A stretch of DNA of 64,000 nt from Rhodovulum bhavnagarense (GTDB taxonomy: Bacteria > Pseudomonadota > Alphaproteobacteria > Rhodobacterales > Rhodobacteraceae): the NCBI RefSeq assembly GCF_004343505.1, contig NZ_SLXU01000001.1, positions 620,001-684,000 of the forward strand. The letters run 5' to 3'. A program made the translations under genes and the position numbers. The notes beneath the pieces are model-generated. The model had not been told where the DNA came from. It did not search any database and saw nothing but the letters and a program-made list of their open reading frames with translations. Positions 1 to 64,000 of this stretch are shown here, piece after piece (within the stretch, counting starts at the first letter, position 1; each line of letters opens with the position of its first letter).

Positions 1-1000
1 CCGCGACGGGGCCGATCTTGGGCTGTTCGCAGATCAGCGTCAGGTCCGCGTTCGAGATACGGTAGCCCCGCTCGCCCGCCAGCGCGACTGCGTGTTTCAG
101 GAAGATGTCCGAGGGCGCGCCCTTCCATTGCGGGTCGGAGGGTGGAAAATGCTGGCCGATATCGCCATCCGCCAGCGCGCCATAGATCGCGTCGGTGACC
201 GCGTGCATCCCGACATCGGCATCCGAATGGCCCTTGAGCGCCTTGTCATGCGGCACCTTGATCCCGCACAGGATCACCCCGTCGCCCTCGCAAAAGGCGT
301 GTACGTCGAAACCGTTGCCGGTGCGAATGTCCATGTCTCTCTCCCGCAAGACCCGCGCGGCGCGGGTGAAATCCTCTGGGTGGGTGATCTTGAGGTTGTC
401 CTCATCGCCGCGCACGATTGCCACGTCAAGATGTGCGCCAAGAGCGACCTCCACATCATCGGCTGCACCACCTGTATGGGCGGCGTGAGCGGCGCGGATT
501 GCGCGTAGGTGAAAGCCCTGCGGAGTCTGCGCGCGAAAGAGTCCTTCGCGTGGGTGAGGTGCCACCACAAGGCCCTCCGCGCCGCGCCACAAGGCGTCCG
601 TGACCGGCAGGGCCGGGGCGGCGCCAGGGTGTGTTTCAAGCGCTTCAAGGATGCGATCTATGAGCTGCGGCGAAACAAGCGGCCTTGCGCCGTCATGGAT
701 CAGAACGAGCCCGTCCTCGCCCCGGACAGCGGCAAGCCCCGCCTGAACGGAGGCATCGCGTGTGGCCCCGCCCCTGACCGTGGCGATGTTCAGCCCCAGC
801 CCGGCAATGGCCTCGGCGAAAAGGTCGTCATCCTCGGGGTGCAGCACGGCCACCAGCGCATCGACGCGGGGGTGGGCGGCAAAGGTGGCCAGCGTGCGCG
901 CCAGAACCGCGCGCCCCATGAGAGGCTGATACTGCTTGGGCCTGCTGCCCCCCGCCCGTGTACCGCGCCCGGCGGCGACGATAAGTGCCGTGACCGTCAT
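1..1000 (-). CDS. ispDF: Bifunctional IspD/IspF (MEP pathway), 3' end outside window
   Basis: Reading the minus strand from an ATG at 1000 gives an open frame of 333 codons to the window edge with no stop, so the C-terminus is missing. The N-terminal half is IspD (2-C-methyl-D-erythritol 4-phosphate cytidylyltransferase): the nucleotide-binding start reads [13 protein letters not shown] followed by PKQY, and HDGARPLV is also present. After a short linker at about residue 222 the IspF half begins ([14 protein letters not shown], then [19 protein letters not shown]), with the Asp and His of the metal site. Fusion of the two enzymes is usual in alphaproteobacteria and joins two non-adjacent steps of isoprenoid synthesis. 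It diverges from dusB. Confidence 0.95.
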
Positions 1001-1086
1001 CCGATGCCCTTCCGCTATTCGCTGGCGTTCTAGGCGGGGGCGGGCTGCGGGGCAATGGGGCAATCTGCCGGGATAGAGTGCTTAAA

Positions 1087-1098
1087 TTTTGCGCAAAA
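1087..1098. promoter_or_regulatory. 12-bp palindrome in the ispDF/dusB divergent region
   Basis: The 187 bp between the ispDF and dusB starts contain the perfect palindrome TTTTGCGCAAAA in a locally AT-rich patch (1081-1110). It is well placed to be an operator or part of a promoter for either gene. No convincing -35/-10 pair can be fixed by eye, and the binding protein is unknown. Confidence 0.35.
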
Positions 1099-1187
1099 CG
1101 ATTTTTCGTCCTGCCCGGCGTCCGCGTGCGATTGCCATTGCGTGCTCGCATTGCTAGATCGGTTGGGTCTGCACAAGGATTAATCAA

Positions 1188-2177
1188 TTGTCCATTCAGG
1201 TGGCAAATATCTCGATAGATCCGCCCGTCCTGCTGGCCCCCATGGCCGGTATTACCGATTTGCCATTCCGGCGATTGGTGGCCGGGTTCGGCGCCGGGCT
1301 TGTCGTTTCCGAAATGGTGGCAAGCCAGGAAATGATTCAGGCCAAGCCGGGTGTGCGCGAGCGTGCCGCGCTGGGGCTGGACGAGGCCAGGACAGCGGTG
1401 CAACTGGCCGGGCGCGATCCCGAATGGATGGCGCGGGCCGCGCGAATGGTCGAGGCGCAGGGTGCGCGGATCATCGACATCAATATGGGCTGTCCGGCGC
1501 GCAAGGTCACCGGGGGTTTCTCCGGCTCGGCCTTGATGCGCGACCCCGACCGGGCGCTTCGCCTGATCGAGGCGGTGGTGAGCGCGGTCTCGGTTCCTGT
1601 CACGCTGAAGACGCGGCTGGGCTGGGACGACGAGATGCGCAACGCCCCCCAGATCGCGGCCCGGGCCGAGGCCGCAGGAGTGCAAATGATCACGATACAC
1701 GGCAGGACCCGCTGCCAGTTCTACAAGGGGCGGTCCGACTGGGGCGCGATCCGCGCGGTCAAAGAGTCGGTCTCGATTCCGGTCGTCGCCAACGGCGACA
1801 TCCTCGATGGGGCTACGGCCGCCAAGGCGCTGGAGCTGTCCCGTGCCGATGGGGTGATGGTCGGGCGGGGGATCAGGGGGCGCCCCTGGCTGTTGGCCCA
1901 GATCGCAGCGGACCTGTCAGGTGCCCCGGTGCCCGAGGCGCCGAGAGGACAGGCATTCGTAGACACGGTTGCGCGCCATTACGAGGATGCGCTGGCCTTT
2001 TACGGAACGGATCTGGGAGTGCGTGTGCTACGCAAACATCTGGGGTGGTACATGGATTCCGCCGATACCCGCTCCGAGCTGCGGCGCTTGGTGCTGACGG
2101 CGCGCGATCCGGGGCGGGTGCTGGCGCTGTTGCCCGAGGCGTTGGCCGGAAATGCCTTTCACAGGGCGGCCGCATGA
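1188..2177 (+). CDS. dusB: tRNA-dihydrouridine synthase (DusB/NifR3)
   Basis: Flavin enzyme of 329 residues that reduces uridine to dihydrouridine in tRNA. Visible motifs are the N-terminal APMAGITDLPFR, INMGCPARKV, VTLKTRLGW, ITIHGRTRCQFYKG (active-site Cys in the MGCPA segment) and the FMN phosphate loop ADGVMVGRGIRGRPW. The start is TTG at 1188, with AAGGA at 1174-1178 about nine bases upstream. The first downstream in-frame ATG is inside the conserved APMAGI motif and would be too short. It is the first gene of the nifR3-ntrB-ntrC order known from Rhodobacter and overlaps ntrB by four bases, so it is probably cotranscribed with the nitrogen regulators. Confidence 0.95.
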   Translation: MSIQVANISIDPPVLLAPMAGITDLPFRRLVAGFGAGLVVSEMVASQEMIQAKPGVRERAALGLDEARTAVQLAGRDPEWMARAARMVEAQGARIIDINMGCPARKVTGGFSGSALMRDPDRALRLIEAVVSAVSVPVTLKTRLGWDDEMRNAPQIAARAEAAGVQMITIHGRTRCQFYKGRSDWGAIRAVKESVSIPVVANGDILDGATAAKALELSRADGVMVGRGIRGRPWLLAQIAADLSGAPVPEAPRGQAFVDTVARHYEDALAFYGTDLGVRVLRKHLGWYMDSADTRSELRRLVLTARDPGRVLALLPEALAGNAFHRAAA

Positions 2178-3247
2178 TGCTGGATCACGATGCCATCTGG
2201 ACCGCGCTGCCCATCCCGGCGCTGCTGCTGGATGCCGGGGACAGGATCGCGGCGATTAACCCGGCGGCCGAACTGTTCATGAATGCGACGATCAAGGCCC
2301 TGCGCGAAGTGCCGGTATTTGACCGGTTGGCAGTGGCCGCTCCATTGGACGAGGCATTCGCGCGGGTGCGCTTGAACCGCGCGCCGCTATTCATAAACGA
2401 TGTGGACGTCAGCGCGGGCACCCGGCCCCCGGTGGAATGCAATATCCAGATCGCGCCGATGAACGACCTGGCCGAACACGTCTTGTTGCTGGTTTCCCCG
2501 CGCGAGATCGCAGGGCGGCTGGGACGCGCGCATTCGGTGAAATCGGCGGCGAAATCCGCGATCGGCATGGCCGAGATGCTGGCCCACGAAATCAAGAACC
2601 CGCTGGCGGGCATTACCGGTGCGGCGCAGCTTTTGTCGATGAACCTGAGCAACGGCGATCTGGAGATGACCGACCTGATCGTGGCTGAAAGCCGCCGAAT
2701 CGTGAAGCTGCTGGAACAGGTCGAACAGTTCGGCAACCTGTGCCCGCCCGCCTGTCGCGCGGTCAATATCCATGACGTTCTGGACCGGGCGCGCAGATCG
2801 GCCGCCGTGGGTTTTGCCGCGAATATGCGCATCGTCGAGGAATATGACCCCTCGTTGCCGTCGACCTGGGCGGATGCAGACCAATTGATGCAGGTCTTTA
2901 CAAATCTCATAAGGAACGCCGCCCAGGCCGCCGGACCCGCGGGCGGGACGATCACCTTGCGCAGCTTTTACGACCTTTCGCTCAGGCTTCGCCATCCCGA
3001 TGGGTCGGGTATGCCTGTGCCGTTGCAGGTCGAGATCGTGGATGACGGTCCCGGCCTGCCGCCCGAGATCGCGGGCGACATTTTCGAGCCCTTCGTTTCG
3101 GGCCGTGAAAACGGCACCGGGCTGGGGCTTGCGCTGGTGTCCAAGATCATCTCCGACCATGGCGGCTGGATCGCAGTGGATTCCGTGCCCGGGCGCACGG
3201 TGTTCCGCGTCTCGTTGCCCGTGGCGCCCAAATCGCAAGAGGACTGA
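2174..3247 (+). CDS. ntrB: Nitrogen regulation sensor kinase NtrB
   Basis: Cytoplasmic histidine kinase/phosphatase of 357 residues that controls NtrC according to nitrogen status, normally through PII. There is an N-terminal PAS-like region (about 1-110), a dimerisation/phosphoacceptor helix with [15 protein letters not shown] (His near residue 140), then N, G1 and G2 boxes of the ATPase domain ([27 protein letters not shown]). No transmembrane segment is seen. The ATG at 2174 overlaps the dusB stop; a second ATG at 2177 follows directly. ntrC begins five bases after the stop. Confidence 0.95.
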
Positions 3248-3252
3248 GCACT

Positions 3253-4626
3253 ATGGACGGAACCGTTCTTGTCGCCGATGATGATCGCACGATCCGCACC
3301 GTTCTGACCCAGGCGCTGACCCGAGCAGGGTGCAGGGTGCATGCCACCAGTTCCCTGACCACCCTTATGCGCTGGGTGGGCGAGGGCAAGGGCGACCTGG
3401 TGATTTCCGATGTCGTCATGCCCGATGGCAACGGGCTGGAAATGCTGCCCAAGATCGCACAGGAACGGCCCGGCCTTCCGGTCATCGTGATCTCGGCGCA
3501 GAATACGATCATGACCGCAATCCAGGCCGCCGAGGCAGAAGCCTATGACTACCTGCCCAAACCATTTGACCTGCCCGACCTTATGAAACGCGCGGGCCGC
3601 GCGCTGGAAACCCGGCGCCGTGCCCCCGGCCCGCGTTCGATTCCCGATCAGCCGCCGAGCGAAAAGGACGACTTGCCGCTGGTGGGCCGCACGCCGCAGA
3701 TGCAGGCTCTCTATCGGCTTGTTGCGCGCGTGATGAATGCGGATCTGCCGGTGTTGATCTGTGGTGAATCCGGCACCGGAAAATCGTTGATCGCCCGCGC
3801 TATCCACGACTTTTCCGACCGCCGTTCGCTGCCCTTCGTGGTGGCCACGGCCCCCGACCTGCAAGGGGTAGACGGACCCTCGGCGCTGGTGGCGCGCGCC
3901 AGGGGGGGGTCGATCCTGTTCGACGAGGTGGCCGATTTCGACGACGAGGCGCAGGGTCGGATCGTTCGCATGATGGACACGTTCGGCGATAGCGCGCCAC
4001 GGGTCATGGCCACCAGCCAAAGCGATTTGACCGCCCTGATGGAGGCCGGCGCCTTCCGCCAGGACCTGTTCTACCGGTTGGGCGGGGTGACGCTTGCCGT
4101 GCCCTCGCTGCGTGAAAGGGTCGAGGATATCCCGCTTTTGGCGGACCATTTCCTTGTCCGCAGCGAACGAGATGGGACCGCGATAAGACGCATTGCACCC
4201 GACGCGATGGATCTGATCCGTGCCTATAGCTGGCCGGGCAATGTGCGCCAGCTGGAGCACACAATCCGCCGGCTTGTCGTGACCAGCCCCGAAGAGGTCA
4301 TTACCCGCGCCGAGGTCGAGACAGTGCTAGGCAACCAGCCCGAGATCGAGCCCCTGGTGGGGGGAGGAAGTGGCGAAAAGCTGTCGGCCTCTGTCGCCAA
4401 GCACCTGCGCCGTTATTTCGATCTGCATGGAGGGGTGTTACCGCCGCCGGGTCTTTACACCCGCATCCTGCGCGAGGTGGAAATGCCGCTGATCGAGATC
4501 GCGCTTGATGCCACCGGCGGTAATCAGGCCAAGTGCGCTGACCTGTTGGGCATCAACCGCAATACCCTGCGCAAGAAGATCAACGATCTTGATATTCGCG
4601 TGACTCGTCGTCGTAAGTTGATGTAG
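3253..4626 (+). CDS. ntrC: Response regulator NtrC, GAFTGA-less
   Basis: Three-domain activator of 457 residues: receiver domain (acidic pocket DDD at 9-11, phosphoacceptor Asp53 in [12 protein letters not shown]), AAA+ domain (Walker A GESGTGKS, Walker [11 protein letters not shown], Arg-rich [12 protein letters not shown]) and a C-terminal Fis-type helix-turn-helix ([20 protein letters not shown]). The AAA+ domain runs from [17 protein letters not shown] straight to [11 protein letters not shown], so the GAFTGA loop used to contact sigma-54 is absent. This matches Rhodobacter capsulatus NtrC, known to activate the housekeeping RNA polymerase holoenzyme. It lies directly behind its kinase gene ntrB. 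Confidence 0.95.
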
Positions 4627-4639
4627 TTTCGCAACACCC

Positions 4640-7003
4640 GTGGCGCCAGGGCAGCAGTCCCGACCAGCGTCCGGGCAAACGGGACCAGCCGCGCGAACGC
4701 GGCGCAGCGACACGAGGCAGGCCGTGCCAGCCCTGGCGGGGAGATCACGTTTCGAGCGCCTCTTGCAGGCGCGCAAGACACGGCGCGTCGAGAACATGGC
4801 GACGTTGAGCGTCGTCATCCTTGGGCCGCTTCTTGCGCTGGCCACTTTCCTTTTGTTGGGTCCGCTGGGGCAGGGGGCGACCTCGACCGGGTTGCGTGCG
4901 GTCTTGTTGGCGGATCTTGTCTATGCGCTTGTGCTGGCCGCACTGGTCTTTCAGCGCATCGCGCGGATGATCGCGGCCCGCCGCCGCCATTCGGCGGGAT
5001 CGCGGCTGCATCTGCGGTTGACGGGCGTGTTCGCGCTCATCGCGCTTATTCCCACGGTTCTCGTCGCGGTTTTTGCCGGGCTGACGATCAATATCGGTCT
5101 TGAGGGCTGGTTCTCCGAGCGGGTGCGCAACGTTGTCGGGGCTTCCTTGTCCGCTGCCGAAGCTTATGAAGAGGAGCACCGGCGTGACCTGGCCACCGAT
5201 GCCGATGCCTTGGCCGGCTATTTGAACGTGGCACGGCAGGCCACCTTCTTCCTGTCGGATGGCGAGGTGCGCCAGCTTTTGACGCAGGCACAGGGGCGGG
5301 TACAACGTGGCCTTAAAGAGGCCTATGTCATTGACGGGTCGGGAGAGATCGAGGCGCGGGGCGAGCGATCTTATCTCTTTGATTACGAAAAGCCGACTGC
5401 CGATGAGTTGGCCCGCGCAGGGCAGGGTGAGACGGTCATCATCGAGGACTGGGACAATAACGAGTTCCGTGCGCTTATCCAGCTTGCCGCTTATGTGGAC
5501 CGTTACCTTTACGTTTCGCGCAAGGTTGACGGCGAAATCCTGAGCCTGCTGGACGATACGCAGGAATCGGTCCGTCTCTATCATCAGTTAGAGAGCGAAC
5601 GAGGCCGTGTCCTTTTCGAGTTCGGGCTTTTGTACCTCGGCTTTGCCGCGATCCTCATTTTGGCCGCGGTCTGGCTGGGCCTGTGGTTCGCCGAACGTCT
5701 GTCGCGGCCCGTGGGGCGACTGGCAGGCGCAGCACAGCGCGTCGGCGCGGGCGATCTGGACGTGCAGGTGCGCGAGGAGGCTGGCGACGACGAAATCGCG
5801 ATGCTGGGGCGTGTTTTCAACCAGATGATCCGGCAATTGAAGGCGCAGCGCGAGGCGCTTTTGCAGACCAACCGCCAGATAGAGCGGCGGCGGCGGTTGT
5901 TCGACTCGGTCCTGTCCTCTGTCACCGCCGGCGTGATGGGACTGGATGACGAAGGCCGTGTCGAGTTCATGAACCGTTCGGCCCTGACGTTGCTGGAGCT
6001 GGACGAAGGCCGTGACAACGGGCTTGAACTGCAAGCTGTCGTTCCAGAATTCAAAAGCTTGTTCAATAGATTGAGAGCCAGTCCTCGCCTGGTATCCCAA
6101 GAAGAGATAAAGCTGGTGCGCCGCGGCAAGATGGAAAACCTGTTGGTACGCATGGCCCGGCGGCAGCGTTCCGATGGCCGGCTTGAGGGCTACGTTGTGG
6201 CCTTTGACGACGTGACCGATCTCGTCTCTGCACAGCGCATGGCGGCCTGGGGCGACGTGGCCCGCCGCATCGCGCATGAAATCAAGAACCCGCTTACACC
6301 AATCCAGCTATCGGCCGAACGGATCAACCGAAAGTTTCGCAAGCTGGCCGGTGACGAGGCCGCAGCCGTCGAGCAATATACCGACGTTATCATTCGACAA
6401 ACCAATGACTTGCGACGCATTGTTGACGAGTTTTCCAAGTTTGCACGGATGCCCGAACCCGAGCGCAAGCCGGTCGACCTTGTGGCGCTGGTGCGCGATG
6501 CGGTGGTATTGCAGGATAGCGGTCAGCCGGGGGTCACGATCGTCTCTGATCTGCCCGAGGGGCGGCTTGACGCCGAGCTTGATGCGACGATGATCAGCCA
6601 GGCGTTGACAAATCTTATAAAGAACGCAGGCGAAGCAACGGAAACATTTTTTGAAAAAGGTGCGCCGCCAGGTTACGCGCCGCAGATCCGCGTGGCGCTT
6701 GATACCACGGAGGGAGTGGCGCTAATCACGATTGAGGATAACGGCATCGGCCTGCCTGAAGATCGTGCGCGACTGTTCGAACCTTACGTCACGACGCGCG
6801 ACAGTGGCACCGGGTTGGGCCTGCCCATCGTCAAGAAGATCGTCGAGGAACATGGCGGCACGCTGGACCTGCGCGATGCACAGCCCTTTGCCCCCGGCGC
6901 CCATCGTGGCGCGCTTGCCGAGATACGGTTGCCGCTGACGCTTTTGCGCGGTCGTGATCCGGGCGCTGAAATGAACGAGTTGAAAACGGTTTCGGGAGAG
7001 TAA
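4640..7003 (+). CDS. ntrY: Membrane sensor histidine kinase NtrY
   Basis: Kinase of up to 787 residues, partner of NtrX. Three hydrophobic segments lie in the first 140 residues (around LSVVILGPLLALATFLLL, AVLLADLVYALVLAALVF and VFALIALIPTVLVAVFAG), then a periplasmic sensor region rich in acidic residues, then a fourth segment near 315-340 (LLYLGFAAILILAAVWLGL). A HAMP domain (SRPVGRLAGAAQRV), a PAS domain, HEIKNPLTPIQLSAERI and the ATPase boxes NLIKNAGEA and GTGLGLPIVKKI follow. The start is taken as GTG at 4640; ATG at 4796 is a possible shorter start just before the first membrane segment. Only 13 bases separate it from ntrC. Confidence 0.93.
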   Translation: MAPGQQSRPASGQTGPAARTRRSDTRQAVPALAGRSRFERLLQARKTRRVENMATLSVVILGPLLALATFLLLGPLGQGATSTGLRAVLLADLVYALVLAALVFQRIARMIAARRRHSAGSRLHLRLTGVFALIALIPTVLVAVFAGLTINIGLEGWFSERVRNVVGASLSAAEAYEEEHRRDLATDADALAGYLNVARQATFFLSDGEVRQLLTQAQGRVQRGLKEAYVIDGSGEIEARGERSYLFDYEKPTADELARAGQGETVIIEDWDNNEFRALIQLAAYVDRYLYVSRKVDGEILSLLDDTQESVRLYHQLESERGRVLFEFGLLYLGFAAILILAAVWLGLWFAERLSRPVGRLAGAAQRVGAGDLDVQVREEAGDDEIAMLGRVFNQMIRQLKAQREALLQTNRQIERRRRLFDSVLSSVTAGVMGLDDEGRVEFMNRSALTLLELDEGRDNGLELQAVVPEFKSLFNRLRASPRLVSQEEIKLVRRGKMENLLVRMARRQRSDGRLEGYVVAFDDVTDLVSAQRMAAWGDVARRIAHEIKNPLTPIQLSAERINRKFRKLAGDEAAAVEQYTDVIIRQTNDLRRIVDEFSKFARMPEPERKPVDLVALVRDAVVLQDSGQPGVTIVSDLPEGRLDAELDATMISQALTNLIKNAGEATETFFEKGAPPGYAPQIRVALDTTEGVALITIEDNGIGLPEDRARLFEPYVTTRDSGTGLGLPIVKKIVEEHGGTLDLRDAQPFAPGAHRGALAEIRLPLTLLRGRDPGAEMNELKTVSGE

Positions 7004-7006
7004 TTG

Positions 7007-8416
7007 ATGAGTGACATTCTGATCGTGGATGATGAGCGCGATATCCGCGAATTGATTTCCGATATCCTGATCGACGAAGGTTATACGACCCGGCTTGCCG
7101 CCAATTCCGAGGATTGCATGGCGCAGGTCAATGCCGAGCCGCCTGCCCTGATGATCCTCGATATCTGGCTAAAGGACAGCCGGATGGACGGTATCGACAT
7201 CCTGACCGCCACCAAGCGTGACAATCCCGATATCCCGGTGGTCATCATTTCGGGCCATGGCAACATCGAGATCGCGGTCGCCGCGATCAAGCAGGGGGCA
7301 TATGACTTTATCGAGAAACCGTTCAATATCGACCAGTTGCTGGTCGTGATCCGCCGCGCGATGGAGGCGTCACGCCTGCGTCGCGAGAACCAGGAATTGC
7401 GCCGCCGCGACGTGACCCAGGCCGAGATGGTCGGCTCCAGCGCTGCGTTCAAGGCGCTTCGGGCTCAGCTTGACAAGGTAACCAAATCGAATGGCCGGGT
7501 GATGCTGCGCGGGCCGTCGGGATGCGGCAAGGAAGTTGCGGCGCGCTATATCCATGCGGGGTCGAACCGGGCCGGGGGACCATTCGTCGTGGTCAATTCC
7601 GCCTCGATCGAGCCCGACCGCATGGAAGAAGTGCTGTTCGGCCGCGAAAGCCCCGAACGCGGGGTCGAACCGGGCCTTCTGGAACAGGCCCATGGCGGGA
7701 TCATCTATTTCGACGAGATCGCGGATATGCCTCTGGGTACGCAGTCGAAAATCCTGCGTGTTCTGGTAGATCAGCAATTCCAGCGTGCTGGCGGGGCCGA
7801 CAAGGTGCGTGTTGATCTGCGGGTGATTTCCTCGACGACCCGCGATCTGGCTGCTGAAATCACGGCGGGTAATTTCCGCGAGGAGCTTTATCACAGGTTG
7901 AACGTGGTCCCGATCGAGGTGCCCGCGCTGGACGAACGGCGCGAGGATATTCCCGAACTGGCCGCCCATTTCATTCGCGCCTTCAACCGCGACCAGGGTC
8001 TGCCGCTGCGTGCCTTCAGCAGCGAGGCCGCGGCCCTGCTCCAGACGATGGACTGGCCCGGCAATGTGCGCCAACTCAAGAACGTGATAGAACGGGTGCT
8101 GATCCTGGGTGAAGGCAGCGAGCCGATTGCCGCAGGTGAACTGCCGATCCCTGCCGAGGCACCTGCCGAGCAGGGGCGCGTGGTGCTGTCGGGCGGGTTG
8201 GCCACGCTGCCGCTGCGTGAGGCGCGTGAACTGTTCGAGCGCGAATATTTGCTGACCCAGATCAATCGCTTTGGTGGCAATATCTCGCGCACGGCCAGCT
8301 TTGTGGGGATGGAACGCTCTGCATTGCACCGCAAGCTCAAGACTTTGGGCGTGGTGACCTCGGCCAAGACGAATGGTCGGGTGGCCCATGTCGACCCCGA
8401 GGGCGGGGCCGATTGA
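7007..8416 (+). CDS. ntrX: Response regulator NtrX
   Basis: NtrC-family regulator of 469 residues paired with NtrY. Receiver domain with DDE pocket and phosphoacceptor in LMILDIWLKDSRMDG, then AAA+ domain with Walker A GPSGCGKE and Walker B GIIYFDEIADMP, then a Fis-type helix-turn-helix (GGNISRTASFVGMERSALHRKL). The loop position reads LFGRESPERGVEPGLLEQ, so the GAFTGA motif is missing here too. I prefer ATG 7007 over TTG 7004 because GGGAGAG at 6994-7000 is then ideally spaced. In relatives NtrYX affects nitrogen, redox and envelope genes. The gene starts three bases after the ntrY stop. Confidence 0.95.
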   Translation: MSDILIVDDERDIRELISDILIDEGYTTRLAANSEDCMAQVNAEPPALMILDIWLKDSRMDGIDILTATKRDNPDIPVVIISGHGNIEIAVAAIKQGAYDFIEKPFNIDQLLVVIRRAMEASRLRRENQELRRRDVTQAEMVGSSAAFKALRAQLDKVTKSNGRVMLRGPSGCGKEVAARYIHAGSNRAGGPFVVVNSASIEPDRMEEVLFGRESPERGVEPGLLEQAHGGIIYFDEIADMPLGTQSKILRVLVDQQFQRAGGADKVRVDLRVISSTTRDLAAEITAGNFREELYHRLNVVPIEVPALDERREDIPELAAHFIRAFNRDQGLPLRAFSSEAAALLQTMDWPGNVRQLKNVIERVLILGEGSEPIAAGELPIPAEAPAEQGRVVLSGGLATLPLREARELFEREYLLTQINRFGGNISRTASFVGMERSALHRKLKTLGVVTSAKTNGRVAHVDPEGGAD

Positions 8417-8474
8417 CCGGCTATGGGCCATCTGCAATGGATGAGACAGGTCAGCCAAGGGATACGGATCGGGC

Positions 8475-9851
8475 ATGAAAGTCATAATCTGCGGCGCGGG
8501 CCAGGTCGGCTGGCAGATCGCCCGGCACCTCTCGGGTGAAAAGAATGACGTCACGATCGTCGACATGAACGGCGACCTGATCCGGCGGGCGACCGATGCG
8601 CTGGATGTGCAGGGGATCACCGGGCATGCCTCTTACCCCGATGTCTTGGACCGCGCGGGCGCCCGCGATGCCGACATGATCATTGCCGCCACCCATTCCG
8701 ACGAGGTCAACATGGTGACCTGCCAGGTGGCCCATTCGGTCTTTGCGGTGCCGCGCAAGATCGCGCGGCTACGTGCGCAATCCTATCTCACGGCGATCTA
8801 TTCCGACCTCTACCGGCGCGATCACATGCCCATCGACGTGGTTATCAGCCCTGAACGCGAAGTGGCGAATGCGGCGCTTCAACGACTGGCGGCGCCCGCG
8901 ACCTTTGACACCGAGAGTTTTCTCAAGGGGAAGGCTCAGCTTCTGGGGATCACGCTGGAAGAGGATTGCCCGGTTCTCAATACCCCACTGCGTCAGCTTA
9001 GTGAGTTGTTTTCGACGCTGCGCGCGGTGGTGGTCGGTATCCGCCGGGAGGGCACGCTATTCGCCCCCGAGCCGGGCGATCAATTGTTTGCAGACGACCA
9101 AGTCTACGTCTTTTCCCATCTCGATGACGTGAATCGCACGCTGGAAATCTTTGGAAAGTCCACCAAGCGGCAGGAACGGGTGGTCATCATCGGCGGCGGC
9201 AATGTCGGCCTGTCTGTCGCCCAGGCACTGGAACGTCAGGAACACCGCATCCGTGCCAAGGTCATCGAGTATGATCGCCGCCGCGCGGAAATGGCGGCCG
9301 ATGCGCTGGAACGGACCATCGTGCTGAATGGCGACGGGCTGGACATGGCGCTGTTGCAAGAGGCAAATATCGAGCGCGCCGACGCGGTTCTGGCGGTGAC
9401 AGACGATGACAAGACCAACCTCCTGGCCGCGGTACAGGCCAAGATGGCCGGCTGTCCGATGGCGATCTGTCTGGTCAACGAACCTTCTTTGGTGCCGCTG
9501 ATGGGGCCACTGGATGTCGATGCCTATATCAACCCGCGCGCGACCACGGTCAGTTCGATCCTGCGCCATATACGCCACGGGCGCGTGCGCGGCGTTTATT
9601 CCATCGGCGATGCCGAGGCCGAGGTTCTAGAGGCGCAGGTTCTGTCAACCTCGCCCATGTGCGGCAAACGCATTGCGGATATCGACTTTCCCGAGGGGGC
9701 GCTGGTTGGTGCCGTTCAAAAGAACGACAAGGTGATCCGCCCGACCGGCAGCACCCGTATCGAAGAGGGTGACATGATCGCGATATTTGCGCTGGCCGAC
9801 GATGTGCCAGCGGTTGAGCGGCTTCTTCAGGTCTCGATAGATTTCTTCTGA
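8475..9851 (+). CDS. trkA: Trk potassium uptake regulatory subunit TrkA
   Basis: Peripheral cytoplasmic NAD-binding subunit of 458 residues that gates the Trk K+ channel. Two RCK repeats are clear: the first Rossmann fold begins IICGAGQVGWQIARHL and the second near residue 235 begins VIIGGGNVGLSVAQAL, each followed by a C-terminal RCK_C module (DQLFADDQVYVF and TRIEEGDMIAIFA). It sits 58 bases after ntrX and three bases before trkH, so regulator and channel are likely made together. The ntrYX-trkA-hfq order is conserved in alphaproteobacteria. Confidence 0.95.
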   Translation: MKVIICGAGQVGWQIARHLSGEKNDVTIVDMNGDLIRRATDALDVQGITGHASYPDVLDRAGARDADMIIAATHSDEVNMVTCQVAHSVFAVPRKIARLRAQSYLTAIYSDLYRRDHMPIDVVISPEREVANAALQRLAAPATFDTESFLKGKAQLLGITLEEDCPVLNTPLRQLSELFSTLRAVVVGIRREGTLFAPEPGDQLFADDQVYVFSHLDDVNRTLEIFGKSTKRQERVVIIGGGNVGLSVAQALERQEHRIRAKVIEYDRRRAEMAADALERTIVLNGDGLDMALLQEANIERADAVLAVTDDDKTNLLAAVQAKMAGCPMAICLVNEPSLVPLMGPLDVDAYINPRATTVSSILRHIRHGRVRGVYSIGDAEAEVLEAQVLSTSPMCGKRIADIDFPEGALVGAVQKNDKVIRPTGSTRIEEGDMIAIFALADDVPAVERLLQVSIDFF

Positions 9852-9854
9852 CCC

Positions 9855-11378
9855 ATGGGCCGGTTGTCTGACCTTCCGTTTCTGGTGATCCTGATGGCGG
9901 CGGGGGCGTTGTCGATGTTCGTGCCGGTTGTCGTGGCTGTCGCAATGGGCGAATGGTCGGCCGCACGCGGGTTCTTTTACGGGGGCCTGATGTTCAGCGC
10001 GCTGAGCGTGCTGATCGGCATCGCCACGATCAACAACCCGGTCAGGAACCAGGGCCGAAGTCATCTGCTGGCGATGTTGGGGTTTTACACGGTTCTGCCG
10101 CTGATGCTTGCGGTTCCGATGACAGAGGCGGTGCCGGGTCTGCCCTATCTCGACGCTTATTTCGAGATGGTCTCGTGCCTGACCACGACCGGGGCCACAG
10201 TGTTCGACGCAGGTTTTGATCCGGGTGCGGCGGTGCATGTCTGGCGCGCCCTGGTGGGCTGGATGGGGGGGTTCTTTCTCTGGGTGACGGCGATTGCGAT
10301 CCTTGCCCCGATGAATCTCGGCGGGTTCGAGGTGACCGCCGTGCCGGGGGGCGTCACGGGGCGGGCCCATCCGCGCCCTGCCGCCTCGACCACCGCGGCC
10401 GATGCGCGCGAACGCCTTGTCCGGTTCGGCCGACAGCTTGCCCCGGTCTATACCGGGCTGACCGCCAGCTTGTGGGTGCTGATGCTTCTGGCCGGCGAGG
10501 GGCCGCTTGTGGCGGCTTGCCACGCGATGGCGGTGCTGGCGACGTCTGGTATCTCGCCCGTCGGGGGGATCGAAGGCGGCGCAAGCGGTCTTGCCGGCGA
10601 GTTCATGCTGTTCTGGTTTTTTGCCTTTGCCTTTTCGCGGCGCACCTTCATGTTCGATTTCCGCCCCGAAAGCTGGCGCGCCCTTTGGGGCGACCTGGAA
10701 TTTCGCATGGGCATCGCCATCGCCTGGCTTGTCACGGCCTTCCTGATCGCGCGGCATTGGATGGGCGCCTACGAGGTTTCATCCGATGACAATACGTTTG
10801 CCGCGCTCGAAGCGCTTTGGGGGGCGGTGTTTACCGTCACGTCCTACCTGACCACCACCGGGTTCAACTCGGTCGAGTGGACGGCGGCGCGCGAATGGTC
10901 GGGGCTGCCGTCGGCGGGGTTGATCCTGGTGGGACTGGCCGTCTTTGGTGGTGGCGTCGCGACGACGGCGGGCGGCGTCAAGCTGTTGCGCATCTATGCT
11001 CTTTACAAACATGGCGTGCGAGAAATGGAAAAACTGATCTATCCCAGTTCGGTCGGCGGCGCGGGCGCCTTTGCCCGCCGCATTCGCCGACAGGGGGCCC
11101 AGATCGCCTTTGTCTTTTTCATGCTGTTTGCCCTGTCCGTCACGGTTGTAATGGTGGCTCTTGGCGCGGCGGGACTCGAGTTCGAGGCCGCGATGGTTCT
11201 GACGGTTGCCGCGCTTACGACCACCGGCCCGCTGGCCGCCGCAGCGGCCGAGCCAGCGCTGAGTTATGCGGCCCTCGGGGACGGGGCAAAGATGGTGCTG
11301 GCCGCCGCCATGGTGCTGGGGCGGCTTGAGACCCTGGCGATCATCGCGCTTTTGAACCCTGAATTCTGGCGCCCTTGA
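9855..11378 (+). CDS. trkH: Trk potassium uptake channel protein TrkH
   Basis: Inner-membrane K+ translocating subunit of 507 residues with about ten hydrophobic segments. The four pore/selectivity loops can be seen in order: SCLTTTGATVF, MAVLATSGISPVGG, TSYLTTTGFNSVE and AALTTTGPLAA. The third membrane segment is followed by the usual charged loop. The ATG at 9855 follows the trkA stop by three bases. The last codons overlap a good -35 sequence that probably belongs to the hfq promoter. Confidence 0.95.
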   Translation: MGRLSDLPFLVILMAAGALSMFVPVVVAVAMGEWSAARGFFYGGLMFSALSVLIGIATINNPVRNQGRSHLLAMLGFYTVLPLMLAVPMTEAVPGLPYLDAYFEMVSCLTTTGATVFDAGFDPGAAVHVWRALVGWMGGFFLWVTAIAILAPMNLGGFEVTAVPGGVTGRAHPRPAASTTAADARERLVRFGRQLAPVYTGLTASLWVLMLLAGEGPLVAACHAMAVLATSGISPVGGIEGGASGLAGEFMLFWFFAFAFSRRTFMFDFRPESWRALWGDLEFRMGIAIAWLVTAFLIARHWMGAYEVSSDDNTFAALEALWGAVFTVTSYLTTTGFNSVEWTAAREWSGLPSAGLILVGLAVFGGGVATTAGGVKLLRIYALYKHGVREMEKLIYPSSVGGAGAFARRIRRQGAQIAFVFFMLFALSVTVVMVALGAAGLEFEAAMVLTVAALTTTGPLAAAAAEPALSYAALGDGAKMVLAAAMVLGRLETLAIIALLNPEFWRP

Positions 11379-11404
11379 CACGCGATGCCGATTTTCCCGG
11401 TAAA
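11375..11404 (+). promoter_or_regulatory. Candidate hfq-hflX promoter
   Basis: A perfect TTGACA at 11375-11380 overlaps the trkH stop codon. GGTAAA at 11399-11404 lies 18 bases further on and could be the -10. This leaves a leader of about 100 bases before the hfq ATG. The assignment is by eye only; the -10 match is moderate. Confidence 0.4.
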
Positions 11405-11510
11405 GACCTGACAAGAGGGCTGGAATCTCGGGCGACCTCGTTTCATACTCGCCGTGTAGGGAGACGGCTGTCCGCCGAGGGGCAGGTTCAGACAACAAGG
11501 GCAAGAACAA

Positions 11511-11744
11511 ATGGCTGCCGACAAGCAGAATCTTCAAGACGCATTTCTTAACCACGTTCGCAAGACCAAGGTTCCCGTGACCATTTTCCTGATCAACGGG
11601 GTCAAGCTTCAGGGTGTCATCACCTGGTTCGATAATTTCTGTGTTCTGCTGCGGCGGGACGGGCAGTCGCAGCTTGTTTACAAGCATGCGATTTCCACCA
11701 TCATGCCGTCACAGCCGATCAACCTGTACGACGGTGAGGATTGA
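11511..11744 (+). CDS. hfq: RNA chaperone Hfq
   Basis: Sm-like hexameric RNA chaperone of 77 residues that pairs small RNAs with mRNAs. The Sm1 motif ([21 protein letters not shown]) and Sm2 motif ([12 protein letters not shown], containing the YKHA uridine-binding site) are intact. Unlike the E. coli protein there is no long C-terminal tail, as is normal in this group. It overlaps the proposed hflX start by four bases. Confidence 0.97.
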
Positions 11745-13030
11745 GCGCGTCCGAACTTGAGGAGCATGGCCCAAGCGTGACACGCGCCTGGGTTCTGCAT
11801 CCCGACATTACATCTGACCGTGCGCGTCGCGCTGCAGGGCCTGCCCTGCAAGAGGCCATCGCGCTTGCAGAGGCTTTGCCCGGTCTCGAGATCGCGGGGT
11901 CCGGCGTGGTGCCCTTGGCCAAGGCGCGGCCGGGCTATCTGTTCGGATCGGGCAAGATCGACGAGCTGGGCGCCCTCTTTCGCGATGCTGAGGTCGAACT
12001 CGTGCTGATCGACGGGCCGGTGACGCCGGTGCAACAGCGCAATCTCGAACGCGACTGGAAGGTCAAGATCCTCGATCGCACGGGGCTGATCCTGGAGATC
12101 TTTGCCGACCGCGCACGGACCCGCGAGGGCGTGTTGCAGGTCGAACTGGCGGCACTTTCCTATCAGCGCACGCGGCTGGTGAGGGCCTGGACCCACCTTG
12201 AACGCCAGCGCGGCGGACTTGGCTTTGTAGGCGGTCCCGGCGAAACCCAGATCGAGGCCGACCGCCGTGCCATCGACGAGGCAATCACGCGCCTGCGCCG
12301 GCAATTGTCCAAGGTGGTCAAGACCCGCGATCTGCACCGCGCCGCTCGTCGCAAGGTGCCTTTCCCAGTGGTGGCATTGGTTGGCTATACCAACGCCGGC
12401 AAATCCACGCTGTTCAACCGGCTGACCGGTGCGCAGGTGCTGGCCAAGGACATGCTTTTTGCCACGCTCGACCCCACGATGCGCGCGGTTACCCTGCCGT
12501 CCGGGCTAAAGGTGATCCTGTCCGATACTGTTGGCTTCATTTCAGAACTTCCCACGCAGCTTGTCGCGGCCTTTCGCGCCACGCTCGAAGAGGTGCTCGA
12601 GGCCGATCTGATCTTGCATGTGCGCGACATCGCCCATTCCGGGACAGAGGAACAGGCCGAGGACGTTCGCGCGATCCTGTCAGAACTGGGCGTTGCCAGC
12701 CAGACGCCTGTGATCGAGGTGTGGAACAAGACCGACCTCGTTTCGCCCGAGAATCGCGCCGCACTCGAGGCCCTTGCGGCCCGTCACGAGGGTGTTCTGA
12801 CGCTATCGGCCTGGACTGGTGAGGGGATGGAGCCACTATTGGCTGCGGTGACAGCCGCATTGGACGATGCGCGCAGCCGAACCGAACTGTTCCTCGGCTT
12901 TGATGAGGGAAGGAAACGCGCCTGGCTGTTCGAACAGGGCGTGGTCGAGGACGAACGACCACAGGAGAACGGATATCGTCTGAATGTCAACTGGACAGCG
13001 CGGCAGCAAAGCCGGTTCCGCGAGATGTAG
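11741..13030 (+). CDS. hflX: GTPase HflX
   Basis: Ribosome-associated GTPase of 429 residues. The N-terminal HflX domain includes GSGKIDEL and a glycine-rich [14 protein letters not shown] linker; the G domain shows G1 GYTNAGKS, G3 DTVGF and G4 NKTD. The longest start is TTG 11741, overlapping the hfq stop as TTGA. An alternative is GTG 11777 (12 residues shorter), which has GAGGAG about a dozen bases upstream, so the exact start is open. hfq-hflX is a conserved pair. Confidence 0.93.
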
Positions 13031-13100
13031 ATCGCTGTCGGCACATGACGGTCACGGCTCCGGCCTTGCAGCTCGAAGAGGCGCTGCGCCGGGGGTCTGC

Positions 13101-15566
13101 TCAGTCATGCGCCGGGATAAGACGGCTTGTCCCTACCGCGGCGGCACGGGCGAGATCAGGGTCAAGCGTCATCGGTATATATTCCCCGCGCCGCCACAGT
13201 TCCCCCAAGTCATCGTAATGTCGGCTAAGCGGATGGCCCGATTGCCCGGTTGCGATGATGAAGACAGAGCTTTCGGGATCGGCAAAGTCATAGACGCCAC
13301 GATAGCCCGCCCCATGCACGTTGACAAACGGATCAGGCGCGGTGCCGCGGGTCAGGCCCCGGTTGAGCGTGTTGTCCCCGCCCGACGTCGGCTGGCGGAT
13401 GTTGACTATCCATTTCAGCAGCGGCGTTTCGCCAAGGACCTGGTGCATGTGAAACGCCTGATGGGCCTCGCCCCAGCGCAGCGCCTCAAGCTGGCCGCCA
13501 TAGGTCTCGTCAAGCCACAACAGCGCCTCGTCCAGTGCGCGCCGGGCGATCTCGGTGCATGTCTCGGTTGCGCTGGATTGGCGGATGTCGCACCATTGCC
13601 CGGCGCCGTCGACGTTGCGAAAGACCCGTTCGACAAACAGCGGTTCGACATGGGTAAAGGTATCGGCAAGCGGGCCAAGCTCGTCCCGGATCAGTCTGTC
13701 CTGTAAACGCCTCAGCCATGCCGCATAGATCAGCGGTTCGGGTAGGTGCTCGTTCATCTCGCCGTTCCACTCGGCCAGCAGTTCCAGCGCACGTTGGCGG
13801 CGGCGTTCGGGGCTGCCGGCGGGGGCGGGGTCACCGGTGAACCACAAATCGCGCCCGATAAGTGGCAACAGCGAACGCGCGGTAAAAGATACCGCGTCAA
13901 GCTGCGCCTCGATAAAGCTTTCGCGGGTGTGAACCTCGCGGCTTTCCATCAGCCTTTTCCAGCGCTGGATGCGTTGCGTGTCGCCCCAGTGATAGCTGAC
14001 ATGCAGCGGAAAGGGGCGGTCGACCAGCTTGTTGTTCGTGTTTCCCAGTATGCCACCCTCGGGGTCGAGCACGCGCGGGTTGGCGGCGTAGTTCAACCAA
14101 CCTTGCCACCGGTTTTCCGCGCGCCAGCCGGGCACGGGCAGGCGGCCCATGCCCTGGTTTGCGGCCTGGCGACGGGGCATCGCGCCGATCATCTGGATCG
14201 CGATACGTTCGTGATCGACCACGGTCAGGTTCTGCGACGGCGCAATGAAGAGCCGTCCGGCCTCGATCGCCTGGTCGACGTCCTGGGCGCGCATGATCCC
14301 GATCGCCGCGCTCATCGAGGTGTCCGCGCCCGACAGCAATGTCCAGCCAAGCGAGGTCACATGCCCCGGCGGCGTGATAGAGGCGAGGTCGTAATGGCCG
14401 CCCGGCAGAACGGGGCCGTTCTCTGTCCATCGTAGGGTGATGGTCACGGGGTCGGAATCGGCAACCTTGATGATGGTGCGCCGCGTCTCGAAGGGCTTGT
14501 AGCCCTCGGGCGTGAGATACTCGTCTGGGTTTTCGGGGTTGAGCCGTTCGAGGAACACGTCTTGATCGTCGAGATAGGACGAGGTGATCGCCCAGCCCAG
14601 CATGTCCGAGCGCCCGGCCAAAACCGTGGGAATGCCTGGTATCGTGCCGCCGATCACCGCCCCCGAGGACAGTTCGATCCGCGCCAGGTACCATGGCGAG
14701 GGCGCGGTAAAGCCCAGGTGTGGATCGTTGGCTAGCAGGCTGCCGCCGGCGGCTGCACGACGCGGGGTTGCGGCCCAGGCATTGGAGGCGCCTGCCAGCG
14801 CGCGAGCAGGGAAGGGCGAGAGCGGGCCCTCGGCCATGCGCGTCAACGGCGCGCTTGACCGCGTCACACCCGGGGCAATCGCGGCATAGTCGATCGCCAT
14901 CACCCCCGCGCCGGGCGCATCGGGCATGAGATCGCGAACGCGGTTCCCGTCGATCAGCAGGGACAGGCGCGCGCGCAACACCTCTTCCTCCAGGTGGGCT
15001 GAAAGCTGAAGGCCCATGAGCTTGACCAGGGCGAGTGAATCGGCGGGCTGCCAATAGGCCACCTCTGGATCGAACAGGAAGAATTCCGGTGCCCCGCGCC
15101 CCATCGCCTTAGCGTTGACCGTGGTGATCCAGGCATTGACACCGCGGGCATAGGCGTCAAGCGCTGCGCGCGTCTCGGGATCTTGCGCCGCCACTGATTT
15201 CTGCGCCAGGCCATATAGGTCAAGCCGCCGGATCAATTCGTCTATTTTCAAAGTGCGTTCACCGAACAATTCGGACAGCCGGCCCTGGGCGGTGCGCCGC
15301 ATCATGGTCATCTGCCAAAGACGGTCTTGCGCATGGGCAAAGCCCAGCCCAAAGAACACGTCCGCGTCGGTTTCGCCGAAAACATGCGGGACACTCGCGT
15401 TGTCGCGCACAATCTCAACCGGCGCCTCAAGGCCCGCAAGCGTATACTCTGCGTCATAATCAGGCAGCGATCGCGAAGCGAGGTAATAGACCGTCGCCAC
15501 CCCCAGCCCTACGGCGGCGACCGCAATCACGAAAAGCCGCAAAAGCCAGCGGAAAAGCATCGCCAT
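13101..15566 (-). CDS. Penicillin acylase family (Ntn) amidohydrolase, membrane-anchored
   Basis: Protein of 821 residues in the penicillin G acylase/AHL acylase family of N-terminal nucleophile hydrolases, made as a precursor and cleaved into alpha and beta chains. The nucleophile is Ser261 in AGASNAWAA, which would become the first residue of the beta chain; LANDPHLGF follows. Residues 4-30 form one hydrophobic segment (signal anchor or signal peptide), so it acts in the periplasm. I place the start at CAT 15564-15566 (or 15558-15560) because a longer frame to 15677 would overlap the start of the next gene. The substrate (beta-lactam, acyl-homoserine lactone or other amide) cannot be read from the sequence. 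Confidence 0.88.
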   Translation of the reverse strand: MAMLFRWLLRLFVIAVAAVGLGVATVYYLASRSLPDYDAEYTLAGLEAPVEIVRDNASVPHVFGETDADVFFGLGFAHAQDRLWQMTMMRRTAQGRLSELFGERTLKIDELIRRLDLYGLAQKSVAAQDPETRAALDAYARGVNAWITTVNAKAMGRGAPEFFLFDPEVAYWQPADSLALVKLMGLQLSAHLEEEVLRARLSLLIDGNRVRDLMPDAPGAGVMAIDYAAIAPGVTRSSAPLTRMAEGPLSPFPARALAGASNAWAATPRRAAAGGSLLANDPHLGFTAPSPWYLARIELSSGAVIGGTIPGIPTVLAGRSDMLGWAITSSYLDDQDVFLERLNPENPDEYLTPEGYKPFETRRTIIKVADSDPVTITLRWTENGPVLPGGHYDLASITPPGHVTSLGWTLLSGADTSMSAAIGIMRAQDVDQAIEAGRLFIAPSQNLTVVDHERIAIQMIGAMPRRQAANQGMGRLPVPGWRAENRWQGWLNYAANPRVLDPEGGILGNTNNKLVDRPFPLHVSYHWGDTQRIQRWKRLMESREVHTRESFIEAQLDAVSFTARSLLPLIGRDLWFTGDPAPAGSPERRRQRALELLAEWNGEMNEHLPEPLIYAAWLRRLQDRLIRDELGPLADTFTHVEPLFVERVFRNVDGAGQWCDIRQSSATETCTEIARRALDEALLWLDETYGGQLEALRWGEAHQAFHMHQVLGETPLLKWIVNIRQPTSGGDNTLNRGLTRGTAPDPFVNVHGAGYRGVYDFADPESSVFIIATGQSGHPLSRHYDDLGELWRRGEYIPMTLDPDLARAAAVGTSRLIPAHD

Positions 15567-15642
15567 GTCTGACCCGTTATTGACGCCCTGAACCCAGCCG
15601 TTAGGTAAGTGCAAAAGGCAGCACATGCAATCAGGGGGGGCA

Positions 15643-16515
15643 ATGGCCAAAGTCGCGTTTCTGGGTCTTGGCGTCATGGGCTATCCGATGGCCGGCCATC
15701 TTGCCGCGCGGGGGCACGAGGTCACCGTCTACAACCGCACTGCCGCAAAGGCCGAGAATTGGGTGGCCCTGCATGGTGGCCGGGCGGCGTCCACCCCGGC
15801 AGAGGCCGCTTCGGGCGCCGAGTTCGTGATGGCTTGCGTGGGAAATGACGATGATCTACGCGCGGTCTGCACGGGCGAGACCGGCGCGTTCGCGGGGATG
15901 TCCGAGGGGGCGGTCTTTGTCGATCACACCACGGTTTCAGTCGTGGTCACGCGTGAAATGGCACTGGCCGCTGCCGCGGGAGGGATCGCTTTTCTTGACG
16001 CGCCCATCTCTGGTGGACAGGCGGGGGCGGAGAACGGCCAGCTTGTGGTCATGTGTGGCGGCGACTCGGCAGCCTATGCCAGTGCCGAGCCGGTCATCGC
16101 GGCCTATGCCAAGTTGGCGCGTCGGATGGGCGAGACCGGGACGGGACAGTTGACCAAGATGGTCAACCAGATCTGTATTGCCGGGCTGGTTCAGAGCTTG
16201 TCCGAGGGGTTGCATTTCGCCGAAAAGGCTGGGCTGGACGGTCGCGCCGTGGTCGAGGTGATCGGTGGCGGGGCAGCCGGTAGCTGGCAGATGCTCAACC
16301 GTTACGAGTCCATGCTGGATGACATGTTCGAGCATGGCTTTGCCGTGGACTGGATGCGCAAGGATCTGGGCATCTGCCTGGAAACCGCCAACGAGACCGG
16401 CGCCAGCCTGCCGGTTACTGCGCTGGTCGACCAGTTCTACAAGGATATTCAAAAGATGGGAGGCGGGCGCTGGGATACCTCCAGCCTGGTCAGGCGGCTG
16501 CGGGCCATGGGCTGA
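15643..16515 (+). CDS. NAD(P)-dependent beta-hydroxyacid dehydrogenase (HIBADH family)
   Basis: Protein of 290 residues of the 3-hydroxyisobutyrate/tartronate-semialdehyde/6-phosphogluconate dehydrogenase superfamily. It has an N-terminal Rossmann motif FLGLGVMGYPMAGHLA, the substrate-binding DAPISGGQAGAENGQL, and the catalytic-lysine segment LTKMVNQI. ATG 15643 is preceded by AGGGGGG (15633-15640), so it is preferred over ATG 15625. It is divergent from the acylase gene and stands alone. The exact substrate is not determined; a glyoxylate/succinic-semialdehyde reductase-like role is possible. Confidence 0.85.
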   Translation: MAKVAFLGLGVMGYPMAGHLAARGHEVTVYNRTAAKAENWVALHGGRAASTPAEAASGAEFVMACVGNDDDLRAVCTGETGAFAGMSEGAVFVDHTTVSVVVTREMALAAAAGGIAFLDAPISGGQAGAENGQLVVMCGGDSAAYASAEPVIAAYAKLARRMGETGTGQLTKMVNQICIAGLVQSLSEGLHFAEKAGLDGRAVVEVIGGGAAGSWQMLNRYESMLDDMFEHGFAVDWMRKDLGICLETANETGASLPVTALVDQFYKDIQKMGGGRWDTSSLVRRLRAMG

Positions 16516-16534
16516 AGGGTGTCGGGACAACGAG

Positions 16535-16560
16535 CAAGGCCCGGCGGGTGCCGGGCCTTG
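16535..16560. terminator. Hairpin between convergent genes
   Basis: A perfect 10-bp stem, CAAGGCCCGG at 16535-16544 and CCGGGCCTTG at 16551-16560, closes a six-base loop. It lies between the convergent dehydrogenase and speE genes and could stop transcription from both sides. No T-run follows on either strand, so its efficiency is uncertain. Confidence 0.6.
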
Positions 16561-16596
16561 TCCATGTCTTTACATTCACCACCCGCCCGGTGGTTT

Positions 16597-17442
16597 TCAG
16601 GGCATCAGCCGTGAAACATAGCCGGGCAGGGCAAACGCACCTTTGTGGACGGCGGGGGTGTAATAGTCCGTCTCGATACCAGCGGCGGCATAGCGTGCCT
16701 CGAGCTGTTCGAGGCTGACCTGCCCGGCATCGCCATCCGTCCCCCAGCCAAAGGCCATTGGTCCTCCCGCATAGGTCGGGATCGTGGCGAGATAACACGA
16801 CCAGTCGGCAAAGAGCGCCTTGAACGCGCGCATCGTATTGGTGAGTTCGTCCCCCTGCATGAAGGGCACGCCATTCTGGGTGACAAGGATGCCACTTTGA
16901 TTCAGCGCACGCTTGGCATGGCCGTAGAACGTGTCGGTGAACAACACCTCGCCCGGTCCGATGGGGTCGGTCGAATCAACGATTATGACGTCGAATGTCT
17001 CGGCGGTGGTGCGAATGAAGGCCGCGCCGTCGTCGATCACGAGGTTCAGACGAGGATCGTCAAAGGCGCCCGCGCTGAGCATCGGCAGGTAGTGTTTCGA
17101 AAAATCCACTACGCCCGCGTCGATCTCGACCATGGTGACATGCTCGATCGTGGCATGGCGCAGAACCTCGCGTGCCATGCCGCCATCGCCACCGCCGATG
17201 ATCAGCACGCGGCGCGCCGCCCCATGCGCAAGGATCGGCACATGGGTCATCATCTCGTGATAGATGAAATTGTCACCCTCGGTGGTCTGAACAACGTCGT
17301 CCAGCGTCAGCACCCTACCAAAGGTTCCATTCTGGAAAACCTTCAGCCGCTGATGCGCGGTTTCGCTGTCATACAGCATCTCGTCCACGCGCAGGGATTG
17401 CGCGTAGTCGGGATGCAGACTTTCGCGGACCCAGGTTGTCAT
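16597..17442 (-). CDS. speE: Polyamine aminopropyltransferase (spermidine synthase)
   Basis: Cytosolic enzyme of 281 residues that transfers the aminopropyl group from decarboxylated S-adenosylmethionine to putrescine. The dcAdoMet-binding motif VLIIGGGDGGMAREV, the acidic VEIDAGVV and the catalytic VDSTDPIGPGE are intact; the length is close to E. coli SpeE (288). The ATG at 17442-17440 overlaps the speD stop by four bases. Together with speD this makes a complete spermidine-forming operon. Confidence 0.95.
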   Translation of the reverse strand: MTTWVRESLHPDYAQSLRVDEMLYDSETAHQRLKVFQNGTFGRVLTLDDVVQTTEGDNFIYHEMMTHVPILAHGAARRVLIIGGGDGGMAREVLRHATIEHVTMVEIDAGVVDFSKHYLPMLSAGAFDDPRLNLVIDDGAAFIRTTAETFDVIIVDSTDPIGPGEVLFTDTFYGHAKRALNQSGILVTQNGVPFMQGDELTNTMRAFKALFADWSCYLATIPTYAGGPMAFGWGTDGDAGQVSLEQLEARYAAAGIETDYYTPAVHKGAFALPGYVSRLMP

Positions 17443-17945
17443 GCTGCCTGGCTTTCGGAAACCAGCCCGTCGCCGCGCAGCAGTTCCTGCACGCGCACGT
17501 CCTGCGTGCCGAAGGCGCGCTTGAGCACATCGACCGCCCGCCAGGGGTTGGCATCGCCGCACATGAACACGTCGAAGGCGCCATAGCCGATTTCCGGCCA
17601 GGTGTGGACCGAGATGTGGGACTCGGCCAGAACGGCGACCCCGCTCACGCCCTGCGGGGTGAACTTGTGGGTGTGGATGTGCAGCAGGGTCGCGCCGCAT
17701 TCGTCCACGCAGTCGCGGAACGCCTGGTCGATCCGGGCCTCGTCGTCCAGGCCGTGGCCGTTGACCACCTCGATGATCAGGTGGGTGCCGGCAAAGACCC
17801 GGCCATCGCGGCGGATGAAATGATCCTCGCGGTCCTCGTCGAAAACGTCACGAGTCGTATTTGCGGCCGCAAGGCCGCGGGTATCTTCCGCATGGGCGCC
17901 TGTCTCCAGACCGATCCCCAGTTGGAAGAGGTTGGCGTCAGTCAT
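17439..17945 (-). CDS. speD: S-adenosylmethionine decarboxylase proenzyme
   Basis: Pyruvoyl enzyme of 168 residues that supplies decarboxylated AdoMet for SpeE. The self-cleavage site is in LAESHISVHTWPE, where the Ser becomes the pyruvoyl group; HTHKFTPQG and the Cys of DVFMCGDANPW are also family features. It is somewhat longer at the N-terminus than the 120-140 residue class 1B enzymes. ATG 17945-17943 has AAGGGG upstream. A long inverted repeat lies in its leader at 17986-18051. Confidence 0.93.
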   Translation of the reverse strand: MTDANLFQLGIGLETGAHAEDTRGLAAANTTRDVFDEDREDHFIRRDGRVFAGTHLIIEVVNGHGLDDEARIDQAFRDCVDECGATLLHIHTHKFTPQGVSGVAVLAESHISVHTWPEIGYGAFDVFMCGDANPWRAVDVLKRAFGTQDVRVQELLRGDGLVSESQAA

Positions 17946-17985
17946 GGCGCGCCCCTTCTTACCAGCAGATTGAATCCAGTCGGTT

Positions 17986-18051
17986 CCTTAGCGCCCCCCC
18001 GGTATCTGCCGAAGTTGGGATCGGTTCCGATCGTGTGGGGGGCACCTAAGG
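17986..18051 (-). promoter_or_regulatory. Nested-hairpin leader upstream of speD
   Basis: Within the presumed 5' untranslated region of speD an outer stem pairs CCTTAG (17986-17991) and GCCCCCC (17993-17999) with GGGGGGC (18037-18043) and CTAAGG (18046-18051), interrupted only by a 1x2 internal loop. Inside it the perfect palindrome GATCGGTTCCGATC (18019-18032) can form a second hairpin. The structure ends about 40 bases before the speD ATG. It may be an RNA control element (polyamine or AdoMet response) or an attenuator. I cannot match it to a named riboswitch. Confidence 0.5.
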
Positions 18052-18153
18052 GGTTCGGATGAGTCGTTCAAGGGAAGATTTCGTGACAGGCCGGATTTGT
18101 GGCCGCGCGGGATTTATCGCATTCAGATGCGTATCGATTGTTCAATGTTTTGG

Positions 18154-18190
18154 GGTATTTTGATACCGATTTTTTAAGGTATTGAAATAC
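18154..18190. promoter_or_regulatory. Tandem AT-rich palindromes between speD and rplM
   Basis: Two small dyads lie in a row: GGTAT-TTTG-ATACC (18154-18167) and GTATT-GA-AATAC (18179-18190), with centres 24 bases apart and a T-run (18170-18175) between them. They are in the most AT-rich part of the 366-base gap between the divergent speD and rplM genes. Similar dyads spaced a little over two helical turns suggest a cooperative operator. A weak terminator is the other reading. Confidence 0.4.
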
Positions 18191-18215
18191 AATAACAAGT
18201 TGGAAGGAAAGGCCC

Positions 18216-18243
18216 TTGACTGCGTGCGCCAAATCCTTAGAAC
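18216..18243 (+). promoter_or_regulatory. Probable rplM-rpsI promoter
   Basis: TTGACT at 18216-18221 and TAGAAC at 18238-18243 are separated by 16 bases. This resembles a housekeeping promoter and would give a leader of about 60 bases before the rplM ATG at 18312. The remaining 17946-18311 gap holds the speD leader and the tandem palindromes described separately. Confidence 0.5.
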
Positions 18244-18311
18244 TGCGCCATCCCGAATGGGGCCGCGTCGATATGGCCAGCCTCTGGACCTTTTTCCGAT
18301 AGGGCAGAAAC

Positions 18312-18776
18312 ATGAAAACCTACACCGCTACCCCGGCGGATATCGAGAAGAAATGGATCGTGATCGACGCCGAGGGCGTCGTTCTCGGCCGTCTCGCCTC
18401 GATCGTCGCCATGCGCCTGCGTGGCAAGCACAAGGCAACCTTTACCCCGCACATGGACATGGGTGACAATGTCATCGTCATCAACGCCGACAAGGTGCAG
18501 ATGACCGGCAACAAGCGCGCCGACAAGAAATACTATTGGCACACCGGTCATCCCGGCGGGATCAAGCATCGCACCGCCGCCCAGATCCTTGAGGGCGCCT
18601 ATCCCGAGCGTGTCGTGACCGCCGCGGTCAAGCGCATGCTGCCGGGCAACCGTCTGTCGCGCAAGCAGATGACCAACCTGCGCGTCTATGCCGGGGCCGA
18701 GCATCCGCACGAGGCACAGAACCCCGAAGTGCTGGACGTAAAGTCCATGAATAAAAAGAACACCCGGAGCGCATGA
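18312..18776 (+). CDS. rplM: 50S ribosomal protein L13
   Basis: Protein of 154 residues that binds early to 23S rRNA in large-subunit assembly. Typical sequence: [16 protein letters not shown] near the N-terminus, [15 protein letters not shown], and the signature around [21 protein letters not shown]. It is the first gene of the conserved rplM-rpsI pair; the stop overlaps the rpsI start by four bases. A candidate promoter lies about 70 bases upstream. Confidence 0.97.
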
Positions 18777-19267
18777 TGGCCGAAGAAATCAAATCCCTCG
18801 ACCAGTTGAACGAGGCCGTTTCCGGCGAGGCTTCGGTTCTTGTCGACCTGGACGCCCCGCGCGAACCCGTTCGTGACGAGTTTGGCCGTTCCTATGCCAC
18901 CGGCAAGCGGAAAGATGCAGTCGCCCGTGTCTGGATCAAGCCCGGTTCGGGCAAGGTCACGGTGAACGGTAAGGAAATGCGTGCCTATTTTGCCCGCCCG
19001 GTGTTGCAGATGATCCTGCGTCAGCCGTTTCAGGTGGCGGGCGTGGTCGATCAGTTCGACGTTCAGGCCACCGTCAAGGGCGGCGGTCTGTCGGGCCAGG
19101 CCGGTGCGGTCAAGCACGGCATTTCCAAGGCGTTGCAGCTTTACGATCCCGCTCTGCGCGGCGCATTGAAAGCCGCCGGCTTCCTGACCCGCGACAGCCG
19201 TGTGGTGGAACGCAAGAAATTCGGCCGCCGCAAGGCTCGTCGGAGCTTCCAGTTCTCCAAGCGCTGA
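18773..19267 (+). CDS. rpsI: 30S ribosomal protein S9
   Basis: Protein of 164 residues of the small-subunit head whose C-terminal tail contacts P-site t[23 protein letters not shown] starts the conserved domain near residue 43, [19 protein letters not shown] is the signature, and the tail ends RRSFQFSKR with the terminal Lys-Arg. The acidic 40-residue N-terminal extension is usual in alphaproteobacteria. ATG 18773 overlaps the rplM stop; ATG 18776 is an alternative. A strong terminator follows. Confidence 0.97.
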
Positions 19268-19290
19268 TCTGGCGTTTCGAATACGCATCG

Positions 19291-19326
19291 GGGCCGCGCG
19301 TTTTCGCGCGGCCCTTTTGCTTTTTT
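19291..19326 (+). terminator. Rho-independent terminator of rplM-rpsI
   Basis: A perfect 10-bp stem (GGGCCGCGCG at 19291-19300 with CGCGCGGCCC at 19305-19314) and a TTTT loop are followed by TTTTGCTTTTTT. This is the clearest intrinsic terminator in the window and ends the ribosomal protein operon. Confidence 0.92.
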
Positions 19327-20523
19327 CTATCGCTCGGGGAGGCGGTGCATCAGCACCAGCGCCGAGGCAACCGCCAGGAACGTGCCGGTTGCCAGAGGAC
19401 GGGGGGTGCCGTCGAAAAGCTGTCCCACGGGCAGGGCAAGAATTGCCGACATCACTGTGGATAACGCCCCGATGATCGAGGCAGCCATGCCCGCGATATG
19501 GCCCAGCGGCTCCATGGCCAGGGCGTTCAGGTTGCCCACGGTCAGCCCGAGCATTCCAAAAATTGTGATCGACCAGATCACATAGGCCGGAAATTCTGCC
19601 CAGGGGGCCAAGACACCTGTCCACAGCGCGATCATCATAGCCGCCGACAGGCCAGTCTGCACGATCAGCGTGACACGGATCAGGAACCGCATCCCCAGCT
19701 TGACGACCAGCATGGCGTTGAGAAAACTCGCGCCGCCCGCGATAAACGCGATCAGGCCGAACCATAGCGGAAAACCGTCGCCGCGCCCGAAATACTGGTC
19801 GAACACCTGCTGGGTCGAGGTCAGGAACATGAACAGCACCGAAAAGATCAACGTCTGAACCAGCGTCGCGGTGCGTGCGACGGGATCTGCAAACACCTCG
19901 CCTGCGGCCGCTCTCAGGGGGGCCGCCGCGAGTGGGCGGCGGTTGGTCGAGGGCAATGTTTCGGGCTGACGCAGTGCAAACCACCCCACCGAGAACAAGG
20001 CGAAGACGACAAAGGCGCCGAAAATTCCGCGCCAGCCAAAGAACAGGATGACCAACGCGCCGATGCTGGGTGCCAGGGCGGGCAAAAGGGTAAAGATCAT
20101 CATTACAAAAGACACGATCCGCGCCATGTCGCGGCCGGAATAAAGATCGCGGACGATCGCCAGGCCAACGACCCGCGGCCCCGCTGCGCCAAAGCCTTGC
20201 AGGATGCGCCCCGCAAGCACCAGCTCAAGGGTCTGCCCGATACCGGCCATCAGCGCGCCCGCCACGTAAAGTGCCGAACCGCCCAGGATCACCCGCTTGC
20301 GCCCCAAAGAGTCCGACAGCGGCCCCGCGATCATTGTGCCCAAGCCCATCCCGGCCACGAAAAACGTCACGACGAATTGTGCGTGGTTGATGTTCTCGGG
20401 GGTTAGTTCGGCACCGATCCGGGGCAGGGCGGGCAGCATCGCGTCGATAGAAAAGGCGACCGTCGCATACAAGAGCGCGATCATCGCGATGAACTCTGTC
20501 CGCGAAAGGCGCCGGGTGTTCAT
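19327..20523 (-). CDS. MFS efflux transporter, Bcr/CflA type
   Basis: Inner-membrane protein of 398 residues with about twelve hydrophobic segments. The DHA1 family loop motif between helices 2 and 3 reads GPLSDSLGRKRVILGG, and ILQGFGAAGPRVVGLAIVRD in helix 5 resembles the Bcr/CflA drug-resistance group. The ATG at 20523-20521 has GGAAAGGA just upstream, so a 20-codon longer reading is not used. It is the last gene of a run with the acyl-CoA ligase and the DsbA-like protein. Substrate unknown; export of a small aromatic or antibiotic-like compound is a guess. Confidence 0.85.
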   Translation of the reverse strand: MNTRRLSRTEFIAMIALLYATVAFSIDAMLPALPRIGAELTPENINHAQFVVTFFVAGMGLGTMIAGPLSDSLGRKRVILGGSALYVAGALMAGIGQTLELVLAGRILQGFGAAGPRVVGLAIVRDLYSGRDMARIVSFVMMIFTLLPALAPSIGALVILFFGWRGIFGAFVVFALFSVGWFALRQPETLPSTNRRPLAAAPLRAAAGEVFADPVARTATLVQTLIFSVLFMFLTSTQQVFDQYFGRGDGFPLWFGLIAFIAGGASFLNAMLVVKLGMRFLIRVTLIVQTGLSAAMMIALWTGVLAPWAEFPAYVIWSITIFGMLGLTVGNLNALAMEPLGHIAGMAASIIGALSTVMSAILALPVGQLFDGTPRPLATGTFLAVASALVLMHRLPER

Positions 20524-20625
20524 TCTTTCGTCCTTTCCGGGGGAGGGAGTGCCCTCGTTTTGCGTCAGGGCCGCCCCCCGCACCAGCCGAAATGCCGAAA
20601 GACGGTCAATTCGGTTGTCCGGTGG

Positions 20626-21279
20626 TCACTGAAGCCTCTGCGGGGCCTGCGCGTGCCCCTTTAGCTCTGCAATCACCTTTTCCCACAGCGCGGTGGGCTG
20701 CGCCCCGACCACCACATGGGTATTGGCCAGAATGAACGTGGGAACGCCCGTTACGCCACGTTCTCGTGCATGGATGTCGCTGTCACGGATCGTATCGGCA
20801 TCCGCTTCGCTGGCCAAAAGGCGGGTGATCACCCCTACGTCCATTTCCGCGCGTTCGGCAATCGCCGTCAGAACAACGACGTCGCCAATATCCTGCCCGT
20901 TCTGGAAATAGGCCTCGAACAGGAAGGATACGACTGCCTGCTGCCGCCCCTCGATCCCGGCCCAGTGGATCAGCCGATGCGCATTCAGCGTATTGGGGGT
21001 GCGGCCGATTGCGGCGAAATTGATCACGAGGCCGGCATCGCGGGCGTGTTGGTCGATCTCGGCATAGATCTTTGTGGCCTCGGCCCTGCCGCCGAATTTC
21101 GCCTCGAGATAAGCGCGCCGATCCATGCCCTCCGTGGGCATGTCGGGATTCAACTGGAACGGCAGCCAATTAATCGCGAAGGGATGATCGGGATGGCGCA
21201 TCAGCGCATCATCCAGCAGGTGTTTGCCGATAAGGCACCATGGGCAGATCGGATCGACAAAGATATCAAGCGCGATCAT
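20626..21279 (-). CDS. DsbA family (FrnE-like) thioredoxin-fold oxidoreductase
   Basis: Protein of 217 residues with no signal peptide, so probably cytosolic. An intact CPWC active-site pair (Cys12, Cys15) follows the first beta strand (LDIFVDPICPWC), and the insert includes PFQLNPDMPTEGMDRRAYL; the C-terminal GVTGVPTFIL holds the cis-proline. This is the FrnE/2-hydroxychromene-2-carboxylate isomerase-like branch. ATG 21279-21277 has GAGG upstream; a start at 21291 is possible. It overlaps the end of the upstream acyl-CoA ligase by about 14 bases, so the two are translationally coupled. Confidence 0.85.
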   Translation of the reverse strand: MIALDIFVDPICPWCLIGKHLLDDALMRHPDHPFAINWLPFQLNPDMPTEGMDRRAYLEAKFGGRAEATKIYAEIDQHARDAGLVINFAAIGRTPNTLNAHRLIHWAGIEGRQQAVVSFLFEAYFQNGQDIGDVVVLTAIAERAEMDVGVITRLLASEADADTIRDSDIHARERGVTGVPTFILANTHVVVGAQPTALWEKVIAELKGHAQAPQRLQ

Positions 21280-22795
21280 GTCCGGCCTCATAGCGTTGGC
21301 GGATCAGGCGCCGGTTCAGCTTGCCGTTGGCACCCTTGGGCAACTCGTCCATGTGGACGTAAAGCCGGGGCTGTTTGTAACGCGCCAGCCGTTCTGCCGC
21401 GAAGGCGTGCAGCGCCTCGTCCTCGGCGCGCTCGCCGGTATAGAAAGCGGCGATGACTGTGGTGTCGGCCTTGATGGCGATCTCGGTCGCGGCGACCTCG
21501 TGGATTGCCGGGTGGTCCATCAGGGCGCGCTCGACCTCCAGCGGCGAGACCCGAACGCCGCCTGCGTTCAGCATGTCGTCGGTGCGTCCCAGGTAGGTGA
21601 TCGCGCCATCCTCTGCCATCTGGACCATGTCGCCGGTCAGGAACCATTCGCCGTCGAAACGGTGCTTGGCCTCGGCCTCGGCGCGTAGATAGCCCAGCAT
21701 CAGGCCGGGATCGCGGCCGGATACGGCAAGTTGCCCCGGTTCGCCACGTTCGACCGGCCGGTGACCTGGGTCCAGCACGGCGAGGCGACGCCCCGGTTGC
21801 GGATAGCCAGAGGCGCCCGGCGGCGCGGGCCGCGCCGGGCTGCCCGAGATGAACGTTGAACATTCCGACATGCCCAACGCCTCGTAGACCTCGGTGCCGG
21901 TGGCCTCGATCCATGCGGCGCGGGTGGCTTCGGGCAGTTTCTCGCCTGCCGACAGGCCATGGCGCAGCCGCGGCAGCACCACCTGAGGAAAGTCGCGCAG
22001 CATCGGTCGGTAAACACCGGGTGCGGCGGCAAAGATCGTGGCGTCAAAGCGTTTGAGGAGCAGTGGCAATTGCGCCGGCCGCACGCCGGGGGCGGGGATC
22101 AGGGCGGTCGCGCCTATAGCCCAGGGATCCAGAAGGCCCGTGCCCAGAGTATAGGTCCAGTTGAAGGCGCCCGCGTGCAGCAACCGGTCGTCCTTGGTCA
22201 GACCGTACCAGCCGTCCCACATCATCCGCCGCGCCCAGACCGCGCGATGGGCGTGGATGACGCCGCGCGGCCGGCCCGAGGTGCCCGAGGTATAGACGAC
22301 ATAGGCGGCCCGCTCCGGGTCTCCCATGACATAGTCGGCAGGCGAGGCCTCGTAAAAGGTGCGCTGTCCGGCGATATCCAGAACCGGTGCATCGCAGTGG
22401 TCGGGCAGGGCGATATTCGGCCCTGCCAGGATTGCACCCGGTTGCACCTCGGCAGCCAGTTTCGTGATCTCGGGGCCAGTCAGTTGCGCCGAGGTCGGCA
22501 CCGGTATGAGGCCAGCCGCGATTGCGCCCAAGAATCCGATGGGGAACTCGACCCCGTTGCCCAGGCGTAGCAGGACATGCGCGCCGGGTTGCAGCCCCAT
22601 CTCTGTCAGACCAGTGGCCAGTCCCCGCACCGCGGCGGCAAGGCGGGCATAGCTCCACCGGTCCGCGCCATGGGGGCCGACGATGGCTAGCGCGACCTTG
22701 TCAGGATCGGTTTCGGCCGCGGCCAGGACATGGGCGGCGAGGTTGAACGGGGCGGGGCAGGGGGACGGGGCCCCTTCGTCGAAAAGCGCTTGCAT
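21266..22795 (-). CDS. AMP-dependent acyl-CoA ligase
   Basis: Adenylate-forming enzyme of 509 residues that activates a carboxylic acid as acyl-AMP and then acyl-CoA. Motifs in order: P-loop YTSGTSGRPRGVIH, YEALGMSE, WFLTGDM, YLGRTDDMLNAGG hinge, and the C-terminal catalytic lysine in PKGANGKLNRR. The start is taken as ATG 22795-22793; a longer frame would run into the divergent regulator gene. The sequence is closer to short/aromatic acid ligases than to long-chain FadD, but the acid cannot be named. It heads the ligase-DsbA-MFS set. Confidence 0.88.
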   Translation of the reverse strand: MQALFDEGAPSPCPAPFNLAAHVLAAAETDPDKVALAIVGPHGADRWSYARLAAAVRGLATGLTEMGLQPGAHVLLRLGNGVEFPIGFLGAIAAGLIPVPTSAQLTGPEITKLAAEVQPGAILAGPNIALPDHCDAPVLDIAGQRTFYEASPADYVMGDPERAAYVVYTSGTSGRPRGVIHAHRAVWARRMMWDGWYGLTKDDRLLHAGAFNWTYTLGTGLLDPWAIGATALIPAPGVRPAQLPLLLKRFDATIFAAAPGVYRPMLRDFPQVVLPRLRHGLSAGEKLPEATRAAWIEATGTEVYEALGMSECSTFISGSPARPAPPGASGYPQPGRRLAVLDPGHRPVERGEPGQLAVSGRDPGLMLGYLRAEAEAKHRFDGEWFLTGDMVQMAEDGAITYLGRTDDMLNAGGVRVSPLEVERALMDHPAIHEVAATEIAIKADTTVIAAFYTGERAEDEALHAFAAERLARYKQPRLYVHMDELPKGANGKLNRRLIRQRYEAGHDRA

Positions 22796-22856
22796 GATCC
22801 GGGTGCTAGCCCCGCGGCCTTGCGGTTGCAAGGGGCAAGCACTAGACCGTTATGTC

Positions 22857-23480
22857 ATGGAGGAGATGCGCGAACACAGCCTGATCCACGTCGTCCGCGC
22901 CAGCGGCACCGATGCCCCGCCCGAGGCGGTCGACCTCGGCCAGAGGGTGCGCGAGCTGCGCACCGAAAAGGGCTGGACCCTCGAACAGGCCGCCCAGCAC
23001 GCAGGGCTTGCCCGTTCGACGCTGTCAAAGATCGAGAACGCGCAGATGTCGCCGACCTATGATGCGCTGAAAAAGCTGGCCACGGGCCTTGATATTACCG
23101 TGCCACAGCTTTTCACGCCCCCGCGCGCTGCGCATGGCGGCGGGCGCATGGCGGTGACGCGCAAGGGCGAGGGCGCCAGCCATGCCACCGCCACCTACGA
23201 GCACGAGTTGATGGCCGGCGCCCTCAGCCAAAAGCGGATGATGCCTTATCGCACTCGAATCCGGGCCCGTGACATGGCCGAGTTCGACGGCTGGGTGCGC
23301 CATGCGGGCGAGGAATTCCTCTATGTTCTGACCGGTGTCGTGCAACTTTATACGGAATTCTACGCTCCTGTAGAGATGCGCCGCGGCGATAGCGCCTATT
23401 ACGATGCCGAGATGGGGCATAACGTGATCTCGCTCAGCGAAGAGGATGCCACCGTGCTTTGGGTGACCTCGCTGGAGTGA
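22857..23480 (+). CDS. XRE-family regulator with C-terminal cupin domain
   Basis: Regulator of 207 residues. Residues about 20-80 form a helix-turn-helix of the XRE type (LRTEKGWTLEQAAQHAGLARSTLSKIENAQMSPTY in two helices), and residues about 130-205 a cupin sensor (EEFLYVLTGVVQLYTE, RRGDSAYYDAEMGHNV). Such proteins usually control an adjacent catabolic operon in response to a small ligand. It is divergent from the acyl-CoA ligase with a 61-base shared control region, which suggests direct control of that operon and of itself. ATG 22857 is chosen; ATG 22866 is possible. Confidence 0.85.
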   Translation: MEEMREHSLIHVVRASGTDAPPEAVDLGQRVRELRTEKGWTLEQAAQHAGLARSTLSKIENAQMSPTYDALKKLATGLDITVPQLFTPPRAAHGGGRMAVTRKGEGASHATATYEHELMAGALSQKRMMPYRTRIRARDMAEFDGWVRHAGEEFLYVLTGVVQLYTEFYAPVEMRRGDSAYYDAEMGHNVISLSEEDATVLWVTSLE

Positions 23481-23526
23481 TCGGGGCTATGCCGGTTCCG
23501 GCCTCGCCGTCAAGGCCACTCGCGAC

Positions 23527-25611
23527 TCATGTGGCCGCGGGCTTGATCACTGGTTCCATTTCGGCCAGCACGTCCGCGGAAAGGTGGCACTTGATCCGAT
23601 GCCCTTCGCCCAGGGGGATGTCCGGCGGTAAAACGCGTTCGCAAAGCCGGCCCGGCACACGGTCCTTCCAGCGGCAGCGGGTTTGGAACGGGCAGCCCGG
23701 CGGCGGGTCCATCGCTGAGGGAATATCGCCCTCCAGGACGATCCGGGTCTTTTGCAAATGTGTATCGGCAATGGGGACTGCAGATAGCAGTGCCTCAGTG
23801 TAGGGGTGGTATGGGGGGGCGAAAACCTGCTCTGTAGCGCCGATCTCGACCACGTGGCCGAGATACATCACCATCACCCGGTCACTGAGGTAACGCACGA
23901 TAGACAAGTCGTGGCTGATGAACAGAAGCGTCGTCTTTCGTTCGCGTTGCAAGTCCATGAGCAGGTCGGCGACAGCCGCCTGAACGCTGACATCGAGCGC
24001 CGACACTGGCTCATCCGCCACCACGATCCGCGCGCCCCCCGCAAAGGCCCGCGCGATCCCCACCCTCTGTTTCTGTCCGCCCGACAATTGTCGGGGCCTG
24101 CGGTTTGCAAAGTCGCGGGGAAGTTTCACGAGGTCCAGCATTTCCAGCATACGCGCGCGCCGCTCTGCATCGCTGCGGCCTATGCCGAATACCTCGAGCG
24201 CGCGCATGATCTGAGTTCCTACGCTCATCGAGGGGTTCAACGTGTCGAACGGGTTCTGAAACACCATCTGAACATCGGCAACAAGGGCGCGGCCGCGCTT
24301 GTGGATCGGCTTGTCCTGGATTTCGCGACCATCCAGCGTGATCTTGCCGTCGGTGGCGGTTTCCAGCCCCATCAGCACCTTGGCGAAGGTGGATTTGCCG
24401 CAACCGGATTCGCCCACGATGGCCAGTGTCTCGGCCTCGCGCACATCGAAACTGAGCGTCTCGTTTGCCTTGACTACCCTTTTCCCGCCCGATCCGAACA
24501 AGGTATTGGGCGTGACCTCATAATATTTTCTCAGCCCTTCCATTTCCAGGACAACCTCGCCCACCTGCGCGCGCGCGGCCCTGTCCGGGGCCTGGAGGGG
24601 CTGGTTCCAGTCGATCTCGCGGAACCGCACGCAGCGGGTTTCGTGCCTGTCCTTGCCGGGCACGGGCGCCATGTGAAGGTTTTGCGCATCGCAGCGGCCA
24701 GCTTCGAAATAGGAACAGCGCGGACCGAAGTTGCATCCGCCGGGCCGGTCGTGCGGCAGGGGGAAATTGCCCGGGATCGCCACCAGGGGATGCCTGATCT
24801 TGTCCGCGCCGGGCCTCGGGATCGAGCGGAAAAGAGCCTGTGTATAGGGGTGGCGCATGTCGTCGAACACGTCCTTGATGCTGCCGCGTTCGACCGCCTC
24901 GCCGGAATACATCACGCAGACCCTGTCGCAGACCCCCATCACGAGGCCGAGATTGTGGCTGATGAACAGCATCGAGGTGCCATATTTGCGGCCCAGGTCC
25001 CTGACCAGGTCGACGATCCCCGCTTCGACGGTAACATCCAGCGCGGTGGTGGGTTCGTCGAGGATCAACAGCGAGGGTTTGGACATAAGCGCCATGGCTA
25101 TCACGATGCGCTGTTGCTGCCCTCCTGAAAGCTGGTGGGGATAGGCATTGAGGATGCGGCGTGGATCGGGCAGGCGCACATCCTCGAGCATTCGCAGAGC
25201 CATCGCGCGCGCCTGTTTCGCGGACAGGCCCCCGTGGATCATGGGAACTTCCATCAATTGGCGACCGATCTTCATGGCCGGATTCAGGCTTGCCATCGGT
25301 TCCTGGTAGATCATCGCGATTTCGCAACCACGCAGGTCGCGCAATTCCTCGCGGCCAAGCTGGGCCAGGTCGCGCCCCTTGAACCTTATCGTGCCACCGA
25401 CGATGCGCCCATTCGTGCCCAGGTCCTGCATTACGCCCAACGCCACGGTGGACTTGCCGCAACCGGATTCTCCGACCAGGCCCACCGCTTCGCCGGGTTG
25501 GACGGTGAGAGAAAAATCCATCACCGCCGGGATTTCCCGCGCGCGGGTGAAAAAGCTGATCGAGAGGCTGTCAATCTCCAGGATCGGGCCGTCAGCGTCG
25601 GTTTTTCTCAT
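23527..25611 (-). CDS. Fused double-ATPase subunit of a peptide/nickel-type ABC importer (DppD-DppF)
   Basis: Protein of 694 residues carrying two complete nucleotide-binding domains. The first has GESGCGKST, LSGGQQQR and LLILDEPT; the second, from about residue 350, has GESGCGKST, LSGGQKQR and IVVADEPV. Each domain ends with the oligopeptide-transporter C-terminal region holding Cys clusters (CNFGPRC and CPFQTRC). The usual DppD and DppF polypeptides are thus fused. ATG 25611-25609 has AAAGGA upstream. It is the last gene of the four-gene importer operon and powers import through the two permeases. Confidence 0.93.
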   Translation of the reverse strand: MRKTDADGPILEIDSLSISFFTRAREIPAVMDFSLTVQPGEAVGLVGESGCGKSTVALGVMQDLGTNGRIVGGTIRFKGRDLAQLGREELRDLRGCEIAMIYQEPMASLNPAMKIGRQLMEVPMIHGGLSAKQARAMALRMLEDVRLPDPRRILNAYPHQLSGGQQQRIVIAMALMSKPSLLILDEPTTALDVTVEAGIVDLVRDLGRKYGTSMLFISHNLGLVMGVCDRVCVMYSGEAVERGSIKDVFDDMRHPYTQALFRSIPRPGADKIRHPLVAIPGNFPLPHDRPGGCNFGPRCSYFEAGRCDAQNLHMAPVPGKDRHETRCVRFREIDWNQPLQAPDRAARAQVGEVVLEMEGLRKYYEVTPNTLFGSGGKRVVKANETLSFDVREAETLAIVGESGCGKSTFAKVLMGLETATDGKITLDGREIQDKPIHKRGRALVADVQMVFQNPFDTLNPSMSVGTQIMRALEVFGIGRSDAERRARMLEMLDLVKLPRDFANRRPRQLSGGQKQRVGIARAFAGGARIVVADEPVSALDVSVQAAVADLLMDLQRERKTTLLFISHDLSIVRYLSDRVMVMYLGHVVEIGATEQVFAPPYHPYTEALLSAVPIADTHLQKTRIVLEGDIPSAMDPPPGCPFQTRCRWKDRVPGRLCERVLPPDIPLGEGHRIKCHLSADVLAEMEPVIKPAAT

Positions 25612-25666
25612 GGCGCGGTCCTTTCGGAGGTGGCCGTGATTTTTCCGTATAGAGTCGGCATCGTGC

Positions 25667-27088
25667 TCAATCTTTCAGGCTTTCTTCGCGCAGACCGTCG
25701 GCCAGAAGGTTAAGCCCAAGAACAAGGCTCATGATCGCGACGGCGGGGACGAGCGGCGGGAAGGGAAAGACCTGCAACAAACCTCGCCCCGCATTGATCG
25801 AACTGCCCCAGTCGGGGCTGTCAGGCGGCAGCCCGAGCCCAAAAAAACCAAGCGTCCCCAAAAGGATCGTTGTATAGCCGATACGCAGGCAGAAATCGAC
25901 CAGCAGCGGCCCGCGCGCATTGGGCAAGATTTCCCACAGCATGATATACCATGCGCCCTCGCCGCGGGTCTGGGCGGCGGCCACGTAATCGCGGGTGCGT
26001 ATATCCAGCGTCAGGCCGCGCACGATGCGAAACACGGTCGGCGAATTGACGAAGACCACAGAAACGAAGACGATCAGCACGCCGTCGGGGATCGAGATCA
26101 GCCCCAGCGGGTCGGCATCCCAGGCCAGCCCCAGATACAGCCAGCCGCCAATAAGAAACGTCAGCCCGACCAGGATGTTCCGCCGCATCGGGTGGGTGCG
26201 ATAGCGCGCGTTCCACAGGATCACGAGAAAGATGATCGGAAAGAGAAACAGCACGGCCGCCATGTAGGCCGGAACCCCCATCTCCACGATCTCGGGTGTG
26301 ACGAGCAAGAAGAACAGCAGGATCACCGGGAAGGCCATCACGAGATTGGCGGCAAAGGACAGGATCGAGTCGAACCGACCGCCAAGGTATCCCGCTGGCA
26401 GCCCCAGTACGATCCCCACCATGAAGGCAAAAAGGGTAGCCGCCGGCGCGATTGCCAGCACCACCCGCGCACCCGCCACCATGCGCGAGAACACGTCGCG
26501 TGCCAGCATGTCGCCCCCCAGAAGGTAATGATCGAACTGTCCCTGCGCCGGATTGGCCAGCGGTGTGCCCGGCGCCCTGTTCTTCATTCCAGGCAGAACG
26601 TCGCGCACAGGGTCGAAAGTCACGATCATTTCGGCGAAAACGGCAGTAAATACCCAGAACAAGACCAGCCCCAGCCCGATCATGCCCACCGGGTTGTCAA
26701 ACAGATGACCATAAAGGCCCAGGCGTCTCCGAAACGCGAAAGACAGCGCAAAGGTCAGCCCCAGTGCGATCCAGACCGGCAAGAACCGGGTCGAAAGATA
26801 TCCGATGATCCCCTTTTGATCGGGCGGTAAAAGAATGCCGCCGACAAGATAGGCCAGCGCGACCACGACGAGGGCGCCCAGTGCCAGGGACAGCCCCCCC
26901 CGCGTGAGGCGATATGCAAGGGGGCTGTGGCGTGCGGCGGTGCCCGGTGCGTGTTGCAACCGCTGCCCGGCGGTCAAGAGCGCGACGAACATATGCGCGA
27001 TGGCCGCGATCCCAAACGCCAGCACGGCCGCCCCGATCGCGGGGTTCAGCCATGGCCCAAGCGCGCCAGTCCAGCTCAGCTGTTCCAT
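25667..27088 (-). CDS. ABC importer permease, DppC-type, enlarged
   Basis: Inner-membrane permease of 473 residues, far longer than typical DppC (about 280-300). The C-terminal half has the family core: HYLLGGDMLARDVFSRMV, the EAA loop around DYVAAAQTRGEGAWYIML and GLGLPPDSPDWGSSI. Extra material is an N-terminal extension of about 150 residues with roughly four hydrophobic segments, and an insert of about 75 residues with two hydrophobic segments between LFFLLVTPEIVEMG and the EAA region. ATG 27088-27086 is chosen because GGAG lies seven bases upstream; ATG 27094 is adjacent. Substrate not known. Confidence 0.88.
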   Translation of the reverse strand: MEQLSWTGALGPWLNPAIGAAVLAFGIAAIAHMFVALLTAGQRLQHAPGTAARHSPLAYRLTRGGLSLALGALVVVALAYLVGGILLPPDQKGIIGYLSTRFLPVWIALGLTFALSFAFRRRLGLYGHLFDNPVGMIGLGLVLFWVFTAVFAEMIVTFDPVRDVLPGMKNRAPGTPLANPAQGQFDHYLLGGDMLARDVFSRMVAGARVVLAIAPAATLFAFMVGIVLGLPAGYLGGRFDSILSFAANLVMAFPVILLFFLLVTPEIVEMGVPAYMAAVLFLFPIIFLVILWNARYRTHPMRRNILVGLTFLIGGWLYLGLAWDADPLGLISIPDGVLIVFVSVVFVNSPTVFRIVRGLTLDIRTRDYVAAAQTRGEGAWYIMLWEILPNARGPLLVDFCLRIGYTTILLGTLGFFGLGLPPDSPDWGSSINAGRGLLQVFPFPPLVPAVAIMSLVLGLNLLADGLREESLKD

Positions 27089-27101
27089 CGACATTCTCCG
27101 G

Positions 27102-28157
27102 TCACGATACACGGATGCGCGGGTTGAGCAGCGCATAGCCGATATCGGAAATCAGCTGTGTGACCAGCACCACGACAACGGCCACGACCGATACCGCAAG
27201 CAGCAGGTCGATATCGTTGTTCTGTGCCCCCTGCACCAGCGCGTCACCGAAGCCGGGATATACGAATAGCGCCTCGACGATGACTACCCCGGTCAAGAGC
27301 CATGGAAATTGTAGCATTACGATTGTGAAGGGCGCGATCAGGGCGTTGCGCAGGGCGTGGCGCAAGACGATGTCGCGAAACTTGACACCCTTCAGGCGCG
27401 CGGTGCGGATGTATTGCGCGGTCATCACTTCGGCCATGCTGGCCCGGGTCATCCGAGCGATATAGCCCATGCCGTAAAGCGCGATGGTCGCGACCGGCAG
27501 GGTGAAATTCTCGAATGTGATGCCGTTCACCGCGGACTTGGCCGAACCGGTGAACCATTTTAGCCCGACCGCCGATGATGCGAAGACCACCACGAACACG
27601 ACACCCGAGACGTATTCCGGCGTCGAGGTCGATGCGATGGAGATGGTCGATAGCGTCCTGTCCGTGACAGAGCCTTCGCGCATCCCGGCCAGAACCCCGA
27701 AGATCAAGGCCAGCGGAACCATTGTAGCGAAGGCCCAGAACATCAGAACTCCTGTGCGCGCCAGTCTCTCGGTGACAAGGTCGGAAACGGGTACGCGGAA
27801 CTTCGTGGAATAGCCCCATTCTCCTTGCAACACGCCGCAATAGCGCGGGACGCGCTCGATGCTGGTCGACCGCACGCCCCGCAGGCAGCGCCCGCCGACC
27901 ACGTTGCCCGCGGCATCGGTCGCGACCGATGCGGGCACCACGCCCAGCCATTCGCCATAACGTCGCAGGATCGGCGCGCTATAGCCATTGCGCTCCAGCC
28001 AGCTATGCACCTCGTCATCGGTGATGCGGGTGCCGGCCTGGGTCTTGGCCAGCTTTTCGAGGTTGGGCGGCAGGTTGGTCAGCGCGAATACGATCAGCGT
28101 CATGCACAGCGCCGTCAGCACCATCACGCCCAGCCGGCGCAGGATGAAGAGAGCCAT
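27102..28157 (-). CDS. ABC importer permease, DppB-type
   Basis: Inner-membrane permease of 351 residues with six main hydrophobic segments. The N-terminal MALFILRRLGVMVLTAL and the EAA-loop region (YIRTARLKGVKFRDIVLRHALRNAL) fit the DppB/OppB family. The periplasmic loop after helix 1 is enlarged (about residues 30-125) and includes two Cys residues (GGRCLRG and RYCGVL) that could form a disulfide. AGGAGGGG lies just upstream of the ATG. It sits between the binding-protein gene and the enlarged DppC-type permease. Confidence 0.92.
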   Translation of the reverse strand: MALFILRRLGVMVLTALCMTLIVFALTNLPPNLEKLAKTQAGTRITDDEVHSWLERNGYSAPILRRYGEWLGVVPASVATDAAGNVVGGRCLRGVRSTSIERVPRYCGVLQGEWGYSTKFRVPVSDLVTERLARTGVLMFWAFATMVPLALIFGVLAGMREGSVTDRTLSTISIASTSTPEYVSGVVFVVVFASSAVGLKWFTGSAKSAVNGITFENFTLPVATIALYGMGYIARMTRASMAEVMTAQYIRTARLKGVKFRDIVLRHALRNALIAPFTIVMLQFPWLLTGVVIVEALFVYPGFGDALVQGAQNNDIDLLLAVSVVAVVVVLVTQLISDIGYALLNPRIRVS

Positions 28158-28220
28158 CGGCCCCTCCTGTCATGTCTCCCCAGGCGCCGGTGCCCGGTCC
28201 AATGTGCCGGCCCTTGCCAG

Positions 28221-28252
28221 AAAAACGGGGGCAGGCGCAATGCCTGCCCCGT
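28221..28252 (-). terminator. Hairpin plus T-run between the binding protein and permease genes
   Basis: On the minus strand a GC-rich stem of 11 bp (right arm GCCTGCCCCGT at 28242-28252, left arm at 28225-28236 with one bulged G) is followed by five T residues (28225-28221). It lies 20 bases after the binding-protein stop inside the operon. Such partial terminators commonly keep the binding protein more abundant than the membrane parts. Confidence 0.65.
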
Positions 28253-28272
28253 CCTGCCCTGAACGCGGGCGA

Positions 28273-29904
28273 TCAGGCCCAGCCGAGATGGTGGATGTTG
28301 ATCTCGAATTTGGGATGCATCTGCGCGCCAACCAGGCCGGGTTTGTAATGACGGTAAAGCGAGCGGAAATAGGGTATGATCGCTATGCCCTCGTCCACCA
28401 TCATCTGTTCCAGCCTTGCCATGATCGCCTTGCGGGTTTCGCTATCGGCTATCGCGGTTGCCTGGTCCAGCAGCGCGTCGAACTCGGCCGACCGAAAACC
28501 GGTCTCGTTCCAGGCAGCAGTCGAGCGATAGGCCAGGTTCAGTGTCTGGATACCGGTTTCGCGATGGTTCCAGTTGGTCGAGGAAAAGGGGTATTTTGTC
28601 CAGTCGTTCCAGAAGGTCGAGCCCGGCATCACGGTGCGCTTGACCTTGAACCCCGCGTCGCGCAACTGCGCGGCCACCGCGTCGGTGGTGTTCTTGCGAT
28701 AATCGTCGTCGATGGACACCAGTTCATGCTCGAACTCCATCATGCCGGCCTCGTTCATCAGGCGGCGGGCCTCTTCGACGTTCTTTTCGTGGGGCGCAAT
28801 CTCGGCATGATCCGGATGCACACCTGGGGCGACATGGTAGTTGTTGTTCGACTGCTGTCCGCGGCCCGATATCCCCAGTTCCAGGGGAACCGCATTGTCC
28901 ACCGCAAGCGCAAGCGCGCGACGCACGCGGACATCGGCATAGGGCCGGATGCCGTTTACCTCGGCCTCGCGGTTGGGGCGGATGACGACGGTGACCGAGG
29001 TGCCGACCTCGCTTTCGACCCAGCCGATCGAGGTAAAGATGTCGATGAAATCCGATACCATCTCGAAGGTCATGTCGAATTCGTCAGCATCGGCCCCGGC
29101 CAGCCAGGCAGAGGGATCGGTGCCGTAATCGAGAAACTCGACACGGTCGAGCCAGGCCTCGCCCCAATAGGTGTGGTCGGGGTTTTTCACCATGACAATG
29201 CGTTCGCCGACTTTCAGTTCCTCGATCATGTAGGCGCCGGTGCCGATGCCATGATCGGTCAGGGCCTCGCCGATCCGGTCCTTGGGCACGATCGCCGCCG
29301 GATAGTCGGCCATGCCGAACATCAGCGTCCCGTCCGGGGTCCTTGGCTTGACCTTCACGGTGTGACTGTCCACGATTTCCACCGTGCCTTCAGCCGCCTG
29401 GCCGTCCGAAATCAGCGAGGCCATGCGCGCGGCCATCGAGTTGCCCTCAACCGATTCATCGCACCAGCCGATGATGTTCGCGGCCACATCCTCGGCGGTA
29501 AAGGGCGTACCGTCGTTCCAGTTCACGCCCCTGCGGACGTTCAGCGTGTATTCGGTGGCATCATCGTTGGCCGCCCAGCTTTCCAAGAGCATCGGGCGCA
29601 GGGTTCCGTCGCGCTGAACCTCGACGAGGTATTCGATCACGCCGCGGCTTACGGCGGACATTTCCGACCAGTCGTAGATGCGCGGATCTTTCAATTCGAG
29701 GCAGTTCATCTGGATACGCAGCGTTCCCCCCATCCGTGGCACAGGTTGCGCGCGGGCCGGGAAGGACGTGCCGATCAGCCCGTAGGCCGCCGATGCGCTG
29801 ACGCCAAGCGCGGTGGCCCGGCCCAGGAATTCGCGGCGGCTCATCTGGCCCTTGGTGACCTCGCGGGCATACATCCGGGCGGCGGGGTGGATATGGGTCT
29901 TCAT
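28273..29904 (-). CDS. Extracellular solute-binding protein, peptide/nickel type (SBP family 5)
   Basis: Periplasmic binding protein of 543 residues that delivers the substrate to the importer. The N-terminus has a twin-arginine signal, SRREFLGRA at 22-30, then a hydrophobic stretch to about ARAQ at residue 53, so it is exported folded through Tat. The mature part has the family 5 features (YTLNVRRGVNWNDGTPFTAEDV and a C-terminal repeat of the two-lobe fold). First gene of the importer operon, 207 bases after an AraC-type regulator gene on the same strand. Ligand unknown. Confidence 0.9.
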   Translation of the reverse strand: MKTHIHPAARMYAREVTKGQMSRREFLGRATALGVSASAAYGLIGTSFPARAQPVPRMGGTLRIQMNCLELKDPRIYDWSEMSAVSRGVIEYLVEVQRDGTLRPMLLESWAANDDATEYTLNVRRGVNWNDGTPFTAEDVAANIIGWCDESVEGNSMAARMASLISDGQAAEGTVEIVDSHTVKVKPRTPDGTLMFGMADYPAAIVPKDRIGEALTDHGIGTGAYMIEELKVGERIVMVKNPDHTYWGEAWLDRVEFLDYGTDPSAWLAGADADEFDMTFEMVSDFIDIFTSIGWVESEVGTSVTVVIRPNREAEVNGIRPYADVRVRRALALAVDNAVPLELGISGRGQQSNNNYHVAPGVHPDHAEIAPHEKNVEEARRLMNEAGMMEFEHELVSIDDDYRKNTTDAVAAQLRDAGFKVKRTVMPGSTFWNDWTKYPFSSTNWNHRETGIQTLNLAYRSTAAWNETGFRSAEFDALLDQATAIADSETRKAIMARLEQMMVDEGIAIIPYFRSLYRHYKPGLVGAQMHPKFEINIHHLGWA

Positions 29905-30111
29905 TCGGGGGGTCTCCCTGGTATCGCGTTGAGGATGGGGCCGCGGTCATGGCCGAGGCGAATCCGCCCGGCGCCGTGGGCCTGCATGGGGCCATTCATG
30001 GTTGGATCTGCAATGGCACGCCCTCGCGCCGCATTTGGCGGGAAAACGACATTTGGTGACAAGGCAAACGATATCGCCCCCGTTTTCAACCGCAAGCTCA
30101 ACGGCCCGACC

Positions 30112-30900
30112 TCAGACGGCCCGGCGGAACGTCAGGGGTGATTGCCCGGTGCGGTCATGAAAGACCCTGGTGAAATAGGCCGGCGAGGCATAGCCAAGTG
30201 CCGTGGCGATCTGGTTGACCGGCGCGCGGGTATCGGCAAGCAGGCGGCGCGCCTCGCTGATCTTGCGTTCGCTCAGCAGTTCAGACGCGGTGCGTCCGCA
30301 GGTCTGCTTGCAGACCCGCGTAAGGTGCGTCGGCGTCACCCCGAGCGTCGCCGCGTAACCCGAAACAGACTTGTCGGTGCGGAATTCCTTTTCTACCAGC
30401 GCCGCAAAGCCCGCAGCCAGACGACGCGCCGATTCCGGGGTGGTTATGGTTTCCTCGGCATCGGCGATACGCCGTTCCAGCCAGACCGATATCAGGCCGG
30501 CATGGTGTTGGATCGCCCGTTTCGCGGCGGGTTTGCGCCCCTCCAGTTCTCGCTGAAGACTTTCCAGCAGTATGGTGAATTCGCCTTGTACCATGCCGTC
30601 ACGGATACGCAGGTGATGGGGTGTTTCGGGCAGGTCGGTGTCCGAGCCAGCCGAGAACATGACCGCGGTGCCGTAGACCTGGCTCGTGACCTCGAAGCTG
30701 TGCATCGTATGTGCCGGGATGAAGATCGCGTTATGTGAGCCATAGCCGCGGGTGACGCCGCCCACGGTAATCCGTCCTTGTCCGCGGGTGATCCACAACA
30801 ACTGCGGCGCGGAATAGCTTCGCATTGCCTGCACGCGCCATTTGCTGCCCTGGGTCAGGCGCGAGACCGGGATCAGGCGTATCTCGGGAAACAGTGACAT
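30112..30900 (-). CDS. AraC-family transcriptional regulator
   Basis: Regulator of 262 residues: an N-terminal cupin-like sensing domain (LLWITRGQGRITVGG, FIPAHTMHSFEV) and a C-terminal pair of helix-turn-helix motifs (VSGYAATLGVTPTHLTRVCKQ; PVNQIATALGYASPAYFTRVFH, then RTGQSPLTFRR). ATG 30900-30898 starts a normal family N-terminus; an upstream in-frame extension overlaps the end of miaA and is unlikely. It lies directly upstream of, and in the same direction as, the ABC importer, which is its likely target. Confidence 0.87.
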   Translation of the reverse strand: MSLFPEIRLIPVSRLTQGSKWRVQAMRSYSAPQLLWITRGQGRITVGGVTRGYGSHNAIFIPAHTMHSFEVTSQVYGTAVMFSAGSDTDLPETPHHLRIRDGMVQGEFTILLESLQRELEGRKPAAKRAIQHHAGLISVWLERRIADAEETITTPESARRLAAGFAALVEKEFRTDKSVSGYAATLGVTPTHLTRVCKQTCGRTASELLSERKISEARRLLADTRAPVNQIATALGYASPAYFTRVFHDRTGQSPLTFRRAV

Positions 30901-30998
30901 TGCGGCGGCTCCGGGCGCGGATCGGTCGTGATTTACGATGCCCCGATTCGCGGCCTTGGGTAAAGGAAACCATGTTGTAATCCTGCGGATTTTTCCAT

Positions 30999-31889
30999 TC
31001 ATCCATCCGTCGCTTGCCAGTCGGGAACAACACGCTCCCACTGTTTCAGCCGCGCGCGAAACCAGGTGCGCTGCCGCTTCGCGTATTGGCGCGAGGCGAT
31101 TTTGGCCGCGTCAATGGCGGCCTCAAGCGTCGTCTCGCCGCCGAGATGCGCGACCAGTTCCGGCGCCCCTATGGCCTGCGCGGCCTGGCGTCTTGCGTTC
31201 CAACGGGGCAGTGCGGCGCGGACCTCTTCCAGTGCGCCCGCGGCGATCATCGCGTCGAACCGCGCCGCGATGCGGGCGTTGATCGCGTCGCGCGGGGCCT
31301 CGATCACCAGCGCCTGCGCTTGGTTAAGCGGCAACAGCGGCGCCGGGGTGGCGTCTTGCCAGTCAGCCAGTCCGCGCCCGGTCGCCTGCAACACCTCCCA
31401 GGCACGTTGTACACGGCGAGGGTTGGCCCGGTCGATACGCCCCGCACTCGGGGCGTCTAGTTCTGCAAGCAATGCCTCAGCGCCCCGCGCGGCCAGCCGG
31501 GCCTCTGCCTCTGCGCGGATATCGGGGGGCGTGGCCGGGATCTCGGCCAGTCCCTCGGTCAATGCGTTGAAATAAAGTCCGGTGCCACCGACGATGATCG
31601 GGCGGGTGTCGCCCGACAGGATCGGTGCGATCTCGCGCAGCCAGTGCCCCACGGAATATTCCGCATCGAAGGGCACATGGCCATAAAGCGCATGTGGATG
31701 TTCAGTCTCTTGCGAAACCGTGGGCCGGGCGGTCAGGATGCGCCAGGTCGAGAATACCTGTAACGCATCGGCATTCACGATCACGCCGCCCTGCGCGCGA
31801 GCAATCGCCATGGCAAGCGCGGATTTGCCGCTTGCGGTGGGGCCGGCGATCAGCACCGGGCGCGCTGGGTCGAGAGGGGGGATATCCAT
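30999..31889 (-). CDS. miaA: tRNA dimethylallyltransferase MiaA
   Basis: Enzyme of 296 residues that prenylates A37 of tRNAs reading UNN codons, using dimethylallyl diphosphate from the MEP pathway (ispDF and dxr are both in this window). P-loop GPTASGKSALA, then NADALQVFSTWRILTARP, GGTGLYFNALTEG and the C-terminal RQYAKRQRTWFR are visible. ATG 31889-31887 starts the usual N-terminus. It diverges from pyrH with a gap of 88 bases. Confidence 0.95.
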   Translation of the reverse strand: MDIPPLDPARPVLIAGPTASGKSALAMAIARAQGGVIVNADALQVFSTWRILTARPTVSQETEHPHALYGHVPFDAEYSVGHWLREIAPILSGDTRPIIVGGTGLYFNALTEGLAEIPATPPDIRAEAEARLAARGAEALLAELDAPSAGRIDRANPRRVQRAWEVLQATGRGLADWQDATPAPLLPLNQAQALVIEAPRDAINARIAARFDAMIAAGALEEVRAALPRWNARRQAAQAIGAPELVAHLGGETTLEAAIDAAKIASRQYAKRQRTWFRARLKQWERVVPDWQATDG

Positions 31890-31977
31890 GAATGCGCCCG
31901 ATGTGTTTGGTCGTTGAACCTGCCCGTATTTTCCGACATTTTGCGGCGAGTCCAGACAGCGAGACAATGGAGAACCT

Positions 31978-32715
31978 ATGAGCGACGTCAGCGCCAATCA
32001 ACCGACGCCGGCCTACGGGCGCGTGCTTTTGAAAATTTCGGGCGAGGCACTGATGGGCGACCAGGGCTACGGGCTTCATCCGCCCACGGTCGAACGCATC
32101 GCGCGCGAGGTCAAGGCGGTCCGCGACATGGGTGTGGAAATCTGCATGGTGATCGGGGGCGGCAACATCTTTCGCGGGCTACAGGGCAGCGCGCAGGGCA
32201 TGGAGCGCACCACCGCCGATTACATGGGGATGCTGGCCACCGTCATGAACGCGCTTGCGATGCAGTCCGCGCTTGAGGGTCTGGGGGTTTTCTGTCGGGT
32301 GATAACCGCGATCCGCATGGACGAGGTGGCCGAACCTTATATCCGCCGCCGCGCGGTGCGGCACCTCGAAAAGGGCCGGGTCATCATATTCGCGGCCGGT
32401 ACTGGTAACCCCTACTTTACCACCGATACGGCCGCGACCCTGCGTGCCAATGAGATGGCCTGCGAGGCGATCTTCAAGGGAACCAAGGTGGATGGGGTCT
32501 ACGACAAGGACCCTCTAAGGCATGCCGATGCGAAACGCTATGACGACATCACCTATGATGATGTCCTGCTGAAAAATCTCAAGGTGATGGATGCCTCTGC
32601 CATCGCGCTGGCCCGTGACAACGACCTGCCGATCATCGTGTTCAGCCTGGATGAACCGGGGGGGTTCCGCGGCATCCTTGCCGGGCAAGGCACCTATACA
32701 ATCGTGCATGGTTAG
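31978..32715 (+). CDS. pyrH: Uridylate kinase (UMP kinase)
   Basis: Amino-acid-kinase-fold enzyme of 245 residues that phosphorylates UMP to [50 protein letters not shown] and the C-terminal effector-binding region fit PyrH. GGAGA lies just upstream of ATG 31978. First gene of the long operon that continues with frr and uppS; this order is widely conserved. Confidence 0.97.
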
Positions 32716-32760
32716 CGGTATAGAGCCCCTCAGGCGCCGCAAGAACGAGAAGTGAAGACA

Positions 32761-33327
32761 ATGGCCGAAGACGAACTGGAAATCGACCTCGACGACCTCA
32801 CGCGCCGGATGGACGGTGCGATGGTCGCGTTGAAACATGAATTCTCATCCCTTCGGACTGGGCGGGCCTCGGCCTCGATGCTGGAGCCGGTGATGGTGGA
32901 TGCCTATGGTTCGATGACACCGATCAACCAGGTCGGCACCGTCAACGTGCCCGAACCGCGCATGGTCACCATCAATGTCTGGGACAAGGCATTGGTGAAC
33001 AAGGTTGAAAAGGCGATCATGGAATCGGGGTTGGGTATCAATCCGCAGACCAACGGCACGATCATCATGCTGCCGATCCCCGAGCTGAACGAGGAACGGC
33101 GCCGCGAATTGACCAAGGTCGCCGCGCAATATGCCGAACAGGCCCGTATCGCCGTGCGCAATGTGCGCCGGGACGGGATGGAACAACTCAAGAAGGCCAA
33201 GAATGCCGGCATGAGCGAGGATGATAACAAGGTCTGGCACGACGAAATCCAGGCATTGACGGACAAGCACATCGCCCAGATCGACAAGGCGCTGGAAACC
33301 AAGCAAGCCGAGATCATGCAGGTCTGA
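32761..33327 (+). CDS. frr: Ribosome recycling factor
   Basis: Factor of 188 residues that, with EF-G, splits post-termination ribosomes. The two-domain L-shape is indicated by [16 protein letters not shown], the central [21 protein letters not shown] and the C-terminal helix with [17 protein letters not shown] 32761 is used; a GTG at 32752 would add three residues. It lies 45 bases after pyrH. Confidence 0.97.
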
Positions 33328-33363
33328 GGCAATCGGCCCCCCGTGGGCCGGGAAGGGGACGGC

Positions 33364-34089
33364 GTGGCCGCAAAGCACAGGACACAGGGCGGTCCGGCAC
33401 ATGTCGCGATCATCATGGACGGCAACGGCCGGTGGGCGCAGATGCGCGGCCGGCCGCGTCTTTTCGGCCACCAGGCCGGTGCGCGCCGCGTGCGCGAGAT
33501 CGTCGAGGCCTGTCCTGACCTTGGCATTCGCTACCTGACGATCTTTGCCTTCTCGACCGAGAACTGGAAACGCACCCAGGCCGAGATTGCCGGGCTGATG
33601 ATGCTGTTTCGGCGCTATATCCAGAAAGAGGCCGAGGCGCTGCATGCCGAGGGCGTGCGGGTGCGTTTCATCGGCGATCGTGACCGGCTTGACGCGAAAC
33701 TGGTCTCGCTCATGCATTCGCTTGAGGAGCTGACCGAGGGCAACGACCGGGTTCACCTGACCATCGCACTGAATTATGGCGGGCGCGATGAGGTTGCGCG
33801 CGCGACCAGGCGGCTTGCCCACGAGGTTGCCGCGGGCCGTCTGTCGCCGGACGACGTCGATGCCGAGACACTGGCCCATTTCCTGGATACATGCCTGCTG
33901 CCGGACCCCGATCTGGTCATCCGCACCAGCGGAGAGGCAAGGATCTCGAACTTCTTGTTGTGGCAATCGGCCTATGCGGAATACGAATTCACGCCGGTCC
34001 TTTGGCCCGATTTCACCCGCGCCCATTTCGAGGAGATATTGAATGCCTATTCCACGCGCGAAAGGCGCTTTGGCGCGGTGAGGGCCTGA
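33364..34089 (+). CDS. uppS: Undecaprenyl diphosphate synthase (UppS)
   Basis: Cis-prenyltransferase of 241 residues that makes the C55 lipid carrier for peptidoglycan and O-polysaccharide. VAIIMDGNGRWA holds the catalytic Asp; FSTENWKR, the FLLWQSAYAEYEF segment and PDLVIRTSGE are conserved. The GTG at 33364 is preceded by AAGGGG (33353-33358), so it is preferred to GTG 33343. Its stop shares a base with the cdsA ATG. Confidence 0.95.
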   Translation: MAAKHRTQGGPAHVAIIMDGNGRWAQMRGRPRLFGHQAGARRVREIVEACPDLGIRYLTIFAFSTENWKRTQAEIAGLMMLFRRYIQKEAEALHAEGVRVRFIGDRDRLDAKLVSLMHSLEELTEGNDRVHLTIALNYGGRDEVARATRRLAHEVAAGRLSPDDVDAETLAHFLDTCLLPDPDLVIRTSGEARISNFLLWQSAYAEYEFTPVLWPDFTRAHFEEILNAYSTRERRFGAVRA

Positions 34090-34874
34090 TGGCGGGCAAT
34101 TGGGAAGATCTGGGGCCGCGTCTGGCCTCTGGCGCGGGCATGGCGGCGCTGGGGATCGCGATGGTCTGGCTGGGCGGGCCCTGGTTTGCCGCGCTGGCAG
34201 CCCTGGTCAGTGGTCTCATGGTCTGGGAACTTGTGCGCATGACCGCGCCCGCGCAGCGCAAGACCGCGCTGCAACTCGGGATTCTGGCCGGGGCGGCGGT
34301 GCTGTCGGCGCGGGCTTTGCCGGGTCTTGTCGCGCTGCCGCTGCTGATGGTGCCGGTCGTGGCGGGGGCGGTCCAGTTGCGGCAGAACCGGGTTCTGTTC
34401 GGGGTATTCGCCGCTGCGATCCTGGCGGCGGGTTTCGGGCTGTCGCTGTTTCGGGACACCTATGGCATGGTCTGGCTGATCTGGCTGGTGCTGGTCGTGA
34501 TTGCGACCGATGTTGCGGGCTATTTCGCCGGCCGGTTTATCGGAGGTCCGAAATTCTGGCCGCGCGTCAGCCCGAAAAAGACCTGGTCGGGCACTTTGGG
34601 CGGCTGGTTCGCGGCGATGCTGATCGGGCTTGTCTTCCTGAGTTTCACCAATGCCGGTCCTGACCTGCCATGGATCTCGATGGCGCTGTCGCTTGCGAGC
34701 CAGATGGGCGATATTGCCGAAAGCGCATTGAAACGCCGCATGGGCGTCAAGGACAGCTCGTCCCTGATCCCGGGCCATGGCGGATTGTTCGACCGGTTTG
34801 ACGGGCTTCTGGGGGCGGCGCTGTTCATGCTGCTGGTGGCCCAGCTAGTATACGTTCCCGAAGTGAGGTTCTGA
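34089..34874 (+). CDS. cdsA: Phosphatidate cytidylyltransferase
   Basis: Integral membrane enzyme of 261 residues that makes CDP-diacylglycerol, the precursor of bacterial phospholipids. About seven hydrophobic segments precede the C-terminal signature KRRMGVKDSSSLIPGHGG then DRFDG, which binds CTP and Mg2+. ATG 34089 overlaps the uppS stop by one base (TGATG). dxr follows after six bases. Confidence 0.95.
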   Translation: MAGNWEDLGPRLASGAGMAALGIAMVWLGGPWFAALAALVSGLMVWELVRMTAPAQRKTALQLGILAGAAVLSARALPGLVALPLLMVPVVAGAVQLRQNRVLFGVFAAAILAAGFGLSLFRDTYGMVWLIWLVLVVIATDVAGYFAGRFIGGPKFWPRVSPKKTWSGTLGGWFAAMLIGLVFLSFTNAGPDLPWISMALSLASQMGDIAESALKRRMGVKDSSSLIPGHGGLFDRFDGLLGAALFMLLVAQLVYVPEVRF

Positions 34875-34880
34875 GAAAAG

Positions 34881-36062
34881 ATGCGCAGGCGGATCACGAT
34901 CTTTGGCGCCACCGGTTCGATCGGCGAGAACACGGTTGACTTGCTGACCCGGCAGGGTGGTGCGGCAGCCTATGATGTCGTCGCGCTGTCGGGTGGGCGC
35001 AACATTGCTCGCCTGGCAGAGCAGGCCAGGGATCTTGGGGCCGACCTTGCCGTGACCGCCTATCCCGAGCTTTATGGCGATCTCAAGGCCGCGCTGGCCG
35101 GATCGGGCGTCGAGGCCGCCGCAGGCGCGCAGGCGCTGGCAGAGGCGGCCGATCGCCCCTCGGACTGGATCATGTCCGCGATCGTCGGTGCGGCGGGGCT
35201 GGTGCCGGGACTGCGGGCACTGAAACACGGCACCACGCTTGCCCTGGCCAACAAGGAAAGCCTCGTGACAGCGGGACCGCTGTTGCTGGCAACCGCTGAA
35301 CGGAACAAGGCGCGCATTCTGCCGGTTGACAGTGAACATTCCGCTGTTTTTCAGGCGCTGGTCGGCGAAGAGATGGAGGCGGTAGAGCGGGTCATCATCA
35401 CCGCTTCGGGAGGGGCGTTCCGCGACTGGCCGATCGAGGATCTTGTCAGGGCTACACCGGAACAGGCCTCGTCACACCCCAATTGGGCGATGGGCCAGAG
35501 GATCACTGTCGACAGCGCCTCCATGTTTAATAAGGCTCTGGAACTAATTGAAACAAAAGAATACTTTGGTATAGATCCCGCCCGGATCGAAGCCGTTGTC
35601 CATCCTGAATCCCTTGTTCATGCGCTGGTTGGTTTCCGCGACGGGGCGATCATGGCACATGTCGGCCCGCCGGACATGCGTCACGCCATCGGTTATGCGC
35701 TTAACTGGCCCGAGCGGAACGAACTGCCGGTGGCGCGGCTCGACTTGGCGCAGGTCGGTCAACTGACCTTTCGCCCTGCCTGCGAAAAACGCTGGCCCGC
35801 GCTGCGCCTTGCGCGCGAGGTGATGGCCGCGGGAGGGCTGAGCGGTGCGGCCTTCAACGCCGCGAAAGAGGCCGCGCTTGACGCCTTCCTTGGCGGTCAG
35901 ATCGGGTTCACGCAGATGGCCGAGGTTGTCGAGGACGTTCTTGATCGTCTTTCGCGCGATAGCGGCCTCACAAATGACGTGATCAGTCTTGAGAAAGTGC
36001 TTGAGGTGGACCATCTGGCACGGCAGACCGCCGCTGATGTGGTCCGGACACTCGAGCCGTAA
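34881..36062 (+). CDS. dxr: 1-deoxy-D-xylulose 5-phosphate reductoisomerase
   Basis: NADPH-dependent enzyme of 393 residues forming 2-C-methyl-D-erythritol 4-phosphate, the substrate of IspD encoded at the other end of the window. NADPH-binding GATGSIGENT, LANKESLVTAG, the metal-site PVDSEHSA and VDSASMFNKALELIE are intact. It is part of the uppS-cdsA-dxr-rseP cluster. Confidence 0.96.
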   Translation: MRRRITIFGATGSIGENTVDLLTRQGGAAAYDVVALSGGRNIARLAEQARDLGADLAVTAYPELYGDLKAALAGSGVEAAAGAQALAEAADRPSDWIMSAIVGAAGLVPGLRALKHGTTLALANKESLVTAGPLLLATAERNKARILPVDSEHSAVFQALVGEEMEAVERVIITASGGAFRDWPIEDLVRATPEQASSHPNWAMGQRITVDSASMFNKALELIETKEYFGIDPARIEAVVHPESLVHALVGFRDGAIMAHVGPPDMRHAIGYALNWPERNELPVARLDLAQVGQLTFRPACEKRWPALRLAREVMAAGGLSGAAFNAAKEAALDAFLGGQIGFTQMAEVVEDVLDRLSRDSGLTNDVISLEKVLEVDHLARQTAADVVRTLEP

Positions 36063-36080
36063 GTCACAAAGGCCATCGAA

Positions 36081-37427
36081 TTGGATATTCTGTCGTTGAT
36101 CCCGTCTTTCGGGAGTGCTGCGTTCACTCTAGTTGCCTTCGTGGTTGCGCTGTCCGTCATCGTGACCGTTCACGAATACGGCCATTACATCGTCGGTCGC
36201 TGGTCCGGCATCCATTCCGAGGTATTCTCGCTGGGGTTCGGTCCGGTTCTGTTTTCGCGCAAGGATTCTCGCGGCACGAGGTGGCAGATCGCGGCCTTGC
36301 CGCTCGGGGGCTATGTCCGCTTTCTGGGCGACAGCAATGCGGCCAGCGGCAAGGATGAGGGCACGCTGGGTGAGATGGACGCGAAAACACGACGCAACAC
36401 GATGCATGGCGCGCCGCTCTGGGCGCGCAGCGCGACGGTGGCGGCGGGACCGCTTTTCAATTTCGCCCTTTCGATTCTTGTATTTGCCATGGTCGCCCTT
36501 TTCCGCGGCGAGGCGGTCGAACCGCCAACCGTCGGCACGCTTGTCGATCTGCCCGAAAGCAGGCTGGAACAGGGCGGCCTCAGGGCAGGGGACCGTATCC
36601 TGGCGCTTGGTTCGGTCGAAACACCGGATTACGCGGCCTTCTACGAGGCGGTTGACGCGCTGCCCATCGGTGAGGTGCCTTTTTACAAGGTCGAGCGGGA
36701 GGGTGAAACCCTGCGCGTGCCGGGGCCCTATCCCTTTCCGCCGCTGATCCAGACGGTGCAGCCGGGATCGGCCGCCGCCCAGGTCGGACTCAAGCCGGGC
36801 GATGTCATCCTAGCGCTTGACGGGCAGGAGGTGAGTGCCTTTTCGCAGCTTCAGGCCGTCGTGGCCGAAAGCGGCGGCCGGGCGTTGGAACTGACCGTGT
36901 GGCGTGCCGGCGAAACGTTGCGTTTTGACCTGACGCCGCGGCGCGTCGACCTGCCGCTAGCCGATGGCGGGTTTGAACAGCGTTGGCTGATCGGGATGAC
37001 CGGCGGTCTGTCTTTCGATCCCGCGACGCGTGTGCCAGGGGTGTTGGGCGCGCTGGGTTACGGGGTGGATCAACTGTTCCATATCATCCGCTCCAGCCTC
37101 TCTGGGCTTTACCACATGGTGATCGGAACGATCAGTTCGTGCAACCTGTCCGGTCCGCTTGGAATTGCGGAAAGTTCTGGTGCGGCTGCCAGCCAGGGCG
37201 TCGTCAGCTTCATCTGGTTCATTGGTATGTTGTCGACCGCGGTTGGTCTGTTGAACCTGTTCCCGATTCCTGTGCTCGATGGCGGTCACCTCGTTTTTTA
37301 CGCCTACGAGGCCGTGACCGGGCGTCCGCCCAGTGACAAGGCGCTGCGCATGTTGATGGGGGCGGGCCTGGCGTTGATCCTGACGGTGATGGTTTTTGCC
37401 TTGAGCAACGACATCTTTTGTCCCTGA
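36081..37427 (+). CDS. rseP: Site-2 intramembrane metalloprotease RseP
   Basis: Inner-membrane zinc protease of 448 residues that cleaves anti-sigma factors and remnant signal peptides. VHEYGHYIVGRW holds the HExxH site in helix 1; a PDZ region follows (QTVQPGSAAAQVGLKPGDVI), and the third metal ligand lies in NLFPIPVLDGGHL near the C-terminus. The start is TTG 36081 with AAAGG at 36068-36072. The next bases hold a 41-codon membrane micro-ORF and then bamA. Confidence 0.94.
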   Translation: MDILSLIPSFGSAAFTLVAFVVALSVIVTVHEYGHYIVGRWSGIHSEVFSLGFGPVLFSRKDSRGTRWQIAALPLGGYVRFLGDSNAASGKDEGTLGEMDAKTRRNTMHGAPLWARSATVAAGPLFNFALSILVFAMVALFRGEAVEPPTVGTLVDLPESRLEQGGLRAGDRILALGSVETPDYAAFYEAVDALPIGEVPFYKVEREGETLRVPGPYPFPPLIQTVQPGSAAAQVGLKPGDVILALDGQEVSAFSQLQAVVAESGGRALELTVWRAGETLRFDLTPRRVDLPLADGGFEQRWLIGMTGGLSFDPATRVPGVLGALGYGVDQLFHIIRSSLSGLYHMVIGTISSCNLSGPLGIAESSGAAASQGVVSFIWFIGMLSTAVGLLNLFPIPVLDGGHLVFYAYEAVTGRPPSDKALRMLMGAGLALILTVMVFALSNDIFCP

Positions 37428-37512
37428 CAGGCCCAAATCACGCCACATTCGTCGACTAGCGTCCGACACAGGCGCATTTGGGGGCGCCGGCGCACAGGGG
37501 CAGGAGGCGCAG

Positions 37513-37638
37513 ATGCAATATATCCAGCACACCGTTCGCGGCTTGACGCTGCTGTTTGATATCAACTGGGACAGGATGCTCTTTCCGGTGGCGATTGCGC
37601 TCGCCCTCTTGGTGGCGGCCTTCCTTGGGTCGCTGTGA
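37513..37638 (+). CDS. 41-residue single-pass membrane microprotein between rseP and bamA
   Basis: An ATG at 37513 is preceded by AGGAGG at 37502-37507 (ideal sequence and spacing) and opens a 41-codon frame ending in TGA at 37636-37638. The product has a basic/polar start (MQYIQHTVRG), an amphipathic middle with INWDR, and a C-terminal hydrophobic stretch of about 17 residues (PVAIALALLVAAFLGSL), giving a one-helix inner-membrane protein. I do not recognise a family. Its place between two envelope biogenesis genes suggests a role near RseP or BamA, but this is only context. The rest of the 340-base rseP-bamA gap holds nothing else I can identify. Confidence 0.55.
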   Translation: MQYIQHTVRGLTLLFDINWDRMLFPVAIALALLVAAFLGSL

Positions 37639-37767
37639 AACATCCTCGTGTCGGCAGGCGATAGAGGCCGCGCCAAAGGGAACGGTATTGGTGCTGCTGC
37701 GCTTTGACATCACGGGGCAATGCCGCTAGCAAGGCGGGGTAGTCATTGCGTCAGGGCGGAGTTTCGG

Positions 37768-40107
37768 ATGAACCTGTATCGAGGCGCCGGAAACGCCGGA
37801 ACTATCGGCGAGCGGCTGGCAAAAAACGCGTTCGCAATTATAATTTCTATTTCTGTTTCAATGGCCTTGGCGTCTATACCTCAGGCGGCGCAGGCGCAAA
37901 GCTACAGTTTTTCAACTGTCGAGGTTCAGGGAAATGCCCGCGTAGATGCGGCCACGATCGTCGCGTATGCCGGAATCGCCCGCAATGAAACCGTGTCGGC
38001 GGGCCGACTGAACGACGCCTATCGCAACATTGCCGCGAGCGGACTTTTCGAAACGGTCGAATTGATCCCCCAAGGTGACAAGTTGGTGATCGTGGTCACC
38101 GAATATCCAACGATCAACGTGATCGGGTTTGAGGGCAATGGCCGGCTCAAGGATGACGACCTCGCCCAGATCATCCAGTCCCGGTCGCGCAGGGTCTATT
38201 CCCCCAGCATGGCAGAGGCAGATGCCGCGGCCATTGTCGCGGCCTACGAACAATCGGGCCGCCTGGCCGCGACGGTTACCCCCAAGATCATCGAGCGCAG
38301 TGACAATCGCGTCGACCTGGTGTTCGAGATCGTCGAGGGCAAGGTCGTCGAGGTCGAACGCATCTCGTTTGTCGGCAACCGCTACTATTCTGAACGCCGC
38401 CTGCGCGGTGTTCTTGAGACCAAGCAGGCCGGCCTGCTGCGCAGCGTGATTTCCCGCGATACTTTCGTGGCCGACCGGATCGAGTTCGACAAGCAGGTGC
38501 TGCGCGATTTCTACATGTCTCGCGGGTTTGTCGATTTTCAGGTTTTGTCCGTCACACCGGAACTGACCCGTAACCGTGATGCCTATCTGCTGACTTTCAA
38601 CCTCCGCGAGGGACAGCAATTCCGCTTTGGCGAGATAAGCACCGTGTCTGACCTGCCAGAGATAGACGCTGCCCTCTATGAGGATGCCGTGCGCATTCGA
38701 CAGGGCAGCGTATATACCCCGATGGCGATCGAACAGGCGGTGACGCGCATAGAGTTGCTGGCGCTGCGCCAGGGGCTGAATTTCATCCGGGTCGAGCCGC
38801 GCATCACCCGCGACGACCGCAATCTTGCCCTTGATGTCGAGTTTGCCCTGGTCAAGGGGCCGCGGTTGTTCGTCGAACGCATAGATATCGAGGGTAACTC
38901 GACCACACTTGACCGCGTTATCCGGCGTCAGTTCAAGACGGTAGAGGGGGATCCTTTCAATCCCCGCGAGATCCAGGCCGCATCCGAACGCATACGCGCA
39001 CTTGGCTTTTTCTCAAGTGCCACTGTGAATGCGCGCGAGGGTACCTCGCCTGACCGCATGATCGTGGATGTCGATGTCGAGGAACAGCCCACCGGGTCGC
39101 TCTCTTTTGGGTTGAGCTATTCGGCCGTCGACGGGGCCGGGGCGACCGTCGGCTTTAGCGAGAGCAACTTCCTCGGCCGCGGGCAGTATCTTGCCGCCTC
39201 GGTCAGCACCGGAACCGACGATGTAAACTCGCGCCTGGTCTTTGCAGAGCCAGCGTTCCTGGGCCGTGACGTGCGCTTTGGTTTCTCGACGACCTACGTC
39301 GAAACGAACTACGCCGACGAGGCATATTATGACACGCGCGACCTGTCGATTTCGCCCTCTGTCGAGTTTCCCCTGTCGGAAACGACACGGCTTGGCCTGC
39401 GTTATGCCGTAGGTGAAACCACGATCAAGAATTACACCGGCACCTCTCCGTTGCTGGCGCTGGAAACCGCGACGCAGGAAACGCTGTCCTATTCCAAGAT
39501 CGGCTATAGCTATTCCTATGACAGCCGAGAGTCCGGCTTGGACCCGAACACCAATTTCCTGTTCACGTTCAACCAGGATTTCGCTGGCTTGGGCGGCGAC
39601 ATGGACTTTGTGGAAACCTCGGCCCTGGCAATGGCGCAGACCAGGCTGTTCCACGAGGAACTGACCTTGCGTGCCGAACTCGAGGGCGGGGCGCTGACCA
39701 TGCTGAACGGTCAGACCAGCCGCGTATCGGAACGCTATTTCCTGAACGGCAAGATTCGCGGATTTGACAGCAACGGCCTTGGCCCGCGAGATGTATTCAG
39801 CGTTGATAACGAGGCCTTGGGTGGCAATACTTATGCCGTGTTGAGGTTGGAGTCCGAATTTCCGCTGGGCCTGCCAGAGGAATACGGCATTACCGGCGGA
39901 TTTTTTGCCGATTTCGGTTCGGTCTGGGATCTGGACAATGACGGTGGATACGTGGATGACGGTTTCAAGCTGCGCTCGGTTATCGGCTTTGCGGTCTACT
40001 GGGACACACCGATCGGTCCGCTTCGGTTCAATTTCACCGATGCAATCCAGAAGGAAAGCTATGACCGAGAGCGCAATTTCGACCTGACGATTTCGACCAG
40101 GTTCTGA
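37768..40107 (+). CDS. bamA: Outer membrane protein assembly factor BamA
   Basis: Central Bam-complex protein of 779 residues that inserts beta-barrel proteins in the outer membrane. A signal peptide ends near PQAAQAQ; five POTRA repeats follow (for example VEVQGNARVDAATIV, ERISFVGNRYYSERRLRGVL, ERIDIEGNSTTLDRVIRRQF), then a C-terminal barrel including the loop motif KIRGFDSNGLGPRD and a terminal Phe. ATG 37768 has GGCGGAG seven bases upstream. skp starts on its stop codon. Confidence 0.96.
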   Translation: MNLYRGAGNAGTIGERLAKNAFAIIISISVSMALASIPQAAQAQSYSFSTVEVQGNARVDAATIVAYAGIARNETVSAGRLNDAYRNIAASGLFETVELIPQGDKLVIVVTEYPTINVIGFEGNGRLKDDDLAQIIQSRSRRVYSPSMAEADAAAIVAAYEQSGRLAATVTPKIIERSDNRVDLVFEIVEGKVVEVERISFVGNRYYSERRLRGVLETKQAGLLRSVISRDTFVADRIEFDKQVLRDFYMSRGFVDFQVLSVTPELTRNRDAYLLTFNLREGQQFRFGEISTVSDLPEIDAALYEDAVRIRQGSVYTPMAIEQAVTRIELLALRQGLNFIRVEPRITRDDRNLALDVEFALVKGPRLFVERIDIEGNSTTLDRVIRRQFKTVEGDPFNPREIQAASERIRALGFFSSATVNAREGTSPDRMIVDVDVEEQPTGSLSFGLSYSAVDGAGATVGFSESNFLGRGQYLAASVSTGTDDVNSRLVFAEPAFLGRDVRFGFSTTYVETNYADEAYYDTRDLSISPSVEFPLSETTRLGLRYAVGETTIKNYTGTSPLLALETATQETLSYSKIGYSYSYDSRESGLDPNTNFLFTFNQDFAGLGGDMDFVETSALAMAQTRLFHEELTLRAELEGGALTMLNGQTSRVSERYFLNGKIRGFDSNGLGPRDVFSVDNEALGGNTYAVLRLESEFPLGLPEEYGITGGFFADFGSVWDLDNDGGYVDDGFKLRSVIGFAVYWDTPIGPLRFNFTDAIQKESYDRERNFDLTISTRF

Positions 40108-40724
40108 TGCGGCGCGCGGCGCTCTTTGCCTGTCTCGTCTGGGCAGGGCTGTCGCATGGAACGTCCGCGATAGCCCAAGAGGCGCGTCCCCCCCTGCGAA
40201 GCCCGTTTGTCATTCTTGACGAGGCGCGCCTATTCTCGGATTCCCGCTTTGGACAAGAGTTGCTGGATCGGATCGAGGCGGAAACCGCCGCCTTGGTGGC
40301 CGAGAACCGCAAGATCGAAAACGAACTGTCCGTCGAGGAACGCGACTTGACCGCCCAGCGTCCGCAACTCGCCCCAGATGAGTTTCGAAAGCTGGCCGAG
40401 GCCTTTGATGACAAGGTTGTGGCGATACGCCGGGCGCAGGATACAAAGACGCGCGTCTTGGCGCAGAAACGCGAGAGCGCACAGCAGGATTTCTATCGCG
40501 AGGCATTGCCTTTGATCGCCGAACTGGTTGCCGAACGCGGCGCCGTTGCCGTGCTGGACCGAAGCGCGGTCCTGTTATCGGCCGATCAGATCGACATTAC
40601 CGAGGCCGCCATCGCCCTGGTCGATGCACGGCTCGCAAAGGATCTCGCAACGGATGATGAGACCGGCGACGGTGAAGGGCCGCGAGGCGATGCCGTTCCC
40701 CCCGCGCCGGCCGACACCCCCTAG
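40107..40724 (+). CDS. skp: Periplasmic chaperone Skp/OmpH
   Basis: Secreted chaperone of 205 residues that carries unfolded outer-membrane proteins to Bam. A signal peptide ends near SAIAQ; VILDEARLFSDSRFGQELLDRI begins the mature domain and a long charged helical hairpin follows. The C-terminal tail is acidic and Pro/Ala-rich. Its ATG overlaps the bamA stop (TGATG), so translation is coupled. Confidence 0.88.
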   Translation: MRRAALFACLVWAGLSHGTSAIAQEARPPLRSPFVILDEARLFSDSRFGQELLDRIEAETAALVAENRKIENELSVEERDLTAQRPQLAPDEFRKLAEAFDDKVVAIRRAQDTKTRVLAQKRESAQQDFYREALPLIAELVAERGAVAVLDRSAVLLSADQIDITEAAIALVDARLAKDLATDDETGDGEGPRGDAVPPAPADTP

Positions 40725-40808
40725 CAAAGCTTGTCTCCCGCAGGGGGAGTTGCTAGGTGCTGGCCGGGGCGCCAGTGCCCGCACCGCCAACCAAGGAGCC
40801 AGGCCGCG

Positions 40809-41270
40809 ATGAGCGATACCCCCGTCCACGAAGCCGACATCCAGCTGATCCAGCGCATCATTCCCCACCGTTACCCGTTCCTGCTGATCGACCGGGTGAC
40901 ACGCATCGTTCCGAACCAGAGCGCCGTGGGCATCAAGAACGTCACCATGAACGAGCCCCATTTCCAGGGCCATTTCCCGGGCACACCGATCATGCCCGGC
41001 GTGACCATCATCGAGGCGCTGGCCCAGACCGCGGCGGTGATGGTGGGGATCTCGCTCGACATGGTGGACCGTGATCTGCTGGTCTATTTCATGGCCATCG
41101 ACAAGTGCAAGTTCCGCCGCAAGGTGGTGCCCGGCGATGTTCTTGAACTGCATGTCACGGTAAAACGGGGCGGATCGAAGGTCTGGAAGTTCGAAGGCGT
41201 GGCCCGTGTCGGGGACGAAATGGCCGCCGAGGCTGAGTTCACCGCGATGATGGACCTGGGCCGGGAGTAG
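40809..41270 (+). CDS. fabZ: 3-hydroxyacyl-ACP dehydratase FabZ
   Basis: Hot-dog-fold enzyme of 153 residues of fatty acid synthesis, competing with LpxA for 3-hydroxyacyl-ACP. The active-site His lies in [12 protein letters not shown], and the second catalytic residue in [18 protein letters not shown] 40809 has AAGGAG ten bases upstream; a longer reading frame to 40731 has no support. It lies between skp and lpxA. lpxD, often found before fabZ, is not here. Confidence 0.96.
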
Positions 41271-41275
41271 CGCCC

Positions 41276-42076
41276 ATGTCCATCGATCCCAGCGCGCGCA
41301 TCCATCCCTCGGCCGTGGTCGAGCCTGGCGCGGAAATCGGGCCGGGCTGTGTCGTTGGTCCGTTCTCGGTGATCGGTGGCCTGGTGCGGCTTTCCGAAGA
41401 GGTCGAGGTGAAAAGCCACGCCATCGTTACCGGCCTGACAGAGGTCGGGGCCGGAACGGTGATCTTTCCCTTCGCCAATATCGGCGATGTACCGCAAGAC
41501 CTGAAATATCGCGGCGAAAAAACCCGGCTGTTGATCGGTGCGCGCAACCGCATTCGCGAGGGCGTGACGATGAATGCCGGTACAGAGGGCGGCGGCGGCA
41601 TTACCCGCGTGGGTGACGATTGCCTGTTCATGACGGGGGCCCATGTCGGTCATGATGCACAGGTGGGCAACCGGGTCATAATGGCAAATAATGCCGCGCT
41701 GGCGGGCCATTGCATTATCGGCGACGAGGTCATCATTGGCGGGCTGTCGGGCATTCACCAATGGGTGCGCGTGGGCAAGGGTGCGATCATCGGCGCCGTC
41801 ACCATGGTGACCAATGACGTGATCCCTTATGGGCTTGTGCAGGGGCCGCGCGGCACGCTCGATGGTCTGAACCTGGTGGGCTTGAAACGGCGCGGTGTCG
41901 ACCGGTCAGAGATTGCGGCCCTGCGCGCGGCTTTTCAGACCCTGTCGGCGGGCGAGGGCGCCTTTGTGGACCGTGCCCGCCATCTGGGGCTTGAATGCGA
42001 CAGCCCCCATGTGCGCGAGGTGGTCGACTTCATCCTTGCGCGAACCGACCGTTCTTTTCTGACCCCGCACCGATGA
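41276..42076 (+). CDS. lpxA: UDP-N-acetylglucosamine acyltransferase LpxA
   Basis: First committed enzyme of lipid A synthesis, 266 residues, with a left-handed beta-helix of hexapeptide repeats (IHPSAVVEPGAEIGPGCVVG at the start) and the catalytic His in FMTGAHVGHDAQVGN. The C-terminal helical region is complete. Its stop overlaps the lpxI start. Confidence 0.96.
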   Translation: MSIDPSARIHPSAVVEPGAEIGPGCVVGPFSVIGGLVRLSEEVEVKSHAIVTGLTEVGAGTVIFPFANIGDVPQDLKYRGEKTRLLIGARNRIREGVTMNAGTEGGGGITRVGDDCLFMTGAHVGHDAQVGNRVIMANNAALAGHCIIGDEVIIGGLSGIHQWVRVGKGAIIGAVTMVTNDVIPYGLVQGPRGTLDGLNLVGLKRRGVDRSEIAALRAAFQTLSAGEGAFVDRARHLGLECDSPHVREVVDFILARTDRSFLTPHR

Positions 42077-42906
42077 GCGATCTGACAGCGATCATCGCAG
42101 GGCGGGGGGCACTGCCCGCTCACCTGGCGCGCGTCATGGCGGCGCGCGGGCTACCTTTCCTCGTCGCCGAGATCGAGGGCGCCGGGATGGTCCCCGAAGA
42201 GGGATGGGAGGTGGTGCCCTTCGCGCTCGAACGCCTCGCGCTGCTTTTCGACCTGTTTCATGATCGCGGCGTGACACGCGTCGTGCTGGCCGGGGCCATG
42301 ACCCGTCCCCGGCTGGAGCCCGAACGTATCGACCCGAAAACCGCGATTCTGTTGCCGCGTATCCTGCCCGCGCTGGGGCAGGGCGATGACGCGGCGCTGC
42401 GCGCGGTGATTGCGCTGATCGAGGAAGAGGGCCTTTGCGTGATCGGGGCCGAGACCGTTGCACCCGACCTTTTGCCCGACGCGGGGGTCTTGACCGCCAC
42501 CCGCCCCTGTGCGGCCGATGAGGCCGATACCGCCCGCGCCGCCGCGATCGTCTCCGCCCTTGGGGCGGCGGATGTGGGACAGGGGGCGGTGGTGGCACAG
42601 GGTCTCTGCCTGTCGGTCGAAACGCTGCCGGGAACGGATGCGATGCTGGACTGGGTCGCCGAGATCGCAGGGGCCTGCCGTCCCGATCCCGATGGTCCGG
42701 GCGGTGTATTCTACAAGGCCGCCAAGCCGGGACAGGAACGCCGTGTCGATCTGCCGGTTATCGGACCGACCACCGTCGAGGCCGCTCATCGCGCGGGCCT
42801 TGCCGGTATCGCCATCGAGGCGGGCGGCGTCATGGTGCTTGATCCGGTGCGCACCTGCGCCCGCGCCGACGCGCTTGGCATGTTTTTGTGGGTACGCGCC
42901 CCATGA
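42073..42906 (+). CDS. lpxI: UDP-2,3-diacylglucosamine pyrophosphatase LpxI
   Basis: Protein of 277 residues of the LpxI (DUF1009) family, which replaces LpxH in alphaproteobacteria and makes lipid X. IIAGRGALPAHLARVM, the VLAGAMTRPRL segment, GAETVAPDLL and the C-terminal KPGQERRVDLPVIGPTTV match the family. ATG 42073 overlaps the lpxA stop and its stop overlaps lpxB, so the three enzymes are translationally linked. Confidence 0.93.
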   Translation: MSDLTAIIAGRGALPAHLARVMAARGLPFLVAEIEGAGMVPEEGWEVVPFALERLALLFDLFHDRGVTRVVLAGAMTRPRLEPERIDPKTAILLPRILPALGQGDDAALRAVIALIEEEGLCVIGAETVAPDLLPDAGVLTATRPCAADEADTARAAAIVSALGAADVGQGAVVAQGLCLSVETLPGTDAMLDWVAEIAGACRPDPDGPGGVFYKAAKPGQERRVDLPVIGPTTVEAAHRAGLAGIAIEAGGVMVLDPVRTCARADALGMFLWVRAP

Positions 42907-44078
42907 AATTGTTCCTGATCGCCGGAGAACCCTCAGGCGACGCCCTCGGGGCCGCACTTATGGCGGGGCTGAGACAGCTTGCCCCTGGGGTCGAGTTTCA
43001 CGGGGTCGGCGGGCCGCTCATGCAGGCCGAGGGGCTAACCAGCCTGTTCCCGATGGATGAGCTGTCGGTAATGGGCATCGCCGAGGTGCTGCCGCGTTAC
43101 CGCGCATTGCTGCGCCGGATCGACCAATGCGCGGGGGCTGTCCTGGATCTCGTCCCGGCGGCACTGATCACCATCGACAGCCCCGATTTCTGTCTTCGCG
43201 TCGCCCGCCGCGTCAAGGCCGTCAGCGATATCCGCACCGTGCATTACGTCGCCCCCACGGTCTGGGCCTGGCGTCCGGGGCGTGCCGCGAAAATGGCACG
43301 AGTCATAGACCAGGTGCTGGCCCTCTTTCCCTTCGAGCCGCCCTACATGGAGGCCGAGGGCATGCGCTGTGATTTCGTTGGCCATCCGGTCGTCGCCCAG
43401 CCCCGCGCAAGCGCCGCCCAGGCCACGGCCTTTCGTGCTGCGCAAGGCATCGCACCGGAGACACGCCTTGTGCTTGTACTGCCCGGATCGCGCAGGGGGG
43501 AGGTCGCGCGCCTGGCCCCAATTTTCGGCGCCGCGCTCGACCATGTGCTGGCCCGTCATCCCTCGGTGCGCATCGTCGTTCCCGCCGCGCCCGCCGTGGC
43601 CGAAGAGGTCCGCGCCCTTGTCGCGGAGTGGCCGGGCGCACCACTGGTTCTCGACCCGGCCGCGCCCGGTGCGGCCGACGCCAAACGCGCGGCTTTCGCC
43701 GCGGCGGACGTGGCGCTGGCCGCCTCGGGCACGGTCTCGCTGGAGCTGGCCGCCAATGCGACACCGATGATCATTGCCTATGACATGGCCTGGCTTAGCC
43801 GGCAGATCATCGCCCGCATGGTCAGGATCGACACGGTAACGCTGGTCAACCTTGTCAGCCAGACGCGCGCCGTGCCCGAGTTTATCGGCACTGCCTGCCG
43901 ACCGGATCCGATCGCTGCCGGGCTCTTGCGCCTGCTCGAAGACCCGGCCGCGCGCAACGCTCAAGCCGTCGCGGCACAGCGCACAATGCAGCTTCTCGGA
44001 CAAGGCGGTCCCGCGCCGGGTCTGCGCGCCGCCCGCGCCGTTCTGGAGGGGCTCGACGCGGCGGCCCCACGCGACTAG
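42903..44078 (+). CDS. lpxB: Lipid A disaccharide synthase LpxB
   Basis: Membrane-associated GT-B glycosyltransferase of 391 residues that joins lipid X with UDP-2,3-diacylglucosamine. LIAGEPSGDALGAALM begins the family N-terminus; YVAPTVWAWRPGRAAKM and VLPGSRRGEVARL are conserved, and the acceptor-side SGTVSLELAANATPMII is intact. Last gene of the envelope operon; a hairpin follows at 44110. Confidence 0.96.
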   Translation: MKLFLIAGEPSGDALGAALMAGLRQLAPGVEFHGVGGPLMQAEGLTSLFPMDELSVMGIAEVLPRYRALLRRIDQCAGAVLDLVPAALITIDSPDFCLRVARRVKAVSDIRTVHYVAPTVWAWRPGRAAKMARVIDQVLALFPFEPPYMEAEGMRCDFVGHPVVAQPRASAAQATAFRAAQGIAPETRLVLVLPGSRRGEVARLAPIFGAALDHVLARHPSVRIVVPAAPAVAEEVRALVAEWPGAPLVLDPAAPGAADAKRAAFAAADVALAASGTVSLELAANATPMIIAYDMAWLSRQIIARMVRIDTVTLVNLVSQTRAVPEFIGTACRPDPIAAGLLRLLEDPAARNAQAVAAQRTMQLLGQGGPAPGLRAARAVLEGLDAAAPRD

Positions 44079-44109
44079 CTCTCTTTTCTTCTTGGTTCAA
44101 ATACCCCTG

Positions 44110-44132
44110 TCGCGTCCGTGACACGGGCGCGA
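44110..44132. terminator. Hairpin between convergent lpxB and mnmA
   Basis: TCGCGTCCGTG at 44110-44120 and CACGGGCGCGA at 44122-44132 form an inverted repeat with one wobble pair. It is preceded by a pyrimidine-rich stretch with TTCTTGGTTCAAATACCCC (44091-44109). It probably serves as a bidirectional stop; no T-run is present on either side. Confidence 0.45.
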
Positions 44133-44143
44133 TACCGATCAGG

Positions 44144-45295
44144 CTAGGATGTCCCGCGCCAGATCCACCCCCCGCCCAGAACCCGGCTCCCGCCGGTCTG
44201 GTAGAACACGCAGGCCTGGCCTGGGCTCACGCCTTCCTCGGGGGTCAGCAACTCGATCTCGGCCTCGGTAGCGGAGAGTGGGCGCAACAGCGCCTCGCGC
44301 GGGGGGCGGGTGGACCGGACCTTGACCGAGATATCCCATTGGGGCCGTGCGTCCAGCGGCTGATCGCCCAGCCAGTTGACCTCGCGCACCGGCACGATGC
44401 GGGTTGACAACAACTCTTTCGGGCCGACGATCACTTGCCGTGCCTCCACGTCCAGCCGCACCACGTAGAGAGGCTCTGCCAGGCCGCCGATGCCAAGACC
44501 CCGACGCTGGCCGATCGTGTAATGGATCACCCCCGAATGCAGTCCCAGGACACGCCCGTCGGCGTGAACGATTTCGCCCGGCTCGGCCGCGCCGGGGCGC
44601 AGCCTTTCGATCACGCTGGCATAATTCCCCTCGGGGACGAAACAGATATCCTGGCTGTCGGGCTTGTCGGCCACCGGCAGCCCGTATTTCGTCGCCAGTG
44701 CGCGCGTCGCAGCCTTGTCGGGCAGGTGCCCCAGCGGAAAACGCAGGTAGTCGAGCTGTTCACGCGTGGTCGAGAACAGGAAATAGGATTGGTCGCGCAC
44801 CGGGTCGGCGGCACGGTGCAGCTCGGCGCCCATCGGTCCTGTCTTGCGCTGGATGTAATGGCCGGTGGCCATGCAATCGGCGTCGAGATCCCTGGCGGTT
44901 TCCAGGAGATCGCGGAACTTGACCCTTTCATTGCATCGGATGCAGGGCACGGGTGTTGCCCCGGCCAGATAGCTGTCTGCGAATTCCTCGATTACCGCGT
45001 CGCGGAAGGTGTTCTCGTAATCCAGCACGTAATGCGGAAAGCCGATGCGTTCGGCCACCCGGCGGGCGTCATGGATGTCCTGCCCCGCGCAACAGGCGCC
45101 TTTTTTCGCCAATGCCGCGCCGTGATCGTAAAGTTGCAGGGTAATGCCGATCACGTCATAGCCCTCTTCGGCCAATTGCGCGGCGACGACAGAGCTGTCG
45201 ACGCCGCCGGACATGGCGACCAGAACGCGGGTGTCTCGTTCGGGCTTGGCAAAGCCCAGGGAGTTCAGCGGGCGGGCGGCGCTGGCATGGGGCAT
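44144..45295 (-). CDS. mnmA: tRNA-specific 2-thiouridylase MnmA
   Basis: Enzyme of 383 residues that thiolates U34 of Lys, Glu and Gln tRNAs. The PP-loop reads [12 protein letters not shown]; the catalytic cysteines are in PVPCIRCNE and [18 protein letters not shown] and the C-terminal beta-barrel region (QRRGLGIGG) are present. GGGAGAG lies six bases upstream of the ATG. It diverges from sciP-ctrA. Confidence 0.96.
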
Positions 45296-45415
45296 TCGGT
45301 CTCTCCCGGGAAGGTTCGACGGAATATAGGAAAATCCGACGTATTCTCAACCCCGGCCTTCATCGCCTCTTAAGGGCAGCCGCCCACGGTCTGCACAGCA
45401 CAGGAGGTGAGGTGA

Positions 45416-45694
45416 ATGTATCTCAAGCGTATCGACGGGCCGCGCGCGGTGACATTGCCTGATGGTAGAACGATGACCCGCGCTGATCTGCCGCCGGCGG
45501 ACACGCGGCGATGGGTAGCCAGCCGAAAGGCGGCTGTGGTCAAGGCCGTTTTGGCGGGGCTGATCACGAAAGCCGAGGCACTGGACCGTTACGCGTTATC
45601 CGACGAGGAATTTTCCGGTTGGACGCAGGCAGTGAAAGATCACGGTATCGAGGGGCTGAAGGTTGGTGCATTGAAACTTTACAGACAACCCTAG
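45416..45694 (+). CDS. sciP: CtrA inhibitor SciP (DUF1153)
   Basis: DNA-binding protein of 92 residues. In Caulobacter SciP is made in swarmer cells and blocks transcription activation by CtrA. The conserved core is MYLKRIDGPRAVTLPDG, then TRRWVASRKAAVVKAV and a helix-turn-helix LITKAEALDRYALSDEEF. AGGAGGTGAGG just upstream is an unusually strong ribosome binding site. It lies 92 bases before ctrA, so regulator and inhibitor are neighbours. Confidence 0.92.
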   Translation: MYLKRIDGPRAVTLPDGRTMTRADLPPADTRRWVASRKAAVVKAVLAGLITKAEALDRYALSDEEFSGWTQAVKDHGIEGLKVGALKLYRQP

Positions 45695-45720
45695 ATTGTG
45701 CATGTTGCGGTTTCAGGGGG

Positions 45721-45736
45721 GTAACGGGCAATTAAC
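45721..45736. promoter_or_regulatory. CtrA box upstream of ctrA
   Basis: GTAA-N7-TTAAC at 45721-45736 differs from the CtrA consensus TTAA-N7-TTAAC by one base. It is in the 92-base gap between sciP and ctrA, 51 bases before the ctrA ATG, where autoregulation would be expected. No GANTC methylation site was noticed beside it. Confidence 0.6.
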
Positions 45737-45786
45737 CTCCTTTCGCCAGGGTGGGCGGAGAACGAAAGCTGAACGGAGAGCGAGAC

Positions 45787-46503
45787 ATGCGCGTGCTTCT
45801 GGTGGAAGACGATCCAACCACTGCGAAAAGCATTGAAATGATGCTGACCCATGCGAACCTGAACGTCTATACGACGGATCTGGGCGAAGAAGGGATCGAT
45901 CTTGCGAAACTTTACGATTACGATCTGATCCTTCTGGACCTCAACCTGCCTGATATGAACGGCCATGATGTGCTGCGCCAGTTGCGGCTGGCGCGGATCG
46001 ACACGCCGATCCTGATCCTGTCGGGCGAGGGCGATACCGACAACAAGATCAAGGGGTTTGGCTTCGGTGCCGATGATTACCTGACCAAGCCCTTTCACCG
46101 GGAAGAACTGGTCGCGCGCATCCATGCCATCATCCGCCGTTCAAAGGGGCACGCCCAGTCGGTCATTCATACCGGGCGCATTGCGGTCAATCTGGATGCC
46201 AAGACTGTTGAGGTCGATGGCACGGCGGTTCATCTGACCGGCAAGGAATACCAGATGCTTGAGCTTTTGAGTCTGCGCAAGGGCACGACGCTGACCAAGG
46301 AAATGTTCCTCAACCATCTTTATGGCGGCATGGACGAGCCGGAACTCAAGATCATCGACGTCTTCATCTGCAAGCTTCGCAAGAAACTGGCCCAGGCCAC
46401 GGGCGGCGAGACCTATATCGAAACGGTGTGGGGCCGTGGCTATGTGCTGCGCGATCCCGAGGCGGGGTCGGGCTCTGCTGGGCGGCTGGCGTTGGGGGCC
46501 TGA
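45787..46503 (+). CDS. ctrA: Cell-cycle response regulator CtrA
   Basis: OmpR-type regulator of 238 residues. The receiver domain has EDD at 7-9 and phosphoacceptor Asp51 ([13 protein letters not shown]); the C-terminal winged helix contains [17 protein letters not shown] and [12 protein letters not shown] with [14 protein letters not shown]. In Rhodobacterales CtrA controls motility and gene-transfer-agent genes and is not always essential. ATG 45787 is preceded by CGGAGAG. The protein ends RLALGA rather than the Ala-Ala of Caulobacter CtrA needed for ClpXP turnover. Confidence 0.96.
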
Positions 46504-46547
46504 GCGCGGGACCGCTGGAAATTCGTCCCGCCGCTGCCTATCACTAG

Positions 46548-50785
<4,238 letters not shown>

Positions 50786-50852
50786 AGGCAGGTCCGATCC
50801 TGCGCATTTTCGCAAGACGTATGTCGTGATGCGCAGGCCGGGTTTCTTTTGC

Positions 50853-51230
50853 CTAGTGGCGTGCCCGTCTAACCAGTTCGACGGTTGTTCCTGGACAAAG
50901 CTGTGCGATCTCGACGCGGATCATCTCGGGACGGGGCAGGGCCGGGGTAACGACCATATAGCGCCCACGATACCCCCCAAGCGCCAGTTGGCTTGCCATG
51001 TCAAGGGCGTCGAACATTGGGGTCACCAGCGGCGAAACCACCAGATCGGTTCCGGTTTTACTGGCCAGGGCTGCGTGAAGGAGCGTGTATGGCAGGCGTT
51101 CGCATCGGGCAGTGGCGAAGGGCATTCCCACTTCTATACGGTCCTCGGCGCTGAATCCCACCAAAAGCGCCGTCGGTTGGGTAACGGGTCTTTGAACCGC
51201 ACATCCCAAGAGGATCGGTCGTGACAACAT
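50853..51230 (-). CDS. Uncharacterised small protein (125 aa)
   Basis: Minus-strand frame of 125 codons with the third-base bias and amino-acid make-up of a real gene. No signal peptide or membrane segment. The N-terminal half has a beta/alpha pattern (LLVGFSAEDRIEVGM), and the C-terminal half reads VSPLVTPMFDALDMASQL then GGYRGRYMVVTPALPRPEMIRVEIAQLCPG, which resembles a receiver-like or Rossmann-like half-fold. It is convergent with recG and divergent from phoR. No assigned function; I cannot name a family. Confidence 0.6.
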   Translation of the reverse strand: MLSRPILLGCAVQRPVTQPTALLVGFSAEDRIEVGMPFATARCERLPYTLLHAALASKTGTDLVVSPLVTPMFDALDMASQLALGGYRGRYMVVTPALPRPEMIRVEIAQLCPGTTVELVRRARH

Positions 51231-51270
51231 AAGGCCGCTCCGCTCGACGAGGACTTCGTTCCGCCCTTGG

Positions 51271-51297
51271 TTGACGTGTCAATATATTCTTTACGAT
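51271..51297 (+). promoter_or_regulatory. Candidate promoter/operator upstream of phoR
   Basis: The 192 bases between the small protein and phoR contain TTGACGTGTCAA (51271-51282), a palindrome of two 5-bp arms around GT that is also a -35-like sequence, and TACGAT (51292-51297) as a possible -10 with a short 15-base spacer. The patch is AT-rich compared with its surroundings. No clear Pho box repeat is seen. Confidence 0.35.
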
Positions 51298-51422
51298 AGG
51301 TAGAATGCCGGTGCAATTCACTCGATCCCGCCTGCGCGCAAGTTGTCAGGCAGATGCGCCTTGCTTTTTTGTGTTGCCGAGGTCGATACCTCTGTTGGCG
51401 TATGTTCCATCGGAGGCCGCAG

Positions 51423-54901
<3,479 letters not shown>

Positions 54902-54929
54902 TCCATAACGGCTCAAGGCATTGCTTTTG

Positions 54930-54960
54930 CCTCCCGCGCGCTGGTCGCGCGGGAGGTTTG
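54930..54960 (+). terminator. Terminator after katG
   Basis: A perfect 11-bp stem (CCTCCCGCGCG at 54930-54940 and CGCGCGGGAGG at 54946-54956) with a five-base loop is followed by TTTG. It lies 29 bases after the katG stop. Confidence 0.75.
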
Positions 54961-55096
54961 CTGCCACTGGCTGGCAGAGGCCGCAGTATCCGGTCTTCCT
55001 TTACGCGATTTCCTGTTGAGGCCGTTGCGCGGCGGGGTTAGGCAAGGGTCGAATGCGTTCCGTTTGCGGCGCGTTTCCCGGTGCGAGAGGCCATTC

Positions 55097-55663
55097 ATGC
55101 TTGAGATCGAAGAGACGGGCTTGCCCGGCGTGGTGGTGCTGACGCCCCGGCGGTTCGGGGATCGTCGCGGTTTTTTTTCCGAGACGTGGAATGCGCGGCG
55201 GATGGCCGAACACGGGCTTGATTACCTTTTTGTGCAGGATAACCAGTCGCTGTCGGCCGAGATCGGCACGGTTCGAGGTCTGCATTTCCAGGCCCCGCCG
55301 CATGCGCAGGACAAGCTGGTGCGCTGCGGGCGCGGGGCGCTGTTCGACGTGGCCGTCGACATCCGCGTGGGCTCTGCGACCTATGGGCAGTGGGTGGGGG
55401 TGGACCTGACTGCGGAAAACGGCAAGCAACTGCTGGTGCCCAAGGGGTTCCTGCATGGTTTTGTCACCCGCGCGCCCGATACCGAGATCGTCTATAAATG
55501 CACCGATTACTACGCACCCGAATGCGACGGCGCGGTGCGTTGGGACGATCCCGATCTTGGCATTGACTGGGGGATTTCGGCGGCGTCGGCGATCCTGTCG
55601 GACAAGGATGCCGCCGCCCCGCGTTTGCGCGATATCACGTCGCCGTTCCGCTACGAGGAGTAA
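55097..55663 (+). CDS. rfbC: dTDP-4-dehydrorhamnose 3,5-epimerase
   Basis: Cupin-fold epimerase of 188 residues, third step of dTDP-L-rhamnose synthesis. [14 protein letters not shown] near the N-terminus, the catalytic His in [18 protein letters not shown], and FLHGFV and [12 protein letters not shown] are present. ATG 55097 has GAGAGG six bases upstream. First gene of a four-gene operon. Confidence 0.96.
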
Positions 55664-55667
55664 GCGC

Positions 55668-56717
55668 ATGAAGATACTGGTCACCGGTGGCGCGGGGTTC
55701 ATCGGTTCGGCGGTGGTGCGCCGGGCGATTGCCGATGGGCACGAGGTGGTCAACCTCGACGCGCTGACCTATGCCGCCTGCCTGGCCAACGTGGCCTGCG
55801 TGGCCGATGGCGCGGCCTACGCCTTTGAACAGGCCGATATTCGCGACCGCGCGGCGCTGGACAGGGTTTTCGCCGTGCATGCGCCGGACGCCGTCATGCA
55901 CCTGGCCGCCGAGTCCCATGTCGACCGCTCCATCGACGGGCCGGGCGATTTCATCGAGACCAACATCACCGGCACCTACAACATGCTGGAGGCCGCGCGC
56001 AGCTATTGGGTGGGGCAGGGGCGGCCCGCAAGCTTCCGCTTCCACCATATCTCCACCGACGAGGTCTATGGCTCTCTGCCCGCCGACCCGTCGGTGAAAT
56101 TCACCGAAACCACGCCCTACGATCCGCGCAGTCCCTATTCGGCCTCCAAGGCGGCGAGCGACCACCTGGTGCGCGCCTGGCATGAAACCTACGGCCTGCC
56201 GGTGGTGCTGACCAATTGTTCCAACAATTACGGCCCCTACCATTTCCCCGAAAAGCTGATCCCGGTGATCATCCTGAACGCGCTGGCGGGCAAGCCGCTG
56301 CCGATCTACGGCGACGGGTCGAACGTGCGCGACTGGCTTTATGTCGAGGATCACGCCGAGGCGCTGCTGCTGGTGGTGGAAAAGGGCACGGTGGGCCGGT
56401 CCTACAATATCGGGGGCGAGAACGAGCGGACCAACCTGGACCTGGTGCGGACCCTGTGTGGCATCCTCGACCGGTTGCGCCCGCGCGCGGCGGGCTCTTA
56501 CGGCGATCTGATCACCTTCGTCACCGACCGGCCCGGCCATGACGCGCGCTATGCCATCGACCCCACCCGCATCCGGACCGAACTGGGCTGGCGGCCCAGC
56601 GTGACGGTCGAAGAGGGGCTTGAGCGCACCGTGCGCTGGTATCTCGACAACGAGGCCTGGTGGCGTCCGTTGCAGGCGCGCCACGGTGTTGGTGAACGCC
56701 TGGGGGTGAAGGCATGA
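55668..56717 (+). CDS. rfbB: dTDP-glucose 4,6-dehydratase
   Basis: Short-chain dehydrogenase-fold enzyme of 349 residues, second step of dTDP-L-rhamnose synthesis. NAD-binding [13 protein letters not shown], the substrate-site [24 protein letters not shown] and the catalytic [10 protein letters not shown] are intact. It starts four bases after rfbC and overlaps rfbD by four bases. Confidence 0.96.
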
Positions 56718-57571
56718 CGCTTCTGGTGTTCGGATCGACGGGGCAGGTTGCCCGCGAATTGCGCAAACGCGCCCCCGACGCGGTGTTCCTGTCGCGGGAA
56801 GAGGCGGATCTGGCCGATCCCGGCGCCTGCGCCGCGGTGATCGAGGCCCATGCGCCCGCAGCCGTGATCAACGCCGCCGCCTATACCGCGGTAGACCGGG
56901 CCGAAGAGGAAGAGGCGCTGGCCACCACCATCAACGGTGCAGCGCCCGGCGCCATGGCCTGGATCTGCGCCAAACAGGGCATCCCCTTCGTTCACATCTC
57001 GACCGATTACGTGTTCGACGGCTCGGGGGACGCGCCCTGGGCGACGGATGCGAAAACCGCGCCGCTGGGGGCCTATGGCCGCTCCAAGCTGGCCGGGGAA
57101 GAGGCGGTGCAAAGCGCGGGCGGGGCCTATGTCATCCTGCGCACGTCCTGGGTGTTTTCCGCCCATGGCAGCAATTTCGTCAAGACCATGCTGCGGCTGG
57201 GGGGCGAGCGGGAAAAGCTGACCATCGTCGCCGACCAGGTCGGCGGGCCGACCCCGGCGGGCGACATCGCAGCGGCCTGCCTCAAGATCGCGCACCATCT
57301 GCAAGAGACACCCGAACATCGCGGCACCTTCCATTTTTCCGGTGCGCCCGATGTCAGCTGGGCCGATTTCGCGCGCGAGATCTTCGCGCAGGCGGGGCTG
57401 GACGTGACGGTGGAGGACATCCCCACCAGCGCCTATCCCACCCCCGCCAGGCGCCCCGCCAATTCCCGGCTGGATTGCGAGGGGACAGAGGTCGTTTTCG
57501 AGATTGCCCGCCCGGACTGGCGCGCGGGATTGCGCGATATTCTGAAAGATCTGGGAGCATTGAAGACATGA
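56714..57571 (+). CDS. rfbD: dTDP-4-dehydrorhamnose reductase
   Basis: NAD(P)H-dependent reductase of 285 residues, last step to dTDP-L-rhamnose. [12 protein letters not shown] binds the cofactor; [23 protein letters not shown] and the catalytic [12 protein letters not shown] are conserved. Overlaps both neighbours by ATGA. Confidence 0.96.
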
Positions 57572-58443
57572 TCACCCGCAAGGGCATCATCCTGGCCGGC
57601 GGCTCGGGCACGCGGCTTTACCCGATCACGATGGGCGTCAGCAAGCAGCTCCTGCCGATCTATGACAAGCCGATGATCTATTATCCGCTCAGCGTGTTGA
57701 TGCTGGCCGGTATCCGCGAGATCGCCGTGATCACCACGCCGCAGGACCAGGACCAGTTCAGGCGCGTGCTGGGCGATGGCAGCCAGTGGGGCCTGAGCCT
57801 GACCTACATCGTGCAGCCCTCGCCCGACGGGCTGGCGCAGGCCTTCATCCTCGCCGAGGACTTTCTGGCGGGCGCGCCTTCGGCGCTGGTGCTGGGCGAC
57901 AACATCTTCTACGGGCACGGCCTGCCCGAGCTGTTGCAGGCGGCCGATGCCAAGACGGCGGGCGGCACGGTGTTCGGCTATCGCGTGGCCGATCCCGAAC
58001 GCTATGGCGTGGTCGAGTTCGACGCGGGGGGGCGCGCGACGGCGATCGTGGAAAAGCCCGAGGTTCCGCCGTCGAATTACGCGGTGACGGGGCTTTACTT
58101 TCTCGATGCCGAGGCGCCGGCCCGCGCGCGCCAGGTCCGGCCCTCGGCGCGCGGCGAGCTGGAGATCACCACGCTGCTGGAAATGTACCTGCACGAGGGC
58201 GCGCTGGACGTGCAGGTGATGGGGCGGGGCTATGCATGGCTTGACACGGGCACGCATGGTTCTCTGCTGGATGCGGGCAATTTCGTGCGCACGCTGGAAA
58301 AACGCCAGGGCCAGCAGACCGGCTGCCTTGAGGAAATCGCCTATGCCCAGGGCTGGATCGACACCGCCACCCTGATCGCCCGTGCCGAGATGTTCCGAAA
58401 GAACGCATATGGCGATTATCTCAAGGGGTTGATCAAGCCCTAG
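57568..58443 (+). CDS. rfbA: Glucose-1-phosphate thymidylyltransferase
   Basis: Nucleotidyltransferase of 291 residues, first step of dTDP-L-rhamnose synthesis and its usual feedback point. [27 protein letters not shown] and the sugar-binding [17 protein letters not shown] are present. Last gene of the rfbCBDA order. The product would feed a rhamnose-containing surface glycan; no glycosyltransferase gene is inside this window. Confidence 0.96.
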
Positions 58444-58868
58444 GGTCAGCGCCGTTTCGTCGCCTGGCCCGGGTCGCGACGGTCACGGCGGACGCTGGGC
58501 CGGGGTAAGAGCCTCGGTTTTAGCGAAACGATCCCGATTACGATACGCGGCTTGGCTGCGCGGTGACAGGGCGCGTGTGCCGTCGGTACGGAGGTCCTTC
58601 GCCCGATGGGGGTGAGTCGCCCATCGCGTGCGCATCGGCAACACCTTGCCCGTTTTACATGCGCCCGCAGGGGCTTTCCGCCGAATACCCTGTGCAGGTT
58701 GTTTTCCGGCGGTCTTTCGCATGCCCCGCAGACGGGTTTGGGCGGGGTGCCGCGCGGATCGGGCCTGTTTGGCGAGGCGCCGTTTCTGCGCGGGGCAACC
58801 GGCGTATTCGAAAGGCGGGGCCGTATTCCGCGGCTCTCAAGACCTTTGGAAAATATGGGAGACAGAGA
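58444..58868. other. 425-base intergenic region after the rhamnose operon
   Basis: No convincing gene is seen. A widely spaced inverted repeat CGTTTCG (58453-58459) / CGAAACG (58524-58530), and a hairpin CGATGGG / CCCATCG at 58604-58626, are the only structures noticed. Base composition is similar to the neighbours. GGGAGAC just before 58869 serves as ribosome binding site for the next gene. Confidence 0.4.
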
Positions 58869-59102
58869 ATGAAAAAGATCACCGCCATGACCGCGATCCT
58901 TTTGTTTTCAACCGGCGCCGCCTTTGCCGCAGAGCTGGATGCCAATGGCGATGGTGCGGTAACTTTCGAAGAGTTTCTGGCTGTCTTGCCGACAACCACC
59001 GAAGAGGCGTTCGCGGCAATCGATACCGATGCTAGCGGCGCCCTGTCGGCAGAGGAAATCGCGGCGGCCGAAGAGGCCGGGTTGATCCCCGTCGAGGGCT
59101 GA
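58869..59102 (+). CDS. Small secreted EF-hand protein
   Basis: Protein of 77 residues with a signal peptide (MKKITAMTAILLFSTGAAFA) and two calcium-binding loops in the mature part: DANGDGAVTFEE and DTDASGALSAEE, both with the normal 1-3-5-12 acidic pattern. It probably binds Ca2+ in the periplasm or outside. GGGAGAC precedes the ATG. Gene stands alone between the rhamnose operon and the TPR-sulfotransferase operon. Function beyond calcium binding unknown. Confidence 0.85.
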   Translation: MKKITAMTAILLFSTGAAFAAELDANGDGAVTFEEFLAVLPTTTEEAFAAIDTDASGALSAEEIAAAEEAGLIPVEG

Positions 59103-59117
59103 GGCAAGGGCGCACGC

Positions 59118-59145
59118 CCTAGCTGGCAGGGAATATCCTGCTAGG
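59118..59145. terminator. Bulged hairpin after the EF-hand gene
   Basis: GCAGG (59126-59130) pairs with CCTGC (59137-59141), and CCTA (59118-59121) pairs with TAGG (59142-59145) across a four-base bulge. It may end the EF-hand transcript. The rest of the 271-base gap to 59373 shows no gene. Confidence 0.35.
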
Positions 59146-59373
59146 CACGGCGCCCGGTCATGCCGGGGGCCGTGTCGCCTTACGATTTGTCGGCTTATCA
59201 CGTGACCTTTTCCCGCCGATGGGGCGCGTGGCCTGGCACGCCCGTCAATGTCGCGCGGCACCGTGGCAATCTGGGCGGCTTTTGCCGATTGCGGGGGGCG
59301 TGGCAGATGATTAGGGTCGAATTCGACTGCGGCCGCATCCGGGCGACCGCGCGTGGCATGCAAAGAGGTGACA

Positions 59374-60441
59374 GTGTCCCGGGACGCCCTAACAGATGAC
59401 GGCATGTCGACGATCCGCCAGCGTTTGGGCGAGATCCGCGAGATGGAACGATCCAAGGGCGCCGAGGCCGCGGAAAAGGCGCTGATCGCGCTGATCCGCG
59501 AGGTGCCCGACAACCGGCCCGCCTATACCGCGCTGAGCCGGGTGCTGATGAAGCAGAAAAAATTCGATTACGCCGTCCGGGCCGCCGAAAAGGTGGTGCG
59601 GCTTGCCCCAATGGAGGCCGAGCCGCTGGTGCTGGCGGGCTTTGCGCGGTTGCGCAACGAGGATCGCGAGGGCGCGGCAGTGGCCTTTGCCGATGCACTG
59701 GGGCTGGATGGCGCAAATACCCGCGCCATGATGGGCGCGGCCCTTTTGAAGATGTCGGAAGACAGCCACGAGGATGCGCTTGAGCTATGCGAACGCGCCG
59801 TCGCGCTTGATCCCGACCTGGAACGCGCGCATGAACTGATTGTGCGTATCAACCTCAAACAGGGGCGCAAGGACGACGCGCTGGCCGAATTGCGCGACCT
59901 CGTCGAGGCCGGTGGCGGTTCGTCCCGTGCGTTGCGTCTTTACGCCCGCCTGATGCGCGATGAGGGGCGACTTGACGAGGCGTTGAAGGCCGCCGCGTCG
60001 CGGCTCGGAGAGGACCGCAAGAGCCTCAAGCGTTTTTCCCAGCTTGCGGCCTTTTCCGGTCAGGCTGACCTTGCGGTGGACGAGTATCGCAAACTTGCCG
60101 AGGCAACCGATGCGAAACCCGCCGACAAGGTTCGCCTTATCGCTGCGCTGATCCGCAGCGGTGCGCTTGATGAGGCCCGCACTGGCATTTCCGCGCTGCC
60201 CGATGCGCGGGTTCTCAAGCCGCTCAAGCACAAGCTGTCGGGCGACATCGCGATGGCCGAAGGTCAGCACACGGCCGCGATCGCGCTTTACCGCAAGGCC
60301 TGCAAGGCGGCCAACGCACAAGAGCCCGATGCCGACGCGATTGGCGCCGACGCACCTGAGGAAGATCTGGCAAAGCTCTGGCAGAAACATAGTGCCCAGG
60401 CTCTGCGTGTTGCCTTGCGCGCCCGCCGCAGTCCGGGCTGA
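59374..60441 (+). CDS. Tetratricopeptide repeat protein
   Basis: Protein of 355 residues made almost wholly of TPR-like helical hairpins (for example KALIALIREVPDNRPAYTAL, AVRAAEKVVRLAPMEAEPLV, LELCERAVALDPDLERAHEL, IALYRKACKAANAQEPDA). No signal peptide or membrane segment, so cytosolic; likely a binding scaffold. The GTG at 59374 is preceded by AAGAGGTG (59363-59370), the best ribosome binding site here; GTG 59353 and ATG 59404 are alternatives. It is 52 bases before a run of overlapping genes that includes a sulfotransferase, and TPR domains are often linked to sulfotransferases. Confidence 0.75.
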   Translation: MSRDALTDDGMSTIRQRLGEIREMERSKGAEAAEKALIALIREVPDNRPAYTALSRVLMKQKKFDYAVRAAEKVVRLAPMEAEPLVLAGFARLRNEDREGAAVAFADALGLDGANTRAMMGAALLKMSEDSHEDALELCERAVALDPDLERAHELIVRINLKQGRKDDALAELRDLVEAGGGSSRALRLYARLMRDEGRLDEALKAAASRLGEDRKSLKRFSQLAAFSGQADLAVDEYRKLAEATDAKPADKVRLIAALIRSGALDEARTGISALPDARVLKPLKHKLSGDIAMAEGQHTAAIALYRKACKAANAQEPDADAIGADAPEEDLAKLWQKHSAQALRVALRARRSPG

Positions 60442-60493
60442 CCTCTGGGCCCACCCGCGCAGGCAACGTTCAACAGACAGCGAAAGGCCCGAG

Positions 60494-61324
60494 ATGCCCC
60501 TGAACCTTGTCTATATCATCATGGATAGCTGCCGGTTCGACAGCTACCGGCGTGCGCGGACGCCCAACATGGACGCCCTGGCCGAGGGTGAACAGCGCTA
60601 TAGCTATGCGTCCTGGACCGCGCCCAGCCATCACTCGATCTTCATGGGCCAGATCGCCCATAAAAGCCCCACACGGGTTCTGGCCTCGGAGGTCTACAAG
60701 AAGGAATATGCCCGTTGGGTTGACCGGATCGACGTGCCGGACCTGTCGTTCAAATCCTTCGTGCCCGAACTGAGCCTCGCGAAGGTTTTGCAAAAACAGG
60801 GTTACCGAACCGTGGGCCGGGTATCGATGCCTGTCTTGAACCCTTTTACCGGGCTCAATCGTCACTTCGACGATTATCGCCTGATGTCGAATCACAATGA
60901 TTTCGGCGGAATGGTGAACGAGGTATCGTTTTCGACCGATCAGCCGAGCTATTATTTCATGAATCTCGGCGAGACCCATTATCCTTACATGCTCAAGGAT
61001 GACAGCCTGCCGCGCATTTCGGGCGTTCACGGGGTGGTCAAGGGCATGGATGAGGCGATCCAGCGGTCGGGCGATCTGCCGGATGAGGACGATGGCTTTT
61101 TCTCTGCCGGGGACATGGCCGCGCTGCACGACCAACAGGTGCGCTGTGTGGAACATGTCGACGAGATCCTGGGCGCGTTGATCGCCAAGGCGCCGAAGGG
61201 GACGCATTTCATCGTGACCGCGGATCACGGTGAATGTTTTGGCGAGGGCGACTATTTCGGGCACGGCCCGGTGATGCACGAAAAGGTTTTCGAGATTCCG
61301 TTCCTTGAGGGGCGCAAGACATGA
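60494..61324 (+). CDS. Short alkaline-phosphatase/sulfatase superfamily hydrolase with altered active-site motif
   Basis: Protein of 276 residues, much shorter than normal sulfatases (450-550). The first metal Asp lies in LVYIIMDSCRFDSY (Asp11), TPNMDALAEG follows, and late metal ligands are in TADHGECFGEGDYFGHG. At the place of the sulfatase C/S-x-P-S-R signature the sequence is T42-A-P-S-H46, so the formylglycine-forming Cys/Ser and the Arg are both replaced. A Thr nucleophile like that of other superfamily members is possible. No signal peptide. GAAAGG lies before ATG 60494; the stop overlaps the sulfotransferase start. Confidence 0.75.
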   Translation: MPLNLVYIIMDSCRFDSYRRARTPNMDALAEGEQRYSYASWTAPSHHSIFMGQIAHKSPTRVLASEVYKKEYARWVDRIDVPDLSFKSFVPELSLAKVLQKQGYRTVGRVSMPVLNPFTGLNRHFDDYRLMSNHNDFGGMVNEVSFSTDQPSYYFMNLGETHYPYMLKDDSLPRISGVHGVVKGMDEAIQRSGDLPDEDDGFFSAGDMAALHDQQVRCVEHVDEILGALIAKAPKGTHFIVTADHGECFGEGDYFGHGPVMHEKVFEIPFLEGRKT

Positions 61325-62259
61325 TGGACGCGCCTTCGGTTCCCGACCCGGTTTTCGTGCTGGCCGCGCCGCGGTCTTTCACATCGCTGATCACCGCGAT
61401 GATCGGCCAGCACCCAGAACTTTACGGCCTGCCGGAGCTTAACCTCTTTCAATGTGATCTGATGGAGGAATTCAATACCGGGCTGACGCCCGATGGCATT
61501 TCCAAATCGCCTGTCTGGAAGACGATGCGCCATGGGTTGTTGCGGACCGTGGCCGAGCTATATGCCGGCGAACAGACGGTCGAGTCGATCCACATGGCCG
61601 AACGCTGGCTTGCGCGCCGGGCCGACCGGACCTCGGCAGAGGTCTTCCATGAACTGTGCAAGTCCATTGCGCCTTTGCGCGTGGTTGAGAAAAGCCCGGG
61701 TGTGCTGCGCAAGCAGGTGTTCATGGACCGGATGCTTGAGGCATTTCCGAATGCCCGCTTCATCCACCTGTTGCGCAGTCCCGTGGACCAGGGGCGATCG
61801 GTGCTCAAGGCCAAGGGTGGTATCGGCGTGCTCTTGGCGATGAACTGCGTTGACTACCGCGGAGAAGAGGCCGCGCTCGAACCGCAGATCCTGTGGCATG
61901 ACACCCAGGTTCAGATCCTTCGCTTTCTCGACAAGCTGCCCGATGAGCAATTCGTAACGGTGCGTGGCGAGGATCTGCTGAACGATCTCGATAACTCGCT
62001 GGGGGCACTATGCCGCTGGCTGGGCGTGTCCGACGATGTCGAGGCCATCGCCGCGATGAAACGGCCCGAGGAGTCGGCCTATTCCTGCCTTGGGCCCGCG
62101 AATGCGCGGCTGGGCAATGACGTGAATTTCCTGCGATCGCCGGCGCTGCGCGAGGGCGGGGTGACGTCAACCCCGCTGGATGCGCCCTTGCCCTGGCGGG
62201 CGGATGCGGCGCCGCTACATCCTCGTGTCCAGGCCCTGGCGCGGGAGTTGGGATATTGA
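61321..62259 (+). CDS. Sulfotransferase family protein
   Basis: Cytosolic protein of 312 residues of the PAPS-dependent sulfotransferase family. The 5'-phosphosulfate loop is AAPRSFTSLITAMIGQHPEL near residue 15, and the 3'-phosphate-binding region is FIHLLRSPVDQGRSVLKAKG near 147. The acidic/aromatic DYRGEEAALEPQILWHD and VRGEDLLNDLDN fit the C-terminal part. ATG 61321 overlaps the previous stop; the stop overlaps the next start (TTGA). It would transfer sulfate to a hydroxyl or amine of an unknown acceptor, perhaps a glycan. Confidence 0.85.
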   Translation: MMDAPSVPDPVFVLAAPRSFTSLITAMIGQHPELYGLPELNLFQCDLMEEFNTGLTPDGISKSPVWKTMRHGLLRTVAELYAGEQTVESIHMAERWLARRADRTSAEVFHELCKSIAPLRVVEKSPGVLRKQVFMDRMLEAFPNARFIHLLRSPVDQGRSVLKAKGGIGVLLAMNCVDYRGEEAALEPQILWHDTQVQILRFLDKLPDEQFVTVRGEDLLNDLDNSLGALCRWLGVSDDVEAIAAMKRPEESAYSCLGPANARLGNDVNFLRSPALREGGVTSTPLDAPLPWRADAAPLHPRVQALARELGY

Positions 62260-62597
62260 GTGTTCTTGACCTCAAACCGTTGCGCGCGCCCGGCCACCGG
62301 GCCTTTATCGGGATGGAATTTGGCGGCCCTTCTGCCGAGGCAGATCCGGAGGCGCTGAGCCCTGGCGATGTGCTGGCCGATCCGCGCCTGATGTCGCTGG
62401 GCCGGGCCGTGTTCGAAGAGCTGCGCCTGCAATTTGCAGAACCCGCCGGCGCCGCGCATCTGAGCGACGAGGAAGAGGCATATCGGCAGAAGCTGGAAAC
62501 CTGGGCCGATATCCTGGAAATCCTGCTGGAAGAGACCCTTAACGAGCTTGAAACCCTGAATGCCGCGCGCGCGGGGCTTGCGCATGGGCCGGGTTGA
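62256..62597 (+). CDS. Unknown 113-residue helical protein
   Basis: Frame of 113 codons beginning at TTG 62256, which overlaps the sulfotransferase stop as TTGA and has GCGGGAG eight bases upstream. The first 45 residues are Gly/Pro-rich; from about residue 48 the sequence is helical and acidic (DEEEAYRQKLETWADILEIL) and could form a short coiled coil. No signal peptide, membrane segment or recognisable domain. Its packing in the operon suggests a partner of the neighbours. Confidence 0.6.
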   Translation: MSVLDLKPLRAPGHRAFIGMEFGGPSAEADPEALSPGDVLADPRLMSLGRAVFEELRLQFAEPAGAAHLSDEEEAYRQKLETWADILEILLEETLNELETLNAARAGLAHGPG

Positions 62598-62607
62598 GGG
62601 GGCAGGC

Positions 62608-64000
62608 ATGAAGCAGATGCGGTGCGCGGCGGCCCATCCCGGCCTTGGCGAGCGGGCTTTTGTCCGCATCGCCCGTAACGGATTCGGTGATGCGCTGAAT
62701 TCCTACCCCCATTCCATGGCCTGGTTCAAGGACCGCCTGGTGGTCGGCACAACGCGCAGCAACCTGTGCCTGTTCAAGGTCTCGAAGATCGAGAAGAAGC
62801 TGGACCGATGGCCGGTCGAATGTCCTGATTACGTTTACGACCTGGATATGCGGGCGCAGATCTGGTCGTTCGATCCGACCGAGGCTCGGCCGGGGGTGGA
62901 AAACTCCGGCTGGACGTTGCGCGCTCGCGCGCCCTGGATCGACGCGCAGGGTGAGAGGCTCCCGCGTGAATTGGGCTATCGCGGCATGTGTGTTTTCAAA
63001 GGGACCAGCGATCGGGAAGAATGCCTTTACGTCGCCACCTATACGCCGGCCAGGGGATTCGGCACGCGCATCCTGCGATCTGAGGATGGCATACGGTTCG
63101 ACGAGATCCCGATGCCAGAGGGGTTCGACCGGTCGGTCATCACGCTGCGCCTTGTTGTACCGTTCAAGGGGCGGCTGTTTACCAGCCCTACGGGCAAGGC
63201 GGGTGGTAATCCCAACCAGACCGGACAGGCGGTCATCTATGCCAGCGCCGATCCGGCCGGGGGATCGTGGGAGCCGGTGAACCTGCCCGGTTTCGGCGAT
63301 CCCGGTAATATCGGCATCTTCGAGATGGTTGGTTGCGGAGATTACCTTTACGCGGGCACCGGCAATCCGGCCGGCTACCAGATATGGCGCACCCGCGCCG
63401 AGGGGCCTGCGCCTTACGACTGGGATTGCGTGGTTACCAACGGGGCCTATCGCGGCCCGCTGAACCAGGGTGTCGCCTCTTTCGCGGTGCACCAGGGATT
63501 GGTCTATGCTGGCAGCGGTATTCAACATGGCGGCATTGATCGGGGGGCTGGAATCGGCCCTGCCGGGCCGGAACTGATCCGCATCCATGAAAACGGCCGG
63601 TGGGACCTGGTCGTGGGCAGTAGTCGCGATACACCCGAGGGCGCGCGCGCGCCGCTGTCGGGCTATACGCCGGGGTTCAACAACCTCTTCAACGGATATT
63701 TCTGGCAGATGGAAAGCCATGATGGCTGGCTTTACCTGGGCACCTTCGACTGGACCACGATGCTGCGCTATTCCGAGCGCGGAGCCTGGCCCGCGCCGTT
63801 TCGCAAGATGATCGAGCGGGTCGGTGTCGAAAAACTGGTGCAAACCCGGGGCGGTGCCGAGCTTTATCGTTCGCGCGATGGCGAGAATTGGCTGCCGGTC
63901 ACGACACAGGGCTTTGGGAACGCATTCAATTACGGTATCCGTACATTGCAGTCCACGCCATACGGTCTGGCGGTGGGCTTGGTGAACCCCTTTGGTCCGC
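62608..64000 (+). CDS. Seven-bladed beta-propeller-like protein, 3' end outside window
   Basis: Open frame of at least 464 codons from ATG 62608 (GAGGGGG upstream) to the window edge with no stop. No signal peptide. Seven recurrent blade segments of the form hydrophobic-x-x-x-G-x-L-Y-x-G-T are seen near residues 37 (FKDRLVVGTT), 127 (EECLYVATYT), 183 (FKGRLFTSPTG), 239 (GDYLYAGTGNP), 292 (QGLVYAGSG), 367 (DGWLYLGTFD) and 446 (PYGLAVGLVNP). Between them are Asp-box/BNR-like strands (ILRSEDG, IWRTRAEG, LYRSRDGENW). This suggests a glycan- or protein-binding propeller. Family not named; last member of the operon within view. Confidence 0.75.
   Translation, partial: MKQMRCAAAHPGLGERAFVRIARNGFGDALNSYPHSMAWFKDRLVVGTTRSNLCLFKVSKIEKKLDRWPVECPDYVYDLDMRAQIWSFDPTEARPGVENSGWTLRARAPWIDAQGERLPRELGYRGMCVFKGTSDREECLYVATYTPARGFGTRILRSEDGIRFDEIPMPEGFDRSVITLRLVVPFKGRLFTSPTGKAGGNPNQTGQAVIYASADPAGGSWEPVNLPGFGDPGNIGIFEMVGCGDYLYAGTGNPAGYQIWRTRAEGPAPYDWDCVVTNGAYRGPLNQGVASFAVHQGLVYAGSGIQHGGIDRGAGIGPAGPELIRIHENGRWDLVVGSSRDTPEGARAPLSGYTPGFNNLFNGYFWQMESHDGWLYLGTFDWTTMLRYSERGAWPAPFRKMIERVGVEKLVQTRGGAELYRSRDGENWLPVTTQGFGNAFNYGIRTLQSTPYGLAVGLVNPFGP

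Follow-up and report, generated by a model that had tools for sequence, protein, structure and literature searches.

A catalogue published in 2011 covers Pfa- and Hgl-type synthases whose products are unknown (PMC3098273). In section 5 of that source, the minimum for a secondary lipid synthase cluster is at least one KS, ACP and KR domain, and the tandem ACPs typical of PfaA are not demanded in that account. A related PKS is found in the heterocyst glycolipid (hgl) and hgl-like islands, and the products of the hgl-like and basal islands are given as unknown where a 2025 source treats them (PMC11804610). In the olefin synthase pathway, a FAAL occurs together with ACP, ST and TE domains, as set out in the relevant part of PMC3903477. 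No description of the set reported below, which combines propellers, sulfotransferases and enzymes of the phosphatase superfamily, was found in the literature searched, including the parts of PMC3098273, PMC11804610, PMC3903477 and PMC4558948 that deal with these systems.

The gene cluster at and beyond the window end

The window, by which we mean the whole stretch of 64,000 nucleotides of Rhodovulum bhavnagarense DNA that was analysed, ends in five genes that an earlier note had described as a compact operon. ORF calls place all five on the + strand, and the Pfam matches of the second and third, with the residue changes given below for the second, bear out their description as an altered sulfatase-like hydrolase and a sulfotransferase-family protein:

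59374..60441, +, TPR-repeat protein, 355 aa, operon gene 1; GTG start; Pfam TPR_19 E 3.8e-15
60494..61324, +, sulfatase-like (alkaline-phosphatase superfamily) hydrolase, 276 aa; Sulfatase PF00884 E 1.8e-11
61321..62259, +, sulfotransferase ST1, 312 aa; Sulfotransfer_3 PF13469 E 9.7e-24
62256..62597, +, 113-aa protein, no family assigned; TTG start
62608..64000 (ATG 62608), on to window-equivalent 64101, +, beta-propeller PROP1 (L002:7608-9101)

Three of the four junctions are as tight as had been claimed, namely an ATGA overlap between the sulfatase-like gene and ST1, a TTGA overlap between ST1 and the 113-aa gene, and a 10-base gap before PROP1; the TPR and sulfatase-like genes are 52 bases apart in the ORF calls. 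Scans for promoters and terminators returned 1 site (1.7 expected) and 8 (7.3 expected), respectively. PROP1 runs off the window end, so that the operon is truncated at 64000, and the locus continues, as had been anticipated, with same-strand genes and then a PKS block. The following coordinates are window-equivalent:

64098-65072, +, lipoprotein-type esterase
65125-66033, +, sulfotransferase ST2
about 66065-66937, +, sulfotransferase ST3
66927-68123, +, second propeller PROP2
68130-70532, - (convergent), HlyD-like exporter subunit
70581-71204, 206-aa protein
71285-79318, PKS1
79231 (or 79315)-83121, PKS2
83221-83496, free-standing ACP
83524-85128, phosphodiesterase (PDE)
85159-86070, alpha/beta hydrolase (ABH)

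The five genes are thus the left arm of a longer cluster of ~27 kb and not a self-contained glycan operon. Pfam scans found no outer-membrane channel family among the cluster proteins of this genome. The base composition of the operon (GC 0.637) and the PKS block (0.651) gives no sign of recent transfer when set against window positions 1-58500 (0.632). In a genome of the same genus (G280), the cluster flanks lie on different contigs, hence there is no clean empty site. A phage or defence origin was considered and rejected after 0 matches for 3 proteins in PHROGs and for 5 in PADLOC.

The polyketide synthases and their carrier protein

PKS1 has two NMO/FabK-type enoyl-reductase-like stretches followed by KS-AT-ACP-KR and a DH-like domain, and PKS2 has the layout KS-AT-phosphopantetheinyl transferase; the catalytic motifs of both are present. 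PKS1 narrowly passes the PfaA subfamily model TIGR02813 (1014.5 against a cut-off of 1010.1 bits), and its DH match falls below the cut-off (21.2 against 27 bits). It has a single PP-binding stretch and no tandem ACPs. The KS, ACP and KR domains named as the minimum for a Pfa-type cluster in PMC3098273 are all present. A free-standing ACP follows PKS2 (PF00550, 23.4 against a cut-off of 20.8 bits), and its Ser is invariant in 8/8 aligned sequences. By its domains, the pair is predicted to be a PfaA/Hgl-like iterative synthase, a class that is already known.

The cluster resembles the secondary lipid synthases of Types A-T, perhaps Type O most closely, as they are described in the corresponding part of PMC3098273, in its iterative KS-AT-ACP-KR, FabK-type ER, PPTase and patchy distribution. 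It differs from them in the single ACP of PKS1, the ER-like part fused at the N terminus of that protein, and the presence of a separate ACP gene, sulfotransferases, propellers and phosphatase-superfamily enzymes. The Fischerella and Westiellopsis genomes of three related loci (L033, L047 and L050) set it off from the hgl systems: their best PKS2 copies score 845-874 bits at 44-45% identity, whereas no other PKS match in these genomes exceeds 468 bits. A likeness to the hgl islands is the weak, sub-threshold match of the HlyD-type protein to DevB-family models; in contrast to those islands, no glycosyltransferase family came up when the 16 proteins encoded by the cluster in this genome were scanned with Pfam.

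Putative tailoring proteins

The sulfotransferases match PF13469 with 85.3 (ST1), 83.9 (ST2) and 71.3 bits (ST3) against a gathering score of 27. Judged by sequence, the nearest solved relatives of ST1-ST3 are the polyketide sulfotransferases of CurM and olefin synthase; for ST1 these are distant (CurM ST 4gbm, E 3.8e-14; olefin-synthase ST 4gox, E 6.1e-10). In 6 of the 43 ACP-bearing loci, a CurM-like ST is fused to the sole ACP found, and the one fusion compared with solved structures, that of L034, matches the CurM ST at E 4e-59. An ACP-ST fusion is present in Neptuniibacter. The related ST beside an ACP is a likeness to the olefin synthase and CurM systems; here, by contrast, there are multiple stand-alone STs and an exporter subunit, and no FAAL/AMP-ligase family was seen in Pfam scans of the 16 proteins. 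Because ST1 is only 23% identical to the ACP-fused ST and ST1-3 fall outside the ACP-fused branch of the tree (the ST1 branch comprises 34 rows), the fusions bear only indirectly on ST1-3. APS kinase was found in 5/5 genomes, one of them without the cluster, and also in 11/14 controls.

Formylglycine (type I) sulfatases carry a Cys or Ser nucleophile precursor in the motif C/S-x-P-x-R. The protein encoded here resembles S1 sulfatases and the alkaline phosphatase superfamily (PF00884, PF01663) in family match and conserved residues, but has Thr42 at the formylglycine position and His46 in place of the Arg of CxPxR. Both residues are found in 19/19 rows (its own and 18 relatives), and identity as a formylglycine sulfatase was rejected on this ground. 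D11, D244, H245 and H257 are likewise invariant in the 19 rows, with conserved residues at the positions expected for the metal site. The Thr-type 'sulfatase' is probably a phospho-hydrolase or -transferase. Its structure model reached a pLDDT of only 72.0 and was not used as evidence.

PROP1 has no Pfam match, no solved-structure match by sequence and no signal peptide by eye. The propeller assignment of the earlier note is upheld by a structure model (pLDDT 93.3) built for a relative in L014 with 74% identity, which fold comparison matches to propeller folds. The best Foldseek match is the hetero-Diels-Alderase 7x36 (TM 0.38/0.52), and the search gave no informative single relative; arylsulfotransferase propellers are absent among the matches listed, which proves nothing.

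The 113-aa protein has no match in Pfam, NCBIfam, PHROGs or PADLOC. Homology to small proteins that occupy comparable positions elsewhere is only weakly indicated, with an hhalign probability of 22% and E 0.00095 for one family (F25) and a probability of 0.4% for another (F22).

Conservation and distribution

A second genome (G074) has all 16 genes in an identical order, the outcome of a gene-order check that the earlier note had proposed, and the five-gene grouping is therefore not due to chance. Among 292 genomes of the order, searches for the propeller (E≤1e-3), PKS2 (E≤1e-150) and the 'sulfatase' (E≤1e-20) picked out one and the same set of 4, in which the matches lie within about 26 kb, and PKS2 (E≤1e-80) was present in 13/13 further propeller genomes. 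Eighty propeller loci were kept from named genomes, with 52 further relatives outside this set, and in 78 of the 80 the propeller is accompanied by one or more further components of the cluster; a control search for component homologues among 431 ORFs of window positions 1-58500 gave 0 matches. Gene order shuffles between loci, yet the set recurs. Antisense ORFs confounded a Louvain clustering of the whole ORF set, which served only for choosing families to annotate. Carriers include Proteobacteria, Cyanobacteria, Nitrospira, Desulfobulbaceae and other groups, with some cultured strains among them, such as Tritonibacter multivorans CECT 7557 and Celeribacter litoreus.

Individual components are more unevenly spread. 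An ST was found in 44/80 loci (29 of the 48 loci of at least 21 kb), 'sulfatase' homologues at ≥100 bits in 20/80 and TPR homologues at ≥100 bits in 7/80, counts that are blurred by contig ends; sulfonation as done here may therefore not be core. Homologues of the 113-aa protein reach at least 20 bits in 6/80 loci.

A proposed pathway and its alternatives

Our preferred reading, to which we assign a probability of about 0.6, makes the operon the tailoring arm of a 'secondary lipid' cluster with a putative sulfonated long-chain product, in which the sulfate is either kept or used as a leaving group. Starting from the observed gene content, catalytic motifs, conserved association and ACP-ST fusions, we infer a substrate, an order of steps, a sulfated product and roles for the propellers, PDE, 'sulfatase', exporter and esterase. 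PKS1 and PKS2 would assemble malonyl units into a long chain, reduced for the most part, which then passes to the free-standing ACP. The sulfotransferases ST1, ST2 and ST3 would move sulfate from PAPS onto hydroxyls of the ACP-bound or just-released chain, which the alpha/beta hydrolase would free. PDE and the Thr-type 'sulfatase' may add or trim phospho-type groups, and the propellers may bind the acyl intermediate, or act on it, in the cytosol. Export of the resulting amphiphile would fall to the HlyD-type adaptor, and the lipoprotein-type esterase may process it in the periplasm. Counting against this reading are the distance of ST1-3 from the ACP-fused STs, the uneven occurrence of ST, 'sulfatase' and TPR among the loci, the sub-threshold DH match of PKS1 and the lack of an outer-membrane channel family in the Pfam scans of this genome's cluster proteins.

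The earlier note had proposed that the operon may sulfate or edit a surface glycan or small molecule and read it through the propeller; that this is a rhamnose-rich surface glycan sensed by the propeller we now find very hard to credit. Pfam confirms rmlC, rmlB, rmlD and rmlA, together with an EF-hand protein, directly upstream of the operon, as had been stated; homologues lie upstream in the same order in L016, and at E≤1e-40 rmlA has no match other than the one in this genome. Against this, L016 is the only one of 80 related loci with rml homologues (some loci have little upstream sequence), no rmlA match was found in G014 although it carries the cluster, and in G074 rmlA is on a different contig from the cluster. 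dTDP-rhamnose is not a general part of the cluster. The nearness of the STs to polyketide sulfotransferases, the neighbouring lipid-type PKS and ACP, and the lack of a glycosyltransferase family in the Pfam scans all argue further against a glycan substrate, and the propeller, in which no signal peptide was seen by eye, gives no sign of reading one. We regard it as highly improbable that the PKS block and the operon from TPR to PROP2 serve separate functions and are neighbours by chance or shared transfer. The convergent HlyD gene between the blocks would fit such an arrangement, as would the many clusters that show PKS-ACP-PDE-ABH-PROP with no ST, 'sulfatase' or TPR in view, but the joint occurrence of propeller, PKS2 and 'sulfatase' in the same four genomes, of PKS2 in all 13 further propeller genomes, and of the set despite its shuffled order argues against it.

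Two further alternatives lie closer to our preferred reading. In the logic of the olefin synthase, for which the mechanism is given in the relevant part of PMC3903477, an ST would sulfonate a beta-hydroxyacyl-ACP as activation, and a hydrolase would bring about decarboxylation and sulfate loss, yielding a terminal alkene or a desaturation and a product without sulfate. The affinity of the STs to those of CurM and olefin synthase and the six ACP-ST fusion loci agree with such chemistry. So does L064, where an ABH-like gene directly follows PKS2 and ACP-ST, as in the olefin synthase domain order ACP-ST-TE. However, three STs, an exporter subunit and two phosphatase-superfamily enzymes exceed the needs of alkene formation, ST1 has diverged from the ACP-fused type, and the best 60 of 228 solved-structure matches of the ABH are generic alpha/beta hydrolases; on balance, we think this route unlikely. 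It is possible, if doubtful, that the cluster is an instance of the Type O secondary lipid synthase of Shulse and Allen and nothing more. The members of that type named in PMC3098273 are two marine Alphaproteobacteria and Gloeobacter, and the hglEA homologue of Aphanocapsa lilacina HA4352-LM1, an organism that carries the cluster (L061), is placed with that of Gloeobacter in the part of PMC11804610 concerned. D. shibae, G. violaceus and P. bermudensis contribute none of the 80 kept loci. The tailoring set would be unreported there even if this were true, the words 'sulfotransferase' and 'propeller' occurring 0 times in the main text of PMC3098273.

Extending our preferred reading of a tailored secondary lipid, we tentatively suggest that the cluster may represent a cross-phylum sulfonated secondary lipid system in which an iterative lipid-type PKS passes its chain to a dedicated ACP and STs act on the chain there or after its release. 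The cytosolic propeller would be a new and obligate enzyme or chaperone of acyl tailoring, restricted to this PKS clade. In the cluster, one clade of Pfa/Hgl-type synthases is accompanied across phyla by sulfotransferases, an ACP of its own and a conserved propeller, and the cultured strains among its carriers make a direct chemical test of the product possible.

Gene layout across the end of the window

The five genes of the earlier note lie on the forward strand, with tight junctions, at window 59374-64000, and its expectation that the operon goes on past 64000 was borne out: the contig on which the window stands (G000:C1:620001-684000 in the R. bhavnagarense genome) reaches 739700, and reading further along it revealed more genes of the cluster. 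From the TPR gene to the alpha/beta hydrolase (ABH) gene there are 16 genes in ~27 kb.

The first propeller gene ends at window-equivalent 64101 and overlaps that of a PHB-depolymerase-like esterase, which scores 149.8 bits against NF050058, marginally below the cut-off of 150, and has a lipoprotein-like N terminus (LGAC, read by eye). Two more Sulfotransfer_3 proteins follow, and then a second propeller, shorter than the first and matching its family with an hhalign probability of 98%. After this, a HlyD-type adaptor is encoded on the opposite strand. Back on the forward strand are, in order, a 206-aa protein, the synthase pair PKS1 and PKS2, an ACP (91 aa; PF00550 at 23.4 bits, cut-off 20.8), a type I phosphodiesterase (PDE) and the ABH. 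The downstream border consists of housekeeping genes (RsmB-type methyltransferase, recA and alaS).

Features of the R. bhavnagarense locus (L002) and a related locus (L034)
L002:13133-15532, - strand: HlyD-type adaptor with an N-terminal membrane domain resembling intramembrane metalloproteases, model score below cut-off; HExxH absent here and in 45 of 45 long homologues
L002:15581-16201, + strand: 206-aa protein gene, directly before PKS1; homologues scoring ≥40 bits in 5 of the 80 loci
L034:17892-19223 (Neptuniibacter): ACP fused to a CurM-like sulfotransferase (ST), CurM ST match 4e-59

Conservation and distribution

Three of the cluster proteins were searched for in 292 genomes of the order: the propeller at E≤1e-3, PKS2 at E≤1e-150 and the sulfatase-like protein at E≤1e-20. 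Each was found in four genomes, identical in every case, where the three span at most ~26 kb by coordinates. These are not four independent events, because two of the carriers belong to one genus. None of the three was found in G280, the one listed genome from the genus of R. bhavnagarense itself. Gene order, which the original observation proposed to check, is conserved in another carrier: G074 has all 16 genes in identical order, its hydrolase gene being cut at the edge of the stretch compared.

Relatives were sought further afield in one genome per species, with a profile built from five propellers. At least 132 were found, a lower bound because the scan was pattern-prefiltered, and the best 80 of the 132 were kept for locus comparison.

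Loci with each component above its score threshold (best 80 loci; 48 loci ≥21 kb)
PDE: 51; 36
HlyD: 47; 37
ABH: 46; 31
ST: 44; 29
PKS: 43; 31
ACP: 43; 33
PHB-type esterase: 25; 18
Sulfatase-like: 20; 12
TPR: 7; 5

Only L054 and L056 of the 80 lack PKS, PDE, ABH, HlyD and ST alike above threshold, and identical queries against 431 ORFs of window 1-58500 as a control returned no matches. PKS was below threshold in 37 loci; the genomes of 13 were searched, and all contain PKS2 (best match ≥753 bits), at most ~14 kb from the locus in 10 by coordinates, contig identity being assumed, and away from it in L056, L083 and L086. The locus titles, many of them from MAGs whose binning is taken as given, include Alpha-, Beta- and Gammaproteobacteria, Cyanobacteria, Nitrospira, Desulfobulbaceae, Brocadia, Verrucomicrobia, Myxococcota and Thermoanaerobaculales.

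Some related clusters carry additional genes. An outer membrane efflux (OEP) protein lies at L052:17466-18983, its ORF family spanning seven loci (one member scanned); none was found in the R. bhavnagarense cluster. A TauD-family dioxygenase is found at L079:13869-14903, with its ORF family in nine related loci (one member scanned).

Rhamnose genes and sulfate donor

The proximity of dTDP-rhamnose genes had suggested a link to a surface glycan, which was not supported; the cluster does not require them. Identified by Pfam, rmlCBDA lies upstream in R. bhavnagarense, and homologues in matching order precede only one of the 80 loci (L016), upstream sequence being short in several. In a survey of five genomes, R. 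bhavnagarense has a single rmlA, adjoining the cluster; in G074 it is on a different contig, in G149 ~33 kb from the sulfatase-like gene, and at E≤1e-40 there is no match in G280, without the cluster, or in G014, which has it. Rhamnose may be a local addition. G280 has no match to rmlA (window 55097-58443 region) and lacks the cluster, so that both may have arrived together; GC content, compared for the operon and PKS only, does not set the cluster apart. The operon is separated from the rml genes by the gene of an EF-hand protein (window 58869-59102), which has no homologue among ORFs ≥70 aa of the 80 loci.

PAPS could plausibly be supplied, since all five genomes compared have APS kinase. 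The enzyme does not discriminate, because G280 and 11 of 14 control genomes also have it.

Synthases, sulfotransferases and the likely product

In PKS1, two NMO/FabK-like stretches are followed by KS, AT, ACP and KR and lastly by a DH-like domain, which scores 21.2 bits against a cut-off of 27; PKS2 comprises KS, AT and a phosphopantetheinyl transferase. The expected catalytic motifs are there, that of DH included. Against solved structures, a profile of the three STs and two relatives found the CurM ST (4gbm, 1.8e-30) and olefin-synthase ST (4gox, 2.6e-30) at the top, as did ST1 alone (3.8e-14 and 6.1e-10, respectively). The free-standing ACP family has one member per locus in 43 of 80 loci, and in six of these (L034, L036, L040, L058, L063 and L064) that member is fused to an ST, tying the ACP to sulfonation in the cluster. 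ST1 is only 23% identical to the fused ST of L034. When 72 STs were placed in a midpoint-rooted tree, the fused proteins formed their own branch, and ST1 fell in a 34-row branch (support 100/99) with STs of Cyanobacteria, Nitrospira and Desulfobulbaceae loci.

In olefin synthase, as described in the relevant passages of PMC3903477, a beta-hydroxyacyl chain is sulfonated before TE-driven hydrolysis and decarboxylation. Sulfate could similarly be a leaving group here instead of being retained; we consider this variant, the main chemical rival to a sulfonated lipid, unlikely. Whether the cluster is the Type O secondary lipid synthase is a matter of naming, compatible with either chemistry; we regard the identity as somewhat doubtful. 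The passages of PMC3098273 on Type O name Gloeobacter and a pair of marine Alphaproteobacteria as its carriers and give no product for it, and a term search of the main text found neither sulfotransferase nor propeller. Passages of PMC11804610 suggest that hgl-like islands may yield products other than heterocyte glycolipids and group the hglEA homologue of Aphanocapsa lilacina HA4352-LM1, the source of L061, with that of Gloeobacter. The gene set is not described in the text passages of PMC4558948.

The chemistry of the synthases, ACP and STs is assigned from their protein families; chain length, sulfation site and head group are presumptive, and so is what the propellers and the phosphatase-superfamily enzymes do. 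The reading we favour, with a probability of roughly 0.6, is that the cluster makes a sulfonated secondary lipid.
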